The notes beneath the pieces are model-generated. The model worked only from the letters and a program-made list of their open reading frames with translations. It did no database searches and was not told the DNA's origin. From assembly GCA_019638525.1 (NCBI GenBank), contig JAHBTO010000003.1, positions 186,001 to 250,000 on the forward strand: a stretch of DNA of 64,000 bases. The letters run 5' to 3'. This document shows, piece by piece, positions 1 through 64,000 of this stretch. This DNA comes from Ferruginibacter sp. (lineage in GTDB: Bacteria; Bacteroidota; Bacteroidia; Chitinophagales; Chitinophagaceae). A program made the position numbers and the translations under genes. Position 1 is the stretch's first letter, and the number at the start of each line of letters is the position of its first letter.

Positions 1-608
1 CCTACAACTGTACTTGATGGTGAAAAATTGCTTAAACCTCCATTGCCAAGCATCCACTCAATCCAATAATGGCCTGGGCCAAGAGATTTTGTGACGTTAG
101 CTTCTACTTTCCAAATTTTCCTGTTAGTAGCAGGAGATGCATTAAAAATACGATACATTAATGCATCTGAAGAAGCAGAAAAAATATTGGTTGTAAAATC
201 ACCAAATATTGGAGTTGGTGATCCGGTAGATGGGTTTGTATTGTAAATCTTAAGCCGTACATCATTAAATGGTGATGTAGTTCCATTGTACCCGGTTGAG
301 TACGCATAGAATGTTATTTTTGTAATATCCCATCCTTGTCCGGCAGGCACAATGAAATCATCGGCCAGCGAAAAATTGGCAGCAATATTGGCGCCAAACC
401 CGGCCGAATTATTACCTGCCTGAACTTCACTCCAGGTATAACCTGTAGGTGCTGTAGCTCCCCCGGTTGCTGTTGTCCCAGTGCTCAAATTACCATTTAT
501 GTATGGTTGGGCATTTATTTTACCGCTTATTGTGGCCAGCAAAATAATAAAGGGTAACATCGTCCGAAAAAACAGCTTCATTTTGAGTAGTGTAGTTGTC
601 TTTTGCAT
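1..608 (-). CDS. Exported protein, C-terminus cut by window edge
   Basis: The minus-strand frame is open from an ATG at 608 to the window edge, about 202 codons. An alternative ATG at 581 would begin MKLFFRTML and give a more usual signal peptide. The hydrophobic stretch LPFIILLATISG followed by NAQ fits a Sec signal peptide. The mature part is rich in Thr, Gly and aromatic residues and looks like a beta-sandwich surface protein. Many such proteins in this phylum end in a type IX secretion sorting domain, but that end is outside the window. I do not recognise the family. Confidence 0.72.
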   Translation of the reverse strand, partial: MQKTTTLLKMKLFFRTMLPFIILLATISGKINAQPYINGNLSTGTTATGGATAPTGYTWSEVQAGNNSAGFGANIAANFSLADDFIVPAGQGWDITKITFYAYSTGYNGTTSPFNDVRLKIYNTNPSTGSPTPIFGDFTTNIFSASSDALMYRIFNASPATNRKIWKVEANVTKSLGPGHYWIEWMLGNGGLSNFSPSSTVV

Positions 609-775
609 GTTAATTGTTTGATGTTAATAAAGATTTATAAGGCATGTGTAAGACCTTATAATTTGCAGTTTAAAAATTTTGATATTTAATCAACTTGAAT
701 AAAATTTGAAAACATAAAACAATATTGATGTAAAACCATAACAAGATAATTACATCCTTATTTGTTTTCTTTTCA

Positions 776-1192
776 TTAATTCTTCTTTGTTGCGGCTGGT
801 TTTGAAACTTCTGCCTGGTTTAAAACATCGGCACTCTTTGCTTCAACTTTTGCTTCCTTTGCAACATTTTTTGATCTTAAAGTTGTTGGTGATGCAGCGT
901 TTGTTTTTTTGCTTTTGGCAGCAGCAGTACCCGCAGATGCAGATTTTTGAGGTGTAGCTGTTACGGCTTTTTCAGTAGCAGCTGCATCTTTGGTTTTTGA
1001 CTGTGCCCTAAGTGATGGCTGCGAAACTCTTTTTTTTGATGAATAAATATCATCTTGTTTAGCAGAAACTACGGTTGCGGCGGGCGCCGCTTTTTCGGCC
1101 TTGGGGGCCCTGGGGTCTCGATCTTCTGACTGTGCAGAAACAATCCCCACACTACCTAACAATAAGATAGCTCCGAGTAAAAGTTTTTTCAT
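776..1192 (-). CDS. Small Ala/Lys-rich exported protein
   Basis: A 138-residue protein that starts MKKLLLGAILLLGSVGIVSAQ, a clear signal peptide with likely cleavage at SAQ. The rest is low complexity, dominated by Ala, Lys, Thr and Ser, with no predicted hydrophobic core, so it is probably disordered in the periplasm or at the surface. It resembles the next gene (1341-1655) in its signal peptide and composition, so the two look like paralogues. I recognise no function. Coding status rests on the signal peptide and on the paralogue. Confidence 0.7.
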   Translation of the reverse strand: MKKLLLGAILLLGSVGIVSAQSEDRDPRAPKAEKAAPAATVVSAKQDDIYSSKKRVSQPSLRAQSKTKDAAATEKAVTATPQKSASAGTAAAKSKKTNAASPTTLRSKNVAKEAKVEAKSADVLNQAEVSKPAATKKN

Positions 1193-1290
1193 GTTTGTTT
1201 TGATTTAGTTAAATTAAAAAAAATGTTAAATTCTCTCTAACAGGTAATAAAATTAGTCGTTTTTGTTTAGTTACCAAAAGATTTAAATTA

Positions 1291-1322
1291 AAAAAGGCTT
1301 CAAAATTTTTTGAAGCCTTTTT
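1291..1322 (-). terminator. Rho-independent terminator
   Basis: A near-perfect inverted repeat (AAAAAGGCTTCAAAA against TTTTGAAGCCTTTTT) with A/T runs on both sides. It lies 19 bases after the stop of the 1341-1655 gene and before the promoter region of the 776-1192 gene, so it separates the two paralogues into their own transcripts. Confidence 0.8.
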
Positions 1323-1340
1323 AGATATATAAATAATTTA

Positions 1341-1655
1341 TTAATTATCTTTTTTTACAGGAGCTTTTTTGGCTGCCTCATTTTGTTTTGCAGCCTTTAC
1401 ATCGGTACTTGCTGCATTTGGTTTTGAACCAAGGTCATTCGTTTTTGCTGAAGCTGTACCATCTTCATTTGTTTTAACTACTGCCTCATCAGACTTATTT
1501 ACTGCTGCTTTTTCAGGTTTGGCAGCTGCTGCATTGGTAATTGCAGGTGTTGTAGTCTTCTTTGCTGTTTTTGCTGATCTTAAGTCGGAATTTTGAGCTG
1601 TTGCAAAACTGCACACTGCAAACATGATTATTGTAGATAGTAATAACTTTTTCAT
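1341..1655 (-). CDS. Small Ala/Lys-rich exported protein (paralogue)
   Basis: A 104-residue protein with signal peptide MKKLLLSTIIMFAVCSFATAQ followed by an Ala/Lys/Thr/Asn-rich low-complexity tail. It shares the MKKLLL start, the AQ cleavage site and composition with the neighbour at 776-1192. No catalytic motif is visible. It has its own terminator, so it is probably a monocistronic gene. The strongly basic, unstructured tail suggests binding to a polyanion or envelope component, but that is a guess. Confidence 0.68.
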   Translation of the reverse strand: MKKLLLSTIIMFAVCSFATAQNSDLRSAKTAKKTTTPAITNAAAAKPEKAAVNKSDEAVVKTNEDGTASAKTNDLGSKPNAASTDVKAAKQNEAAKKAPVKKDN

Positions 1656-1828
1656 TTTTTTAGTTTTAGTTTTTGAGTAAATTAAAAAATATAGTTTAAT
1701 ATGTTTTTATTATAAAATTGATAGGGGTTTAAAAAAAATTTCCAAAGTCAAATATACTTTTTTATTTAGAACATCCAAGTATTTGGGATTTTTTTTGTTA
1801 AAGCTGTAAAATAATTCATAAGTTATTG

Positions 1829-2485
1829 TTATAAACCTGCCAGCAAAAGCTCATTAAAATTATGTAAAGTTGATATTTTTAAATCAGCAGCATCCCAAAC
1901 AGTTTTTTTATAATCTTCAAAATTGGGGATAATAATACATTTCATCTTTGCTGCTTTAACCGCTATCATGCCATTATACGAATCTTCAAAACAAATACAT
2001 TGCGCTGGCAATGCGCCTAATTCTTTTGCACAATTCAAATATACTTCGGGATGAGGTTTTCCAAATGCCAAACTAGAAGCAGATGTAGTTACCTGTAAAT
2101 AAGCTCCTATATTTAATTTTTCAACCACTACATCAATTAATTTTGAAGGAGAAGATGATGCTAATCCAATTTTAAAATTTAATTGTTTAAAGAAATTAAA
2201 TATATAAGGTACCCCCGGCATTATCCTGCCTTTTAATTTTACAAGTTCAATTACCCTTTTTACAACTATATCTTCATCGGTAATAATTTGGGTTAATGGT
2301 ATATTAAAATGTGTAAACCAAAATTCAAGAAATTCTTTTGTACGCAGGCCGGTAGTTAATGAATACTGTTGTTTGGTTAACCTAAACCCATAATTTAGCA
2401 GTAGCTCATCTGCAGCTTCTTTCCATAATGGTTCAGAGTCTATAAGCAACCCATCCATATCAAAAATCACGGTATTATATTTCAT
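1829..2485 (-). CDS. hxpB: HAD-superfamily sugar-phosphate phosphatase, HxpB-like
   Basis: A 218-residue HAD hydrolase. The nucleophile motif DMDG has Asp9 and Asp11, motif II is the Ser in LASSSPS (about 110), the motif III Lys is in GKPHPEVYL (about 143), and the acidic motif is FEDSYNG (about 167-168). The cap domain lies between residues 15 and 85. The sequence DGLLIDSEPLW and the overall length match the E. coli YniC/HxpB group (hexitol phosphatase, 2-deoxyglucose-6-phosphatase), although beta-phosphoglucomutase-like enzymes are close. It is likely cytosolic. A TATATTTG box sits only five bases before the start. Confidence 0.8.
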   Translation of the reverse strand: MKYNTVIFDMDGLLIDSEPLWKEAADELLLNYGFRLTKQQYSLTTGLRTKEFLEFWFTHFNIPLTQIITDEDIVVKRVIELVKLKGRIMPGVPYIFNFFKQLNFKIGLASSSPSKLIDVVVEKLNIGAYLQVTTSASSLAFGKPHPEVYLNCAKELGALPAQCICFEDSYNGMIAVKAAKMKCIIIPNFEDYKKTVWDAADLKISTLHNFNELLLAGL

Positions 2486-2490
2486 GCATG

Positions 2491-2498
2491 CAAATATA
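2491..2498 (-). promoter_or_regulatory. Promoter -7 box of hxpB-like gene
   Basis: TATATTTG on the minus strand fits the Bacteroidota -7 consensus TAnnTTTG. It ends only five bases before the ATG at 2485, which would make the transcript leaderless or nearly so. No good TTTG -33 box is visible at the usual distance. Confidence 0.45.
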
Positions 2499-2595
2499 TG
2501 TGTGTATCAGATTAGAGTTGTATGTATGTTTTATTGATTTGTTATTTAAGCATATTATATAAATTGCAATAAGTACATGTAATAAAAAAATAAGA

Positions 2596-3348
2596 ATGGG
2601 TAGTTGGTTAAATGGTTTAAAACATACGGTGTTTATTAAAAAACTAGTTTATATGGTTATTGGGGCAATATCGTACCCCGGTTTGGCAATTGTAAATAAA
2701 CTTCAAATAAACGGCATGCATAATTTGAGAAAACTGCCTAAAAACAATGTACTGTTTGTTAGTAACCATCAAACATATTTTGCCGAAGTGATTACCTTTT
2801 TACATATTTTTTGTGCAGTAAGCTGGCGCAAAAAAAATAAACTTGGTATACCTTATTACCTGTTATGGCCTTATACAAGAGTTAACTTTGTATCTGCAGA
2901 AGAAACCATGAAAAAAAACTGGCTTAGTAAAGTTTTTGCTTTGGCTGGAGCTGTATTGGTTAAGCGGGTGTGGGTAGATGATTCTAAAGAAACCAGGAAA
3001 GGATTAGACCCTAGTGATACCCGTAAAATTTCAAGGGCACTTTATAAAAACTGGGTAATCACTTTTCCGCAAGGTACCACTACACCATATGCAAAAGGCC
3101 GTAAAGGAACCGCTTTTTTAATTAAACACAATAAGCCGGTTGTAATTCCGGTAGTAATTACCGGTTTTAGTACAGCTTTTGATAAGAAAGGTTTAAAACT
3201 AAAAAATAAAGGAACAAAACTAACTGTAACCTTTAAAGATCCTATGCAATATAATGCTGATGACAGTACTGAAAAAATACTGGATGATGTGATGAATGCT
3301 ATTGAACAAAGTGTGCAGTTTAAGCCACAATCAGTTAATCCTTCATAA
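2596..3348 (+). CDS. Lysophospholipid acyltransferase family protein (PlsC-like)
   Basis: A 250-residue protein of the 1-acylglycerol-3-phosphate acyltransferase fold. It has an N-terminal hydrophobic segment (about 12-35), the block VSNHQTYFAE (55-64), and FPQGTTT (157-163) in the place of the family FPEGTR motif. The usual HX4D catalytic pair is altered: five residues after His58 comes Ala, and the acidic residue Glu64 is one position later. It probably acylates a lysolipid at the inner membrane, but activity and substrate are uncertain. Its 3' end overlaps the convergent thioesterase gene by 14 bases. Confidence 0.75.
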   Translation: MGSWLNGLKHTVFIKKLVYMVIGAISYPGLAIVNKLQINGMHNLRKLPKNNVLFVSNHQTYFAEVITFLHIFCAVSWRKKNKLGIPYYLLWPYTRVNFVSAEETMKKNWLSKVFALAGAVLVKRVWVDDSKETRKGLDPSDTRKISRALYKNWVITFPQGTTTPYAKGRKGTAFLIKHNKPVVIPVVITGFSTAFDKKGLKLKNKGTKLTVTFKDPMQYNADDSTEKILDDVMNAIEQSVQFKPQSVNPS

Positions 3349-3850
3349 ATAATGCTTTTAGTTCAACTGCATCCTGGGGTTTCATTTTACCACCTAGTAT
3401 AAGCCTTAGTTGCCTTCTTCTTAAAGCGCCATCGTACAACTTTTTTTCATCCTCATTTTCTGGTATAAGTTGATTAACTTTTCTTGGTTTACCATTAGGG
3501 TCAAGCGATACAAATGTATAATATGCCTCATTGCTTTTATATTTATACTGATGTAAGGCATCTTCTCCATGTACAACCAGGTGAACTTCCATACTGGTAT
3601 TAAATACTCTTGTAAGGCTGGCTTCAATATGCACCACATTACCAAGTTTTATAGGGCTTTCAAAAGAAATATTGTCAACAGATGCTGTTACCACAGGCGA
3701 GCCGCAATGCTTCATGGCAGCCAATGCCGCAGCAATATCCATCCAGTACATGAGGCGGCCCCCCATTAAATTACCAAATGTATTGGTATCGTTAGGTAAA
3801 ACCAATTCAGTCATCACCACCAGCGATTCTTTAACTTTCTTATCCTGCAT
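3335..3850 (-). CDS. Acyl-CoA thioesterase, hotdog fold
   Basis: Single hotdog-fold thioesterase of the YciA/ACOT type, hydrolysing acyl-CoA to free acid and CoA. The conserved block FGNLMGGRLMYWMDIAAALAA and the segment VTASVDNISFESPI are typical, with Asn/Asp residues of the active site in the first block. I chose the ATG at 3850 (MQDKKVKESLVVM); a longer reading from 3895 adds 15 residues not seen in the family. It converges on and overlaps the acyltransferase gene by 14 bases. Confidence 0.85.
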   Translation of the reverse strand: MQDKKVKESLVVMTELVLPNDTNTFGNLMGGRLMYWMDIAAALAAMKHCGSPVVTASVDNISFESPIKLGNVVHIEASLTRVFNTSMEVHLVVHGEDALHQYKYKSNEAYYTFVSLDPNGKPRKVNQLIPENEDEKKLYDGALRRRQLRLILGGKMKPQDAVELKALFMKD

Positions 3851-3951
3851 AATTTTTTTTGCAAATATAATAACAGGATATAACCCAAGTCTCAATTTAT
3901 TTGGCAGTTCGTATTTGTTTTATCAATTTCGGGTATTAAGAATTATAAACA

Positions 3952-5181
3952 ATGAATGAACAAACCAAAATTTCTTTTGATAATACCGAATGCGCTTTTG
4001 CTGCAAAATCAGATGCAGAACTAAAACAGGCCAAATTTCTTTTTGGAATTATGGATAAAAACTGGTTGGTAAACCTGGCATTGAAAATAACGCCTGTTGC
4101 TATAAAATGGAATTTACCTTTTACAAAATCGCTCATCAGGGCTACTATATTTAAACAGTTTGTAGGTGGCGAAACTCTTGAGCAAACAGCAAAAGTAGTT
4201 AACAAGCTTGAAAAATATAATGTGCAGGTTATTTTAGATTATGGTGTAGAAGGAAAAGAAGGCGAAGAAAATTTTGAACATGCACGTGACGAGTTTAAAA
4301 AAGTGATTGATTATGCAGCCACACAACCTAATATACCTTTTATGAGTGTAAAGGTTACTGGTTTTGCCAGGTTTGCCTTACTTGAAAAATTGGATACAGC
4401 CATGAATGCTGCTGAAGGTACTTTGATGAAACGTTATTTAACTGCCGTAGATGAACTACCAGAGGCCGAAAAAGAAGAATGGCATAGGGTTAGATTACGC
4501 ATGCAGCAATTATGCGAAGAAGGAGATAAAAAAAATATTGGTGTATTGATAGATGCTGAAGAAACCTGGATACAAGATCCGGTTGATGCACTTACCATTT
4601 TAATGATGGATATTTTCAACAAACAAAAAGTAGTTATTTATAACACTATACAATTATATCGTCACGATAGGTTACAATTTTTAAAAGACTCATATAAAGC
4701 AGCAGCTGAACGTAATTTTATACTGGGTGTAAAATTAGTTAGAGGTGCCTATATGGAAAAAGAAAGGAGCAGGGCTATTGAAATGAATTACCCTTCACCC
4801 ATACAACCTGATAAAGAATCAAGCGACAGAGATTATAATGCAGCAGTAGAATTTTGTATTAACAACCTGCAAAAGATTGCGGTAATAGTGGCATCTCACA
4901 ATGAATACAGTAATTTATACGCCACACAATTGCTTGATAAATTGGGTTTACCGCATAATCACCCTCATATACATTTTTCGCAGTTGTATGGTATGAGCGA
5001 TAACATCACTTTCAATCTTGCAAAGTCGGGTTTTTTAGTTAGTAAATATTTACCATTTGGTCCAATTAAAGATGTAATACCTTATTTAATGCGTCGTGCT
5101 CAGGAAAATAGTTCAGTATCGGGGCAAACCGGCAGGGAATTAATTTTAATAAAGAAAGAATTACAACGTAGAATAAAATAA
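3952..5181 (+). CDS. Proline dehydrogenase
   Basis: A 409-residue monofunctional FAD-dependent PRODH that oxidises proline to pyrroline-5-carboxylate. The beta/alpha barrel motifs are in order: LDYGVEGKEG (96-105), LIDAEETWIQ (199-208), YNTIQLYRHD (230-239), KLVRGAYMEKER (261-272), ASHNEYSN (314-321) and the substrate-binding YLMRRAQENS near residue 384. The first 90 residues and the spacing resemble mitochondrial PRODH more than PutA. The P5C dehydrogenase is not adjacent. No DNA-binding domain is fused. Confidence 0.92.
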   Translation: MNEQTKISFDNTECAFAAKSDAELKQAKFLFGIMDKNWLVNLALKITPVAIKWNLPFTKSLIRATIFKQFVGGETLEQTAKVVNKLEKYNVQVILDYGVEGKEGEENFEHARDEFKKVIDYAATQPNIPFMSVKVTGFARFALLEKLDTAMNAAEGTLMKRYLTAVDELPEAEKEEWHRVRLRMQQLCEEGDKKNIGVLIDAEETWIQDPVDALTILMMDIFNKQKVVIYNTIQLYRHDRLQFLKDSYKAAAERNFILGVKLVRGAYMEKERSRAIEMNYPSPIQPDKESSDRDYNAAVEFCINNLQKIAVIVASHNEYSNLYATQLLDKLGLPHNHPHIHFSQLYGMSDNITFNLAKSGFLVSKYLPFGPIKDVIPYLMRRAQENSSVSGQTGRELILIKKELQRRIK

Positions 5182-5262
5182 GATATTTATATATACGTTT
5201 ATTAAACAATTTAAATTCCTGATTAAATTGTCTTATAAAACAATACCTTCGCATTTCCAAAA

Positions 5263-7722
5263 ATGCTAATTCGCCTTTTAATACCATTTATTTTCTTTTT
5301 TACACCCTATGTTTCTAATGCACAGGTACGCAGTTTATCTGCCGTAAAAATTACTACAGCTATAAAAACAGACGGTAATTTGGATGATGAAACCTGGAAA
5401 ACTATTAATCCTGTAAGCGATTTTATAACAGTTAGCCCAGTTTTTGGATTGCCTTCAAAACGTAAAACCATTGTAAAAATAGCTTACGATAATTCTGCCA
5501 TTTATGTGTGTGCATACATGTACGATAATCCTAAAAATATACGTAAGCAAATTACAGCAAGAGATATTACCGACCGGCAGGATGCTGATGTTTTTACAGT
5601 TGGATTTGATACCTATAAGGATAAGCAAAATGCATTTGTATTTAAAGTAACAAGTGCCAATGTGCAGGCCGATTTAAAAATATCGCAAAGCGGAACAAGT
5701 AATGGAGGTGTTGTTTATGATAACACCTGGGATGCGGTTTGGGAAAGTAAAACAAGCATAAAAGAAGATGGATGGGTTGCAGAAATAAAAATACCTCTTA
5801 GTGCTATCAGGTTTTCAAAAAAAAATATTCAGGATTGGGGTATTAATTTTGGACGTTTTACAAGGTTTGAAAATGAAAACAGTGTTTGGAGCCCCATTGA
5901 CCCAAACATAAGCGGCGAACTTAACCAATGGGGTGTTTGGAGTGGATTGGCTGATATAAAACCTCCCGTACGTCTTTCTTTTTTACCTTATTTATCTGGT
6001 GGTATTAAAGTATCGCCAACAGCTAAAGGTGATGTTACAGAGTATTTAAAAAGTGGTGGTATGGATGTGAAATATGGTGTGAGCGAAAGCTTTACGCTGG
6101 ATATGACCCTAATACCTGATTTTGCACAGGTACAAAGTGATAATGTGTACCTTAACTTATCACCTTTCCAGGTAAAATTTGATGATTACCGCCCATTTTT
6201 TACCGAAGGCACAGAATTATTTAATAAAGCCGGATTATTTTACAGCAGGCGTATTGGTGCACAACCTGGAAAAGTTTCAGAAATATTAAATACTTATGGC
6301 AGTGATAGTAATTACCAGATTATTAAAAATCCGGGCATAACAAAACTTTACAATGCCACAAAGTTTTCGGGCCGTACTAAAAGTAACTTGGGTATTGGTA
6401 TTTTAAATGCAGTATCGGTACCTATGTATGCCAAAATACGTGATTTAAGAAATGGTAAAGATTCAAGTATTTTAACCGAACCACTTACTAACTATAATAT
6501 CATTGTTTTAGACCAGGCTTTAAAAAACCGTTCTTCAGTTAGTTTTACCAATACAAACGTTTTGCGTAAAGGCAATAGCCGCAATGCCAATGTAAGTAAT
6601 TTAAGTTTATCTATGTTTGATAAGCACAACAAGTATAACTATACTTTCACCGGAAGTTATAGCAATATTTGGGGCAAACAAGAAAATAAAAATGGTTTTT
6701 CTACAAATACAGGTTTTGGAAAAGTTAGTGGTACAATACAATACCGGGCCGATCTTACGGTTGAAAGCGATAAATATGACCCCAATGATTTAGGGTTTTT
6801 AATTAATAATAATTCCTTTAAATATTCCGGAAGTATCAGTTATAATATAAACAGGCCCACACGCAGGTTTCTTATACACAGTTTTAATATCAATTTTACA
6901 AATACCTATTTATACAAACCATTTGTTTGGTCCGATTTTGAGATAAATACTAAAGCTTTTTTCCTGTTTAAAAATTTTTGGGATGTTGGTTTAACCTTTG
7001 TTACCAAGCCAATATGGACCAAAGATTATTTTGTACATTCAAATGTATATACCGGTTATTTTTTACGTACCGCACCTTTTTATTATTTTGAAATCAGTGG
7101 TAGTACCGATAGCCGTAAAAAATTATTTGTAAGCTACGAGATTGGAGGTGCAGAATCGCCATTACCACACGACCCATACTGGACTGGCCAACTTGGATTG
7201 CGGTACCGTTTTAGTAACAAACTGCAGGCAAGTGCAAGTATGGAAATTGAACAGGATAAAGGTAATTGGGGCTATGCTTTTAAATTAAATCCCGATGGTT
7301 CGCCTTTAATATCACGTCGTAATGTAAACACCAACACATTTATTGCAAGTGCACAATATAATTTTACATCACGCATGAATATAAATATAAGAATGCGGCA
7401 TTATTGGTCGTTGTTAAAAAACACCAATTTTTATAATTTAAATGCCGATGGCTACTGGCGTGATACTACATTCTTCAATAATGAAAATGTTAACTTCAAT
7501 ACATTTAATATCGATATGTTTTATACCTGGGATTTTTTACCCGGCAGCCGCCTTACGTTAGGATGGAAAAATGCACTGGGGAGCAACGTTAATATTAATG
7601 CTTATCAAAACACATCGTATGGCCGAAATCTTGAAAAAGTATTAACTAATTCACACAGTAATGAAATAACTTTAAAACTTGTTTATTACATAGATTATCT
7701 TAATCTTAAAAGAAAAAAATAG
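5263..7722 (+). CDS. DUF5916 outer-membrane protein with N-terminal CBM9-like domain
   Basis: An 819-residue protein. It has a signal peptide (LLIPFIFFFTPYVSNAQ), then a carbohydrate-binding family 9-like domain at about 25-225 (NLDDETWKTINPVSDF, followed by IAYDNSAIYVCAYMYD). From about 235 to the end it has alternating aromatic beta strands typical of DUF5916, probably an outer-membrane beta barrel. The ligand and reaction are not known to me. It is separated by 81 bases from proline dehydrogenase and could be cotranscribed with it, but no functional link is evident. Confidence 0.85.
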   Translation: MLIRLLIPFIFFFTPYVSNAQVRSLSAVKITTAIKTDGNLDDETWKTINPVSDFITVSPVFGLPSKRKTIVKIAYDNSAIYVCAYMYDNPKNIRKQITARDITDRQDADVFTVGFDTYKDKQNAFVFKVTSANVQADLKISQSGTSNGGVVYDNTWDAVWESKTSIKEDGWVAEIKIPLSAIRFSKKNIQDWGINFGRFTRFENENSVWSPIDPNISGELNQWGVWSGLADIKPPVRLSFLPYLSGGIKVSPTAKGDVTEYLKSGGMDVKYGVSESFTLDMTLIPDFAQVQSDNVYLNLSPFQVKFDDYRPFFTEGTELFNKAGLFYSRRIGAQPGKVSEILNTYGSDSNYQIIKNPGITKLYNATKFSGRTKSNLGIGILNAVSVPMYAKIRDLRNGKDSSILTEPLTNYNIIVLDQALKNRSSVSFTNTNVLRKGNSRNANVSNLSLSMFDKHNKYNYTFTGSYSNIWGKQENKNGFSTNTGFGKVSGTIQYRADLTVESDKYDPNDLGFLINNNSFKYSGSISYNINRPTRRFLIHSFNINFTNTYLYKPFVWSDFEINTKAFFLFKNFWDVGLTFVTKPIWTKDYFVHSNVYTGYFLRTAPFYYFEISGSTDSRKKLFVSYEIGGAESPLPHDPYWTGQLGLRYRFSNKLQASASMEIEQDKGNWGYAFKLNPDGSPLISRRNVNTNTFIASAQYNFTSRMNINIRMRHYWSLLKNTNFYNLNADGYWRDTTFFNNENVNFNTFNIDMFYTWDFLPGSRLTLGWKNALGSNVNINAYQNTSYGRNLEKVLTNSHSNEITLKLVYYIDYLNLKRKK

Positions 7723-7808
7723 GCAGTATTTAAAAGATACAAACGTTTATAATTAATTGGAGTTTTGAAATAATATTTAAACTGATTATATTGTAAATAA
7801 AAAAAATC

Positions 7809-8330
7809 ATGACACAAGACAACAACGCAGATGTTTTACAATATGATAATAACAATGCACCAACACTTTCATCAGGTTTAAATGTACTAACCATTTTAAC
7901 ATTTATTGGATGTGCTATTCAATTATTGGGATCATTATGGACTTTTTTTAATGCCAAAAAATCATATGATGGTATTGATAAACTTACAGAACAAATGAAT
8001 TCTGGCAATATGCCAGGTTGGGCAAAAAGAATGATGGGAGACCCTGAAACCATGATAGCAATGATTAAGAAAACCTATGAAAACAGAATACCAATTGTTT
8101 TACTTTCTTTAGTGGCAATAGCACTTTGCTTTTATGGAGCATTACAAATGCGTAAATTAAAAAAACAGGGTTTTTTACTTTATACCATTGGTGAAGTATT
8201 GCCTTTCTTAACCCAGTTCCTGTTTATTGGAGCTTTTGCATTTACAGGGGTTTCCATGTATGTAGGTATTGGTTTAGCATTGCTTTTTATATTATTATAC
8301 AGTATGCAACGCAAAAACCTTGTATATTAA
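7809..8330 (+). CDS. Small inner-membrane protein, four TM segments
   Basis: A 173-residue protein with hydrophobic segments at about 25-47, 95-112, 122-142 and 148-166, and a soluble loop of about 45 residues between the first two containing MPGWAKRMMGDPETM. The short soluble N-terminus is rich in Asn and Asp. I do not recognise a named family; similar short multi-pass proteins are common in Chitinophagaceae. It is followed at once by a strong terminator and is likely monocistronic. Confidence 0.75.
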   Translation: MTQDNNADVLQYDNNNAPTLSSGLNVLTILTFIGCAIQLLGSLWTFFNAKKSYDGIDKLTEQMNSGNMPGWAKRMMGDPETMIAMIKKTYENRIPIVLLSLVAIALCFYGALQMRKLKKQGFLLYTIGEVLPFLTQFLFIGAFAFTGVSMYVGIGLALLFILLYSMQRKNLVY

Positions 8331-8350
8331 TTTACCGGTAATAATTTTAT

Positions 8351-8388
8351 AAAAAAAGAGCAAGCTATAAATGCCTGCTCTTTTTTTA
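8351..8388. terminator. Bidirectional terminator
   Basis: AAAAAAAGAGCA and TGCTCTTTTTTT flank a 13-base loop. It sits between two convergent genes and has A and T runs on both sides, so it can stop transcription from both. Confidence 0.85.
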
Positions 8389-8408
8389 TTCTATATTTTA
8401 TTTAGTAG

Positions 8409-9608
8409 TTACCATGCTTTTGAAGTAATGCCATTGAGTATTTTAACCAGATAAAGATGTTTGTTTTCGAAATAATCGGGTATTGAAGCTTTGTCTTTTA
8501 ACCAAACAGGTTTAAAATTATATTCGCAAAAAACTTTAATGCCGGCATCGTTTATATGATTCATAAAACCTGTTGAATCTTTAATAAGCAGTTTAGTAAA
8601 CATAAACACCGACTCAAAACCTTTAAAAGCCATATCGCTTGCTTTTCCCTTGTACTTATCATAGTAATTTGCTAAAAGTGATTTGCTGAAAGCATCATTT
8701 TTTTCGTTGTAATATGGTGTAGTATAATATACCGGAAAATCGGCCAGTTTTTTCTTATCATACAACATTGAAAAATTATCCCAATTAGGCATACCAATTA
8801 ATGTAATTGGATAAGTTTTGCTGATATCAAAGGCGGCTTTTGCAAGGTTGTTGGCAAAAGTTTCATCAAGGCTACCTCCTATAATGATGTTTTTGCTATT
8901 ACTATCAAGCTTCGATTTTAAAAAGGCAGCATTAAGGTTAGAGTTAACATTAATAGTTTCTATTTGTAATAATGGATGCCCGTTATCCTGCTCGTTTTTT
9001 TCTTTAAAATAAGATGCTACCATATCTTCCTGTACACCTTTTTGCCTGATGAGGTAAATTTTATCGGTACTGTGGTTTTGAAGTATATAACTGTATATAG
9101 CAGCACAATGTGTTTTTAGCGTAGAGTTCATAATAACTAAAAAAGGGTTACCGGTAATACCGGCATTATTAGGATAAGTTACAGATATAAATGGTATATT
9201 TTTTTGAAGAGCAAAATCGGCCAATTGTAAATATTCAGCATCCTTTACACTGCCAATGATTAATTGCAGGCTGTCTAATTTCTTTTTTCTAATCAGGTCG
9301 GCAACAGTTTCGGTGTACGATTTTGTATCATAAATAGATGCATCAATATAATCATCTCCATATCCCAGGCTATCCAGCGCAAGCTGTGCGCCATTAATGA
9401 AATCAACGGCTGGCGCAATAAACCTTGGTATACCCTGCCTGTATCTAAAAATATTTTTTGTAAAAACCGAATCAAGATAAAGTGGGGCAAAAATGCCTAT
9501 TTTATAGTGCGGTTGTTGCTTAATTGTATCATCCTGTGCATATAATAAGTTACCGGCACAAAAAAAAGTTATTAATATAACTAATGCTACTGCAATTTTT
9601 TTATTCAT
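8409..9608 (-). CDS. Periplasmic ligand-binding protein, Leu/Ile/Val-binding type
   Basis: A 399-residue exported protein with signal peptide (MNKKIAVALVILITFFCAGNLLYAQ). The mature part starts HYKIGIFAPLYLDSVF and has the two-lobe alternating alpha/beta pattern of Peripla_BP_6 (ABC transporter substrate-binding, branched-chain amino acid type). No permease or ATPase gene is adjacent, so it may be a stand-alone sensor or a scavenging protein. The ligand cannot be told from sequence. Confidence 0.75.
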   Translation of the reverse strand: MNKKIAVALVILITFFCAGNLLYAQDDTIKQQPHYKIGIFAPLYLDSVFTKNIFRYRQGIPRFIAPAVDFINGAQLALDSLGYGDDYIDASIYDTKSYTETVADLIRKKKLDSLQLIIGSVKDAEYLQLADFALQKNIPFISVTYPNNAGITGNPFLVIMNSTLKTHCAAIYSYILQNHSTDKIYLIRQKGVQEDMVASYFKEKNEQDNGHPLLQIETINVNSNLNAAFLKSKLDSNSKNIIIGGSLDETFANNLAKAAFDISKTYPITLIGMPNWDNFSMLYDKKKLADFPVYYTTPYYNEKNDAFSKSLLANYYDKYKGKASDMAFKGFESVFMFTKLLIKDSTGFMNHINDAGIKVFCEYNFKPVWLKDKASIPDYFENKHLYLVKILNGITSKAW

Positions 9609-9691
9609 GATAAAAATCCGGTTTATTAAATCAATTTATCGTCTAATTATTTCCTTTAGTTAAATATCAAAATCTTTATTCCAATACCTAT

Positions 9692-11227
9692 TTATTCCCA
9701 CTCAATAGTAGCAGGTGGTTTACTGCTTATATCATACACCACACGGTTTATACCGGGTACATTATTAATTATTTCATTACTTATTTCGGCCAGGAAATCA
9801 TACGGTAAATGCGCCCAGTCTGCGGTCATACCATCTACAGAAGTTACAGCCCTTAATGCAATGGTAAATTCATATGTTCTTTCATCGCCCATTACACCTA
9901 CACTTTTTACCGGTAGTAAAATAGTGCCTGCCTGCCATATTTTTTCGTAAAGATTATGTTTTTTTAATCCATTCATATATATAGCATCTGCATCTTGCAA
10001 TAACCGTACCTTTTCTTCAGTAACTTCTCCTAAAATTCTAATACCCAAGCCTGGCCCCGGAAACGGATGGCGAAACAGCATTTCTTTGGGTATGCCTAAT
10101 TCAACTCCAACCCGCCTTACTTCATCTTTAAAAAGCAAACGCAAAGGTTCTACTAATCCAAGTTTCATATAATCGGGTAAGCCACCTACATTATGATGCG
10201 ATTTAATGGTAGCAGATGGGCCATGTACAGATAGTGATTCAATTACATCAGGATAAATAGTGCCCTGCCCCAATAATTCTACTCCATCAATTTTATGTGC
10301 TTCTTCATCAAAAATTTCAATAAACCCGTTGCCTATTGCTTTTCTTTTTTCTTCCGGATCTGTTTTGCCGGCAAGTTTTTTATAAAAATGTTTTTTAGCA
10401 TCAACTCCTATAACATGCAGCCCAAGTTTTTTATAGGTTTCTAAAACCTGTTCAAATTCATTTTTACGTAAAACTCCATTATCTACAAAAATGCCATAAA
10501 GGTTTTGGCCAATTGCTTTGTTTATTAAAGTGGCAGCTACGGTGCTGTCAACCCCGCCGCTGAGTCCCATGATTACTTTTTTATCACCAATCTGTTTTTT
10601 TAATGATGCTACAGTATCAGTAATAAAATGTGCAGGCGTCCAATCCTGTGAGCAACCACAAATATTTATCAAAAAGTTTTTAATAATAGTTTTGCCTTCG
10701 GCAGAATGATAAACTTCGGGGTGAAACTGTAAACCATAGAGTGGTTGCTCGTTATTAGTTGTACGTTTAAATGCAGCTACCGGAATACTTTCCGTAGTTC
10801 CCAACAATTCAAAATCATTTGGTAATTCCTTAATGGTATCGCTATGGCTCATCCACACCTGCGATGTTTTTGAAACATTTTTCAGTAAAGTATCTTCTTT
10901 TTCTTTATTAAATATGGCACGTCCATATTCTCTTTTTTCACTTTTATCTACCCGGCCACCATATAATTTAGCTGTAAGTTGTGCTCCGTAACAAATACCA
11001 AGTACAGGTACGTTTTTAATCATTGACTTTACATCCACCTGTAAAGCTTTTTCTTCATTAACCGAAAAAGGCGATCCTCCCAGTATTATACCTTTTAAGC
11101 TTTGGTTATAAACTATTTCTTTATTATAAGGTACAATTTCACAATAAACATTTGCCTCCCTTACAGTTCGTGCTATTAGTTGAGTATATTGAGAACCAAA
11201 ATCGAGGATGAGAATTTTTTCTGTCAT
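9692..11227 (-). CDS. guaA: GMP synthase (glutamine-hydrolysing)
   Basis: A 511-residue enzyme converting XMP to GMP. The class I amidotransferase domain has GICYGAQ with nucleophile Cys79 and the His169/Glu171 pair in [11 protein letters not shown]. The ATP-pyrophosphatase domain has the P-loop GLSGGVDST (221-229). The dimerisation domain has [14 protein letters not shown] and the conserved end [11 protein letters not shown]. Length and domain order are normal. It is separated by 83 bases from the periplasmic binding protein gene downstream and is divergent from the DUF2807 lipoprotein. Confidence 0.97.
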
Positions 11228-11297
11228 ATTGCTGCGAAGTTAAATAATAACTTGATGTTATAATTTGCTTTTGAAACAGATTCATTTCAGGAATTTT

Positions 11298-11305
11298 TAT
11301 ATTTG
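11298..11305 (+). promoter_or_regulatory. Promoter -7 box of DUF2807 lipoprotein gene
   Basis: TATATTTG fits TAnnTTTG and lies 15 bases before the ATG at 11321. The nearest TTTG upstream (11270-11273) is 24 bases away, a little further than the usual 19-21. The position supports the ATG at 11321 over an in-frame TTG at 11303, which lies inside the box. Confidence 0.5.
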
Positions 11306-11320
11306 CCTAAATTAACAGCC

Positions 11321-12022
11321 ATGAAAAAAATAGTATCATCAATTTTAGTAATCTTAATATTAGCTTCTTGCAATATTACTAATGGCAGTGGTAAAATAGT
11401 AAGCGAAAACCGCACGGTAGATAATTTTACAGCTTTATCGGTAGGCAATAGTTTTGATGTAGAAGTAAAAATTGGCCCTAATACCTCTGTAAGGGTAGAA
11501 GCTGATGATAATGTTATTAAACATATAGAAACCTCTGTTACTAACGAAACTTTAAAGATTTACCTGGAAGATAATTACTCGTTTTCAGATGCTCACCTAA
11601 AAGTTTATATAACTACACCATCTTTAAAGGCAATTAAAACTTCAGGTTCGGCAAGTGTTGATGTGCTAGATGTATTAACCAGTGATGGAAAGCTAAGTTT
11701 TAAAGCCAGTAGCAGTTCTGATATAAAGGTTAAGGTTAATGCCCCCGAAGTAGAAGCCGGAGCCAGCAGCAGTGCATCTATTGATTTAAGTGGCAAAACA
11801 AAAACTTATTATGCCGAAGCTTCCAGCAGTAGTGATATTGATTCCTGGAACCTTTTAAGCGAAAATGCAACGGCTAAGGCAAGCAGTAGTGCTACCATAA
11901 AGTTGCACGCAAGTGTAAATTTAAATGCACATGCCAATAGCAGTGCTGAAATTATATACCATGGAGCTGCTACGGTTAATAAATCGGTTAGCAGCAGCGG
12001 CTCCGTTGAAAAAAGAGACTAA
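11321..12022 (+). CDS. DUF2807 (head GIN domain) lipoprotein
   Basis: A 233-residue lipoprotein. The lipobox LASC ends at Cys17. The mature part carries the DUF2807 beta-helix-like repeat pattern, with FTALSVGNSFDVEVKIG near the start and then repeated Ser-rich turns such as ASSSSDIK, GASSSASI and EASSSSDID spaced about 20-25 residues apart. The family is widespread in Bacteroidota envelopes, without a known biochemical role. The start at 11321 is chosen because the lipoprotein signal begins there. Confidence 0.85.
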   Translation: MKKIVSSILVILILASCNITNGSGKIVSENRTVDNFTALSVGNSFDVEVKIGPNTSVRVEADDNVIKHIETSVTNETLKIYLEDNYSFSDAHLKVYITTPSLKAIKTSGSASVDVLDVLTSDGKLSFKASSSSDIKVKVNAPEVEAGASSSASIDLSGKTKTYYAEASSSSDIDSWNLLSENATAKASSSATIKLHASVNLNAHANSSAEIIYHGAATVNKSVSSSGSVEKRD

Positions 12023-12126
12023 ACTTCTTTAATCGAACTGTATTTTACTTGATTTACATATTTAATCCAGGCAAAAAAACCTTATTTGCTCATTAAAAAC
12101 TATTTGCAAAAAACTTTACTCTTTCC

Positions 12127-12157
12127 TTTGCTATTTACTTTCAACCCCTTACCTTTG
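12127..12157 (+). promoter_or_regulatory. Promoter of the S10-spc ribosomal operon
   Basis: TTTG at 12127-12130 and TACCTTTG at 12150-12157 are separated by 19 bases. This is an exact fit to the Bacteroidota vegetative promoter (TTTG, N19-21, TAnnTTTG). Transcription would begin near 12163, leaving a leader of about 35 bases before rpsJ. Confidence 0.8.
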
Positions 12158-12197
12158 CACTCCAAATTAAAAAACGGATTTAAAAAGTTCTTTTTAT

Positions 12198-12503
12198 ATG
12201 TCACAGAGAATCAGAATAAAATTGCAGTCTTACGACCATAATTTGGTTGATAAATCAGCTGAAAAGATTGTAAAAACGGTACGTAGTACTGGAGCTGTGG
12301 TAACCGGGCCAATTCCCTTACCTACACACAAGAAAATATTTACCGTTTTGCGTTCTCCGCACGTAAACAAAAAAGCACGTGAACAATTTCAATTGTGCAC
12401 GCACAAACGTTTATTAGACATTTACACCAGCAGCAGCCGTACGGTAGATGCTTTAAGTAAGTTAGACTTACCAAGTGGTGTTGATGTTGAGATCAAAGCC
12501 TGA
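12198..12503 (+). CDS. rpsJ: 30S ribosomal protein S10
   Basis: A 101-residue S10. It starts [25 protein letters not shown] and carries the conserved block [29 protein letters not shown]. Known roles are 30S assembly (tRNA-site side) and, with NusB, antitermination. It is the first gene of the cluster here; no tuf, fusA, rpsG or rpsL precedes it. Confidence 0.97.
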
Positions 12504-12510
12504 TGAACTG

Positions 12511-12540
12511 CCAAACCAAGGCTTAAAAGCTTGGTTTTGG
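12511..12540 (+). repeat. Intercistronic hairpin rpsJ-rplC
   Basis: CCAAACCAAG pairs with CTTGGTTTTGG with a one-base bulge and a short loop. No T run follows, so it is not a simple terminator. It may protect or process the mRNA between rpsJ and rplC. Confidence 0.5.
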
Positions 12541-12628
12541 TTAGCATTAGGTAAGTTCTTAAAAGAAAAAAAATAATGAACATTCATCTGCTCAAATTAA
12601 GAGTAGCGCTGGATATAAACAAGATACA

Positions 12629-13246
12629 ATGAAAAGTATTATTGGAAAAAAGATCGGCATGACCAGTATCTTCGATGCAAGTGGCAAGCAAACTGCTGTT
12701 ACAATTATTGAAGCAGGCCCATGCGTGGTTACACAAAAGAAAACTGTTGAAACCGACGGTTACAATGCACTTCAGATAGCATTTGGCGATAAAAAAGAAA
12801 AGCACGCCAATAAAGCTGAGCTTAATCACTTCTCAAAAGCTCAAACAGCTCCTAAAAAATTCGTAAAGGAAATACGCAATAGCGAAATTGACAAGAATGT
12901 TGGCGAAACCATCACTTGCGACATCTTTACCGAAGGTGAAAGCGTGGAAGTGGTTGGTACCACTAAGGGAAAAGGTTTCCAAGGTGTAGTAAGGCGCCAT
13001 GGTTTTAGTGGTGTGGGCGAACAATCACATGGTCAGCACGACCGTCAGAGAGCCCCAGGTTCAATAGGTAACTCATCAGATGCCAGCCGTGTATTTAAAG
13101 GTATGCGTATGGCAGGCCGTATGGGTCAGGATAGGGTAACCATGAAAGGATTAAAAGTGGTAAAAATTTTCGCAGAAAAGAATTACATATTAGTTAGTGG
13201 TTCAGTTCCGGGCCATAATGGTTCAATTGTCTTAATTCAAAAATAA
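12629..13246 (+). CDS. rplC: 50S ribosomal protein L3
   Basis: A 205-residue L3. It begins MKSIIGKKIGMTSIFDASGK and has the loop that reaches toward the peptidyl-transferase centre, with GVVRRHGFSGVGEQSHGQHDRQRAPGSIG split across the middle and GRMGQDRVTMKGL after it. The Gln in the SHGQHD block is the site methylated by PrmB in other bacteria. The 125-base gap from rpsJ holds only a hairpin. Confidence 0.97.
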   Translation: MKSIIGKKIGMTSIFDASGKQTAVTIIEAGPCVVTQKKTVETDGYNALQIAFGDKKEKHANKAELNHFSKAQTAPKKFVKEIRNSEIDKNVGETITCDIFTEGESVEVVGTTKGKGFQGVVRRHGFSGVGEQSHGQHDRQRAPGSIGNSSDASRVFKGMRMAGRMGQDRVTMKGLKVVKIFAEKNYILVSGSVPGHNGSIVLIQK

Positions 13247-13279
13247 GCAACCGGCCACTGGCCAATAAAAATAAGTACA

Positions 13280-13918
13280 ATGCAAGTAGACGTTTTAAAT
13301 ATAGAAGGAAAACAAACCGGTAGAAAAGTTGAATTGCCAGAAGAAATATTTGGTATTGAACCAAACGACCATGTTATTTACCTGGCTGTTAAACAATTCC
13401 AGGGCGCTCAACGCCAGGGTACACACAAAGTAAAAACCCGTGCCGAAGTAAAAGGCTCTTCTAAGAAATTGCACAAACAAAAAGGAACAGGCGGTGCCCG
13501 TAAAGGTAACCTGCGTAATCCTTTATATAAAGGTGGTGGTACTGTTTTTGGTCCTAAGCCACACAAATATGATATCAAATTAAACCGTAAGGTTAAAGAC
13601 CTGGCTAAAATGAGTGCATTAGCATATAAAGCTAAAGATAATGCAATCATTGTTTTAGAAGATGTGAAAATGGACGCACCTAAAACATCAACTTTCGCAG
13701 GTATTTTAAGAAATCTAAATATTGCAGGTAAAAAATCATTGTTTGTAATACCTGAATATAACGAAAACCTGTATTTAAGCTTACGTAATGTACCAACTGT
13801 TTGCGGTACTTTATTAAGCGATTTAAATACTTACGATATTTTAAACGCAAATGTTTTAGTGTTAACTGAGGGTGCTGCTAAAATTTTCAGCGAGGAGAAT
13901 TTAGAAGCTGAAGCATAA
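13280..13918 (+). CDS. rplD: 50S ribosomal protein L4
   Basis: A 212-residue L4. The extended loop that lines the exit tunnel is visible as KLHKQKGTGGARKGNLRNPLY and GGGTVFGPKPHKYD. It binds 23S rRNA domain I. In Proteobacteria L4 also represses the S10 operon through the leader; the leader here is only about 35 bases, so that mode looks unlikely. Confidence 0.96.
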   Translation: MQVDVLNIEGKQTGRKVELPEEIFGIEPNDHVIYLAVKQFQGAQRQGTHKVKTRAEVKGSSKKLHKQKGTGGARKGNLRNPLYKGGGTVFGPKPHKYDIKLNRKVKDLAKMSALAYKAKDNAIIVLEDVKMDAPKTSTFAGILRNLNIAGKKSLFVIPEYNENLYLSLRNVPTVCGTLLSDLNTYDILNANVLVLTEGAAKIFSEENLEAEA

Positions 13919-14010
13919 AAATAAAATTGACAACTGGCGTAAAGCCATTGCCACAATAAAAAATAATCTTCCCGGTTTCCTACAGGAAAAAGGGACAAAA
14001 ACTAAAAGAC

Positions 14011-14310
14011 ATGAAACCGTCTGATGTATTAATAAAACCGATTTTATCTGAAAAAGCTAACAAGCAATCAGAAAAAATGAACCGTTACTCTTTTGTAGTG
14101 GATAAAAAAGCTAATAAGCTGGAGATAAAAAAAGCGGTAGAAAGTTTTTATGGTGTAACTGTTAACAGTGTAAATACCATTGTTGTGCCTTCAAAAGCAA
14201 AAGCAAAGTACACAAAAGCCGGATTTATAGTTGGCCGCAAACCTTCTAAAAAGAAAGCGATTGTAACTGTTGCCGAAGGCGAAACAATAGATTTGTACAG
14301 TAGCATTTAA
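14011..14310 (+). CDS. rplW: 50S ribosomal protein L23
   Basis: A 99-residue L23. It begins MKPSDVLIKPILSEKANKQS and has the family segment YSFVVDKKANKLEIKKAVE and a C-terminal IVGRKPSKKKAIVTV. It lies at the exit of the peptide tunnel and docks trigger factor and SRP. Spacing to rplD is 92 bases and to rplB 155, both unusually loose for this operon type and filled by small hairpins. Confidence 0.95.
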   Translation: MKPSDVLIKPILSEKANKQSEKMNRYSFVVDKKANKLEIKKAVESFYGVTVNSVNTIVVPSKAKAKYTKAGFIVGRKPSKKKAIVTVAEGETIDLYSSI

Positions 14311-14465
14311 GCCTGTATCCCGGATAAGGGTAGGCATTAAAATTATAAAACAAAGAATGGTAAATCTGCTACCGCAAAATGCAGAGATTATTAATAAAGA
14401 GTTTCTTAAAAACCGGGCTACAGCAAACAGCTAAACGATATTAAGAAACCGGAAATGAAAATAAA

Positions 14466-15305
<840 letters not shown>

Positions 15306-15375
15306 TAATTAGTAATTAATAAATGTTAAAATGTTTTCCGGCTTGCCGGGAAAAAATCAACAAAAAAAATAAACA

Positions 15376-15648
15376 ATGGCTCGTTCGTTAAAAAAAGGTC
15401 CTTATGTAGATACAAAGCTAGATGCAAAAGTTTCTGCAATGGTAGAAGGAAAAAGTAAAAAAGGTGTAATTAAAACCTGGAGCAGGAGAAGTACTATAAC
15501 ACCTGATTTTGTAGGACAAACATTTGCTGTACATAACGGAAACAAATTTATCCCGGTTTATGTAACAGAATTTATGGTAGGACATAAATTAGGTGAATTT
15601 GCGCCAACAAGAAACTTTAAAGGACACTCAAGTAAAAAGATAGTATAA
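15376..15648 (+). CDS. rpsS: 30S ribosomal protein S19
   Basis: A 90-residue S19 starting [15 protein letters not shown], with the conserved [22 protein letters not shown] and [15 protein letters not shown] segments. It binds the 30S head with S13. The gene order L2-S19-L22-S3 is standard. Confidence 0.97.
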
Positions 15649-15730
15649 ACGTTTAAGAGTTTTAATATTTAAAGGCTCAAACCCGAACCTTTAACTGTAT
15701 TAAACGACTTAAACCATTAAACTTATAAAA

Positions 15731-16078
15731 ATGGAAGCAGTAGCAAAATTGAACAATTATCCCACATCGCCACGCAAAATGCGTTTGTTGGTTGATTTGA
15801 TTAGGGGCATGGAAGTTGAAAAAGCATTAGCCATTTTGGAACACAACCCAAAACACCCGGCAGTGCCATTACGTAAACTGGTGATGAGCGCTATTAATAA
15901 CTGGAAACAAAAAAATGAAGGTGGTGATGAAACCGGGTTGATAGTAAAAACCATTATGGTTGATGGCGCCAGGGTAATTAAACGTATGCGTCCTGCACCA
16001 CAAGGCCGTGGTTACAGGGTTCGTAAGCGTAGCAACCACGTTACTGTAATTGTAGATACAAAAGCAAATAAAAATTAA
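15731..16078 (+). CDS. rplV: 50S ribosomal protein L22
   Basis: A 115-residue L22. The family signature [14 protein letters not shown] is near the start. The C-terminal hairpin [23 protein letters not shown] lines the exit tunnel. The 82-base spacer upstream is made of short repeats of the (C)TTAAAC type. Confidence 0.96.
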
Positions 16079-16102
16079 TCATCAAAAGAATTAACCAATA
16101 AC

Positions 16103-16885
16103 ATGGGTCAAAAAACAAATCCAACAGGCTTAAGATTAGGTATCATCCGTGGATGGGATAGTAACTGGTTTGCAAGTAAAACGGAATATCCAAAGAAGTT
16201 GATTGAGGATAACAAAATCAGGAATTACCTGAATGCACGTATCAATAAAGGCGGTATTTCAAAAATCGTTATTGAGCGTACACTTAATAAGTTAATAGTT
16301 ACTATTCATACCTCAAAACCGGGTATTATCATTGGTAAAGGTGGAGGAGAAGTTGACAGGATTAAAGAAGAGTTGAAAAAATTATGTGGTAAAGATGATG
16401 TGCAAATAAATATTTTAGAAATACGCAGGCCTGAGCTTGATGCAGCAATTGTAGCTGATACTATTGCCCGCCAGTTAGAAAATCGTATCAACTATAAGAG
16501 AGCAATTAAAATGTCTATAGCATCAGCCTTACGTATGGGTGCCGAAGGTATTAAAGTAAAAGTGGGTGGCCGGCTAGGTGGTGCAGAAATTGCACGAAGC
16601 GAAGAGATTAAACAAGGCCGTACACCATTGCATACATTACGTATGGATATTGACTATGCAAATGTATTTGCCTTTACAGTTTATGGTAAAATTGGAATAA
16701 AGGTTTGGATTTGTAAAGGTGAGGTTTTAGGAAAGCGAGATCTTAACCCAAATGTTGTTGCAGGCGGCGGTAAAGAAATAGGCGATAGGCCAGGTGGCGG
16801 TTTCGACAGGAGAGATGATAGGCGTGGAGGAGAAAGAAGAGGCGGTGCCGGTAATCGTGGTGGCGGAAGAAGAAATAAAAATTAA
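16103..16885 (+). CDS. rpsC: 30S ribosomal protein S3
   Basis: A 260-residue S3 that starts [23 protein letters not shown]. It has the KH domain with [10 protein letters not shown] and the C-terminal domain through [19 protein letters not shown]. The last 30 or so residues form a Gly/Arg/Asp-rich tail ([20 protein letters not shown]), longer than in E. coli S3 (233 aa). It contributes to the mRNA entry site and helicase activity. Confidence 0.97.
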
Positions 16886-16981
16886 AAATAAATGTAGAGA
16901 GCGAGGATTGTAAAAACAGTAACCACAATCTCAAAACATTAAAATCTGAATTCTGAAAACAGAACTCAAAATTGAAATAAG

Positions 16982-17401
16982 ATGTTATCACCAAAAAGAA
17001 CAAAACACAGAAAGGCGCAAAGAGGAATGATGAAGGGTAATACCAAACGTGGTGCAACCCTGGCATTTGGAACCTTTGGATTAAAAGCATTAGATGAAGT
17101 GTGGATGACCAGCCGCCAGATAGAAAGTGCCCGCCAGGCATTAACCCGCCACATGAAACGTGAAGGTAATGTTTGGATACGCATTTTTCCTGATAAACCT
17201 ATAACTGCAAAACCTGCAGAGGTTAGGATGGGTAAAGGTAAAGGTAACCCCGAAGGTTGGGCAGCAGTGGTACAACCGGGAAGAATTTTATTTGAATGCG
17301 ATGGTGTGCCTGAGCAGGTTGCAAAAGAAGCATTTGCATTAGCAGCTCAAAAATTGCCAATACAAACAAAGTTTGTAGTTCGTCACGATTACAAAGCTTA
17401 G
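16982..17401 (+). CDS. rplP: 50S ribosomal protein L16
   Basis: A 139-residue L16 beginning [19 protein letters not shown], with the basic block [18 protein letters not shown] and the segment [19 protein letters not shown]. It organises the A-site and binds 5S rRNA neighbours. The operon position between S3 and L29 is standard. Confidence 0.97.
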
Positions 17402-17488
17402 TTGAATTGAATATTAACCGATTTGAAATTTGGTAATGAATAAATAATCAATCCATCATCAAATCATCAAATCACCAAATTAAATACG

Positions 17489-17698
17489 ATGTTAAAGAAA
17501 GTTGATTTTTTAAATAGCCTGAAAGGTTTAAGTGAGGCAGATCTTAAAGCAAAAATTGCTGAAGATGAGTTGCGATTGAAAAAACTTTCATTTGCTCATG
17601 CTATTTCTCCATTAGAGAATCCACAAAGCATACGTTCTTTAAGAAGGGATATAGCCAGGTTAAAAACAGTATTAAAAAAAGTACAAGCAGGATTATAG
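17489..17698 (+). CDS. rpmC: 50S ribosomal protein L29
   Basis: A 69-residue L29, mostly two helices, with SLKGLSEADLKAKIAEDELR and the C-terminal RSLRRDIARLKTVLKK typical of the family. It sits at the exit tunnel next to L23. Confidence 0.93.
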   Translation: MLKKVDFLNSLKGLSEADLKAKIAEDELRLKKLSFAHAISPLENPQSIRSLRRDIARLKTVLKKVQAGL

Positions 17699-17721
17699 TA
17701 CATCCATAAAACGTAATAACA

Positions 17722-17976
17722 GTGGAAAGAAATTTAAGAAAAACAAAATTAGGTGTGGTATCCAGCAATAAGATGGATAAAACTATCACCGTAAGTGTAG
17801 AACGTAAAGTAAAGCACCCGCTTTATGGTAAGTTCGTAAAAAAATCTACCAAATTTCATGCTCATGATGAAAAAAATGAGTGCAGCATTGGTGATACAGT
17901 AAAAATTATGGAAAGCCGTCCGTTAAGCAAAACAAAACGCTGGAGGTTGGTTGAGATAGTTGAAAAAGTGAAGTAA
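17722..17976 (+). CDS. rpsQ: 30S ribosomal protein S17
   Basis: An 84-residue S17 using a GTG start codon. It has the OB-fold block [21 protein letters not shown] and [23 protein letters not shown]. It binds 16S rRNA near the 5' domain. The GTG is 23 bases after the rpmC stop; no in-frame ATG precedes the conserved region. Confidence 0.95.
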
Positions 17977-18065
17977 TAACAATAAAATGATGAATACTGA
18001 ATGTTGAGTAAGTGATGAAAATTCTATTATCAACATTTAACAGTGAAAATTCAAAATAAGAAAAA

Positions 18066-18434
18066 ATGATACAGCAAGAAAGCAGATTAAACGTAGCTGA
18101 CAATAGCGGTGCAAAAGAAGTACTATGTATTCGTGTATTAGGAAACAGTGGCCAGGATTATGCTAAAATTGGCGATAAAATTGTTGTAACCGTTAAAGAT
18201 GCAATGCCTGCAGGCGGTATTAAAAAAGGAACAGTGAGCAAAGCAGTAATTGTAAGAACAACAAACAAATTACGCCGTAAAGACGGATCATATATACGCT
18301 TTGATGATAATGCTGTTGTATTATTAAATGCCTCTGATGAGCCAAGAGGTACACGTATTTTTGGGCCGGTTGCTCGTGAATTAAGAGATAAAGGATATAT
18401 GAAGATTATTTCATTGGCTCCTGAAGTGTTATAA
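18066..18434 (+). CDS. rplN: 50S ribosomal protein L14
   Basis: A 122-residue L14, exact family length. It begins [19 protein letters not shown] and has the signature [20 protein letters not shown] and the C-terminal [23 protein letters not shown] pattern. It forms part of the subunit interface. Confidence 0.97.
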
Positions 18435-18533
18435 TTAAAAAGTAAAAATTAAAAAGTAAAAAACAAGAAACAAAGGCATCATTAAGATTTTGACTTTTGA
18501 TTTTTGATTTTTGACTTTACAAAGCATCATAAA
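18435..18533 (+). repeat. Low-complexity intercistronic repeat rplN-rplX
   Basis: The spacer begins with AAAAGTAAAAATT-type units and ends with tandem heptamers of TTTTGAT/TTTTGAC on the same strand. The A-rich first half is roughly complementary to the T-rich second half, so the RNA can fold into a long imperfect hairpin. Confidence 0.55.
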
Positions 18534-18872
18534 ATGAGTACAAGATTTAAACCAAAGTTCAACATTAAAAAAGGTGATTCGGTAGTAGTTATAACCGGAG
18601 AAGATAAAGATTTGAAGAAACCTCGTAAAGTGTTGGAAATAATTTTAGACAAAGGCCGGGTATTGGTAGAAGGTGTAAACATTGTAACCAAACACACCAA
18701 ACCAACATCGCAAAACACTAAAGGTGGTATTGTAAAAGTAGAAGCCCCAATTGCCATTAGCAATGTGATGCTTTGGGATGCCAAAGCCGGCGCACCAACT
18801 AAAGTTAAGCGTACCAGGGAAAACGGAAAATTAGTAAGAATTGCAAAAAAATCAGGGGGGATAATTAAATAA
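18534..18872 (+). CDS. rplX: 50S ribosomal protein L24
   Basis: A 112-residue L24. The KOW motif is in [24 protein letters not shown], followed by [21 protein letters not shown]. The ATG at 18534 ([10 protein letters not shown]) is chosen; an in-frame TTG 30 bases earlier lies in the intercistronic repeat. It initiates 50S assembly on the 5' end of 23S rRNA. The stop overlaps the rplE start by one base (TAATG). Confidence 0.95.
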
Positions 18873-19438
18873 TGAGCACAAAAACACACAACCCACGGTT
18901 AGCAGAAAAGTACAAAGCTGAAGTTGTACCTGCTTTAATGAAAAAATTCAGTTACAAAACTGTTATGCAGGCACCTAAATTAACCAAGATTTGTTTAAAT
19001 CGTGGTGTAAACGGTGCAGTTACAGATAAAAAACTGATTGACATCGCTATTGAAGAGTTAACTAATATAACCGGCCAAAAGGCGGTGGCAACCATGTCTA
19101 AGAAAGACATATCAAACTTCAAATTACGTAAGCACATGCCCATAGGAGCTCGTGTTACTTTACGTGGAGTTAAAATGTACGAATTTCTCGACAGGCTGGT
19201 ATCAGTGTCTTTACCACGTGTGCGTGATTTTAAAGGTATCAACGATAAATCATTTGATGGACGTGGAAATTACACGTTGGGTGTTACCGAACAAATCATT
19301 TTTCCCGAAATTGATATTGATAAGGTAAATAAAATTACAGGCCTCGATATCACTTTTGTAACAACAGCCAATACCAACGAAGAAGCATATGAATTGCTTA
19401 AAGAGTTAGGTATGCCATTTAAAAACATAAAGAAATAA
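18872..19438 (+). CDS. rplE: 50S ribosomal protein L5
   Basis: A 188-residue L5 with [20 protein letters not shown] at the N-terminus, the block [15 protein letters not shown] and the 5S rRNA-binding segment [21 protein letters not shown]. It is translationally coupled to rplX by a TAATG overlap. Confidence 0.97.
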
Positions 19439-19450
19439 TTATAAAATATT

Positions 19451-19720
19451 ATGGCAAAAAAATCAATTGAAGCCAGGCAGCGTAAGCGTGAAAAAATGGT
19501 AGCAAAATATGCCGAAAAAAGAGCAGCTTTAAAAGCCGCCGGCGATTATGCCGCATTAGACCTTTTACCCAAAAATGCTTCTCCGGTTCGTTTAAAAAAC
19601 CGTTGTCAGCTTACTGGCCGCCCAAGAGGTTATATGAGGCATTTTGGTATTTCTCGTAACATGTTCCGGGATATGGCACTTGAAGGTAAAATTCCCGGTG
19701 TAACAAAAGCAAGCTGGTAA
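19451..19720 (+). CDS. rpsN: 30S ribosomal protein S14, zinc-independent type
   Basis: An 89-residue S14 of the longer form without the CXXC zinc ligands (only one Cys, in [21 protein letters not shown]). It ends [11 protein letters not shown], the normal C-terminus. It is 12 bases after rplE and likely coupled to it. Confidence 0.96.
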
Positions 19721-19728
19721 TCATAGTG

Positions 19729-19754
19729 CTTAGTACTGGAAACTTAGTACTAAG
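19729..19754 (+). repeat. Hairpin between rpsN and rpsH
   Basis: CTTAGTACT and AGTACTAAG form a perfect 9-bp stem with an 8-base loop. There is no T run after it. It may be an mRNA processing or stability element inside the ribosomal operon. Confidence 0.6.
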
Positions 19755-19805
19755 ACCGGATATCGCATTGTAATAAAATTATTTAATCAATTAACTAAAA
19801 TAACA

Positions 19806-20204
19806 ATGGTTACTGATCCAATAGCAGATTATTTAACTAGAATTCGTAACGCACAAATGGCTAATCACCGTATTGTAGAAATACCGGCTAGCAATTTAAA
19901 AAAGCGTATTACTGAAATCCTGTACGATAAAGGATACATCTTGAAATACAAATTTGAAGATGATAATAAGCAAGGTGTAATAAAAATTGCATTAAAATAT
20001 GACCCGGCTTCTAAACTACCAGCTATACAAAGTTTAGAAAGGGTTAGTCGCCCTGGCTTACGTACATATGCAAAGCCCGGCGAAATAAAGCGTGTTAAAA
20101 ATGGTTTAGGCGTTGCAATTGTTTCTACATCAAAAGGTGTAATGACAGATAAGGAAGCAAAAGCTCAGAATGTAGGTGGCGAAATTCTTTGTAATATTTA
20201 TTAA
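19806..20204 (+). CDS. rpsH: 30S ribosomal protein S8
   Basis: A 132-residue S8. The start MVTDPIADYLTRIRNAQMANH and the C-terminal signature GVAIVSTSKGVMTDKEAKAQNVGGE are diagnostic. S8 is the classical translational repressor of the spc operon; whether that applies here cannot be seen. Confidence 0.97.
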   Translation: MVTDPIADYLTRIRNAQMANHRIVEIPASNLKKRITEILYDKGYILKYKFEDDNKQGVIKIALKYDPASKLPAIQSLERVSRPGLRTYAKPGEIKRVKNGLGVAIVSTSKGVMTDKEAKAQNVGGEILCNIY

Positions 20205-20282
20205 TTAATTGGTGATTTGATAATTAAGCCTTTGTCGTGGGCTGAACACAAATCGAATAAAAACTAAATAAAAAAACCGACC

Positions 20283-20837
20283 ATGAGTAGAATAGGCAGA
20301 AAGACAATAACAGTGCCGGCAGGTGTAACAATTACTGTTAGTAAGGATAATGTAGTAACAGTAAAAGGGCCTAAAGGCGAACTGAAAGAAACTCTTGACA
20401 GGGATATTAAACTTGAAATTGGCGATGGTGTAGCAAATGTTGTACGCCCAACCGATCAAATCCGTCATCGTGCCATGCACGGTTTATACCGTTCGTTAAT
20501 TGCTAATATGGTAAAAGGCGTAACTGAAGGATACACTAAAACTTTAGAATTAGTTGGTGTTGGTTATAAAGCAACAAACCAGGGAAACCTGTTAGACCTT
20601 GCCTTAGGTTATAGCCACAATATAGTTTTTGAAATTCCAAAAGAATTGAAAGTAACAACATCTCAAGAAAAAGGTAAAAACCCCATGATTAGCCTTGAAA
20701 GTACTGATAAACAGTTGTTGGGCCAGGTTTGTGCAAAAATAAGGAGCTTACGTAAACCGGAACCATACAAGGGCAAGGGCGTTAAGTTCGAAAATGAAGT
20801 GTTAAGAAGAAAAGCAGGTAAATCTGCAGGAAAATAA
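20283..20837 (+). CDS. rplF: 50S ribosomal protein L6
   Basis: A 184-residue L6 with two similar domains. It has MSRIGRKTITVPAGVT at the start and the C-terminal signature KIRSLRKPEPYKGKGVKF. It binds near the factor-binding site. Confidence 0.97.
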   Translation: MSRIGRKTITVPAGVTITVSKDNVVTVKGPKGELKETLDRDIKLEIGDGVANVVRPTDQIRHRAMHGLYRSLIANMVKGVTEGYTKTLELVGVGYKATNQGNLLDLALGYSHNIVFEIPKELKVTTSQEKGKNPMISLESTDKQLLGQVCAKIRSLRKPEPYKGKGVKFENEVLRRKAGKSAGK

Positions 20838-20947
20838 AAAGTTTTAAAGTTTGATATTGTTTGTAATTAAGGGTTAAAAACTTACAACAAACTTCAAAAT
20901 ATAAAATAAAAATTCCCTGGCAGCATCAGGGATAAAAACAAAATAAA

Positions 20948-21301
20948 ATGAACAACAAGACAAAAGCAAGGGTTAAGATTAAATATCGCATCCGCAAAAA
21001 AGTTAGCGGTACAGCAGCTAAACCAAGGTTAAGTGTTTTTAGGAGCAATAGTGATATTTATGCTCAGTTAATTGATGATAACAAAGGCATTACTTTAGCC
21101 TCTGCATCATCAAGACAAAAAGATATCCAGGCACAAAAAGCAGCCAAAACAGAAAAAAGTAAATTAGTTGGCGCAGCCATTGCAAATAAAGCCAAAGAAC
21201 TGGGTATTGAAAAAGTGGTATTTGATCGTGGTGGATATATTTATCATGGCCGTGTAAAAGCTGTTGCTGAAGGTGCAAGAGAAGGAGGACTGTTATTTTA
21301 G
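20948..21301 (+). CDS. rplR: 50S ribosomal protein L18
   Basis: A 117-residue L18. The blocks [47 protein letters not shown] and [16 protein letters not shown] are as in the family. It carries 5S rRNA with L5. The 110-base gap from rplF holds an imperfect dyad built on GTTTG/CAAAC units. Confidence 0.96.
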
Positions 21302-21383
21302 ATTATTAATTGCCGGTTTGCAAAACCATCAAACCGCATAATGATTCTGAAACAAAAATCTAAAAAAAAGAAAATAAGCATAG

Positions 21384-21902
21384 ATGTCAAATTTAATTTT
21401 AAATAGAATAAAAGCCGGTGACCTTGAACTGAAAGATAAAGTGGTTGCCATTAACCGTGTAGTAAAAACAACCAAGGGCGGCCGTGCCTTCAGTTTTTCT
21501 GCCCTTGTGGTAGTAGGTAATGAAGCCGGTGTAGTTGGTCACGGAATGGGAAAAGCCAAAGAAGTGCAGGAAGCAATTACAAAAGGTATTGAGGATGCTA
21601 AAAAGAATTTGATAAAAATTCCAATAATGCATGGCACTATACCACACGACCAGTTTTCGAAAGATGGTGCAGCTAAGGTGTATATTAAACCTGCGGCACA
21701 TGGTACTGGTGTAATTGCCGGAGGCAGTATGAGAGCAGTTTTGGAAGCTGCAGGTATTACAGACGTATTGGCAAAAAATTTAGGATCTGCAAATCCAACT
21801 AACGTGGTTAAAGCAACATTTAAAGCGTTGGCAACTTTGCGTGAGCCAATTACAGTTGCAAAAACACGTACTGTTTCTTTAAAGAAAGTATTTAACGGAT
21901 AA
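21384..21902 (+). CDS. rpsE: 30S ribosomal protein S5
   Basis: A 172-residue S5. The double-stranded RNA-binding block [21 protein letters not shown] and [20 protein letters not shown] is followed by the S5 fold with [19 protein letters not shown]. It affects decoding accuracy at the mRNA entry site. Confidence 0.97.
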
Positions 21903-22004
21903 ATAAAGTTTAAAAAGTTTAAAAGGTTTAAAAAGTTTTAAGTTATTAAGCAATTAAACCTCTTAAACGCCTTAAACCTCTTGAACCCCTTAAACTTATT
22001 AACA
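21903..22004 (+). repeat. Mirrored tandem repeats between rpsE and rpmD
   Basis: The first half has four units of the AAGTTTAAAA type and the second half has four units of the CCTTAAAC type, with the reverse complement of one matching the other. The spacer can fold into one long imperfect hairpin ending just before the rpmD start. Confidence 0.6.
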
Positions 22005-22187
22005 ATGAAAAAAATAAAAGTAACGCAGGTTAAAAGTATTATTGACCGTCCTGAGCGTCAGAAAAGAACTATGCAGGCATTAGGCTTAAAGAAAATGAAT
22101 GCAACTGTTGAAGTAGAGGCTACACCACAAATACTGGGAATGGTAAATAAAGTACAACACCTGGTAAAGGTTGAAGAATTAGGTTAA
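22005..22187 (+). CDS. rpmD: 50S ribosomal protein L30
   Basis: A 60-residue L30, the usual length, beginning MKKIKVTQVKSIIDRPERQK and ending VNKVQHLVKVEELG. The ATG at 22005 is chosen; a longer reading from a TTG at 21981 would lie in the intercistronic repeat. Confidence 0.95.
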   Translation: MKKIKVTQVKSIIDRPERQKRTMQALGLKKMNATVEVEATPQILGMVNKVQHLVKVEELG

Positions 22188-22294
22188 TAGTTTTTGATTT
22201 TTGACTTTTGAATTTTTAATTCTAAGTCAAAAGTTAAAAAATCAAAATTAAAAATAGCGAGGGGCGATTCCCCGTAAGTACAAAATCAAAAAAA
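22188..22294 (+). repeat. Dyad and short hairpin between rpmD and rplO
   Basis: A T-rich half with TTTTTGAT/TTTTGAC units faces an A-rich half with TCAAAAGT/AATCAAAA units, allowing a long imperfect hairpin. A second small hairpin (GGGG, loop CGATT, CCCC) follows 34 bases before rplO. Confidence 0.55.
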
Positions 22295-22744
22295 ATGAAA
22301 TTACACACATTAAAACCTGCAAAAGGTTCTACACACAAAGAAAAAAGAATTGGCCGTGGTGAGGCAAGTGGTAAAGGTGGTACATCTACTAAAGGTAATA
22401 AAGGTGGCCAAAGCCGTACCGGTTACAAAAGTAAGAAAGCTCACGAGGGCGGACAAATGCCAATACAACGTCGTTTACCAAAACGTGGTTTTAAAAATAA
22501 TAACCGTATAGAGTTTAAAGTATTTAATTTAGGCCAGATTGATATGCTGGCTGATAAATACAACATTACTGAATTTAACCTGCAAAATTTATACATCAAT
22601 GGCTTAATAAGCCAGTTTGATAGTGTAAAACTGTTAGGCAATGGTGAAGTAAAAGGAAAATATTCTTTTAAAGTGAATGCTGCCAGTGAAAAAGCAAAAG
22701 CTGCTATTGAAGCTGCAGGCGGATCTATCGAGATAATAAAATAA
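22295..22744 (+). CDS. rplO: 50S ribosomal protein L15
   Basis: A 149-residue L15. The Gly/Lys-rich N-terminus (GRGEASGKGGTSTKGNKGGQ) and RLPKRGFKN are typical. It is a late-assembling protein contacting many 23S domains. Confidence 0.96.
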   Translation: MKLHTLKPAKGSTHKEKRIGRGEASGKGGTSTKGNKGGQSRTGYKSKKAHEGGQMPIQRRLPKRGFKNNNRIEFKVFNLGQIDMLADKYNITEFNLQNLYINGLISQFDSVKLLGNGEVKGKYSFKVNAASEKAKAAIEAAGGSIEIIK

Positions 22745-22817
22745 TTTCACCGATATTTGCCAACTACATATAACAACGCTGTAATTTGGCACAAAACATT
22801 TAAATCGATTACATTCT

Positions 22818-24152
22818 GTGAAGAAATTCATTACAACACTTAAGAATATCTGGAGCATAGAAGAACTGCGTAATAAAATCACCTATTCGTTGATTTTGAT
22901 TTTTATTTATCGCTTAGGTTCATTTATTGTTTTACCGGGTATCGATCCAAATAAATTATCAAGTCTTGCCGATAGTTCTAAATCGGGCATGCTTGGTTTA
23001 TTAGATACCTTTGTTGGTGGTGCCTTTTCAAAAGCGTCTATTTTTGCTTTGGGTATCATGCCTTATATCTCTGCATCAATTTTTATGCAGTTGATGACTA
23101 TACTTGTTCCACAAATGGCAAAAATTCAAAAAGAAGGCGAAAGCGGAAGAAAGAAAATAAACCAATGGACAAGATATCTTACTGTTATCGTTACTGCTTT
23201 CCAGGCAGCAGCCTACATCGGCTATCTTAAGAGCCCCGGTAATGCTGAGGCAATCATTCCTGCATTTAGTGCATATTTTTGGGCTTCAACTGTTATCATT
23301 CTTACGGTTGGTACATTATTCGTAATGTGGCTTGGCGAAAAAATAACAGATAAAGGTTTAGGTAACGGTACATCCATCATCATCATGATTGGTATTCTTG
23401 CCCGTTTACCACAATCGTTTGGACAGGAATGGGCAGCAAGAATTACAAGAGGTGCAGGTGGTATACTGATAATTTTAATTGAGATTTTACTTTTGGTTGC
23501 AGTTATACTTGGTGTTGTACTTTTGGTACAAGGTACCCGTAAAGTGCCTGTAAACTATGCAAAACAAATTGTTGGCAATCGTCAATTTGGTGGCGCCCGA
23601 AACTTTCTGCCATTAAAGGTGAATGCTTCCGGTGTAATGCCTATCATCTTTGCTCAGGCAATTTTATTTTTACCTACATTATTTTCATTTGGTGGCACCG
23701 CTTCATGGACAAAATATTTCACCGACCATACTAACCTTGGTTACATGATAGTTTATTCGGTTGCGGTTATTGCTTTTACATTTCTTTACACTGCTTTGAT
23801 ATTTAATCCAAAGCAAATGGCAGATGAATTAAAACGTAACAATGGATTTATACCGGGTGTAAAACCGGGACAACCAACTGCAGATTATATTGGTACTATC
23901 ATGGATAGAATAACTTTGCCCGGCGCCTTGTTACTTGCATTTGTTGGTATATTACCAGGTATCATCCAAATATTATTTGGTATGCAACAAGGTTTTGCAA
24001 CCTTTTTTGGCGGTACCTCATTATTGATTAATGTAGCTGTAATTTTAGATACTTTGCAACAAGTGGAAACACAATTATTAATGCGCCAGTACGACGGATT
24101 AATGAGCAGTGGAAGGATACAGGGTAGGCAGGGAGTATCTGCAGGTTATTAA
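22818..24152 (+). CDS. secY: Protein translocase subunit SecY
   Basis: A 444-residue SecY using a GTG start. Ten hydrophobic segments are visible, beginning with YSLILIFIYRLGSFIVLPG. Landmarks are IMPYISASIFMQLM (TM2), the plug region after PGIDP, and RNNGFIPGVKPGQPT in the cytoplasmic loop before TM9. It forms the Sec channel with SecE and SecG. It is the last gene before a strong terminator, closing the S10-spc cluster. Confidence 0.97.
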   Translation: MKKFITTLKNIWSIEELRNKITYSLILIFIYRLGSFIVLPGIDPNKLSSLADSSKSGMLGLLDTFVGGAFSKASIFALGIMPYISASIFMQLMTILVPQMAKIQKEGESGRKKINQWTRYLTVIVTAFQAAAYIGYLKSPGNAEAIIPAFSAYFWASTVIILTVGTLFVMWLGEKITDKGLGNGTSIIIMIGILARLPQSFGQEWAARITRGAGGILIILIEILLLVAVILGVVLLVQGTRKVPVNYAKQIVGNRQFGGARNFLPLKVNASGVMPIIFAQAILFLPTLFSFGGTASWTKYFTDHTNLGYMIVYSVAVIAFTFLYTALIFNPKQMADELKRNNGFIPGVKPGQPTADYIGTIMDRITLPGALLLAFVGILPGIIQILFGMQQGFATFFGGTSLLINVAVILDTLQQVETQLLMRQYDGLMSSGRIQGRQGVSAGY

Positions 24153-24193
24153 TCAACAAAGCACCCGGCCGGGTTATAAATTAATATTACACA

Positions 24194-24225
24194 AAGCCCC
24201 GACTGAAAATGTCGGGGTTTGTTTT
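24194..24225 (+). terminator. Terminator after secY
   Basis: AAAGCCCCGAC, a 7-base loop and GTCGGGGTTTG, followed by TTTTAT. The GC-rich 7-bp core with T-rich tail fits an intrinsic terminator of the ribosomal operon. Confidence 0.8.
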
Positions 24226-24269
24226 ATAAAAAATTCATAACCTTTGTTCTAAGATGATACAACAATCTT

Positions 24270-25070
24270 ATGATACATTATAAAAGCAAGGCAGAAATAG
24301 AACTGATGAGAGAAAGCAGTTTACTGGTAAGCGATACACTTGCCCTGGTAGCTGCTGCCATTAAGCCGGGCATTACCACTATGCAGCTTGATAAGATTGC
24401 TGAAGAATTTATAATGGATAATAAGGCTACTGCATCTTTTAAAGGATATCATGGATTTCCATATACCTGTTGCATTTCTGTAAACGATGCAGTGGTACAT
24501 GGGTTTCCTACCAACAACGAATTAAAAAACGGCGATGTGGTATCGGTTGATGTGGGTGTTTTTAAAAATGGTTTTCATGGTGATAGTGCATATACATTTG
24601 CTGTTGGCGAAATAAGCGATGAAATAAAACAATTGCTTAGAGTTACTAAAGAATCTTTATACAAAGGAATTGAAAAAGCAGTTCATGGCAACCGTATTGG
24701 CGATATTGCTTTTGCCATACAGGAACATACCGAAAAAAAACACGGTTACGGTGTTGTGAGGGATTTGGTGGGGCATGGCCTTGGCCGAAGCCTACATGAA
24801 GAACCACAAGTGCCTAATTTTGGAAAAAGAGGAACAGGCGCTAAGCTTAAAGAAAATATGACTATCGCCATTGAACCCATGATAAACCTGGGTACCAAAG
24901 ATGTTTTTTATGATAAAGACGGATGGACTATTCGCACAGCAGATGGTAAACCATCGGCACATTATGAACATGATGTTTGTATTCAAAAAGGCAAAGCAGA
25001 TATTTTATCGTCTTTTACAGCAATTGAAGCTGCTGAAAAAGCCAATACCAACCTTTGTTCCGATTATTGA
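24270..25070 (+). CDS. map: Methionine aminopeptidase type I
   Basis: A 266-residue type I MetAP that removes initiator Met. The metal ligands are in the usual motifs: the two Asp in VSVDVGVF and FHGDSAYTF, His in LVGHGLGR, Glu in TIAIEPM and Glu in HYEHDV. Substrate-side His is in GYHGFPY. It follows the ribosomal operon after a terminator, so it probably has its own promoter. Its stop codon directly abuts the convergent hydrolase gene. Confidence 0.96.
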   Translation: MIHYKSKAEIELMRESSLLVSDTLALVAAAIKPGITTMQLDKIAEEFIMDNKATASFKGYHGFPYTCCISVNDAVVHGFPTNNELKNGDVVSVDVGVFKNGFHGDSAYTFAVGEISDEIKQLLRVTKESLYKGIEKAVHGNRIGDIAFAIQEHTEKKHGYGVVRDLVGHGLGRSLHEEPQVPNFGKRGTGAKLKENMTIAIEPMINLGTKDVFYDKDGWTIRTADGKPSAHYEHDVCIQKGKADILSSFTAIEAAEKANTNLCSDY

Positions 25071-25661
25071 TTAAAGTATCCTGAATTTCATTTCAACCCT
25101 GCTGTCGTTCCAAATATTATCTGGACTAATATATGTATCCTGGTACCGGAAAATAATACCCGCTTTTACAAAAATATCTCTTACCAGTTCGCTGCATATA
25201 TATGCCCTATTTTTTTCTCTTTTTGTTACATGAAATAAAATCCTCATCATAATTCTTACAATTTCGTAATTATCATATGGCCTGGTAAGTTCATCCAATC
25301 CAAAACTAATTCCCGAATCTAAATCTTCTTTTTTTAAAGGGATATTTAAGTTAGCTATTACAATTTGTCCTTTATAAGGTCGCTTTGTTCCTTTATAATC
25401 ATGTAAATATTTTGATAAAGGGATTAAACGAATACCATATCTTGGCTCTGCTTCTAAAACCAACACTCTTCCTAACGATTCATCTTTGTAAATTACAGCC
25501 ACATGGCTCCAGGTACTTCTTGTAAGTTTTTGAATAATACCCGAAAAAAGATAACTGCCACTACAAAAGATTAGTTGGCCTGTTTTTAAATAATCCCTTA
25601 TTTTTTCGTAGCGGTAATGTGGTATTTCCTTTAGCGATTTTTTAGTAATGGGTTGTGCCAT
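25071..25661 (-). CDS. Permuted NlpC/P60-like cysteine hydrolase (YiiX/YebB type)
   Basis: A 196-residue protein of the circularly permuted papain-like group (DUF830/YiiX). The His comes first, in TRSTWSHVAVIY, and the Cys later, in AYICSELVRDIF, the order expected for the permuted fold. GQLIFCSGSYLFSGIIQ precedes them. No signal peptide is clear. Known relatives are thought to cleave peptides, amides or lipids; the substrate here is unknown. It ends base-to-base with the map stop codon. Confidence 0.75.
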   Translation of the reverse strand: MAQPITKKSLKEIPHYRYEKIRDYLKTGQLIFCSGSYLFSGIIQKLTRSTWSHVAVIYKDESLGRVLVLEAEPRYGIRLIPLSKYLHDYKGTKRPYKGQIVIANLNIPLKKEDLDSGISFGLDELTRPYDNYEIVRIMMRILFHVTKREKNRAYICSELVRDIFVKAGIIFRYQDTYISPDNIWNDSRVEMKFRIL

Positions 25662-25692
25662 GCGATAAATCTTAAGCAGTGAGTATTTAGCT

Positions 25693-25700
25693 TATTTTTG
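25693..25700 (+). promoter_or_regulatory. Promoter -7 box of FAD oxidoreductase gene
   Basis: TATTTTTG fits TAnnTTTG and lies 19 bases before the ATG at 25720, in the short divergent gap. Confidence 0.45.
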
Positions 25701-25719
25701 AAGTTACGAAATAAAAGAA

Positions 25720-26940
25720 ATGCATAAAAAAAGGTTAGTAGTTATTGGAGGCGGGGCTGCAGGCTTTTTTTGTGCCGTAAATGCAGCACGGTTACACCCG
25801 ACATTAGATATAATTATCCTGGAGAAAACAGGTAAATTATTAAGCAAGGTAAAAGTAAGTGGCGGTGGCCGATGTAATGTAACCCACGCCTGTTACAGCA
25901 TTGCAGAGATGGTGAAAAAATATCCAAGAGGTGGTTCGTTTTTAAAAAAAGCTTTTCATCATTTTTTTACAAACGATACTATTGCCTGGTTTGAAGAAAG
26001 AGGGGTAAGATTGGTAGCTGAAGATGATGGAAGGATTTTTCCGGTAACAAACAATTCGCAAAGCATTATTGATTGCCTGCTGAAAGAGGCAGCTAAATAC
26101 CATATTGTTATTAAGAAGTACAAGGAAGTGAAAGAACTGGCTAATGAAAACAATAGCTGGTATGTAGTTTGTAAGGATGGAGAATTAATTAAAACAGATT
26201 TTGTTTGTGTTGCCAGCGGCGGCTATCCTAAATTAATACAATATGAATGGTTACAAAATACTACGCATGATATTGAAAAACCTGTACCCTCTTTGTTTAC
26301 CTTTAATATGCCCGGCAATTCTATCACTTCTTTAATGGGTATTGTAGCTCAAAATGTGCAGGTAAAAATTATGGGAACAAAAATTTTTGAACAAGGCCCA
26401 TTATTGATTACACATTGGGGAATGAGCGGCCCTGCTATTTTAAAACTATCAGCCTGGGCTGCAAAAGAATTGGCAGCGTTAAATTATCACTTTAAAATTT
26501 CAGTTAACTGGCTCCCCGGCTTTAATGAAAACAGTTTACGGGAAAAATTCCAGCAACTTCGTTTCAACCTGGCTTCGCAAAAGATTATAAACCGTAATCC
26601 ATTTGCACTTCCGGCACGTTTATGGGAATTTTTACTAACAAAATCAGGTATAAAAAACGAATTACGCTGGGCCAACTTACCGGCCAAAGAACAAAACTTA
26701 TTAATAAGGTATTTATGTGCAGATGAGTATGAAGTAAAAGGTAAAACAACTTTTAAAGAAGAATTTGTAACAGCAGGGGGCATACAGTTAAACGAAATTG
26801 ATTATAATACTATGCAAAGTAAAAAACATAAAGGATTATTTTTTGCAGGTGAAATAATAAATGTTGATGGCATTACAGGAGGATATAATTTTCAAAATGC
26901 TTGGACAACAGGCTATATTGCGGCCAATGCCATAAAATAA
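25720..26940 (+). CDS. FAD-dependent oxidoreductase, HI0933/YhiN family
   Basis: A 406-residue flavoprotein of the BaiN/YhiN-like family. The N-terminal dinucleotide fold GGGAAGFFCAVNAA (8-21) is followed by the family block KVKVSGGGRCNVTHA (43-57). The C-terminal FAD contact is FFAGEIINVDGITGGYN. The middle holds the extra beta domain of the family. Members are annotated as aminoacetone oxidase-like or flavoprotein of unknown substrate; the reaction is not certain. Confidence 0.85.
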   Translation: MHKKRLVVIGGGAAGFFCAVNAARLHPTLDIIILEKTGKLLSKVKVSGGGRCNVTHACYSIAEMVKKYPRGGSFLKKAFHHFFTNDTIAWFEERGVRLVAEDDGRIFPVTNNSQSIIDCLLKEAAKYHIVIKKYKEVKELANENNSWYVVCKDGELIKTDFVCVASGGYPKLIQYEWLQNTTHDIEKPVPSLFTFNMPGNSITSLMGIVAQNVQVKIMGTKIFEQGPLLITHWGMSGPAILKLSAWAAKELAALNYHFKISVNWLPGFNENSLREKFQQLRFNLASQKIINRNPFALPARLWEFLLTKSGIKNELRWANLPAKEQNLLIRYLCADEYEVKGKTTFKEEFVTAGGIQLNEIDYNTMQSKKHKGLFFAGEIINVDGITGGYNFQNAWTTGYIAANAIK

Positions 26941-26998
26941 CACAACCAATCTTCACAAAATCTTCACTACTGTTTTTCGTTTCCAATACCAATTCAAT

Positions 26999-27006
26999 TA
27001 CTTTTG
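26999..27006 (+). promoter_or_regulatory. Promoter -7 box of LptF/G-like gene
   Basis: TACTTTTG fits TAnnTTTG and ends 15 bases before the ATG at 27022. It overlaps an in-frame TTG that would extend the ORF, supporting the later start. Confidence 0.5.
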
Positions 27007-27021
27007 CTTCTACTTAAGTGT

Positions 27022-28116
27022 ATGAAAAAAATTGACCGCTATATACTTTCAAAATACCTCACTACTTTTTTCTTTTGCCTTATTTTATTTACAGTTATTG
27101 TTGTGGTGGTTGATATCAGTGAAAAAACCAATGACTTTGCCAAATCAAATTTATCGGCATACAGGATTTTTACTGATTATTATGTAGGCTTCATACCCCG
27201 TATTGATGCCATGCTGTTTCCACTCTTTGTTTTTATTTCGGTGATATTTTTTACTTCTAAAATGGCCGGCCGCTCCGAAATTATTGCCATACTTAGCAGT
27301 GGTGTTTCGTTTAAAAGGTTTTTATTACCATATATGGTAGGTGGTATATTTTTATCGGTATTATTATGGACCGGATACCAGTACCTGGTGCCTAAAGCCA
27401 ATTTAAAATGGGCCAATTTTGAAGCAAAATATATTGACGGGCCGGCAGCCCCTGAAAGTAACAACAGTAATTTTAAGCAAAAACTATATTTTAAGACTGA
27501 TTCAAATACTTATGTGGGTATAAGCAGTTATGATACTATTTTAAAAACAGGCAACGGTATTTTTGTGCAGCGTTTTCATAACAACAAACTGCTGTATAAT
27601 TTACGCAGCAACCAGTTTAGTTGGGATTCTACAACCAATAAATGGAAATTATACAATGCTGTAGAACGCACGCTGGACAGTATTTCTGAAAGGGTAAGCC
27701 TGCATAAAGAAATGCTTATCAGTTATAATTTTAAACCACGAGATTTACGTAAAGATGAATTTCTTAAAGACCAATTGCCTACGCCGGAGTTAGATGAATT
27801 TATAAAACAGGAAAGGTTACGAGGCTCTGAAATGTTGAGTATGTTATTGGTAGAAAGATATAACCGGGATGCAATTCCTGTTTCGGTTTTTGTATTAACC
27901 ATCATAGGTGCAGTGCTGGCATCTCGTAAAATAAGAGGTGGCAGTGGCTTACATCTTGCCATTGGAGTAATCATAAGTGTTTTGTATATCCTGTTTAGCC
28001 GTTTTTCAATAGTATTCGCCACCAAAGGAAATTTTACACCCTTCATCGCCGCATGGACCCCCAATATTATTTTCGGGTTACTTGCTTTTTACCTGTATAA
28101 AAAAGCTCCAAAATAA
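27022..28116 (+). CDS. LptF/LptG family lipopolysaccharide export permease
   Basis: A 364-residue YjgP/YjgQ-type permease of the LPS transport bridge (LptB2FG). TM segments lie at about 12-33, 60-80 and 103-122, then a periplasmic beta-jellyroll-like domain (about 125-255), then three TM segments from about 278 to the end. The start MKKIDRYILSKYL is typical; I chose it over a TTG six codons upstream. Which of LptF or LptG it is cannot be decided here; the partner gene and lptB are not adjacent. Confidence 0.88.
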   Translation: MKKIDRYILSKYLTTFFFCLILFTVIVVVVDISEKTNDFAKSNLSAYRIFTDYYVGFIPRIDAMLFPLFVFISVIFFTSKMAGRSEIIAILSSGVSFKRFLLPYMVGGIFLSVLLWTGYQYLVPKANLKWANFEAKYIDGPAAPESNNSNFKQKLYFKTDSNTYVGISSYDTILKTGNGIFVQRFHNNKLLYNLRSNQFSWDSTTNKWKLYNAVERTLDSISERVSLHKEMLISYNFKPRDLRKDEFLKDQLPTPELDEFIKQERLRGSEMLSMLLVERYNRDAIPVSVFVLTIIGAVLASRKIRGGSGLHLAIGVIISVLYILFSRFSIVFATKGNFTPFIAAWTPNIIFGLLAFYLYKKAPK

Positions 28117-28299
28117 TTATCAAAAAACTTGTGAGTTTTATATAAACTTTCTTTTAAAACTTTTGTTTTAAAGTTGCATCCATCGTAATTTTAAGCGTTT
28201 TCAAAATTCAATGTAATGCGGCTCCTATCATCGTTGCAAAAACATCTTTTTTGAAAAAAATTACAGGGATAATTTCAATAATTCATAATAATAAATTCT

Positions 28300-29625
28300 A
28301 TGGGTATCGTAAAAGACAGGTTTAAGGAAAAAGCAGATATTGTTGCAGCCGACATAAAAAATATGCTTAAAGAACATGGCAATAAAGTGATTGGTGAAGT
28401 TACACTTGGCCAGATATATGCAGGCATGCGTGGTATTACGGCATTGGTTTCAGAAACTTCATTATTAGATGCACAGGATGGAATCCGTTTTCGTGGTTAT
28501 TCAATTCCGGAGTTAAGAAAACAATTACCCAAAGCGCCCGGTGGTACCGAACCATTACCTGAAGGGTTATTTTACCTGATGCTGATAGGCTCTTTGCCAA
28601 ATGATGATGAAGTGCAGCATTTAAGCAGTACCTGGCAACGCCGCAGCCATGTACCCAACCATGTTTTTGATACCATTGAAGCTTTACCTATCAACACACA
28701 CCCTATGACGCAGTTTGTGGTTGCTATAATGGCGCTGCAAACCGAAAGTAATTTTTCTAAACGCTATGCCAAAGGCATGAGTAAGGCCGAATATTGGGAT
28801 GCTGTTTTTGATGACTCGATGGACCTGATTGCACGCCTGCCACGTATTGCAGCATATATCTATCGCCGTAAATATAAAGGTGGTGAACATATACAACCTA
28901 ATGGTTTGTTAGACTGGGCAGGAAACTTTGCCCATATGATGGGTTATGAAGACGAAAGTTTTCATGAATTGATGCGATTGTATATGACGATTCATGCCGA
29001 TCATGAAGGTGGTAACGTATCGGCCCATACCGTACACCTTGTTGGCTCTGCATTAAGTGATCCTTACCTGAGTTTTGCAGCTGGTATGAACGGCCTTGCC
29101 GGTCCTTTACATGGCCTTGCAAACCAGGAAGTGATTAAGTGGATATACGAAATGAGAGAAAGCATAGGCAATGATGCACCAACAAAAGAACAAATAGAAG
29201 ATTATGTAAAGAAAACTTTAAGCCAGGGTAAAGTGGTGCCCGGATATGGCCATGCTGTATTAAGAGAAACAGACCCCCGCTTTACAGCACAGATGGAATT
29301 TGGGAAAAAACACATGCCTGATGACCCGTTGGTACAAACCGTATGGAATATTTATGAAGCGGTACCACCGGTACTGGGTTCAATTGCAAAGATTAAAAAC
29401 CCATGGCCCAATGTAGATGCACATAGCGGTGCTTTGCTGGTGCATTACGGAATGGTTGAGTACGAATTTTATACAGTTTTGTTTGGTGTTTCACGCTCGC
29501 TTGGTGTGTTAGCAAGCCTTTGCTGGGACAGGGCGCTGGGCTTTCCGCTGGAAAGGCCAAAATCTGTTAGTACAAGGCTTGTTAAAGCATGGCTGGAAGG
29601 AAAAGATGAAATTTGGGGCGAATAA
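28300..29625 (+). CDS. gltA: Citrate synthase, mitochondrial-like type
   Basis: A 441-residue citrate synthase, condensing acetyl-CoA and oxaloacetate. The catalytic residues are His271 ([10 protein letters not shown]), His318 ([14 protein letters not shown]) and Asp373 ([10 protein letters not shown]). Sequence around these and the N-terminal 130 residues ([21 protein letters not shown]) resembles animal and plant mitochondrial enzymes rather than the hexameric E. coli form, as reported for several Bacteroidota. The 183-base upstream region has an AT-rich dyad. Confidence 0.95.
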
Positions 29626-29675
29626 AAAATCATTTTGTATCCAGCATTGCTGCATTTATATTTGCAAACCTTTTT

Positions 29676-29749
<74 letters not shown>

Positions 29750-29758
29750 CTATGTAAA

Positions 29759-29788
29759 CGAAAAGAATTTTTCTTTTCGTTTTTTTTA
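29759..29788 (+). terminator. Terminator after tRNA-Ala
   Basis: CGAAAAGAA and TTCTTTTCG form a 9-bp stem with a 3-base loop, followed by a run of eight T. It starts 10 bases after the tRNA. Confidence 0.85.
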
Positions 29789-29859
29789 TTTTAGCTCAGT
29801 CGTCTAGAGCGTCCCGATAGCAATCGGGAAGGTCGTCGGTTCGACCCCGATACTCTCTA
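29785..29859 (+). pseudogene. tRNA-Ala-derived pseudo-tRNA
   Basis: The D arm (GCTC/GAGC), variable region, T arm and 3' acceptor strand are nearly identical to the tRNA-Ala just upstream. The 5' acceptor strand is TTTATTT and cannot pair with ACTCTCT. The anticodon arm is replaced by the palindrome TCCCGATAGCAATCGGGA (6-bp stem), so there is no normal 7-base anticodon loop. It cannot be a working elongator tRNA. It lies between two terminators. Confidence 0.75.
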
Positions 29860-29864
29860 CCTAC

Positions 29865-29894
29865 GGGCTTATCATTTATTGATAGGCCCTTTTT
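29865..29894 (+). terminator. Terminator after pseudo-tRNA
   Basis: GGGCTTATCA pairs with TGATAGGCCC (one G-U pair) around a 5-base loop and is followed by TTTTT. It begins six bases after the tRNA-like element, as if that element were itself transcribed. Confidence 0.8.
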
Positions 29895-30056
29895 AGTTTT
29901 GATAATTGATTATTTCACGCTAAGTCGCTAAGAAAATTAAGAAGCAAAGGTTTTAAAATTGGTTTCTTTTTTTCTTTGTCCACTTTGTTTCTATGCGTGA
30001 AAAATAAAATTTCCTTTTTTATCTATGCATCTAACCTAAAAGGATGATATTGGGCA

Positions 30057-30091
30057 AAATAAAACTGCCTTAAATTTTCTTTTAAGGCAGT
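30057..30091 (-). terminator. Terminator of the zinc-ribbon gene
   Basis: ACTGCCTTAAA and TTTAAGGCAGT form an 11-bp stem with a 6-base loop. On the minus strand it is followed by TTTATTTTG. It is about 30 bases beyond the stop of the gene at 30120-30875. Confidence 0.8.
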
Positions 30092-30119
30092 ATGCAAATA
30101 TATTTTTTATCTCTCGATG

Positions 30120-30875
30120 TTATTTTACAACAACAGAATCGTTTAAATCAGCATCTACTAAAATACGTCCACAGTTTTCGCAAACCATAATTTTTTTACG
30201 CAATTTAATTTCGCTTTGTTTTTGCGGTGGTATGGCATGAAAACAGCCACCACAGCTATCTCTTTCAATTGCTACTACAGCCAGCCCATTTCGGTAATTT
30301 TTGCGAATACGGTCGTAACTTGTTAAAAGGCGGTCATCTGCTTGTGCCCTTGCTTTTTCAGCTTCTTTATTGTAATGTTTTTCTTCTTTTTCGGTTTCGT
30401 TGATAATTTTTTCCAACTCACCTTTTTTACCTACAAGGTGAGACTCTTTGTTAGCAACGGCTTTTTTGGCTGTTTCCAGTTGCTTTGCTTTTTCTGCTAT
30501 CTCTTCAGTAGCATCCTTGATATGTTTTTCACAAAGCTTTATTTCCAAAGTTTGCATTTCAATTTCCTTATTAATAGCTTCAAACTCACGATTGTTTTTT
30601 ACATTCTCGCTTTGTTTTTCGTATTTTTTTACCAATGCTTCTGCTTCTTTAATTCCTTCTTTCTTTTGAGCTATAAATTCCTGGATACCGTTTATCTCTT
30701 CTTCTATACGGGTTTGCCTGGCATGTAATCCTTCAATTTCATCTTCCAGGTCTTTTACTTCCATTGGTAATTCACCTTTTAGTATCTGAATTTCATCCAG
30801 TTTACAATCTACTTTTTGTAACAGTACCAGTGCGCTTAATTTTTCTTCGATAGAGAATTCCTTAACTGCAGCCAT
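30120..30875 (-). CDS. Coiled-coil protein with C-terminal zinc ribbon (COG1579/DUF164)
   Basis: A 251-residue protein. Residues about 10-190 are a highly charged coiled-coil hairpin. The C-terminus has a four-Cys zinc ribbon: CGGCFHAIPP, then MVCENCGRILV. This is the COG1579 layout, found in many bacteria, probably binding nucleic acid or acting as a chaperone, but not well understood. It lies 28 bases downstream of the Nif3 gene on the same strand, a pairing seen in many genomes. Confidence 0.85.
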   Translation of the reverse strand: MAAVKEFSIEEKLSALVLLQKVDCKLDEIQILKGELPMEVKDLEDEIEGLHARQTRIEEEINGIQEFIAQKKEGIKEAEALVKKYEKQSENVKNNREFEAINKEIEMQTLEIKLCEKHIKDATEEIAEKAKQLETAKKAVANKESHLVGKKGELEKIINETEKEEKHYNKEAEKARAQADDRLLTSYDRIRKNYRNGLAVVAIERDSCGGCFHAIPPQKQSEIKLRKKIMVCENCGRILVDADLNDSVVVK

Positions 30876-30903
30876 TTTATTTTTTAAAATTTGATAGTTA
30901 AAA

Positions 30904-32001
30904 TTACAGGAAGTAATGTACCGGGTTGGTTTTTACCCCTGTTTTTAGGACGGCAAAGTTAAGGAATTTCCGTCTCAAAATATCAAATAACAGGTCTATT
31001 GTGTACTGTTCGCTTTCATAATGGCCAATATCGGCTATAACCAGCCTGTTATTGGCATCAAAAAACTCATGATATTTTATATCTCCCGTTATGTAAAACT
31101 GTGCACCAGAGGCTATTGCAGCGCCAATTAAAAAGCTGCCGGCACCACCACAAAGGGCAATTTTGGTTACCTGTGCGTTTTGTAAAAGTGTGTGCCTGAT
31201 AACCGAAAGGTTGAATTTTTGTTTCAGTAACTTTAAAAATTCAATTTCGCTCATGGCCTGGGCTAAATCGCCGGTTAAGCCACTGCCAACCAGTTGGTTC
31301 TTATTATTAAGTGAAATTATATCGTATGCCACTTCTTCATAAGGATGTGCTGCCAGCATGGCATTTATAACTTCAGCTTCCTTCCAAGCCGGGAAAATCA
31401 TCTCCATTTTAATTTCATCTTCGGTATGCCTTTTACCCTGTGTACCTGTAAAAGGATTTGTTCCTTCGCCCGGTTTAAATGTACCCTGCCCGGTTACATT
31501 AAAACTGCATTCGCTGTAATTGCTGATATGGCCACCACCTGCATCAAAAATAGCCGAACGTACTTTTTCAGCATAATTTACCGGCACAAAAGTGAACAGC
31601 TTTTTAAGCGTATCATTTTTAGCTAGCAGCACTTTACGGTTTATCAAACCCAGTTTATCTGCTATGGCAGTATTTACACCATGTAAAACATTATCAAGAT
31701 TAGTATGTATGGCATAAATGGCAATATCATTTTTTAAAGCAGTTATTATCGTTTGTTCTACATAGTTTTTGCCGGTAATCTTTCTTAATCCGCCAAAAAT
31801 TATTGGGTGATGCGCTATAATAAGGTTGCATTTTTTTTCAATTGCTTCCAATACTACTGCTTCAGTAGCATCCAAAGTAGTAATTATACCTGTACATTGC
31901 CAGTTGCTATTACCGGTAAGTAAACCGGCATTGTCATAACTTTCTTGCAATGATGGCGAAGCAACAGATTCTAAAAAACTGATGATTTCCTGTATTTTCA
32001 T
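30904..32001 (-). CDS. Nif3-like dinuclear metal-centre protein
   Basis: A 365-residue Nif3/YbgI family protein. Metal ligands are in IIAHHPIIFGGL near the start and in IADIGHYESEQY near the end. The middle third (about 130-235) is the PII-like insertion of the long form. The family forms a hexameric ring; it is often labelled GTP cyclohydrolase type 2-like, but the true reaction is unsettled. It forms an operon with the zinc-ribbon gene. Confidence 0.9.
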   Translation of the reverse strand: MKIQEIISFLESVASPSLQESYDNAGLLTGNSNWQCTGIITTLDATEAVVLEAIEKKCNLIIAHHPIIFGGLRKITGKNYVEQTIITALKNDIAIYAIHTNLDNVLHGVNTAIADKLGLINRKVLLAKNDTLKKLFTFVPVNYAEKVRSAIFDAGGGHISNYSECSFNVTGQGTFKPGEGTNPFTGTQGKRHTEDEIKMEMIFPAWKEAEVINAMLAAHPYEEVAYDIISLNNKNQLVGSGLTGDLAQAMSEIEFLKLLKQKFNLSVIRHTLLQNAQVTKIALCGGAGSFLIGAAIASGAQFYITGDIKYHEFFDANNRLVIADIGHYESEQYTIDLLFDILRRKFLNFAVLKTGVKTNPVHYFL

Positions 32002-32112
32002 CTTACTAAATTAAACTTTCAATTTGAAATAAGCCCGGCAGTTTTATACCATTTAAAACAACATGCACGCCAAAACTTCGTTTTTAAACAAGTAAAAGCC
32101 ATATAAAAATTT

Positions 32113-32120
32113 TATTTTTG
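32113..32120 (+). promoter_or_regulatory. Promoter -7 box, possibly leaderless
   Basis: TATTTTTG fits TAnnTTTG and ends four bases before the ATG at 32125, so the RNA start would be at or next to the start codon. Confidence 0.4.
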
Positions 32121-32124
32121 GATT

Positions 32125-32583
32125 ATGAAAAAACGGTTATCAGGGATAATGTTTTTCTTTTTTATAGTAACAATCCTATTACTAACGGTGCCGGGCTGTA
32201 GTAAAAAAGCCATTGAAGAAGTGCAAGCTACGTATTTACAACAGCAGTTTGAGGCAAATATTCTCAATAAAAATTTCAGGGTACATTTAGCAACCGATAA
32301 TGGAGTTGATCTTACCAGTCAATACACAGGTTATACATATGTATTATACAAGTCAACTTATTATAATGGGCCAATGACAGCGGTAAAAAACGGCGTTACA
32401 TATAATGGAACCTGGAGTTGTAATGATGATTACAGTAAACTTTCAATCAATTTTCCATCGGCACCACCCGAATTTGTTTTTTTAAACAGGGATTGGCGCT
32501 TTACAAAAAAATCTTTACCTATAATGGAGCTGGCTCCATGGGGTACTACCGACCCTAAAGTACTGCACATGGAGCAGTTTTAA
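32125..32583 (+). CDS. Lipoprotein, possibly lipocalin-like
   Basis: A 152-residue lipoprotein. The signal MKKRLSGIMFFFFIVTILLLTVPGC has a lipobox-like VPGC. The mature part is short beta strands ending in NRDWRFTKKSLPIMELAPWG, a pattern reminiscent of the lipocalin-like families in Bacteroidota, but I cannot name it with certainty. Its stop codon abuts the convergent ACBP gene with no spacer. Confidence 0.75.
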   Translation: MKKRLSGIMFFFFIVTILLLTVPGCSKKAIEEVQATYLQQQFEANILNKNFRVHLATDNGVDLTSQYTGYTYVLYKSTYYNGPMTAVKNGVTYNGTWSCNDDYSKLSINFPSAPPEFVFLNRDWRFTKKSLPIMELAPWGTTDPKVLHMEQF

Positions 32584-32841
32584 TCAGCCTTTCAGCTTAT
32601 TCACCAATTCAACATATTCTTGCATCGCTTCTTCTTTTGGTTTCCCTTTTAATGATGCCCAGGCATCGTATTTTGCCTTGTTAACAAAATCAAATGGGTT
32701 AGATGGCGCTTCGCCACTTACATCGCCTTCGGTTGATTGTTTATACAAAGAATATAACTGAAGTAAAACATCGTTGCCCGGTTTTTGGCTCAGCAATTTA
32801 CTATTGGCTACAGCCTCATCAAATTTTGACTTTACATCCAT
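32584..32841 (-). CDS. Acyl-CoA-binding protein
   Basis: An 85-residue ACBP, the exact size of the eukaryotic family. It has FDEAVANSKLLSQKPGNDVLLQLYSLYKQSTEGD, split here at residues 7-40, and the end KYDAWASLKGKPKEEAMQEYVELV. The acyl-CoA contacts Tyr and Lys in LYSLYKQSTEGD and Tyr in KYDAW are present. It binds medium and long acyl-CoA in the cytosol. ACBP is uncommon in bacteria. It is divergent from recN across a striking dyad. Confidence 0.93.
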   Translation of the reverse strand: MDVKSKFDEAVANSKLLSQKPGNDVLLQLYSLYKQSTEGDVSGEAPSNPFDFVNKAKYDAWASLKGKPKEEAMQEYVELVNKLKG

Positions 32842-32892
32842 ATTTAACTTTTTTGCGAATTTAATGGAACGTTTATTAATGAATAGTTTTTT

Positions 32893-32932
32893 TTGAAAAT
32901 TATACAGGTTAGTTTGACCTGTGGATTTTCAA
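32893..32932. promoter_or_regulatory. Two-part dyad in the ACBP-recN divergent region
   Basis: TTGAAAAT at 32893-32900 mirrors ATTTTCAA at 32925-32932, and ACAGGT at 32904-32909 mirrors ACCTGT at 32917-32922. Both arm pairs are perfect and centred within one base of each other. The position, 80 bases before recN and 50 before ACBP, suits a regulator binding site, for example an SOS operator. Confidence 0.5.
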
Positions 32933-33012
32933 ACTTAACTTAGCCATTACTTTTTAAAATAGAAAAAGAGTGGTGCTAATTTTCTTAATTTGCCTGCAGA
33001 TAAATACAAAGA

Positions 33013-34671
33013 ATGCTAAATAAATTACAAATACAGAATTATGCTATAATAAATGAACTGGAGATTGAATTTTTGGCAAAGCTAAATATTATTACCGGCG
33101 AAACAGGCGCAGGAAAAAGTATTTTGATGGGAGCATTAAATCTTGTGCTTGGCGAAAGGGCCGACAGTAGTGTGCTTCAGCAAAAAGATAGAAAAACTGT
33201 GGTAGAAGCCACATTTAAAACCGGTAAGAAAAAAGCAGTGATTAATTTTTTAAAAGAGCACGACCTGGATAATGAAGATGAGTTAATGATTAGAAGGGAG
33301 ATAACATCAAATGGAAAATCAAGAGCATTTGTAAATGATACACCAGTAAATCTTAACCAGCTTAAAGAGTTAGGCGCTTTATTGGTTGATCTGCATCAGC
33401 AGTTTGATACCCAGGAATTGGGTTCTTCCGGTTTTCAACAGGAAGTGTTGGATGCACTGGCAGAAAATGACGGGTTATTAGATCAGTATCAAAAATATTA
33501 TCAGCAATATAAAAAAGCAAAAAAGGAACTTATTGCATTAGAAACCGAACAGGTAGCAGCAAATACCAGCCTGGATTATAACAGGTATTTGTTTGATGAA
33601 TTGGAAGAAGCCGGCTTTACAGAAAATGAACTGGAAGAGCTGGATGCTGAATTAAAATTATTGAGCAATGCCGAAAATGTAAAGCAGGAATTAGCAGGAA
33701 TTTATTACGGTTTAAAGGAAAATGAAGAACCGGTAGTGCAGCAATTAAAAGTTTTGTTTGGAAAGTTACATGCATTAAACCAATATCATACAGGCATAGC
33801 CGAGTTGAGTAAGAGATTACACAGCGCCCAACTGGAACTGGATGATATTGCCGATGAACTGGAAAGTATAAACAACAGTGTTCATTATGATGCCGAGCGT
33901 ATACAATTTGTAAGCGACAGGATATCGATGGGTTATAAATTACAAAAGAAACACAATGTAACAACCACCAATGAACTTTTAGTGATTAAAAAAGAATTGG
34001 AAGAGAAATTAAATGATATACTAAACATAACCGATGCTATAAAGCAAAAAGAAAAAGAAGTAAATGAATTATTGCAGCAATGTGAGCATGCTGCAAAAAC
34101 AATTTCGGCCAATCGAAAAAAAGCCATCAAACCATTTGCCGACAGTGTAAACAAATTACTGGGCCGTGTGGGTATGCCCAATGCAAAATTTATAGCCGAA
34201 TTACAAACCCAGGATATGTTGGGCGAAACAGGAATTGATACCATAGAATTTTTATTTGATGCCAATAAAAGCGGCCGCTTTGAGCCATTGCGAAAAGTAG
34301 CAAGCGGTGGCGAGTTAAGCAGGCTGATGCTTTGTATAAAATCGCTGGTAGCAAAAAAACTACAGTTGCCAACGTTGATATTTGATGAAATAGATACCGG
34401 CATTAGCGGCGAAGCGGCTAAACAGGTTGGCAATATTATGAAAGAGCTTTCGGTTGCACACCAGTTGATATCAATTACCCATCAGCCACAGATAGCTGCA
34501 AAGGCAGATGCACATTATTTTGTGTACAAGGCAATTGATAATGACAAAATTATTACTTCGGTACGATTGCTCAGTAATGATGAAAGGATTACAAACATTG
34601 CCCAAATGCTCAGCGGCGAAAAGCCTACAGCCGCTGCATTACAGAATGCAAGGGAGATGGTGGGGAATTGA
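33013..34671 (+). CDS. recN: DNA repair protein RecN
   Basis: A 552-residue SMC-like ATPase of double-strand break repair. Walker A is GETGAGKS (29-36). Two coiled-coil arms occupy about 155-385. The ABC signature VASGGELSRLML (about 428) and Walker B LIFDEIDTGISG (about 457) lie near the C-terminus. Length and layout are normal. In many bacteria recN is part of the SOS regulon, which gives interest to the upstream dyad. Confidence 0.96.
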   Translation: MLNKLQIQNYAIINELEIEFLAKLNIITGETGAGKSILMGALNLVLGERADSSVLQQKDRKTVVEATFKTGKKKAVINFLKEHDLDNEDELMIRREITSNGKSRAFVNDTPVNLNQLKELGALLVDLHQQFDTQELGSSGFQQEVLDALAENDGLLDQYQKYYQQYKKAKKELIALETEQVAANTSLDYNRYLFDELEEAGFTENELEELDAELKLLSNAENVKQELAGIYYGLKENEEPVVQQLKVLFGKLHALNQYHTGIAELSKRLHSAQLELDDIADELESINNSVHYDAERIQFVSDRISMGYKLQKKHNVTTTNELLVIKKELEEKLNDILNITDAIKQKEKEVNELLQQCEHAAKTISANRKKAIKPFADSVNKLLGRVGMPNAKFIAELQTQDMLGETGIDTIEFLFDANKSGRFEPLRKVASGGELSRLMLCIKSLVAKKLQLPTLIFDEIDTGISGEAAKQVGNIMKELSVAHQLISITHQPQIAAKADAHYFVYKAIDNDKIITSVRLLSNDERITNIAQMLSGEKPTAAALQNAREMVGN

Positions 34672-34802
34672 ACCGGGCTTAATATTTTGTATTGATTTTG
34701 ATTGAATGGATGATGAAGTTTTTATAATAAAGCCTTACAAAGAGTTTTTCTTTAAATGATAAGATACTATTTTTACACCCTCATCTTTAAAACAAGTTTA
34801 CC

Positions 34803-35609
34803 ATGTCGTACAATCTGCTAAAAGGAAAAAAAGGAATCATATTTGGCGCTTTAGATGAAAGGTCAATTGCCTGGAGAACGGCATTGCGTTGCCACGAAGA
34901 AGGTGCAGCATTAGTTTTAACCAATGCGCCGGTAGCCATGCGTATGGGAGAAATTAATAAACTGGCCGAATTGGTGAATGCGCCGGTGATACCCTGCGAT
35001 GTTAGCAACAATGAAGATGTGACCAATCTCATTACAAAAACTATGGAGCATTTTGGCGGCGGCGTTGATTTTATCTTACACTCTATAGGAATGAGTATTA
35101 ATGTACGTAAAGGAAAACATTATACAGAGATAGATTACGGGTTTAATTCAAAATCGCTTGATATATCTGCCATAAGCCTGCATCGTGTATTGGCAACAGC
35201 CATGAAGATGGATGCAATTAATGAATGGGGCAGCGTGGTGGCATTAACTTATATTGCAGCACAGCGTGTATTTCCCGATTATAATGAAATGGCAGATGCA
35301 AAAGCATTACTGGAAAGTGTAAGCCGCAGTTTTGGATATCACTACGGTGTAAAAAAACATGTACGGGTAAATACCATATCACAATCGCCGGTGCGTACCA
35401 CAGCCGGCAGCGGCGTAAAAGGATTTGACGGTTTTATTGACTATGCAGAAAAGATGAGCCCTTTGGGTAATGCTAGCGCTGATGATTGTGCTAATTATAT
35501 TGTGATGATGTTTAGCGACATGACCAGGATGGTAACCATGCAAAACCTGTTTCATGACGGAGGTTTTTCATTTACCGGTGTTACCGAAGCAGTAATAAAT
35601 AAAATGTAA
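34803..35609 (+). CDS. fabI: Enoyl-ACP reductase (NADH), FabI
   Basis: A 268-residue SDR-type enoyl-ACP reductase, the last step of the fatty-acid elongation cycle. It has the NAD-binding GALDERSIAWRTA (15-27) and the catalytic Tyr160-X6-Lys167 in PDYNEMADAKALLES; Tyr150 in LTYIAAQR is the other family Tyr. GMTRMV-like MTRMVTMQNLFHDGG near the end fits FabI. A strong terminator follows. Confidence 0.96.
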   Translation: MSYNLLKGKKGIIFGALDERSIAWRTALRCHEEGAALVLTNAPVAMRMGEINKLAELVNAPVIPCDVSNNEDVTNLITKTMEHFGGGVDFILHSIGMSINVRKGKHYTEIDYGFNSKSLDISAISLHRVLATAMKMDAINEWGSVVALTYIAAQRVFPDYNEMADAKALLESVSRSFGYHYGVKKHVRVNTISQSPVRTTAGSGVKGFDGFIDYAEKMSPLGNASADDCANYIVMMFSDMTRMVTMQNLFHDGGFSFTGVTEAVINKM

Positions 35610-35654
35610 ACAAAATCTACTTTCAGGTAATAACATTATCTGCAGGATATTAAA

Positions 35655-35687
35655 AAGCCTCTCAAATAAATGAGAGGCTTAGTTTTT
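35655..35687 (+). terminator. Terminator after fabI
   Basis: AAGCCTCTCA, a 6-base loop and TGAGAGGCTT, then AGTTTTT. A perfect 10-bp stem. Confidence 0.85.
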
Positions 35688-35747
35688 AAAAGTTTTTAAA
35701 CTTGCAAATTTAATACTTGCTTCAGGTAGAAAAAAGCAGTTGTTGGT

Positions 35748-35969
35748 TTAATATTCATCTTCATTAAAAAAGAAATCTTCCTGGCTGGGATAATCGGGCC
35801 AGATATCATCAAGGCCTTCATAAATTTCGCCTTCGTCTTCCAACTCCTGCAGGTTTTCTACAACCTCAATAGGCGCACCACTTCTAATTGAATAATCAAT
35901 CAGTTCATCTTTAGTGGCCGGCCATGGTGCATCTTCTAAATGAGAGGCTAATTCAAGTGTCCAAAACAT
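35748..35969 (-). CDS. DUF2795 protein
   Basis: A 73-residue acidic protein starting MFWTLELASHLEDAPWPATK and ending DYPSQEDFFFNEDEY, which I recognise as the small DUF2795 protein common in Bacteroidota. The function is unknown. The ATG at 35969 is chosen because a perfect promoter lies inside the longer reading frame that starts at 36023. Confidence 0.88.
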   Translation of the reverse strand: MFWTLELASHLEDAPWPATKDELIDYSIRSGAPIEVVENLQELEDEGEIYEGLDDIWPDYPSQEDFFFNEDEY

Positions 35970-35993
35970 TTTTGATAGGGGTTTAATTTTTTG

Positions 35994-36024
35994 CAAATGT
36001 ATAAGTTCATTTGGAATAACCAAA
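35994..36024 (-). promoter_or_regulatory. Promoter of the DUF2795 gene
   Basis: On the minus strand, TTTG (36024-36021), 19 bases, then TACATTTG (36001-35994): an exact match to the Bacteroidota consensus. The start of transcription would be near 35988, leaving about 19 bases of leader before the ATG at 35969. Confidence 0.8.
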
Positions 36025-36132
36025 AGTGTTTTTTTAACGGATAATTTTCATATTTATTTTACTTAAATTAACAATATGCTGCTGTTTGGTTTTATTAGCA
36101 TCAAAATTGTAATTATTAACTATTTTCGATGC

Positions 36133-36783
36133 ATGTTATCAGCAAAAAATATAAAAAAACAATACGGCCGGCTTAGTGTTTTAAAAGGGGTAGATGTAAT
36201 GGTTAGTAAAGGCGAAATTGTTAGTATTGTTGGGTCGTCGGGGGCTGGTAAAAGTACATTGCTACATATATTGGGTACTTTAGACAAACCTGATTCGGGT
36301 GAAATTATTTTAAACAACCAGCCAATACATATGTTAAAAGGAAACAAATTATCGGCCTTTAGGAATAAACATATTGGATTTGTTTTTCAGTTTCATCATC
36401 TTTTACCCGAATTTACTGCTTTGGAAAATGTTTGCATACCTGGCTGGATTGCCGGCTTTAAAAAAAGGGATGTGATAGAAAAAGCAACTGATTTGTTGAA
36501 AACACTGGGCCTTGAAGAAAGGTTGCAGAATAAGCCACAGCAACTTTCGGGTGGCGAGCAGCAAAGGGTAGCAGTAGCAAGAGCACTTATAAACAGCCCA
36601 TCTATAGTGATGGCCGATGAACCAACGGGCAATTTGGATAGTGCAAATGCAAGGGAACTACACCAGTTATTTATTGATTTATGTAAACGCTTTAATCAAA
36701 CTTTCCTGATTGTAACACATAATGAAGAATTAGCAAAAATGAGCAACAGAGTTTTGATGATGAAAGATGGGTTAATGTGCTGA
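36133..36783 (+). CDS. lolD: ABC transporter ATPase, LolD type
   Basis: A 216-residue ATPase with Walker A GSSGAGKST (34-42), Q-loop FVFQFHHLLPEFTALENV, signature LSGGEQQRVAVARAL and Walker [15 protein letters not shown]. The FHHLLPEF and length fit LolD, the ATPase that powers lipoprotein release with LolC/E. No permease is adjacent. I chose the ATG at 36133 (MLSAKNIKKQYG); an upstream ATG at 36076 adds 19 hydrophobic residues not found in the family. Confidence 0.85.
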   Translation: MLSAKNIKKQYGRLSVLKGVDVMVSKGEIVSIVGSSGAGKSTLLHILGTLDKPDSGEIILNNQPIHMLKGNKLSAFRNKHIGFVFQFHHLLPEFTALENVCIPGWIAGFKKRDVIEKATDLLKTLGLEERLQNKPQQLSGGEQQRVAVARALINSPSIVMADEPTGNLDSANARELHQLFIDLCKRFNQTFLIVTHNEELAKMSNRVLMMKDGLMC

Positions 36784-36794
36784 AATTTTTTATA

Positions 36795-37358
36795 TCAATT
36801 AATCCTTGCTTTCCAGGGAATATCTTCCACACCCAATAAATGCCCTGCATATCTTGCCAAAACAAAAAGGTAATCGCTTAGGCGGTTTAAATATTTTATT
36901 ATCAGTGGGTCTATTTCAAGATGTTGTTCCTGCATATTCACGCAAATCCGTTCGGCCCGCCTGCATACACAGCGGGTAACATGTGCAGTTGAAATAGCTA
37001 CATGGCCACCCGGTAAAATGAATGATTTCATTGGCTTCAATTCTGTATTCATTGCATCAATGTTCTTTTCTAAAAACTCTATATCACTTTCTTTTAAATC
37101 CGGAATTTTTAACAAAGGTTCTTTATCGGGGTCGCAAGCAAGCGATGAACCAATAGTGAATAAACGGTCTTGTATTTCTTTTAAAATTGTTTTTACATCT
37201 TGCCGGCTAATATAATCGGCAGTTAAACCTATAAACGAATTAAGCTCATCAATAGTGCCATAGGCTTCAATTCTGATATTGCTTTTGGGCACTTTGGTGC
37301 CGCCTATTAAACTTGTTTTGCCTTTATCGCCGGTTTTGGTATAAATTTTTAAAGCCAT
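36795..37358 (-). CDS. Cob(I)alamin adenosyltransferase, PduO type
   Basis: A 187-residue five-helix ATR that makes adenosylcobalamin from ATP and cob(I)alamin. It has KIYTKTGDKGKTSLIGG (4-20), the ATP-binding RIEAYGTIDELNSFIG and the C-terminal RCVCRRAERICV and LNRLSDYLFVLAR. It lies 11 bases from the convergent LolD stop. No B12 biosynthesis gene is nearby, suggesting use of salvaged corrinoid. Confidence 0.92.
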   Translation of the reverse strand: MALKIYTKTGDKGKTSLIGGTKVPKSNIRIEAYGTIDELNSFIGLTADYISRQDVKTILKEIQDRLFTIGSSLACDPDKEPLLKIPDLKESDIEFLEKNIDAMNTELKPMKSFILPGGHVAISTAHVTRCVCRRAERICVNMQEQHLEIDPLIIKYLNRLSDYLFVLARYAGHLLGVEDIPWKARIN

Positions 37359-37396
37359 GATTTTTATTTTTTATGGCATATTATTATAAAGAACAA

Positions 37397-38110
37397 TTAT
37401 GCAGGTATCGAAACCTGTGCTGGGTTAGCATTTTTTGCATCAGTTTCAATTATACCATCTCGTAACCTGATAACCCTGTGTGCATACATAGAGATATCTT
37501 CTTCATGCGTTACTAAAATTACCGTGTTACCCGATGCATGTATTTTACCCATTATATCCATAATTTCATAAGAAGTTTTTGTATCAAGGTTACCAGTGGG
37601 TTCATCGGCTAAGATGATTGAAGGATTATTTATTAATGCCCTTGCAATTGCTACCCGTTGTGCCTGCCCGCCACTTAATTCATTAGGTTTGTGGTGGCTC
37701 CTGTCATCAAGTTTTACTGTTTTTAAAGCTTGCATAGCTCTTTCGGTTCTTTCTTTTTTACTAACGCCACAGTATACAAGTGGTAAGGCTACATTTTCGG
37801 CTGCTGTTAATCGTGGTAGCAGGTTGAATTGCTGAAACACAAAACCAATTTCTTTATTTCTTACTTCTGCAAGGTCATTATCAGGCATTCTGCTTACATC
37901 ATTTCCATTCAAAATATATTTACCACCAGTAGGAGTATCAAGGCACCCCAACAGGTTCATCAAAGTAGATTTTCCCGATCCGCTTGGCCCCATAAGGGCT
38001 ACATATTCGTTTTTATAAATGTCAAGCGATATACCTTTTAAAACGGGTAGTTCATTTTTACCTAGGTAATAACTTTTCTTTATATTTTCAAGATGAATAA
38101 TCCCCTGCAT
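37397..38110 (-). CDS. ABC transporter ATPase, MacB type
   Basis: A 237-residue ATPase with Walker [10 protein letters not shown] (41-49), Q-loop [18 protein letters not shown], signature [15 protein letters not shown] and Walker [13 protein letters not shown]. These mark the MacB/LolD group of ATPases acting with FtsX-like permeases. No permease is adjacent, so the partner is elsewhere. Confidence 0.88.
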
Positions 38111-38156
38111 AAATTTTTGTTTTTGGTTTAGCTAACAACTTTTGTGAAGTACTAAA

Positions 38157-38447
38157 CTATTTTTTTATCACTTTGGGTACTTTAAAAAATTGCTCATCAT
38201 GTAAAGGTGCATTTTTAAGGCCTTCATTACGGCTAATATTACCTTTTACTACATCGGCTCTTAAGATGTTTACATTACTACTAACATGTAACAAAGGTTC
38301 TACACCTGTTGTATCCAGTTCATTAAGTTTTTCAACAAACTGTATCATCTTTTGCAAGTCGGTTTTTACCGATTCCCGTTCACTGTCTTCAATCTTTAAC
38401 CGGGCCAGGTTAGCAAGTTTATCAATTAATGCATCATTTACTTCCAT
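38157..38447 (-). CDS. gatC: Asp/Glu-tRNA amidotransferase subunit C
   Basis: A 96-residue GatC. It starts with helix IDKLANLARLKIEDSERESV and has the family segment MIQFVEKLNELDTTGVEPLLH, then the extended tail with APLHDEQFFKVPKVIKK. It holds GatA and GatB together in the transamidosome. gatA and gatB are not in the window. Confidence 0.92.
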   Translation of the reverse strand: MEVNDALIDKLANLARLKIEDSERESVKTDLQKMIQFVEKLNELDTTGVEPLLHVSSNVNILRADVVKGNISRNEGLKNAPLHDEQFFKVPKVIKK

Positions 38448-38573
38448 TGTACAAATATAACCGATTGTTACCTCATGATGAATTTGAGTATAGGCAAGTG
38501 GTATTTATTACTTATGAATGGAGGAAAGCATTTTACAACTGTCAACTTTTACTATCTTCGCCGCCTGATGATT

Positions 38574-39593
38574 ATGAAAAAAGAAAATGTGCCTGCCGGC
38601 AGGCAAATAGTAATGAGTGGGATAAGGCCCACAGGTTTTTTACACCTGGGCAATTATTTTGGTGCTATGCGTAATTATGTACGGATGCAGGATGAGTTTG
38701 AATGTTATTTTATGGTTGCCGACCTTCATTCTTTAACTACTCATCCGGATACAAAAGAGCTTAAAGGAAATGTATTAAGGGTGTTGGCCGAAAATATAGC
38801 CTGTGGGCTTGATCCTGAAAAAGTTGCTTTATACTGCCAAAGCCAGGTACCGCAAACAGCAGAGTTGTATTTATATTTAAATATGCTGGCTTATAAAGGA
38901 GAACTGGAAAAAACAACTACTTTTAAAGATAAAGTACGTCAAAATCCCGAAAATGTTAATGCAGGACTGCTTACTTACCCGGTTTTAATGGCAGCAGATA
39001 TTTTATTACACCGGGCTAAATATGTACCCGTAGGAAAAGACCAGGAGCAGCACCTTGAAATGACTCGCAATTTTGCTAATAGGTTTAATCATCGCTATGG
39101 CAATGTGTTTCCCGAAGCCGAAGCTTTTAATTATCATCAACAATTGATAAAAGTACCCAGCCTGGATGGAGCAGGAAAAATGAGTAAGAGTGAAAACCAG
39201 ATGGCAACATTATACCTGGCCGATACAGATGATATGATTAGAAAAAAAGTAATGAAGACTAAAACCGATAGCGGCCCAACAATAAAAAATGCTCCTAAGC
39301 CCGATTATATTGAAAACATTTTCCTGCTGATGAAATTGGTTTGCACGCCAGATACTGTAAATAAATTTGAGGAAGATTATAACAATTGCTCTATTCGTTA
39401 TGGCGATTTAAAAAAACAACTGGCAGAGGATATGATTAATTTTATTAGTCCCATACGTAATAAAGTGGATGCTATACTGGAAGATAAAGAGGGACTTAAA
39501 AAGATAATGCAGAGAGGGGCTGAAAAGGCTATTGTAAGTGCCGAAGCAACAATGAAACTGGTAAGAAAAGCTATCGGATTAAATTATTTTTGA
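38574..39593 (+). CDS. trpS: Tryptophanyl-tRNA synthetase
   Basis: A 339-residue class I synthetase. The HIGH-like motif is FLHLGN in MSGIRPTGFLHLGNYFG and the KMSKS motif is GKMSKSENQ. I chose the ATG at 38574; another at 38568 is possible, and the longer frame from 38475 has no family match. The N-terminus reads MKKENVPAGRQIVMSG: residues NVPAGRQ are encoded by a palindrome and look like an insertion into an ancestral MKKE-IVMSG. Confidence 0.94.
   Translation: MKKENVPAGRQIVMSGIRPTGFLHLGNYFGAMRNYVRMQDEFECYFMVADLHSLTTHPDTKELKGNVLRVLAENIACGLDPEKVALYCQSQVPQTAELYLYLNMLAYKGELEKTTTFKDKVRQNPENVNAGLLTYPVLMAADILLHRAKYVPVGKDQEQHLEMTRNFANRFNHRYGNVFPEAEAFNYHQQLIKVPSLDGAGKMSKSENQMATLYLADTDDMIRKKVMKTKTDSGPTIKNAPKPDYIENIFLLMKLVCTPDTVNKFEEDYNNCSIRYGDLKKQLAEDMINFISPIRNKVDAILEDKEGLKKIMQRGAEKAIVSAEATMKLVRKAIGLNYF
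38590..38605 (+). repeat. 16-bp palindrome within trpS
   Basis: TGCCTGCCGGCAGGCA is a perfect palindrome, much more GC-rich than its surroundings, and codes for part of PAGRQ near the TrpS N-terminus. It looks like a short interspersed palindromic repeat. No second copy was noticed in this window. Confidence 0.65.
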
Positions 39594-39683
39594 TTTAAGG
39601 CTTTTGAAATAAGAATTTGATTACTTTAGATGTTGCGGTTACAGGTAATGTAAAAACAGCAATCATAAATCTACCATTGAATT

Positions 39684-40319
39684 ATGGCAAAAATTAAAAA
39701 ACCAAAACATATAGCTGTAGCAGGAAATATTGGTGCAGGCAAAACTACTTTAACAGAAATGCTTAGTAAGCATTATAAATGGATACCACAATTTGAAGAT
39801 GTAGATCACAACCCTTATTTAAACGACTTTTATGAAGATATGCCCCGCTGGAGCTTTAACCTGCAGATTTTCTTTTTAAACAGCAGGTTAAAACAACTGC
39901 TCGAAATTCATAACGGTACCGAAACTGTGATACAAGACCGCACTATTTATGAAGATGCCAATATTTTTGCACCCAACCTGCACGATATGGGCCTTATGAC
40001 AAAGCGTGATTTTGATAATTACTATCGTTTTTTTGAAACCCTTAAACTGATGGTGCAGCCACCCGATTTGGTTATTTATTTAAAAGCATCGGTACCTACA
40101 CTGGTAGCACAAATTCAAAAAAGAGGCAGGGAATATGAAGAAAATATAAGACTGGATTATTTAAAAAAGTTGAATGAGTTTTATAACAACTGGATTGATA
40201 ATTACAAAGAAGGTCCGCTTTTAATAATTGATGCTGATAAAAATAAATTTGCCGAAAACGAAGAACACCTGGGGCAAATTATTACAAGTATTGATAGTAA
40301 GTTATTTGGTCTTTTTTAA
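39684..40319 (+). CDS. Deoxynucleoside kinase
   Basis: A 211-residue dNK-family kinase. The P-loop is GNIGAGKTT (14-22), the specificity loop begins FEDVDHNPYLNDFYED, and the ERS-like motif is IQDRTIYEDANIF. The lid is QKRGREYEENIRLDYL. It phosphorylates deoxyadenosine, deoxyguanosine or deoxycytidine for salvage; the preferred base cannot be told. Confidence 0.9.
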   Translation: MAKIKKPKHIAVAGNIGAGKTTLTEMLSKHYKWIPQFEDVDHNPYLNDFYEDMPRWSFNLQIFFLNSRLKQLLEIHNGTETVIQDRTIYEDANIFAPNLHDMGLMTKRDFDNYYRFFETLKLMVQPPDLVIYLKASVPTLVAQIQKRGREYEENIRLDYLKKLNEFYNNWIDNYKEGPLLIIDADKNKFAENEEHLGQIITSIDSKLFGLF

Positions 40320-40337
40320 TTCAGAAGTATCAATTGC

Positions 40338-40988
40338 TTAATCAATTAAAGAGTTCTTCATTGCATAAAATACAAGGCCAACAGAGTTTTTTACTCCAAA
40401 GCGCTCCATTAGCCTGTCTTTAATAGCCTCAACTGTACGGGCACTTATATCCATTTTACCTGCAATTTCAGATGCGGTAAATTCCATACAAACTAAAGTA
40501 AGTACTTCTTTTTCTCTTTCGCTTAAAACAATTTCAGAAGTTAACGTAGGATTAAACTTTTGTTTTGAATATTTCTTTTTGATTAATACTTTATTTACAA
40601 ATGGGTTCAGGTAAAAACCTGTTCTAATTACATCTGTAATAGCTTTTTTTATTTCTGAGGGGTCTGTATTTTTTAAAAGATACCCTGCTGCACCACAGTC
40701 CATCAGGTGGCCTACAAAGCGTTCATCTTCGAACATGGTTAAAATAATAACCCTAATGTTTGGAAATTTTTTAGAAATGATTTTGGTAGTATCAATTCCA
40801 TCTTTTTTTGGCATTTTCAGGTCGCAAAGAATTACATCCGGCTCAAATTCTGGAATTTTTTCAATCAGTTCGTCTCCATCATCTGCTTCCAATACAAATT
40901 TTATATTGCTATAACTCCTCAGCGAAAGAATAACACCTTTCCTGAAGAGTTTGTGGTCATCGGCAATGGCTACTTTAATCTCGTTCAT
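40338..40988 (-). CDS. NarL-type response regulator
   Basis: A 216-residue regulator: receiver domain with phospho-acceptor Asp56 (LCDLKMP) and acidic pocket ADDH (9-12), and a C-terminal LuxR-type HTH (SEREKEVLTLVCMEFTASEIAGKMDISARTVE, spanning about 150-182). It lies 153 bases downstream of the histidine kinase on the same strand. A TACCGTA motif lies in the gap just upstream of its start and another 47 bases further. It is the likely partner of the kinase at 41142-41963. Confidence 0.9.
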   Translation of the reverse strand: MNEIKVAIADDHKLFRKGVILSLRSYSNIKFVLEADDGDELIEKIPEFEPDVILCDLKMPKKDGIDTTKIISKKFPNIRVIILTMFEDERFVGHLMDCGAAGYLLKNTDPSEIKKAITDVIRTGFYLNPFVNKVLIKKKYSKQKFNPTLTSEIVLSEREKEVLTLVCMEFTASEIAGKMDISARTVEAIKDRLMERFGVKNSVGLVFYAMKNSLID

Positions 40989-41141
40989 ATCTTATGGGGG
41001 TACCGTAAAATTACTGAAAATATGTTTTACAAGCTTAATAATTCTTTTACCGTATGTATCTTAAAAATTATAATTTTCTGTAATTAAAATGGGGTACAGT
41101 ACTGTGAAAGGTACTACATTGATTTTGTTTTTTACAAAATG

Positions 41142-41963
41142 CTATATCAACGGTAACATAGGTACTTCAATGGTTACCTTATAATAGGTTTTGCTGGCAT
41201 CTATTTCGTACAGGATATCGCCCCTAAGCACTTTTATGCGGCTTGCAATGTTTTTTAATCCTAATCCCGGGGCATTATGGCTTAATTTTTCATATTCATC
41301 CTGTACTATTCCTATGCCGTCATGATGCACCCTAAAATACATTTTATTTGCATTTACATTTTGTGTTAAATGTATAAAACCAGGGTTACTGTGTTTAAGA
41401 ATATTACTTACAATTTCCTGTATCACCCTAAAAACAAGTAATTCCTGTTCGGTTTTAAGCCTGGTGCGGTAATCGTGAAAACGTGCACTGGCATGTACTT
41501 TTCCGCTTGCATTCATTTTTTGAAAAACATCTACTACTGCACTCTCCAGGCCAAAATTTTTAAGTGTTGGGGGCATAAGGCTATGACTAATGTTGCGTAT
41601 CAGCAAAATAGCATCGTCTAAAATTTGTTTAGCACTATAAATGCTTTGCAATTGTTGTACTTTATCCTGGTTAACCAGGTTTTCGTTTAGGTAAAGCCTT
41701 GCCGTAGCAAGTAATGGGCCTGCATCGTCATGCAGGTCGGCAGCAATGCGGTTGCGTTCTTCTTCCTGGAAACGGATAGAAGCATTTAAAAGAATCTTTT
41801 GTTTTTCTTCTTCTGCTTTTTTTAAAAGATTATTATATCGCAGCACTTTTCGCTGGTGAAAAATTACAAAAACTACAATGGTAATAGCAAGCGTTAACAT
41901 GCCCATGGTGCCTGCAAATAAGGTTGTAGTTATTCCCGATCCGTTAGCCTGTAAAAAAAACAT
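41142..41963 (-). CDS. Sensor histidine kinase, HisKA_3 type
   Basis: A 273-residue kinase with one N-terminal TM segment (about 18-36), a short linker coiled coil, the HisKA_3 phospho-acceptor His78 in EERNRIAADLHDDAG, and a C-terminal HATPase domain with GLGLKNIASRIKVLRGDI. It has no periplasmic sensor domain, so sensing probably relies on a partner; the TM protein encoded 13 bases upstream (41977-42609) is the obvious candidate. NarL-type regulators are nearby. Confidence 0.9.
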   Translation of the reverse strand: MFFLQANGSGITTTLFAGTMGMLTLAITIVVFVIFHQRKVLRYNNLLKKAEEEKQKILLNASIRFQEEERNRIAADLHDDAGPLLATARLYLNENLVNQDKVQQLQSIYSAKQILDDAILLIRNISHSLMPPTLKNFGLESAVVDVFQKMNASGKVHASARFHDYRTRLKTEQELLVFRVIQEIVSNILKHSNPGFIHLTQNVNANKMYFRVHHDGIGIVQDEYEKLSHNAPGLGLKNIASRIKVLRGDILYEIDASKTYYKVTIEVPMLPLI

Positions 41964-41976
41964 AAAAGATTTGCTG

Positions 41977-42609
41977 TTAAGGTTTTTGTTCTATGGGTTT
42001 AAAGGGATCTAAATCAATGTTAAGTGTTTGTTCAGAAATTGATTTACTGGGGCTTTCTTTAATAGGAATTGAAATACAAAGGAAAATGTTTTTAAGAATA
42101 GTAACAGTAGTATAAATTATTGTGTATTGCATTTTAAAAGTATCATCTTTAAAACTGTTTTTTGAATATAAGAATAAGAAAAAGTTTCCGGCAGAGTTTA
42201 TGATAAAGGCTACACTTATCCAAAAAATTGCTTTTTGATAAATAGGCTCCGAAGTGATATTTTGTATGGTTTCGAAAAAATAGTATAAAATAAAAATCAA
42301 TAATAGTACATGTTCTACACTAATTAGCATGAAAGGCATTTCAGGTGTTTTTTGTTTAGCATAACTATAAATACAAAAAACTATATAAACTCCTATTGAA
42401 AAAAGCAATAAGTTGTTTATTATCTTTCTTTTAATATATAGTGAGAAAAAATAAGCTAATGTTGAATATTCAATTATCGTATATATTCTTACTGCTAAGT
42501 AATATGATTGTTCTGAATTAAATACATATAAAAGACTAAAACCTACAATAACTAAGATTGTTATTAAAATAGTATATACAAAAAATACCCTCTTTTCTCT
42601 GCTTACCAA
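41977..42609 (-). CDS. Multi-pass membrane protein, partner of histidine kinase
   Basis: From a TTG at 42609 the frame gives 210 residues with six hydrophobic segments and a short polar C-terminal tail. The same frame stays open upstream to a stop at 42703-42705 and there encodes ELLPFFLCLIFYKR, another TM segment that would make seven, but with no ATG. The only nearby ATG (42719) is in another frame and stops after 18 codons. So the gene either starts at a non-ATG codon or has a 5' frameshift. It ends 13 bases before the kinase gene, suggesting a sensor or modulator role. Confidence 0.65.
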   Translation of the reverse strand: MVSREKRVFFVYTILITILVIVGFSLLYVFNSEQSYYLAVRIYTIIEYSTLAYFFSLYIKRKIINNLLLFSIGVYIVFCIYSYAKQKTPEMPFMLISVEHVLLLIFILYYFFETIQNITSEPIYQKAIFWISVAFIINSAGNFFLFLYSKNSFKDDTFKMQYTIIYTTVTILKNIFLCISIPIKESPSKSISEQTLNIDLDPFKPIEQKP

Positions 42610-42980
42610 TCGTTTATAAAAGATAAGGCAAAGAAAAAAGGGTAAAAGTTCAGAAACGTAAGTTATATATTTAAGATTCTGTAAAATAGGAAAATGGTTA
42701 TTTCATCAAAAATAACCATTGCTTTTTACAATCAAAAATATAATTAGTCTCTAAAAAAGATTGCAAAGCATTCTTCAATAACATCAAAAACACCTGAAAG
42801 CATAATTCAATAAGTTTTAAGGTTTCTAAAGTAAATATTGTGTATGTGTAATGTAAACTTCCATTAAAAGCTTTCCTTTAAAAACCCCTAATCCTGGTAA
42901 GCAGTCGTTAATATCCCTCAAAATGCAGTACAGATAAGGGTTTTAGGCTAAAAAAACGTAAAATAACCTGTTATTTTAAG

Positions 42981-43012
42981 GTAAATTTACGATTACTTTA
43001 CCGTAAATTTAC
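42981..43012. promoter_or_regulatory. Paired GTAAATTTAC palindromes
   Basis: The perfect 10-bp palindrome GTAAATTTAC occurs at 42981-42990 and 43003-43012, 22 bp apart, about two helical turns, with TTTACCGTA overlapping the second copy. This is a plausible double operator for a dimeric regulator such as the local NarL-type proteins. Confidence 0.5.
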
Positions 43013-43140
43013 TATTTACTAATACAGTAGTTATCCACAGTATTTTTACGAATGTTAATAACCTTTAAATTGGGAAATCCTGTTAATTGGGTGGGAGATT
43101 TACTTGCCTGCAAATTTAAACTGGTGGTTCAAAAATAAGC

Positions 43141-43172
43141 AAAAAAAGCTGTTTGTAAATTTTACAAACAGC
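43141..43172 (-). terminator. Terminator of candidate small RNA
   Basis: GCTGTTTGTAAA and TTTACAAACAGC form a 12-bp perfect stem. On the minus strand it is followed by seven T. No minus-strand protein gene precedes it. Confidence 0.75.
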
Positions 43173-43343
43173 AACAAAAAATTTTCCTGGTGATTTATTG
43201 GAGATAAAGCGGGAACTTAAAAAGGTTGATTGACAATAGGTATCATAAGCACAAACAAGGTTTTTAACCGGATAATTGGATTTGTTCCTTACGTTTAATT
43301 GGATAGTTGGATATAAATATTTACTCTACCTATGTCAATCAAC
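43141..43343 (-). ncRNA. Candidate structured small RNA, about 200 nt
   Basis: On the minus strand a TACTTTTG promoter box (43356-43349) is followed, six bases on, by GTTGATTGACATAGGTA (43343-43327). This pairs with TACCTATTGTCAATCAAC (43242-43225) with one bulged base, closing a domain of about 84 nt that holds smaller stems (for example GGTT-AAA-AACC). The RNA would end at a 12-bp hairpin (43172-43148) and a T7 run. Promoter, closed domain and terminator together argue for a non-coding RNA. I do not recognise the family; a 6S-like RNA is one option. Confidence 0.55.
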
Positions 43344-43348
43344 TAGTA

Positions 43349-43356
43349 CAAAAGTA
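43349..43356 (-). promoter_or_regulatory. Promoter -7 box of candidate small RNA
   Basis: TACTTTTG on the minus strand fits TAnnTTTG. It ends six bases before the first base of the long inverted repeat. No clear TTTG -33 box is visible at 19-21 bases. Confidence 0.45.
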
Positions 43357-43620
43357 TTGTGTATACATAGCTAAAAAAAGAGGATAATCGCCCTATTTTA
43401 ATCTTGTTGCAATTACTTTAATTTAAAGTACAAGTGCAATAGACATACGTAGTTTACCGTATAATTTAGCAGGTATATTTACTAAGTAAAAAAACCGATT
43501 TATTTGAAAATCAATAAGCTAAAAAAAATTCCAAGATAAAATTCTTGTTAAAATAATCATAATGAAACTAAAATTTGTAACTTAGGCAAGTTATTTTACT
43601 AACCCCCATTATTGCTTTCT

Positions 43621-44286
43621 ATGAATACCAATGCTTTTATCAAAATTGCAATTGCCGATGACCATAAAATTTTCAGGGATGGTATAAAAATGGCTTTATC
43701 GGGTAAAGAAAACCTTAAAATGCTTTGGGAAGCCGAAGATGGTAAGGATATGATGCATAAGATAGAAATAAAAAAGCCCGAAGTGCTTTTAATGGATATA
43801 AGGATGCCAGAAGTAGATGGAATTAATGCCATACAGCTAATTCGTAAAGAATATGAGGATATTAAAATTATAGTACTTACTATGTATGATGATCAGCAGA
43901 TGATTAGTAAAATGATGGAAATGGGAGCTAATGCCTATCTTACCAAAAACACCGATCCCGAGGAAATTTACGAAGCGATACTTACCTGCATGAATGATGA
44001 TTTTTACTTTAATGACCTGGTAAATAAGGCAGTTATGGGTAAGTTGATGCAAAAAAAGAATGTACGGCAGCATTATGGCAGCAATATGCCGGTTCAGTTT
44101 AATGAAAAAGAAATTAAGATTTTACGGTTGTTAGCAGATGATAAAACAACAGAAGAAATATCTAAAATTATTTTTTTAAGCCCACGTACAATAGAAACTA
44201 TAAGGCAAAACATGAAAAACAAAGTTGATGCTAAAACTATTGGAGGGTTAATCATGTACGGTATGCGAAATAAACTTATTGAATAA
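43621..44286 (+). CDS. NarL-type response regulator
   Basis: A 221-residue regulator with receiver Asp59 (LLMDIRMP) and a C-terminal LuxR-type HTH (NEKEIKILRLLADDKTTEEISKII...SPRTIETIRQN). I chose the ATG at 43621 over a TTG three codons before. It has no kinase of its own nearby. Its sequence is close to the regulators at 44473 and 40338, suggesting duplication. Confidence 0.9.
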   Translation: MNTNAFIKIAIADDHKIFRDGIKMALSGKENLKMLWEAEDGKDMMHKIEIKKPEVLLMDIRMPEVDGINAIQLIRKEYEDIKIIVLTMYDDQQMISKMMEMGANAYLTKNTDPEEIYEAILTCMNDDFYFNDLVNKAVMGKLMQKKNVRQHYGSNMPVQFNEKEIKILRLLADDKTTEEISKIIFLSPRTIETIRQNMKNKVDAKTIGGLIMYGMRNKLIE

Positions 44287-44472
44287 AATAAATCATCCAT
44301 ATTAATAAAAACCACATGTAAGGGTTAGCGAATTAACTCCACTCCAATACGTAAAAATCCCATCTGTTATAAAGGGTATTTACACGCTTTATTGTTTTTG
44401 GATATAATTTGAACTTGCAGCCTTCGTTATAAAGACTGAAATCCTTACTACGAGAAAAACCAAAATGTAACT

Positions 44473-45159
44473 ATGATGGGGAATGAAAATACTGATGAAA
44501 CGATAAAAGTAATTATTGCTGATGACCATGTTTTATACAGGGCTGGCGTAAAAACCGCATTAAGCGCCAAAAAAGATGTAAAAGTTATTGCAGAAGCTGA
44601 TAACGGCATGCATTTACTAAACATACTAAAAATGGTTGATGTGGATGTTATTTTGTTAGACATCCAAATGCCAATAATGGATGGAATTGCAGCCCTGCCA
44701 GAAATTAGGAAAATAAAACCTAATGTAAAGATTATTATGCTAACCATGGTTGACGACCATAGCATGATTACCAAACTGATGGAAATTGGTGCCAATAGTT
44801 ACCTTACCAAAACCAGCGACAGCGAAATAATTTACGAAGCTATTAAAACATGTTTTGAACAAGAATATTATTTTAATTCGCTAACTAACAAAGCTTTGCT
44901 TACTAACTTAAAGCATAGAAACGAGGTTACCCCTCAAAAGCTAATGCAACAAGAAGCAAACCTGAATGATAAGGAAATACTGATATTAAAACTGATGTGC
45001 GAAGAAAAAAGTACTAAAGAAATTGCAAGTCTTGTTGATTTAAGCCCCCGTACGGTGGAAGCAATTAGGGATAAACTTAAAGTGAAAACCGGTGCAAAAA
45101 GTACTGCAGGCCTTATTTTATATGCAGTTAAACATAATATTTTAGACGAAGAAATATAA
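44473..45159 (+). CDS. NarL-type response regulator
   Basis: A 228-residue regulator, receiver Asp63 (LLDIQMPIMDG) and C-terminal LuxR-type HTH (KEILILKLMCEEKSTKEIASLV, then SPRTVEAIRDKL). An adjacent in-frame ATG at 44476 could also start. It lies 186 bases after the previous regulator and is followed by a terminator. Probably the second copy of a tandem duplication. Confidence 0.9.
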   Translation: MMGNENTDETIKVIIADDHVLYRAGVKTALSAKKDVKVIAEADNGMHLLNILKMVDVDVILLDIQMPIMDGIAALPEIRKIKPNVKIIMLTMVDDHSMITKLMEIGANSYLTKTSDSEIIYEAIKTCFEQEYYFNSLTNKALLTNLKHRNEVTPQKLMQQEANLNDKEILILKLMCEEKSTKEIASLVDLSPRTVEAIRDKLKVKTGAKSTAGLILYAVKHNILDEEI

Positions 45160-45202
45160 ATTTAGTTACTGTAACCTTTGTTCTCTAAAACTATGATGAA
45201 GA

Positions 45203-45232
45203 ATGCCTCCCGAATTTTCGGGGGGCATTTTT
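45203..45232 (+). terminator. Terminator after response regulator
   Basis: ATGCCTCCCGAA and TTCGGGGGGCAT form a 12-bp stem with one G-U pair, followed by TTTTTAT. Confidence 0.85.
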
Positions 45233-45257
45233 ATATAGTAACAGCTTAATGCAGTTG

Positions 45258-45265
45258 TATATTTG
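45258..45265 (+). promoter_or_regulatory. Promoter -7 box of aminotransferase gene
   Basis: TATATTTG fits TAnnTTTG and ends four bases before the ATG at 45270, so the transcript may be leaderless. Confidence 0.4.
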
Positions 45266-45269
45266 GAAT

Positions 45270-46112
45270 ATGGAGTTATTAAATTTAAACGGAAAAATAG
45301 TTAGTACAACATCCGGGCTAATATCGCCTAATAGCCGTGGCTTTAGGTATGGTGATGGCGTTTTTGAAACAATGATTTGCAGGGAAAACTTAATTCATTT
45401 TGCTGATGACCATATTAACCGTTTGATTAATGGACTAACAGTTCTTGATTTTGCAGTACCAACTAATTATACAACTGCATATTTTACCGGGCAAATAAAT
45501 GATTTACTTAAAGAAAACGAACATAATAAAACAGCAAGAATAAGATTAACTGCATTTAGAGATGAAGGAAGTTTGTACGATGAAACAAATGAAATACCAA
45601 ATTTTATTATACAAACCTGGGCATTGCAGGATAGTATTGGCAAATGGAACGAAAAGGGATTAGTGTTGGGAATATGCACCTACATTAAAAAAAGCTGCGA
45701 CAGTCTTTGTAATTTAAAGCACAATAATTTTCTGCCCTACGTAATGGGTGCTAATCTTGCAAAAAGAAATAATTGGAATGATGCTGTGATGCTAAATTGC
45801 TATGGCAGGGTGTGCGATACAACAATTGCTAATATCTTTCTTATAAAAAATAAAATGGTTTATACCCCGGCTTTACAAGAAGGCTGTGTTGCAGGTGTAA
45901 TTCGTAAAAATCTTATTGGGCACCTTATAAATAACAATATTGAGGTTATTGAAAAAGAATTAACCATTGAGGATCTGATGCAGGCAGACGAATTGTTTGT
46001 AACTAACTCAATCCATAATATACAATGGGTACAAAATATTGCCGGTAAAAAATATACAAATAATCTTACAAGGTCTATTTACGAATCTTTTACAGCACTG
46101 CCAGTTTATTAG
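45270..46112 (+). CDS. Class IV aminotransferase (PabC/IlvE-like)
   Basis: A 280-residue fold-type IV PLP enzyme. It has SRGFRYGDGVFETM near the N-terminus, the PLP Lys in NLKHNNFLPYV, and GRVCDTTIANIFLI, where Asp replaces the Glu common in this motif. The C-terminal LMQADELFVTNSI is typical. It may be an aminodeoxychorismate lyase (folate), which would suit folE nearby, or a branched-chain or D-amino-acid transaminase. An ATG at 45249 would add seven residues. It overlaps the convergent mqnD gene by 23 bases. Confidence 0.8.
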   Translation: MELLNLNGKIVSTTSGLISPNSRGFRYGDGVFETMICRENLIHFADDHINRLINGLTVLDFAVPTNYTTAYFTGQINDLLKENEHNKTARIRLTAFRDEGSLYDETNEIPNFIIQTWALQDSIGKWNEKGLVLGICTYIKKSCDSLCNLKHNNFLPYVMGANLAKRNNWNDAVMLNCYGRVCDTTIANIFLIKNKMVYTPALQEGCVAGVIRKNLIGHLINNNIEVIEKELTIEDLMQADELFVTNSIHNIQWVQNIAGKKYTNNLTRSIYESFTALPVY

Positions 46113-46932
46113 AAAATATATTTTCCATCATTACTGCTTTACCATTAATTGTACCATAAACTTCCAATAATTTACAAATAGCATTTCTTCCCTCATTCCC
46201 TAAATCAATAGAGTATTGGTTTACATATAAATCAATATGGTTACGCATTACAGCTTCGCTCATCTCCTGTGAATATTTTTTAACATAAGCAGCCAACTCC
46301 TTGTAGTGGTTATGGTATGCATATTCTACACTTTGTTTTATTAAGGCATCTACCTGTACGCTAATAGCACTGTTGATAGTACGTTTAATTACAATGCCTC
46401 CCAATGGAATAGGGTTATTTGTTTCCTTCTCCCAGTAATCACCAAGGTCGGTAATCTTATGTAATCCTTTCTCAGCATAGGTAAATCGGTTTTCATGAAT
46501 GATAACGCCCAATCCTTTATCCTGCAAAACAAAATTTTCTATTTCATCATATCTTAAATAGACTTTATTTTTTGCATTTGGATATGCCAAAGAAAAAAGT
46601 AAATGGGCGGTTGTGTTTTTGCCAGGTATTGCAATTGTATTTGCCTCTACATTTATCTTTTGGTTATTGTTAGCAATTAGCAGCGGTCCTGCCCCTTTAC
46701 CCAATGCGCTGCCACTATTAAGAACAATATATTCATTCAAAACCAATGGCAGTACTCCATAACTTAATTTTGTAATGTCCAGCCTGCCTTCTATCGCCCA
46801 ATTATTAAGCGTTTGCACATCTTCTAAAACTACATCAAACAGTAAGCCACCTGTATCAATTTTATTATTTACCAGGGCTTCAAAAATAAAAGTGTCGTTC
46901 GGACAGGGCGAGAAACCTAAACTTAGTTTCAT
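46090..46932 (-). CDS. mqnD: 1,4-dihydroxy-6-naphthoate synthase
   Basis: A 280-residue MqnD of the futalosine menaquinone pathway. The start MKLSLGFSPCPNDTFIFEAL is diagnostic, with KLSYGVLPLVLNEYIVLNSG and the phosphate-binding-like IPGKNTTAHLLFSLAYP. The fold is a periplasmic-binding-protein type, used here as an enzyme acting on cyclic dehypoxanthinyl futalosine. It is nine bases downstream of mqnB on the same strand. Confidence 0.95.
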   Translation of the reverse strand: MKLSLGFSPCPNDTFIFEALVNNKIDTGGLLFDVVLEDVQTLNNWAIEGRLDITKLSYGVLPLVLNEYIVLNSGSALGKGAGPLLIANNNQKINVEANTIAIPGKNTTAHLLFSLAYPNAKNKVYLRYDEIENFVLQDKGLGVIIHENRFTYAEKGLHKITDLGDYWEKETNNPIPLGGIVIKRTINSAISVQVDALIKQSVEYAYHNHYKELAAYVKKYSQEMSEAVMRNHIDLYVNQYSIDLGNEGRNAICKLLEVYGTINGKAVMMENIFSNKLAVL

Positions 46933-46941
46933 TGATTATTG

Positions 46942-47571
46942 TTAACCGTTTAAATTTTTAATTAGTTGCTGTAATTGTATATTTAAATTTTCAATAGCTT
47001 CTTTCATTATCCATTTATCTCGGTTTCTTTCGCCCACGATGTTAGATATGGATCGTAACTGTATGAAAGGCATATTTTCCTGCAGGCATACATAATGCAG
47101 GGCGGCGCCTTCCATCGATTCTATATCGGCATTAAATTGGTTTATGAATTGTTGTTTTTGTAATTCACTATCGCTTACTTTATTTACTGTTATTGCTTTA
47201 ACAGCCTGCATGTTCAATTGCATTTTTATTCCCTGGGTGTTCATAAGCCAGCCAGCATTAAAAGGAAATTCATTTTTATCAGCAAGGCCGCTTTCAAAAA
47301 TAGAAACAAAATTTTCTTTTTCTTCCATGCCAATATCACCAAACGTATCCTGCTTTACAAAAACCACCTCGCCCGGTTTAGCAACGTTGTTGAATGTGCC
47401 GGCAATACCGGCTTGTATTATTAGGTCGTAATCTATCTGCTGCATCCTTTTTTGGAGGTGATATAAAACCGCCGGAACCCCAACGCCTGTTATGAGTATA
47501 TCGGTTGCTGAAGCTGTTTCTATGAACGGCTTAATTTCCAATTCGGTTGCGGCAATAACCAGGATTTGCAT
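46942..47571 (-). CDS. mqnB: Futalosine hydrolase
   Basis: A 209-residue nucleosidase (MTA/SAH nucleosidase fold) that removes hypoxanthine from futalosine. It starts MQILVIAATELEIKPFIE and has ITGVGVPAVLYHL, QAGIAGTFNN and the acidic block ADIESMEGAALHYVC. I chose the ATG at 47571; a longer frame from 47598 adds nine residues. Together with mqnD it indicates menaquinone synthesis by the futalosine route. Confidence 0.92.
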   Translation of the reverse strand: MQILVIAATELEIKPFIETASATDILITGVGVPAVLYHLQKRMQQIDYDLIIQAGIAGTFNNVAKPGEVVFVKQDTFGDIGMEEKENFVSIFESGLADKNEFPFNAGWLMNTQGIKMQLNMQAVKAITVNKVSDSELQKQQFINQFNADIESMEGAALHYVCLQENMPFIQLRSISNIVGERNRDKWIMKEAIENLNIQLQQLIKNLNG

Positions 47572-47616
47572 TTTACAAATTTCGTATTTACGCTTCATAT
47601 TTCAGGTTTTAGAAGT

Positions 47617-47624
47617 TACCTTTG
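47617..47624 (+). promoter_or_regulatory. Promoter -7 box of first PTPS gene
   Basis: TACCTTTG, an exact TAnnTTTG match, 20 bases before the ATG at 47645. This supports that start over an upstream in-frame ATG at 47492 that would run antisense through mqnB. Confidence 0.6.
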
Positions 47625-47644
47625 CCGAAATTTTTAAATTATTG

Positions 47645-48055
47645 ATGGTTTACATTACCAGGATAGAACATTTTAATGCGGCTCATAAATTATTTAACCC
47701 GGCATGGAGCAGGGAAAAAAATGAGGAAGTGTTTGGTAAATGTGCCAATGAAAACTGGCATGGCCATAATTTTGAGCTATTTGTTACCCTTAAAGGCGAA
47801 CCGGATGCAGATACCGGCTTTGTTTATGATGTAAAAAAACTGAGTGTAATAGTTAAAGAACATGTGATTGATAAGCTTGATCATAAAAACCTGAATGTGG
47901 ATGTTGATTTCATGAAAGGAAAACTTTGTTCTATTGAAAACCTTGTGATTGGAATTTGGAACGAACTTACACCACACTTGCCTGCCGAAGTAAAGTTGCA
48001 TTGCCTTAAATTATCTGAAACACCCAGGATTTTTGTAGAGTATTATGGCGATTGA
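47645..48055 (+). CDS. 6-pyruvoyltetrahydropterin synthase family, eukaryotic-type motif
   Basis: A 136-residue PTPS-fold protein. Zinc ligands are His14 (HFNAAHKL) and His39/His41 (WHGHNFEL). The catalytic Cys33 lies five residues before the HGH, as in animal PTPS, not three as in QueD. LDHKNLN and ETPRIFVEYYG fit the family. The start is set by the conserved N-terminus. A second, closer copy follows at 48201. Role: pterin synthesis from dihydroneopterin triphosphate, or queuosine; the motif favours pterin. Confidence 0.9.
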   Translation: MVYITRIEHFNAAHKLFNPAWSREKNEEVFGKCANENWHGHNFELFVTLKGEPDADTGFVYDVKKLSVIVKEHVIDKLDHKNLNVDVDFMKGKLCSIENLVIGIWNELTPHLPAEVKLHCLKLSETPRIFVEYYGD

Positions 48056-48112
48056 TAATTACCACTTCAAAAAAAAATAACTTGTATGAGTGCAAGTGTT
48101 AGATACACTTTT

Positions 48113-48141
48113 TTTGAAACGGGACTATGCATTTATTTTTG
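48113..48141 (+). promoter_or_regulatory. Promoter of second PTPS gene
   Basis: TTTG at 48113-48116 and TATTTTTG at 48134-48141, 17 bases apart, slightly closer than the usual 19-21. It lies 60 bases before the start codon. Confidence 0.5.
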
Positions 48142-48200
48142 CATCAATAAAATCTCCTTGTTAATAAACAATCAGCTTTATAAAATGTTATCTATTTAAT

Positions 48201-48617
48201 ATGAGCAACAGAGTAGCCGTTTACCGTAAAGAGCATTTTAATGCAGCCCATCGGCTTAACAATCCTGCATGGGATGAAACAACCAATCAGAAAGTTTTTG
48301 GTAAATGCAATAACCCGCATTTTCACGGCCATAATTACGAATTGGTTATTAAAGTAACAGGCGAGCCTGATGCAGCTACTGGTTATGTGATGGATATGAA
48401 ATTATTGAGCGACATTGTTCAGGAAAATGTGATTGAACGGTTTGATCATAAAAACTTAAATGATGATACGGTTGAGTTTAAAAATCTTAACCCTACAGCC
48501 GAAAACATTGCAATTGTTATATACAAAATTTTAAGGGAAAAGATAGAACAGAAGTTCGACCTGCAGGTACGGCTATACGAAACCGAAAGAAATTTTGTTG
48601 ACTACCCGGCCAACTGA
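48201..48617 (+). CDS. 6-pyruvoyltetrahydropterin synthase family (second copy)
   Basis: A 138-residue paralogue of the preceding gene. His17, then Cys36 in FGKCNNPHFHGHNYEL with C-X5-HGH spacing, almost the same as the mammalian PTPS motif. FDHKNLNDD and the C-terminal YETERNFVDY complete the family pattern. It lies 23 bases before folE, so the two probably form an operon converting GTP to a 6-substituted tetrahydropterin. Confidence 0.92.
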   Translation: MSNRVAVYRKEHFNAAHRLNNPAWDETTNQKVFGKCNNPHFHGHNYELVIKVTGEPDAATGYVMDMKLLSDIVQENVIERFDHKNLNDDTVEFKNLNPTAENIAIVIYKILREKIEQKFDLQVRLYETERNFVDYPAN

Positions 48618-48640
48618 TTTTAAAATAAAAAAACTACTGA

Positions 48641-49237
48641 ATGGGCTATAAAAAAATTGAGCAATACGATGATGAAGTTACATCGGGGCTTATAGAAAAC
48701 TACCGCAATACACTGCAATTGATTGGCGAAAACCCCGAAAGGGAAGGCCTGCAAAAAACCCCTGAAAGGGTTGCTAAAGCGATGCAGTTTCTAACACAGG
48801 GATACAATATTGATGCTCATGCCATACTCAACTCGGCTAAGTTTCACGAAGATGTAAGTGAGATGATTATTGTAAAAGATATTGAATTGTATAGTTTGTG
48901 CGAACATCACATGTTGCCATTTTACGGCAAAGCACATGTGGCTTATATTCCAAACGGATTTATAACAGGCCTAAGTAAGATAGCAAGGGTGGTAGATGCA
49001 TATAGCCGAAGGTTGCAGGTACAGGAAAGATTAACACACGAGATATTGAATTCGATAAAAGAAACTTTAAGCCCATTAGGCGTTGCTGTGGTTATTGAAG
49101 CATCGCATCTTTGTATGATGATGAGGGGTGTGGAAAAACAAAATTCGGTAACAACCACTTCTGCTTTTTGGGGAGAGTTTGAAAAAAATGAAACAAGAAG
49201 CGAATTTGTAAAACTTATTTCTGCACAGTTGCATTAA
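48641..49237 (+). CDS. folE: GTP cyclohydrolase I
   Basis: A 198-residue FolE, making 7,8-dihydroneopterin triphosphate from GTP. The zinc Cys/His motif is [19 protein letters not shown], and the second ligand region is [28 protein letters not shown] is typical. It is downstream of the two PTPS genes and supplies their substrate, as well as folate. Confidence 0.96.
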
Positions 49238-49261
49238 TTGATAATAAGTATCCTGTTAATT

Positions 49262-49285
49262 AATCTCTTTTAAAGAGATTTTTTT
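49262..49285 (+). terminator. Terminator after folE
   Basis: AATCTCTTT and AAAGAGATT separated by one T, so the inner pairs must open to make a loop, followed by a T5 run. Confidence 0.7.
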
Positions 49286-49313
49286 GTTTTATTTGTAATC
49301 TAAAAATTTACTG

Positions 49314-50204
49314 ATGGCACATGCATTTATATTTCCCGGCCAGGGATCGCAGTTTAGTGGCATGGGAAAAAACCTGTATGATACAAACTCTGTTTCAAAA
49401 GAAATGTTTGAACAGGCAAACGAAATTCTTGGGTTCCGTATTTCGGATATCATGTTTGGCGGCAGCGAAGAAGACTTGAAACAAACCAATGTAACACAAC
49501 CGGCAGTTTTTTTGCATTCGGTAATAGCGTTTAAAACTTTGCAAAACATAAGGCCCGATATGGTGGCAGGCCATTCGCTTGGCGAATTTTCGGCACTTGT
49601 TGCCAATAATGTTTTAAGTTTTGAAAATGCCTTGATGCTGGTTTCCATAAGGGCACAGGCTATGCAACGTGCCTGCGAAATGAATCCATCTACCATGGCG
49701 GCCGTTTTGGCTTTACCCGATGAAAAGGTTGAAGAGATATGTGCAGCTGTAACATCTGAAACCGGAGAAGTGGTAGTAGCTGCAAATTATAATTGCCCGG
49801 GCCAATTGGTGATTAGCGGCACTATAAAAGGAATTGATATTGCCTGCGAAAAAATGAAAGCAGCAGGAGCAAGGCGTGCATTGGTTTTACCGGTTGGCGG
49901 CGCTTTTCATTCACCATTGATGATGCCAGCAAAAGAAGAATTGGCAGCAGCCATTGATGCTACTCATTTTAACGACCCTGTTTGCCCGGTGTATCAAAAT
50001 GTGGTGGCAAAGGCGGTTACAAATGCAGCTGAAATAAAAAGAAACCTGATAGACCAACTCACCGGCGCCGTACGCTGGACACAAAGTGTAGAAGCCATGA
50101 TTGCCGATGGAGCCACAAACTTTACCGAAGCAGGCCCCGGAAAAGTATTGCAGGGCTTAGTGCAAAAGATTAACAAGGAAATGATTTGTGACGGGGTGAA
50201 TTAA
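49314..50204 (+). CDS. fabD: Malonyl-CoA:ACP transacylase
   Basis: A 296-residue FabD that loads malonyl groups on ACP. Motifs are FPGQGSQFSGMG at the N-terminus, the nucleophile Ser in GHSLGEFSAL, the Arg in SIRAQAMQRA, and the catalytic His in GGAFHSPLM. It is a single gene between two terminators. Confidence 0.96.
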   Translation: MAHAFIFPGQGSQFSGMGKNLYDTNSVSKEMFEQANEILGFRISDIMFGGSEEDLKQTNVTQPAVFLHSVIAFKTLQNIRPDMVAGHSLGEFSALVANNVLSFENALMLVSIRAQAMQRACEMNPSTMAAVLALPDEKVEEICAAVTSETGEVVVAANYNCPGQLVISGTIKGIDIACEKMKAAGARRALVLPVGGAFHSPLMMPAKEELAAAIDATHFNDPVCPVYQNVVAKAVTNAAEIKRNLIDQLTGAVRWTQSVEAMIADGATNFTEAGPGKVLQGLVQKINKEMICDGVN

Positions 50205-50221
50205 AAAATTTTAATTAAATA

Positions 50222-50251
50222 AAAAAGCCAGGTAAAATCCTGGCCTTTTTA
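50222..50251. terminator. Bidirectional terminator fabD-mdh
   Basis: AAAAAGCCAGG, TAAAAT, CCTGGCCTTTTT: a GC core of 6 bp with A and T runs, between two convergent genes. Confidence 0.82.
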
Positions 50252-50268
50252 TTTTTAAAATAATCTTA

Positions 50269-51198
50269 TCATAGCGAACCCAATGCGTTATTCATATTTC
50301 TAACAGCATCGGCACTTTTATTAAATAAAGCCTGCTCTTCGTCGTTTAGTTTATAGTCAATAATTTTTTCGATACCATTGCGACCAATGATAACCGGTAC
50401 ACCAATACATATATCTTTTTGTGCATACTCTCCATCTAAATAAACACAACAGGGAAATAATTTTTTCTCATCCCTTACAATGCTTTCAACCAATGCAGCG
50501 CCTGCAGCGCCGGGAGCATACCAGGCCGATGTGCCCAGTAAACCGGTAAGTGTAGCGCCGCCAACCATGGTATCGGCAGCCACCTTTTTTAATGTATCTG
50601 CATCTAAATAATTAGCAACCGGTGTACCCTGGTATGTGGCCAATCTTGTTAAAGGTATCATGGTGGTATCGCCGTGGCCGCCAATAACTACGCCTTGCAA
50701 ATCGGTAGAAGTGCAACCCATTGCTTTTGACAGGTAATATTTAAATCGGCTGCTGTCTAAAATACCACCCATACCAATAATCCTGTTTTTGGGTAAGCCG
50801 CTCGACTTTAATGCCAGGTATGTCATTGTATCCATTGGGTTGCTGATGATTACAATGATGGCATTGGGCGAATGTTTTAAAATATTTTCAGTAACAGTTT
50901 TTACAATACCTGCATTAATGCCAATCAATTCTTCACGTGTCATACCAGGTTTACGGGGAATACCCGAAGTGATAACGGCTACATCCGTTCCTGCAGTTTT
51001 TGAATAATCATTTGTGCTGCCGGTTATCCTGGTATCAAAACCAAGCAGGGCTGCTGTTTGCATCAGGTCCATGGCCTTACCTTCGGCCACGCCTTCTTTA
51101 ATATCCACTAAAACAAGTTCATCACAAAGTTCTTTACGGGCAATATTATCGGCACAGGTAGCGCCAACAGCGCCTGCTCCAACTACAGTTACTTTCAT
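50269..51198 (-). CDS. mdh: Malate dehydrogenase
   Basis: A 309-residue LDH-like malate dehydrogenase. The NAD fold is VVGAGAVGATCADN (4-17), the substrate-specificity loop is GIPRKPGMTREEL with the Arg that selects a dicarboxylate, ISNPMDTMTY follows, and the catalytic His is in VIGGHGDTTMIP. It acts in the TCA cycle with the citrate synthase at 28.3 kb. Confidence 0.96.
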   Translation of the reverse strand: MKVTVVGAGAVGATCADNIARKELCDELVLVDIKEGVAEGKAMDLMQTAALLGFDTRITGSTNDYSKTAGTDVAVITSGIPRKPGMTREELIGINAGIVKTVTENILKHSPNAIIVIISNPMDTMTYLALKSSGLPKNRIIGMGGILDSSRFKYYLSKAMGCTSTDLQGVVIGGHGDTTMIPLTRLATYQGTPVANYLDADTLKKVAADTMVGGATLTGLLGTSAWYAPGAAGAALVESIVRDEKKLFPCCVYLDGEYAQKDICIGVPVIIGRNGIEKIIDYKLNDEEQALFNKSADAVRNMNNALGSL

Positions 51199-51306
51199 GT
51201 ATATAAATTTAAAATTGAAAAATTATTTTGCTCCGCAAAGGTAATTAATTACCACCTGCATAAAAAAGACAAAATAAAAAAACAACTATTATTGTGCAGC
51301 AATGCT

Positions 51307-51798
51307 TTACAAGTTCGAGGCAATGATTGTTACAGGTACACTGCCATCAAATGCTTTAATAAGTTTTCCTTTTTTATCGTATAAGAACATGGCGGGAAAA
51401 GAGCGGATATTAAAAAAACTGCCTAAAAAATAAGAGGGATCCCGACCCATGATGATATTGGGGTAATCAGCAATTTTATAGTCATCATAAAATTGCTTTA
51501 TCTGCCCATAGTCTAATGGTGATGCCATTACGATTTGGGCTTTTTTAAAAAGTTCTATGTTAGCTGTAAGCGATTTTGTTTCGTTTTGGCAGTGGTCGCA
51601 ATCGGGGCTAAAGATGAAAATGAGTGTGGCTTTTTTCTTTACAAGGTCTTCTTTGGTAAACCTGCTGCTGTCGGGCAGTTTTATGATATTAAAAGGAGGT
51701 ACAGTGGGAAACCGCAGGTAAACGGGCAAGCTATCCCTTTGGGCAAAGGATACATTATAAAAACAGGAAATCAATAACAGGGCAACAAATTTTTTCAT
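51307..51798 (-). CDS. Exported thioredoxin-fold protein, TlpA-like
   Basis: A 163-residue exported protein. The signal peptide is MKKFVALLLISCFYNVSFAQ. The active site is SPDCDHCQNE with Cys67 and Cys70, followed by the cis-Pro region SFPAMFLYD. It probably acts as a periplasmic reductase or redox sensor. I chose the ATG at 51798 because the signal peptide begins there; an ATG 13 codons upstream is less likely. Confidence 0.83.
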   Translation of the reverse strand: MKKFVALLLISCFYNVSFAQRDSLPVYLRFPTVPPFNIIKLPDSSRFTKEDLVKKKATLIFIFSPDCDHCQNETKSLTANIELFKKAQIVMASPLDYGQIKQFYDDYKIADYPNIIMGRDPSYFLGSFFNIRSFPAMFLYDKKGKLIKAFDGSVPVTIIASNL

Positions 51799-52002
51799 CC
51801 ATTTTAAATTTTGATAAAAGTAATTTTTTTGTTTCATAACATATTGTTATGAATAAGCTTAAAATGTAAAACAGTTGTATTCAATAAAACCTTTGTGGCA
51901 AATGTTGTAATCTGTGGCATTAATTTTTTTAAAAGGATGAATAACTATGCGGTAAACTGCCGGCTATTGAATAACCAATTTCATTTTTAGGCAATCTATC
52001 CC

Positions 52003-52010
52003 TACTTTTG
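52003..52010 (+). promoter_or_regulatory. Promoter -7 box of efp
   Basis: TACTTTTG fits TAnnTTTG and lies 24 bases before the ATG at 52035. No clear -33 box. Confidence 0.5.
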
Positions 52011-52034
52011 CAGCCACTTTAAAATAATTTATAC

Positions 52035-52601
52035 ATGGCAACAACAGCAGATATGCGTTCGGGCTTAATCATCAAAATTGATGGCAGCCTTTATACAGTA
52101 ATAGAATTTGGACAAAATAAAACTGCCCGTGCTGCGGCAAAGGTTTGGGCAAAACTAAAAGGTGTTGATAATAACCGTACTATTGAAGTTACCTGGAACA
52201 GTGGCGAAACCATATACCCGGTAAGGGTTGAAAAAAAAGCATACCAGTATTTATACAAGGATGATACAGGCTACAGCTTTATGGATAATGAAACCTTCGA
52301 ACAGATTACTGTTCCCGAAACCATGATTGATGCACCACACTTTTTAAAAGACGGCCAGGAAGTTTCTGTATTAATCAATGGCGAAACCGACCAACCGATG
52401 GGAGTAGAACTACCAGATAAAATTGTATTATTGGTTACTTACAGTGAGCCCGGCATGAAAGGCGATACTGCCACCCGTACATTAAAACCTGCAACTGTTG
52501 AAACCGGCGCCACAGTTAACGTGCCCTTATTTGTAAATGAGGGCGAACTGATAAGAATCAACACAAAAACCGGCGATTACGTGGAGAGGGTGAAAGAATA
52601 A
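52035..52601 (+). CDS. efp: Elongation factor P, Arg32 type
   Basis: A 188-residue EF-P that relieves stalling at polyproline. Three beta domains are present, ending INTKTGDYVERVKE. The domain I tip reads QNKTARAAAK, where Arg32 takes the place of the Lys that EpmA modifies in E. coli (PGKG motif). This matches the Arg32 type of Pseudomonas (NKSGRNAA), which is rhamnosylated by EarP. No earP lies next to it. Followed by a strong terminator. Confidence 0.95.
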   Translation: MATTADMRSGLIIKIDGSLYTVIEFGQNKTARAAAKVWAKLKGVDNNRTIEVTWNSGETIYPVRVEKKAYQYLYKDDTGYSFMDNETFEQITVPETMIDAPHFLKDGQEVSVLINGETDQPMGVELPDKIVLLVTYSEPGMKGDTATRTLKPATVETGATVNVPLFVNEGELIRINTKTGDYVERVKE

Positions 52602-52631
52602 CTATCTTAAAAAAAGAATTGAATAAAAATG

Positions 52632-52661
52632 GGGTAATTGATTAAACAATTACCCTTTTTT
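52632..52661 (+). terminator. Terminator after efp
   Basis: GGGTAATTG, ATTAAA, CAATTACCC and a T6 run: a perfect 9-bp stem. Confidence 0.88.
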
Positions 52662-52680
52662 AATTTTATAAAAATTGGCA

Positions 52681-52730
52681 ATTTGCCGCATTTTTGGCCT
52701 TTTTTGCCCCAAATTTGCCCGAAAATGCCA
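52681..52730. repeat. Phased TTTGCC array upstream of accB
   Basis: Five GCC steps in TTTGCC, TTGGCC, TTTGCC, TTTGCC and ATGCC occur at intervals of about 9-12 bases, close to one helical turn. The array lies about 100-150 bases before accB, beyond the efp terminator, and may be a regulator-binding or bent-DNA element for accBC. Confidence 0.4.
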
Positions 52731-52830
52731 GTTTTTTCCTTATTTTTTAAAAATTTCGTTGCAGTTATGGAAAATCTTACCCTATCTTAGCAGCCGGTTT
52801 CATTTCTAATTAACCACTTAAACAATCCAC

Positions 52831-53310
52831 ATGGACATCAAGCAAATCCAGGAGCTGGTTAAGCTCATTAACAAAACCAATATCGGCGAAATAACAATCG
52901 AAGAAGAAGGAATAAAAATCACCGTTAAACAAAAAAAAGACCCCGTTCAAAATATTATAGCAGGCGTAGCAGCCCCGGCACAGGCCCCGGTTGCCCAACC
53001 TGCAGCAGCGCCTGCTATATCGGCGCCTCCTCCATCACCAAAGCCAGCAGCCGAACCCAAAGCCGAAAACCTGGTTACTATAAAAAGCCCCATGATTGGT
53101 ACTTTTTACAGGCAAGCCGGCCCGGGCAAACCCATTTTTGTAAATGTTGGCGATGAAGTAACTCCCGGTAAAGTGGTATGCATTATTGAAGCCATGAAAC
53201 TTTTTAATGAAATAGAAAGCGAAGTGAAGGGTAAAATTGTAAAAGTACTTGTAGAAGATGCAAGCCCGGTAGAATATGACCAACCCCTGTTTTTAGTTGA
53301 ACCTTCATAA
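52831..53310 (+). CDS. accB: Biotin carboxyl carrier protein of acetyl-CoA carboxylase
   Basis: A 159-residue BCCP. Residues 1-38 are the AccC-binding helix region, 45-80 an Ala/Pro linker, and 82-158 the biotinyl domain with EAMKLFNEIE; the biotin Lys is 123. The thumb PGKPIFVNVGDEV precedes it. Operon with accC. A TATCTTAG box at 52783-52790 is a weak promoter match. Confidence 0.96.
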   Translation: MDIKQIQELVKLINKTNIGEITIEEEGIKITVKQKKDPVQNIIAGVAAPAQAPVAQPAAAPAISAPPPSPKPAAEPKAENLVTIKSPMIGTFYRQAGPGKPIFVNVGDEVTPGKVVCIIEAMKLFNEIESEVKGKIVKVLVEDASPVEYDQPLFLVEPS

Positions 53311-53397
53311 GTAAAAATTAAAAAACCAAATGAATAGGATGCCTTTTACCTGGCAGGTTTTTTAGTTTTTAATTTTTAATTTTTAATTTAATTACTT
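53311..53397 (+). repeat. Dyad between accB and accC
   Basis: AAAAATTAAAAAACC in the first part is complementary to GGTTTTTTAGTTTTTAATTTTT in the last part, giving a long AT-rich hairpin just before the accC GTG. It resembles the spacers in the ribosomal operon. Confidence 0.55.
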
Positions 53398-54735
53398 GTG
53401 TTTAAAAAAATATTAATTGCAAACCGTGGCGAAATTGCATTACGCATCATACGTACATGCCGTGAGATGGGTATTAAAACGGTGGCTGTTTATTCAACCG
53501 CCGATAAAGACAGCCTGCATGTGAAATTTGCCGATGAAGCGGTTTGTATTGGAAAGCCAGCCAGCGCCGACAGTTATTTAAACATGGCACATATTATGGC
53601 AGCCGCCGAAATAACCAATGCCGATGCTATTCACCCTGGTTATGGCTTTTTAGCCGAAAACAGCAAGTTTGCAAAAATTTGTACCGACCACAACATTAAA
53701 TTTATTGGCCCCACACCCGAAATGATTAATGCCATGGGTGATAAGATTACAGCCAAAAACACCATGATAGCTGCAGGTGTACCTGTGGTGCCCGGCGTAG
53801 AAGGCTTGTTGGAAAGCGTGGAACATGCCAAAAAATCGGCAAAAGAAATTGGATACCCAATTATTTTAAAAGCTACTGCCGGCGGCGGTGGCAAAGGCAT
53901 GCGTGTGGTTTGGAAAGAAGAAGACATTGAAAAATCTTTTGAAAATGCCAAAACAGAAGCCGCTGCTTCTTTTAAAAACGATGGCATTTATATGGAAAAA
54001 TTTGTGGAAGAACCACGCCATATAGAAATACAGGTGGCAGGAGACCAGTACGGCAATGTGTGCCATTTAAGCGAAAGGGATTGCTCTATACAACGCCGCC
54101 ATCAAAAACTGATTGAAGAATCACCATCGCCGTTTATGACCGAAGAACTGCGTGAGCGTATGGGTACTGCTGCCATTAAAGCCGCACAGGCTATTAATTA
54201 CGAAAGCGTGGGCACCATTGAGTTTTTGGTTGATAAGCACCGTAATTTTTATTTTATGGAGATGAACACCAGGATACAGGTGGAGCATTGCGTTACCGAA
54301 GAAGTGATTAATTACGACCTCATAAAAGAACAGATAAAAATAGCTGCCGGCGAAAAGATTGTAGGCAAGGCCTATTATCCGCAAATGCATGCCATTGAGT
54401 GCCGCATTAATGCCGAAGACCCGTACAACGATTTTCGTCCATCGCCCGGAAAGATAACCGTATTGCACCAACCCGGCGGGCATGGTGTAAGGGTTGATAG
54501 CCATGTGTATGCCGGTTATGTAATTCCGCCGTTTTACGATAGCATGATTGGTAAACTAATTGCTATTGCCCAAACCCGTGAAGAAGCCATCAATACCATG
54601 AGCCGGGCATTAAGCGAATATGTGATTGAAGGCATTAAAACAACCATTCCGCTGCATCTGCAACTGTTGCAGGATGAAAATTTCCGTAGCGGTAATTTCA
54701 CCACCAAGTTTATGGAAAGTTTTCAAATTAAATAA
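53398..54735 (+). CDS. accC: Biotin carboxylase of acetyl-CoA carboxylase
   Basis: A 445-residue AccC with a GTG start. The N-terminal domain begins [24 protein letters not shown], the ATP-grasp domain has the Gly-rich loop [13 protein letters not shown], and catalytic segments [15 protein letters not shown] and ECRINAEDP follow. It carboxylates biotin on AccB with ATP and bicarbonate. The carboxyltransferase genes are not nearby. Confidence 0.97.
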
Positions 54736-54883
54736 CCCGTAATATTTACGGTTGTTGAAAACCTGGATGAAGATTTTTTTTAGATGATTTTCATTTCGTG
54801 TAATGATGCAAAGTTTTTTTTTGAAACAAATGCCTGCTTTGGGATTGTTTTTAACATGCCGGGCCTGCGGAGCTAAAAATAAT

Positions 54884-56245
54884 TTACGCCCCATCAACCA
54901 TATCAAACCAAAGTGAAAATGCTGTGCCTTCGCCCGGTACACTGTTTACCTGAATGGTGCCTTTGTGCAGCATCATTATTTGTTTGCAAAGGCTTAAACC
55001 GATGCCGCTGCCGGTTTTACGGGTACTGAAAAATGGTACGAATATTTTTTCCATCAGTTCGGCAGAGATGCCTACACCATTATCTGATACTTTGATGACT
55101 GTTTTATTATTGCCGGTATTGTAACCCGATAAATGGATACGTGGCGCTGCTACTTCTTTTACAGCTTCTGTAGCATTCAGTATCAGGTTAATTAAAACCT
55201 GTTCAATCAAACTTGGGTCAACCTCCAACTCTAAACCGGGGTCTTTTAAAATAATATCCAGTTCAATATTTTTTTGTTCAAGTGTGGGCTGCATCAGGCG
55301 GTGCATGTTTTCAAACATATCCCTCACAAAAATCTTTTTTACATTGGGGGTGGTAATTTTATTAAGGTTGCGATAGGTTTCAGCAAATCTTAAAAGGCCT
55401 TCACTTCTTTTTTTTATGGTTTCAATACCAAGCTCCAAGTCATCAAGCGAGCCGGCATTATTGTTAAGCTCTTTTAAGGAAAGCTGTAAACGGTTTTTTA
55501 AAGTATCGGCAAGCGATGAAATAGGAGCCACCGAATTCATAATTTCATGCGTCATCACACTTAGCAGTTTTTGCCATGCTTTTGATTCGGTTTCATCAAG
55601 CGCTTCATTAATGTTTTGAAAAGCCACTAACTTATACACTTTGCCATCCGTTTGAAAAGCCGTGGCAGACAACAATATTTTTAAATTGTTTTTATCCGAA
55701 ACAATGGGCACCACTTTATGATCGCCGGGTTTTAAGCCTAAGATTTCGTTGTACAATGTTTCATCTCTTTTTTGGAGCGATTGGATGGTTTTAAGGTAAG
55801 GTATGTTTAATAATTGTTTCAGCGATTCGTTCATCCACATTACTTCACCATCTTGATGATTGTATGATAAAATACCTGTATCAACCAACTCCAAAATTTT
55901 TTGCAGGTATTGATATTGTGTTTCCCTTTCTTTACTTATAAGTTTAAGTGTGCTGTTTATTTCATTAAAACCTTTACGCATGGGCTGTATAGCCACCGGT
56001 GCGTTCTTTTCATCAAAATGCCTCGAAAAATCACGGTAGTGTACCGACTCTACAAACTGCTCAAGCTCCATGCGGCTTCTGTTACTGAAACGATATAAAT
56101 CAATAACCTGTATTATTATTACAACAACCAGCAGCATCATAAAAAGTATATACCCATTTACCAATAACCATGCAGTGGCACTTAGTGTTACAAACAACAA
56201 CACTATACGTATTACCAGGTTCCAGTCGTATTTTTTAAATATCAT
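54884..56245 (-). CDS. Sensor histidine kinase of NtrB/NtrY type
   Basis: A 453-residue kinase. Two TM segments lie at about 8-29 and 32-50, then a linker, a PAS-like domain at about 110-215, the phospho-acceptor His233 in VMTHEIMNSVAP, and a HATPase domain with NLILNATEAV, VSDNGVGIS and TGSGIGLSLCKQIM. The PAS and H-box type are of the kinases that pair with sigma-54 activators. It overlaps the activator gene by 11 bases, so the two are co-translated and are a cognate pair. Confidence 0.92.
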   Translation of the reverse strand: MIFKKYDWNLVIRIVLLFVTLSATAWLLVNGYILFMMLLVVVIIIQVIDLYRFSNRSRMELEQFVESVHYRDFSRHFDEKNAPVAIQPMRKGFNEINSTLKLISKERETQYQYLQKILELVDTGILSYNHQDGEVMWMNESLKQLLNIPYLKTIQSLQKRDETLYNEILGLKPGDHKVVPIVSDKNNLKILLSATAFQTDGKVYKLVAFQNINEALDETESKAWQKLLSVMTHEIMNSVAPISSLADTLKNRLQLSLKELNNNAGSLDDLELGIETIKKRSEGLLRFAETYRNLNKITTPNVKKIFVRDMFENMHRLMQPTLEQKNIELDIILKDPGLELEVDPSLIEQVLINLILNATEAVKEVAAPRIHLSGYNTGNNKTVIKVSDNGVGISAELMEKIFVPFFSTRKTGSGIGLSLCKQIMMLHKGTIQVNSVPGEGTAFSLWFDMVDGA

Positions 56246-57590
56246 ACTTACTTAATCTGCGGTATAAAGCTGTACGGGTTATACCTAATTCTTTTGCTGC
56301 TTTTGAAATATTACCACCATGTTTTTCTATCACCCTAAGTATTGTATTTTTTTCAACCACTCCTAAATTCATATCTTTTGTTTCTGCAGTTTCATGCACT
56401 GCATTTTCAATTGGTGAAAAAATCAGGTCATCGGCTGTTAGTGTTTCACCATCCAACATAATGATGGCTCTCTCCATAGTGTACTGCAGTTCACGTACAT
56501 TGCCCGGAAAATGATAATGGTTCAGCTTATCAATAGCTTTTGCATCAAAACCCGGAACCGGCTTTAAATATTTTGCCGCATATAGTTGTGCAAAATGATT
56601 TGCCAGTAACATGATATCGGCGCCTCTTTTACGAAGTGGTGGTACCAATATTTCAACAGTGTTGATACGGTAAATAAGATCTTTTCTAAACCGGTTTTCA
56701 TCGGCCAGTTCGGCAATAGGCAGGTTGGTGGCGCATACCAGGCGTATATCAATATTGATGGGAACATTGCTACCAACACGGGCCACTTGCCTGTTTTGTA
56801 AAACACTTAACAGCTTTGCCTGTTGCTGCATCGAAATATTGCCTATTTCATCCAGAAACAATGTACCGCCGTTGGCTGTTTCAAATCTTCCTGCACGGTC
56901 TTCGCCGGCGCCGGTAAACGAGCCTTTCTTATGGCCAAACAGCTCACTTTCAAAAAGTGTTTCTGTTAATGCGCCTACATCAACTTTTACAAAAGGTTTA
57001 TCGGCCCTTAACGAATTATCATGAATAGCTTTGGCGATGAGGTCTTTACCGGTTCCATTTTCGCCCAGTATAAAAATATTGGCATCGGTGGGTGCAATTT
57101 TTTCAATCTTAAAAAAAATATCGCTCATCACTTCCGATTTGCCGATGATTTCTTTACCAATATTAAATGCATTGCTTACCGGTATATCGGATATTACTTT
57201 TCCTTTCCCTTTTAAAATACCAGTTATGGCATTTAATAATTTTTCATTGTGCCAGGGCTTTACAATAAAATCAGTAGCACCTTCTTTTAACGAACGAACA
57301 GCCAGGTCAATATCTCCATAAGCAGTTATCATGATTACAGAAATATTTTCATCCAGCGATTTTATTTTCTTTAACCAAAAAATACCTTCATTGCCTGTGT
57401 TGATGCTGCTTTTAAAGTTCATATCAAGCAATACAATATCAAACTTTGATGATGATAACAGCGACTGTATCATTTCGGGATTTACTTCTGTAACTACTTC
57501 TTTTGCTTCGGTTTTTAATAAAAGCTTTACAGCAGTGAGTACATCTGTATCATCATCAATAACCAATATCCGTGCATTTTTTAAAATCAT
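56235..57590 (-). CDS. Sigma-54-dependent response regulator, NtrC family
   Basis: A 451-residue activator. The receiver has Asp56 (VLLDMNF). The AAA+ domain has Walker A GENGTGKD (176-183), the sigma-54 contact loop GSFTGA (223-228, a mild variant of GAFTGA) and Walker B GGTLFLDEIG. The C-terminus has a Fis-type HTH ending GITRTALYRRLSKYDI. I chose the ATG at 57590. It is divergent from the 61-aa gene and the exporter, with repeated elements in between that look like its binding sites. Confidence 0.93.
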   Translation of the reverse strand: MILKNARILVIDDDTDVLTAVKLLLKTEAKEVVTEVNPEMIQSLLSSSKFDIVLLDMNFKSSINTGNEGIFWLKKIKSLDENISVIMITAYGDIDLAVRSLKEGATDFIVKPWHNEKLLNAITGILKGKGKVISDIPVSNAFNIGKEIIGKSEVMSDIFFKIEKIAPTDANIFILGENGTGKDLIAKAIHDNSLRADKPFVKVDVGALTETLFESELFGHKKGSFTGAGEDRAGRFETANGGTLFLDEIGNISMQQQAKLLSVLQNRQVARVGSNVPINIDIRLVCATNLPIAELADENRFRKDLIYRINTVEILVPPLRKRGADIMLLANHFAQLYAAKYLKPVPGFDAKAIDKLNHYHFPGNVRELQYTMERAIIMLDGETLTADDLIFSPIENAVHETAETKDMNLGVVEKNTILRVIEKHGGNISKAAKELGITRTALYRRLSKYDI

Positions 57591-57680
57591 AAAAAAAATA
57601 TTCAAGTGCTGTGCAAGTATAGCGTTTTTAAAGTTATTCTGTTAATGATTTTGAGTAAAAAAGTATAAGCGGAAAATTTT

Positions 57681-57720
57681 TGTATCAAAAACGTATAACA
57701 GTTGTATCAAAACCGAACAG
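57681..57720 (+). promoter_or_regulatory. Enhancer-like repeat pair 1
   Basis: TGTATCAAAAACGTATAACAG (57681-57701, one unit with changes) and TGTATCAAAACCGAACAG (57703-57720) start 22 bp apart. They lie 56 bp upstream of the GG of the sigma-54 promoter at 57776. Each unit has a partial dyad TGT...ACA. Likely binding sites of the NtrC-like protein. Confidence 0.65.
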
Positions 57721-57775
57721 GTTTATTTTTTGCTTATTTTAATCTTGCTGAAAAACAAGCTATTAAGTTTTGGCA

Positions 57776-57791
57776 TGGCATTTAATATGCT
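57776..57791 (+). promoter_or_regulatory. Sigma-54 promoter of the 61-aa gene
   Basis: TGGCATTTAATATGCT: GG at 57777-57778 and GC at 57789-57790 with exactly ten bases between, and flanks TGGCA and TGCT as in the -24/-12 consensus. It lies 42 bases before the ATG at 57833. Confidence 0.7.
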
Positions 57792-57832
57792 TAAAGTGAA
57801 AATAAATTTATTAAAATTTAAAAACTAAAGCC

Positions 57833-58018
57833 ATGAACTTTCAATCATCAAAAAACTTATCACTCGTAAATAACGAAGGGGTAAACAATTTGCCAGCAGA
57901 ATTAAAAAAAATAATACTGCCCGATTTTAAAAAAGCCGGCAACCATAATTTTAGCGCAGCCGAATTGTGGAATATTCAACGTAATAAAAGAGTGAAGCGC
58001 AACAGGTGGTATTTTTAA
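57833..58018 (+). CDS. Small cationic protein, 61 residues
   Basis: A 61-residue protein with no signal peptide. The N-terminus is rich in Asn and Ser, a short middle has LPAELKKIILPDF, and the end is strongly basic (NIQRNKRVKRNRWYF). It lies downstream of a sigma-54 promoter and divergent from the NtrC-like regulator. I do not recognise the family. It may be a small regulator or a secreted signal or bacteriocin-like peptide for the exporter that follows, but nothing proves it. Confidence 0.6.
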   Translation: MNFQSSKNLSLVNNEGVNNLPAELKKIILPDFKKAGNHNFSAAELWNIQRNKRVKRNRWYF

Positions 58019-58032
58019 GAAAACCATAAAAC

Positions 58033-58072
58033 TGTATCAAAACCGAACAGTTTCTGTATCAAAACCGAACAG
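58033..58072 (+). promoter_or_regulatory. Enhancer-like repeat pair 2
   Basis: TGTATCAAAACCGAACAG occurs twice, exactly, at 58033-58050 and 58055-58072, 22 bp apart, the same spacing as pair 1. It lies 51 bp before the GG of the sigma-54-like site at 58123. Confidence 0.7.
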
Positions 58073-58122
58073 TTTTAATAACTGCTTATTTTTAAAAATT
58101 TGTAAACCAGTGTTTTAGCTTG

Positions 58123-58137
58123 TGGCACAACTTTGAA
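58123..58137 (+). promoter_or_regulatory. Weak sigma-54-like promoter of the export operon
   Basis: TGGCACAACTTTGAA has a perfect -24 half (TGGCAC) but the -12 half is TTTGAA in place of TTGC and about one base too close. The distance from repeat pair 2 is much like that of pair 1 from its promoter, which supports it. Confidence 0.4.
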
Positions 58138-58210
58138 TATTGTTATTTGCACAATACATATATATATGTATCAATAAAAGCACTAAAACAGGTTTCTTTA
58201 ATAAAGTTTT

Positions 58211-59467
58211 ATGGACAGAGTAATTGAAAAAAAAGGTTGGAACAAAAAAAGAATAACGCTTGTAATTGGCATTATTGCTTTACTGGCATTAATAATAGCC
58301 AGTTGGTATTTTACATCGGGCAAATCAAAACTTAATGTTAATACCGATAGAATTACTATCAGCGAAATTAAACAAGGAACTTTCCAGGAGTTTATACCTG
58401 TAAATGGTGTGGTACTACCTGTAACAACTATATACCTTGATGCGTTAGAAGGAGGAAGGGTTGAAGAAAAATATGTGGAAGACGGCGCTATCATGAAAAA
58501 AGGCCAGCCCATACTTAGGTTAAGTAATACCGACCTTGAGCTGAGCCTGGTAAACCAGGAGACATCAGTTTTTAACCTACTTACCCAAATGCAGATATCA
58601 CGCAATGCTGCACAGCAAAATACTATTGGTAAATTAAACCAGCGCACCGATGTGGATAATGCATTAAAAGAAGCCGAACGAATTTATAAACTAAATAAAA
58701 AATTGTACGATGAAAAAGTAATAGGCAGCCAGGAATTTAAACAATCAGAAAATAATTATAAATATCAACTTGAAAAGAAAAAACTTGCTGATGAAGTGCT
58801 AAGAAAAGACTCAGTATCTACAAGGCAGGAACAGAACCAGGCCAGTGAATCGTTTGCACGTACACAAAATGCTTTGCAGGTGATGCGTAAAAAAGTGGGC
58901 GACCTGATTGTAAGGGCGCCGGTTGACGGGCAGCTTACATCGCTGGATGCAGAAATTGGCCAGTCGAAAAATAAAGGCGAACGTTTAGGACAAATAGATG
59001 TGATGAGCGGATTTAAAGTGCGGGTAGATATTGATGAACATTATATATCCAGGATATTTAACGGGCTGATAGGAGAATGTAATATTGCAGGAAAAGAATA
59101 CAAGCTTAGTATAAAAAAAGTTTTTACGCAGGTAACCAATGGCCGTTTCCAGGTGGATATGCAGTTTAACGATACCGTGCCGCAGGGCATACGCCGTGGA
59201 CAAACATTACAGATAAGGCTTGCATTGAGCGACGAAACAACAGCTTTGCTTTTGCCTAAAGGAGGTTTTTATCAACAAACAGGCGGTAACTGGATTTTTA
59301 AATTGGCTGATAATGGTAAGGTTGCCTATAAAGTGGATATTCAACTGGGTCGCCAAAACCCCGATTATTTTGAAGTAATGCAAGGCCTTAAACCGGGTGA
59401 TAAAGTAATTACATCCAGCTATGAAAATTATGGCAATATGCAGGAGCTGGTATTAAAGAAAGAATAA
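58211..59467 (+). CDS. HlyD-family periplasmic adaptor of ABC exporter
   Basis: A 418-residue membrane fusion protein with one TM helix (about 14-31), a lipoyl/beta-barrel start EFIPVNGVVLPVTTIYL, an alpha hairpin at about 105-225, a second lipoyl half with VGDLIVRAPVDGQLTS, and a C-terminal beta-barrel and membrane-proximal domain. It links the inner-membrane ABC permeases to an outer-membrane channel. It is the first gene of the exporter operon, preceded by repeat pair 2. Confidence 0.9.
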   Translation: MDRVIEKKGWNKKRITLVIGIIALLALIIASWYFTSGKSKLNVNTDRITISEIKQGTFQEFIPVNGVVLPVTTIYLDALEGGRVEEKYVEDGAIMKKGQPILRLSNTDLELSLVNQETSVFNLLTQMQISRNAAQQNTIGKLNQRTDVDNALKEAERIYKLNKKLYDEKVIGSQEFKQSENNYKYQLEKKKLADEVLRKDSVSTRQEQNQASESFARTQNALQVMRKKVGDLIVRAPVDGQLTSLDAEIGQSKNKGERLGQIDVMSGFKVRVDIDEHYISRIFNGLIGECNIAGKEYKLSIKKVFTQVTNGRFQVDMQFNDTVPQGIRRGQTLQIRLALSDETTALLLPKGGFYQQTGGNWIFKLADNGKVAYKVDIQLGRQNPDYFEVMQGLKPGDKVITSSYENYGNMQELVLKKE

Positions 59468-59495
59468 GATTAAACCATTCGTAAAAATTAAAGTT

Positions 59496-59717
59496 ATGAG
59501 AAAACTAATTCTTTTATTGATGATGATTTTTATACTGTGCATTAGTTTGCTTAATGAAAATAAGCTACAGGCTTGTGATGCAAATATGGCTGTATGCGGC
59601 GTTTTAAATACATCAACAACTGAAGTGAAAACAAACGTTAATAAAATTCAAGTTGAATATACAAGTGAAATTGATATGCCGCTAAATGCATTGATGAACC
59701 CATTTATACCTATGTAA
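59496..59717 (+). CDS. Small exported peptide within the exporter operon
   Basis: A 73-residue peptide. The first 26 residues form a signal peptide (RKLILLLMMIFILCISLL), with likely cleavage at LQA before Cys27. The mature part has two Cys (DANMAVC) seven apart, then a polar segment ending MPLNALMNPFIPM. It lies 28 bases after the adaptor and 31 before the ATPase, so it is part of the operon. I do not recognise it; it could be a cargo, an accessory subunit or a sensor peptide. Confidence 0.65.
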   Translation: MRKLILLLMMIFILCISLLNENKLQACDANMAVCGVLNTSTTEVKTNVNKIQVEYTSEIDMPLNALMNPFIPM

Positions 59718-59748
59718 TCATTATTTTTTTAAAACATAAAAGTTAACC

Positions 59749-60426
59749 ATGATAAAAATTACTGAACTGGAAAAAATCTATCGCACAGAAGAAGTAGAAA
59801 CTGTTGCCTTAAATAAATTATCAATTGAAGTAAAGGAGGGAGAGTTTGTTGCCATTATGGGGCCATCGGGCTGTGGTAAATCTACCTTGCTAAACATATT
59901 GGGCTTGCTGGATGACCCTGATGCAGGCAGTTTTATTTTTAACGGCACCGAAGTGGCGCATTTTAATGAAAGAAAAAGAGCCGACCTGCGTAAACACAAT
60001 ATTGGTTTTGTTTTTCAAAGCTTTAACCTCATTGATGAATTAACAGTGTTTGAAAATGTAGAACTGCCTTTGATTTATACCGGCGTAAAAGCCGGCGACA
60101 GGAAAAAAAGAGTGGAAGAAGTGCTGGATAAGATGCAGATTATGCACCGGCGAAACCATTACCCACAGCAGCTTTCGGGTGGGCAGCAACAAAGGGTGGC
60201 TGTGGCAAGGGCCGTGGTAAATAACCCAAAACTTATTCTTGCCGATGAGCCTACCGGTAACCTCGATTCATCGAACGGTAATGATGTAATGCAATTGCTT
60301 ACCGACCTGAATGAAAAAGGAACCACCGTGGTAATGGTAACACACTCTGAGCATGATGCCCGGTACAGCCACCGCATCATTCGCATGCTTGATGGGCAGG
60401 CCGTAATTGAAAACCTGATGCTATGA
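59749..60426 (+). CDS. ABC exporter ATPase, MacB type
   Basis: A 225-residue ATPase with Walker A GPSGCGKST (38-46), Q-loop VFQSFNLIDELTVFENV, signature LSGGQQQRVAVARAV and Walker [14 protein letters not shown]. It energises the two MacB/FtsX permeases encoded downstream and works with the HlyD adaptor. Confidence 0.92.
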   Translation: MIKITELEKIYRTEEVETVALNKLSIEVKEGEFVAIMGPSGCGKSTLLNILGLLDDPDAGSFIFNGTEVAHFNERKRADLRKHNIGFVFQSFNLIDELTVFENVELPLIYTGVKAGDRKKRVEEVLDKMQIMHRRNHYPQQLSGGQQQRVAVARAVVNNPKLILADEPTGNLDSSNGNDVMQLLTDLNEKGTTVVMVTHSEHDARYSHRIIRMLDGQAVIENLML

Positions 60427-60493
60427 TGATGACATAAGTATGTAAAATATTGGTTTAATCGCCGCCATGAAAACAACCAGTAAAAGTATAGCC

Positions 60494-62947
60494 ATGATAC
60501 GTAATTATATTAAGATTGCCTGGATGAATATGAAGAAGAATAAATTCTTCACCTTCATCAATATTTTTGGCCTTAGCGCCGGGCTTGCCTGCTGTATGCT
60601 CATTTCGCTTTACATCGTAAATGAAATTAGTTACGATAAATACCAGCGCAATGCAGATGATATCTACCAGTTGGGAACCATCTTTGTACAACAGGGAAAA
60701 GAAACTAAGATGCCGAGTACACCGGCGCCAATGGGTAAAACCATGCAGATGGAATATGCACAGGTTGTACAATCAGCTAGGCTGTTGCCACTTTTTGCAG
60801 ATGATAAAACTTTAATTCAATATAAAAGTAATAATCAAACCCCGGCATCATTTTACGAAACGGGTGGCTGCATTGCCGATTCTACTTTTTTTAAAATGTT
60901 TACTTATGATTTTATAGAAGGAACACAGGCAACAGCTCTTGATAATCCTAAAACTGTTGTTTTAAGCGAAGAAATTGCAAAAAAAATATTTGGCAACCAG
61001 CCTGCATTAAATAAAGTTATACATATAAGCAGTAATACAAATGGCGAAAACGATTATTTAGTTACAGGTGTGTTCAGGCCAATTCGTAAACCATCACATA
61101 TCAATTGCAGGTTTTTTCTTTCTTTAAGAGGTGGTGCAATGGATGCATATATTGCAGAAAGGGGAACCAATTTTGTTAACAACAACATGTTTTATACCTA
61201 CCTGCAATTAAAGCCAGGCAGTGATAAGAAAATACTACAGGCACAGTTTCCTGCATTTATTGAAAAATATGCAGGCAACGATTTGAAAGCAATGGGAGTA
61301 GGAAAGAAGATGTTTTTAACTGCTTTAAAAGATATTCATTTACGCTCGGGTATGAATAATAATGTAACCCCGCCGGGCAGTCTTACTTATTTATATATAC
61401 TTGCCAGTATTGCATTGTTTACTTTATTGATAGCCTGTATCAATTTCATGAACCTGTCAACAGCACGTTCATCAAAGCGTAGCGCCGAGGTGGGTATAAG
61501 AAAAGTGTTGGGTGCAGAACGAAGTTCACTCATCAGCCAGTTCCTGGGAGAATCTGTATTAATTAGCCTGGTGGCATTTGTTTTTGCACTTGCTATTACT
61601 ATGTTTATGTTGCCGGCATTTAATTCTGTATCGGGTAAAAACCTTAGCCTTTCTATTTACGATGACGGATTAACAATCATCATCTTCATTGCAGTGGCTA
61701 TTGTTGCAGGTTTACTGGCTGGCAGTTATCCTGCTTTTTATTTGTCTTCGTTTAAACCCGTAAAGGTGTTAAAAGGAAAACTCACTAATTCACTTGCGGT
61801 AGTATCACTTAGGAAAGGGTTGGTTGTATTCCAGTTTATCATTTCTGTAGTCCTCATCATTGCTTCAATTGTTATATCAAAGCAAATGTCTTTTTTGCGT
61901 TCGGCCGATCTTGGTTTTACAAAAGACCAACAGCTAATTATCCCTTTAAGAAGTGAAACAGCCAAAAAGATTTATCCATCTTTAAAAACCGAGATCGCAA
62001 AATTATCACAGGTTGAAAATGTGGGAGCATCTAACTACAATCCCGGCATTTTTAATCCAAGCGATAATTTGTATTATAAAGACGGGCAAACTATGAATGA
62101 TGCAAAACGTACTCGTGCTAACACAGTAGATGTAAGTTACCTGCGTACATTAGGTGTTCAACCGCTTGCCGGCCGTTTGTTTTCTGAAGAGTACCCGGCT
62201 GATACAGGATTTAGGGTTATACTGAATGAAACAGCTATAAAGCAAATTGGTTTTAAAAATGCACAGGATGCTATTGGCAAAAATGTTTATTTCGATTTCC
62301 AGGGGAAAAATTATGCGTTTGAAATTATTGGTGTGCTTAAGGATTTTCATTTTGAAGATATGCATCTGCCAATAACTCCTTATGGCTATAATTTAAGTAT
62401 GGGCAATGATTTTAATTACCTGTTAGTGCATTCTAAACCGGGTAATATAGCATCATTATTAAAAACAATTGAAACAAAATGGCATGCATTAAATCCAAAC
62501 GAGCCATTTGAATATAGTTTTTTAGATGAAGATTTTCAAAGAAATTATGAAGCTGATAGCAGGCTTTCATCAATAGTTGCATACTTTACATTAATTGCTA
62601 TAATTATTTCCTGCCTGGGTTTATTTGCCCTTGCAACCTTTAGTGCCGAACAACGAATAAAAGAAATAGGTGTACGCAAAGTTTTGGGTGCAAGTGTTGC
62701 CGGCATTGTTGCGCTTTTATCGAAAGATTTTTTAAAGCTTGTAATTATTGCCATTGTGGTGGCTACTCCAATTGCATGGTATGTTATGTATCGTTGGCTA
62801 CAGGATTTTGCTTATCGTGTTAATATTAACTGGTGGGAATTTGTACTGGCCGGTATTATAGCGGTGGTTATTGCAATCATTACAATAAGTTACCAGGCAA
62901 TCAAAGCAGCATTGGCTAACCCGGTGAAGAGTTTGAGGACAGAGTGA
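60494..62947 (+). CDS. ABC exporter permease, MacB/FtsX type
   Basis: An 817-residue permease starting MIRNYIKIAWMNMKKNKFF; an ATG nine codons earlier (60467) is less likely. TM1 is at about 18-42, then a MacB-type periplasmic core domain, an FtsX block of three TM segments (LLIACINFMNLSTARSSKR, then ESVLISLVAFVFALAI), a second periplasmic domain, and a final FtsX block (LGLFALATFSAEQRIKEIG). The duplicated layout is typical of the Bacteroidota ~800-residue antimicrobial-peptide-type permeases. The next gene is a paralogue. Confidence 0.92.
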   Translation: MIRNYIKIAWMNMKKNKFFTFINIFGLSAGLACCMLISLYIVNEISYDKYQRNADDIYQLGTIFVQQGKETKMPSTPAPMGKTMQMEYAQVVQSARLLPLFADDKTLIQYKSNNQTPASFYETGGCIADSTFFKMFTYDFIEGTQATALDNPKTVVLSEEIAKKIFGNQPALNKVIHISSNTNGENDYLVTGVFRPIRKPSHINCRFFLSLRGGAMDAYIAERGTNFVNNNMFYTYLQLKPGSDKKILQAQFPAFIEKYAGNDLKAMGVGKKMFLTALKDIHLRSGMNNNVTPPGSLTYLYILASIALFTLLIACINFMNLSTARSSKRSAEVGIRKVLGAERSSLISQFLGESVLISLVAFVFALAITMFMLPAFNSVSGKNLSLSIYDDGLTIIIFIAVAIVAGLLAGSYPAFYLSSFKPVKVLKGKLTNSLAVVSLRKGLVVFQFIISVVLIIASIVISKQMSFLRSADLGFTKDQQLIIPLRSETAKKIYPSLKTEIAKLSQVENVGASNYNPGIFNPSDNLYYKDGQTMNDAKRTRANTVDVSYLRTLGVQPLAGRLFSEEYPADTGFRVILNETAIKQIGFKNAQDAIGKNVYFDFQGKNYAFEIIGVLKDFHFEDMHLPITPYGYNLSMGNDFNYLLVHSKPGNIASLLKTIETKWHALNPNEPFEYSFLDEDFQRNYEADSRLSSIVAYFTLIAIIISCLGLFALATFSAEQRIKEIGVRKVLGASVAGIVALLSKDFLKLVIIAIVVATPIAWYVMYRWLQDFAYRVNINWWEFVLAGIIAVVIAIITISYQAIKAALANPVKSLRTE

Positions 62948-62987
62948 AGAATTAACAATTAATCATTATCAATTAACAATTAAAAAG

Positions 62988-64000
62988 ATGTTTAAAAATT
63001 ATTTCAAAATAGCATGGCGAAATCTTGTAAAAAATAAAGTGTATTCGGGTATTAATATAATGGGACTTGCTGCGGGGATGGCTGTGGCAATGTTGATTGC
63101 TTTGTGGATATGGGATGAAGTTACCTACGACAGGTATTTTGATAACCACAACCAACTGGCACAGGTTATGACAACCGTTGTGGATAATGATGGCAAAATG
63201 GCAACTAGCAGGGCGGTTTGTATGCCCATTGGTAAAGAGTTGCAACAGAAATATGGAAGTGATTTTAAAAACATTTCAATGTCGTCATGGAATTTTAGCC
63301 ATGTGCTGGGTGTAGGTGAAAAAAAAATCAGCGAAAAAGGTATGTGGGTGGAGGCATCTTTCCCCTCAATGTTTTCGCTAAAGATGATAAAAGGCAACAT
63401 CAATGCATTGAATGACCCTTCTTCTATTTTGATAAGTTCATCACTGGCTGAAACATTTTTTGGTAATGCTGACCCACTCAATAAAATGATAAGGTTGGAT
63501 AACAGGGACAATTATAAAGTAGCCGGTGTGTTTGAAGATTTCCCTGATAACACTACAATAAATGACTCGAAATACTTTCTCCCCTGGAAAAAGTATATCA
63601 CTACTGAAAACTGGTTAAAAGAATCAGCGACAGAATGGAACAATCATTCATGGCAATGTTATGTGCAGATGGCTGATAATATTGATATGGAAAAAGTTTC
63701 CGGGAAAATAAAGAACATAGTGATGGCACATAAAGATGCAAAGACTGAAGGAGTGGAGCAGGCATATATTTTCCCGATGAATAAATGGCGTTTGTACAGT
63801 GATTTTAAAAACGGCATACCTGCCGGTGGACGAATACAATTTATCTGGTTGTTTACAATCTTAGGTGTGTTTGTATTGTTGCTTGCATGCATCAACTTCA
63901 TGAACCTGTCCACTGCACGAAGCGAAAAACGAGCAAAGGAAGTTGGTATCCGTAAAACTGTGGGTTCATTGCGCTCACAATTAATCAACCAGTTTTTAAG
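62988..64000 (+). CDS. ABC exporter permease, MacB/FtsX type, cut by window end
   Basis: The frame is open from the ATG at 62988 to the window end, about 337 codons, C-terminus missing. MFKNYFKIAWRNLVKNKVY and LLLACINFMNLSTARSEKRAKEVGIRK match the first half of the preceding permease. It is probably the second permease of the same exporter, forming a hetero- or alternative dimer with it. Confidence 0.9.
   Translation, partial: MFKNYFKIAWRNLVKNKVYSGINIMGLAAGMAVAMLIALWIWDEVTYDRYFDNHNQLAQVMTTVVDNDGKMATSRAVCMPIGKELQQKYGSDFKNISMSSWNFSHVLGVGEKKISEKGMWVEASFPSMFSLKMIKGNINALNDPSSILISSSLAETFFGNADPLNKMIRLDNRDNYKVAGVFEDFPDNTTINDSKYFLPWKKYITTENWLKESATEWNNHSWQCYVQMADNIDMEKVSGKIKNIVMAHKDAKTEGVEQAYIFPMNKWRLYSDFKNGIPAGGRIQFIWLFTILGVFVLLLACINFMNLSTARSEKRAKEVGIRKTVGSLRSQLINQFL

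Follow-up and report, generated by a model that had tools for sequence, protein, structure and literature searches.

Repeat pairs and predicted promoters

In the 64,000-nucleotide stretch of Ferruginibacter sp. DNA analysed here (the window), several near-identical copies of a short repeat lie between the genes for a two-component regulator and those for an ABC exporter, which raises the question whether these repeats are operators of the neighbouring activator and, if so, which genes they would control. The 18-bp unit (TGTATCAAAACCGAACAG) is present in three exact copies and one variant (TGTATCAAAAACGTATAA), arranged as two pairs with a repeat period of 22 bp in both (Table 1). Each pair is followed by a TGGCA box (57771-57775 and 58123-58127), located 68 bp from the start and 50 bp from the end of the proximal repeat in both cases. 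These measurements agree with the initial annotation, which had listed three exact copies and one variant, two pairs phased at 22 bp and a distance of just over 50 bp to TGGCA, and which was also right about the neighbours, i.e. an NtrC-type activator with its kinase on one side and a 61-aa ORF, HlyD, a small ORF, ABC and MacB-type genes on the other. With up to three mismatches allowed, the window gave four matches against 0.07 expected by chance, the fourth of which (at 51031, with three mismatches) is unrelated to the repeat pairs. In the whole 3.4-Mb genome the only exact matches are the three copies in the window, the next best sites having 2-3 mismatches.

Table 1. Features of the repeat-bearing locus (positions in the window)
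Feature	Position	Strand	Basis or remark
Sensor histidine kinase, 453 aa, H-box THEIMNSVAPI	54884..56245	-	HATPase_c
NtrC-type response regulator/enhancer-binding protein	56235..57590	-	Receiver, AAA+ Sigma54_activat (GSFTGA), Fis-type HTH (ELGITRTALYRRL)
UAS of P1, distal variant copy (predicted)	57681..57698	+	Distal copies end GGATAx/GTATAx at other WNIQR promoters
UAS of P1, proximal exact copy (predicted)	57703..57720	+	Sequence search
P1 -24/-12-like element TGGCATGGCATTTAA	57771..57785	+	68 bp after proximal UAS start
61-aa WNIQR-family small protein	57833..58018	+	No Pfam/NCBIfam match
UAS of P2, distal exact copy (predicted)	58033..58050	+	Sequence search, conserved in orthologous loci
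UAS of P2, proximal exact copy (predicted)	58055..58072	+	Sequence search, conserved in orthologous loci
IHF-consensus-like element YAAnnnnTTGATW	58093..58105	+	7/9 positions; place of enrichment in HlyD-promoter set
P2 -24/-12-like element TGGCACAACTTTGAA	58123..58137	+	68 bp after proximal UAS start
HlyD-type periplasmic adaptor	58211..59467	+	Domain match
73-aa ORF, basic/hydrophobic start, signal-peptide-like by eye	59496..59717	+	Fast-changing small ORF here in most relatives
ABC ATPase, LolD/DarD-like	59749..60426	+	Profile matches
FtsX/MacB_PCD permease 1	60467..62947	+	Domain match
FtsX/MacB_PCD permease 2, runs off window end	62988..64000	+	Domain match

When the promoters of related loci are aligned on TGGCA, this -24 box is at a fixed place and reads TTGGCAY, followed by a T at +10 (~75%) and at +11 (94-100%). 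Relative to TGGCAC-N5-TTGC, the TT of the -12 element is thereby one base nearer to TGGCA and conservation of the GC is lacking; some sites do have a canonical -12 (e.g. CGGCACCCCTATTGCA in L162). As an observation on its own, the -12 of these sigma-54-like promoters of Bacteroidota can be written as TT(G/T), compared to the proteobacterial TTGC. For P1 a choice of register had to be made: a second TGGCA (57776-57780) overlaps the first P1 box and looks more canonical, with a TGC downstream. It was rejected as the true -24 box, because this TGC partner is lost in a close relative (L017) and the conserved spacing favours 57771, which makes the first register the conserved one. An rpoN gene is present in the genome (Sigma54_DBD, 176 bits, at C1:573738), and it is very likely that P1 and P2 depend on sigma-54, as predicted from their sequences.

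The DNA from the sites to TGGCA contains an element YAAnnnnTTGAwwATCA, mostly at the same position. At least 8 of the 9 IHF-consensus positions are matched at -31/-30 in ~48% of the promoters, compared to 7% of the shuffles, and we infer that IHF is the probable binder of this element.

Conservation of the sites in orthologous loci

The initial annotation had proposed that the repeats are binding sites of the activator and had named beforehand a lack of conservation of the repeats upstream of orthologous cassettes as an outcome that would refute this. The test, which the proposal passed, was run on 80 orthologous HlyD loci (L017-L096, 69-99% identity) from Chitinophagaceae and some Mucilaginibacter, nearly all of which have the kinase-activator pair on the opposite strand. 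A consensus, TGTATCRAAASCGNACAS, built from 96 pattern-selected sites, was found before the exporter (some copies with few differences) in 76 of the 78 loci with enough upstream sequence, a count that is inflated by relatedness and includes many metagenome-assembled loci. No motif was found upstream of HlyD in the other two (L062 and L089), and L059 and L075 were left out of the count for lack of upstream DNA.

The geometry is conserved as well. There are two slots for the strong copy, 22 bp apart, at a distance of 68-70 and 89-93 bp from TGGCA. The other slot often holds a weaker copy, which in several loci (e.g. L069 and L080) is a 16-bp palindrome, TGTnCG-N4-CGnACA. Scoring the matrix at every offset in the HlyD set gave a second site only at -22 (25% of the loci) and +22 (47%). 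The ends of the site are inverted (TGT-N11-ACA). Sites are kept while the surrounding DNA differs among loci, and their distance to TGGCA and to their target genes is fixed over many genera.

Activator, kinase and exporter genes

Motif and activator occur together across genomes. Among 149 genomes of the family, the exact motif was found 122 times and its reversed control not once, using a strict pattern by which weaker sites are missed. An activator orthologue (cut-off E <= 1e-140) is present in 73 of the 149, and the motif is found in 61 of these 73 versus only one of the 76 genomes without activator (Fisher p 4e-28, uncorrected for shared ancestry). The exceptions are 12 activator-bearing genomes in which the exact motif is absent and one genome (G108) with the motif in which the activator is absent at the cut-off used. 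Over 395 genomes of the phylum, the motif was found in 12, ten of which have the activator; outside the family, four of six motif-bearing genomes have it (60-65% identity), adjacent in three and ~11 kb away in one. In three loci (L034, L042 and L079) the exporter has no activator next to it and an orthologue is encoded elsewhere in the genome, so that the link between motif and activator holds in trans. Conserved sites, conserved geometry and co-occurrence even when unlinked thus support the annotated role of the repeats as predicted activator sites.

Among the 68 activator orthologues read, the recognition helix (ELG[LI]TRTALYRRL) hardly varies. For the loop contacting sigma-54, 72 activator sequences (orthologues in L017-L096) were compared: 61 have GAFTDA and the others GAFTGA or GSFTGA (the latter being the form in the window), and a search limited to GxFTGA accordingly recovered few of the activators. 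It is unusual for an entire clade to carry a natural G-to-D substitution in the GAFTGA motif. NCBIfam equivalog models do not identify the activator as NtrC (NR(I)), ZraR or AtoC (scores of 320.7 vs 558.6, 374.3 vs 760 and 369.4 vs 714, respectively). The two transmembrane helices of the kinase are adjacent, with hardly any loop between them, a topology common to the orthologues examined, and this is the layout of intramembrane-sensing kinases.

Exporter identities were likewise not reached, neither that of MacAB (MacA 24.4 vs 342; MacB 43.2 vs 966 for the permease and 226.3 vs 966 for the separate ATPase) nor that of the darobactin exporter (DarB 158.8 vs 700; DarC 163.6 vs 450; DarD 300.2 vs 375). 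The gap between HlyD and the ABC ATPase holds a small ORF with a hydrophobic start in ~56 of the 80 orthologous loci (counted by eye) and is empty in about a quarter. The C-terminus of these small ORFs is often SPLxxFxxNI-like, with little sequence conservation otherwise.

Predicted regulon

To see which genes the sites precede, 60 stretches with a total of 72 exact sites were read: 31 of the sites lie before an FtsX permease, 23 before HlyD, 10 before an ABC ATPase and 8 before other genes. HlyD, ABC-ATPase or FtsX (MacB-type) targets thus follow 64 of the 72 exact sites, versus none of the 29 weak matches (2-3 mismatches) in the genome of the window that served as control. Several of the ABC-ATPase targets are followed by a protein resembling a TolC-type outer-membrane factor. 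There are up to seven sites per genome (G086), several of them in one cluster in G136, G059 and G143, and in many genomes unlinked FtsX and ABC genes also have a site. The sites would therefore define a trans-acting sigma-54 exporter regulon that in many genomes extends beyond the two local genes; in the genome of the window the regulon seems confined to this locus.

WNIQR small proteins

The product of the 61-aa ORF, which had no match in Pfam or NCBIfam, falls into a family with a C-terminal signature (F[ST]AADLWNIQRxK/RxxxxxRR in the alignment). About a dozen loci have a WNIQR gene between activator and HlyD. In all of these the first copy is preceded by a site and a TGGCA of its own, though weaker ones in L082 and L087, and tandem second copies are in the same unit as the first. 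The distal site at WNIQR promoters typically ends in GGATAx, like the window variant, which ends in GTATAx, and the variant at 57681 is therefore itself conserved. An obligatory place in the regulon was rejected for WNIQR, as it is absent from most orthologous exporters and has paralogues elsewhere without a site; it is rather an accessory member. The annotated idea that one signal turns on small protein and exporter together is supported, sites being present before both, with two refinements: in many genomes the regulon is wider, and the small protein is an accessory.

A second WNIQR gene of the same genome (L133, G000:C1:756300-756464) lies downstream of a DnaJ-type gene and has no operator, and in L011, L012 and L015 a paralogue is found beside a PadR-type regulator and a PspC-like gene, neighbours that hint at envelope stress. 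Upstream in L011, L012 and L134 there is a TGGTAC...TTGC, possibly another sigma-54 promoter. AlphaFold predicts three helices for the 61-aa protein at low confidence (pLDDT 66, pTM 0.30), best around the WNIQR segment. It is conceivable, though speculative, that WNIQR proteins are a new stress-induced class of Chitinophagaceae, with the inner membrane or FtsX-type exporters as their point of action, and repeatedly recruited by different envelope-stress circuits (the sigma-54 regulon and PadR-PspC operons).

Proposed mechanism and alternative explanations

Taken as a whole, it is likely that the repeats are paired operators (UAS) of the divergent NtrC-type activator, one pair per sigma-54 promoter, with P1 serving WNIQR and P2 the exporter; for direct binding of the activator to the repeats the expectation is stronger still. 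The kinase, with scarcely any loop outside the membrane, would sense a disturbance of the inner membrane and phosphorylate the activator, dimers of which would occupy both sites, which at a spacing of 22 bp (two helical turns) share a DNA face, and allow the AAA+ ring to assemble. The DNA between sites and promoter would bend, probably through an IHF/HU-type protein, and ATP hydrolysis would let the sigma-54 polymerase open at TGGCAY-N4-TT. In relatives, several exporter genes at unlinked places would come under this activator in trans, making it the master regulator of the MacB/FtsX-like exporter family. Points that speak against the reading are the non-canonical -12 element, the share of common ancestry in the co-occurrence counts, the 12 activator-bearing genomes without an exact motif, the reverse case of G108 and the GAFTDA loop in most of the orthologues read.

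It could be argued that a different regulator (another sigma-54 activator or an ordinary repressor or activator) occupies the sites and that the adjacent NtrC-type protein controls something else, since the genome encodes two further proteins among its three with a full-strength Sigma54_activat match. However, one of these (L121, G000:C12:85324-85824) lacks an HTH, which among the three is found only in the activator of the window and in L122, and the recognition helices of the latter two differ. Together with the co-occurrence of activator and motif across genomes, also when unlinked, this makes such a reassignment very improbable. That a sigma-54 activator such as L121 ends without a DNA-binding domain is an observation in its own right. 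Short near-identical repeats in intergenic DNA may also belong to a mobile or structural family (REP-like, CRISPR-like or duplicated promoter debris) devoid of regulatory function, but the confinement of exact sites to this locus in the genome, the fixed distance to TGGCA and targets over many genera in otherwise differing DNA and the fact that no transposon features were seen leave hardly any room for this.

More weight is due to the purpose of the regulon. The sites may control exporters that serve to export a self-made peptide (the 73-aa product or a modified peptide) instead of envelope-stress defence, as the fast-changing small ORF between HlyD and ATPase in most loci and the best or near-best (yet below cut-off) scores of the exporter proteins to darobactin exporter models would suggest. 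Against this, the cassette contains no peptide-modifying enzyme, the slot for the small ORF is not always filled, a single genome can have many permease genes in the regulon and the kinase is without a sensor domain outside the membrane, so that self-made peptide export seems unlikely, if far less so than the two readings above. Between the operator function of the repeats and the task of the exporters there is a difference in confidence: that the signal is envelope stress or stress from membrane-active compounds is moderately probable, and export of toxic peptides or lipids rather than of a self-made product is favoured by a small degree.

Relation to known systems and significance

The predicted circuit shares with sigma-54/NtrC-family regulation (NtrC, NifA, ZraR and AtoC type) the receiver-AAA+-Fis HTH activator with its histidine kinase, the presence of rpoN, the paired sites with inverted ends (TGT-N11-ACA), in helical phase and within ~50-100 bp before the promoter, an IHF-like site in between and the TGGCA box. 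It differs from them in having an operator sequence of its own, recurrent exporter targets, a shifted -12 without GC and many GAFTDA orthologues. As in the MacA-MacB-TolC pump, a HlyD-type adaptor is combined with MacB_PCD/FtsX permeases and a LolD-like ATPase, but here ATPase and permease are separate proteins, and the MacA/MacB equivalog cut-offs are not reached. In Bce/Lia-type systems, intramembrane-sensing kinases are found with FtsX-like exporters, which resembles the two-helix kinase without extracellular domain adjoining FtsX-type transporter genes; the response regulator here is a sigma-54 activator instead, and the likeness is one of gene layout and topology.

In Flavobacterium psychrophilum, -24/-12 promoters mapped by transcription start sites define a sigma-54 regulon with envelope-stress genes, and there are three PF00158 activators (PMC9723704). 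The targets are different, however (chaperones, a protease, gliding and exported proteins), and the assignment of activators to targets was left open (PMC9723704). That sigma-54 controls FtsX-like ABC permeases (COG0577/COG1136) in Bacteroidia was predicted by a 2025 promoter survey (PMC12316311), an independent, large-scale scan that arrives at the same target class. Working with promoter matrices at the COG level, the survey in its accessible part mentions neither an activator, an operator or a kinase nor the geometry of paired sites or a small protein (PMC12316311). Our literature search, with a coverage mostly without subscription papers, returned no description of operator, activator or small protein, from which it seems that this predicted exporter regulon is previously undescribed and that WNIQR is an unannotated small-protein family.

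To the COG-level prediction of sigma-54 control of such permeases, as far as the available part of that survey goes, the present results add an exactly defined operator (TGTATCRAAASCGNACAS, in pairs phased at 22 bp and 68 bp from TGGCA) with a likely activator and a list of targets in Bacteroidota. The analysis also brings up an unannotated family of small proteins with a strict WNIQR motif. Through this operator code the role of orphan FtsX/MacB-type permeases becomes testable, as the genes that bear a site should answer to one signal.
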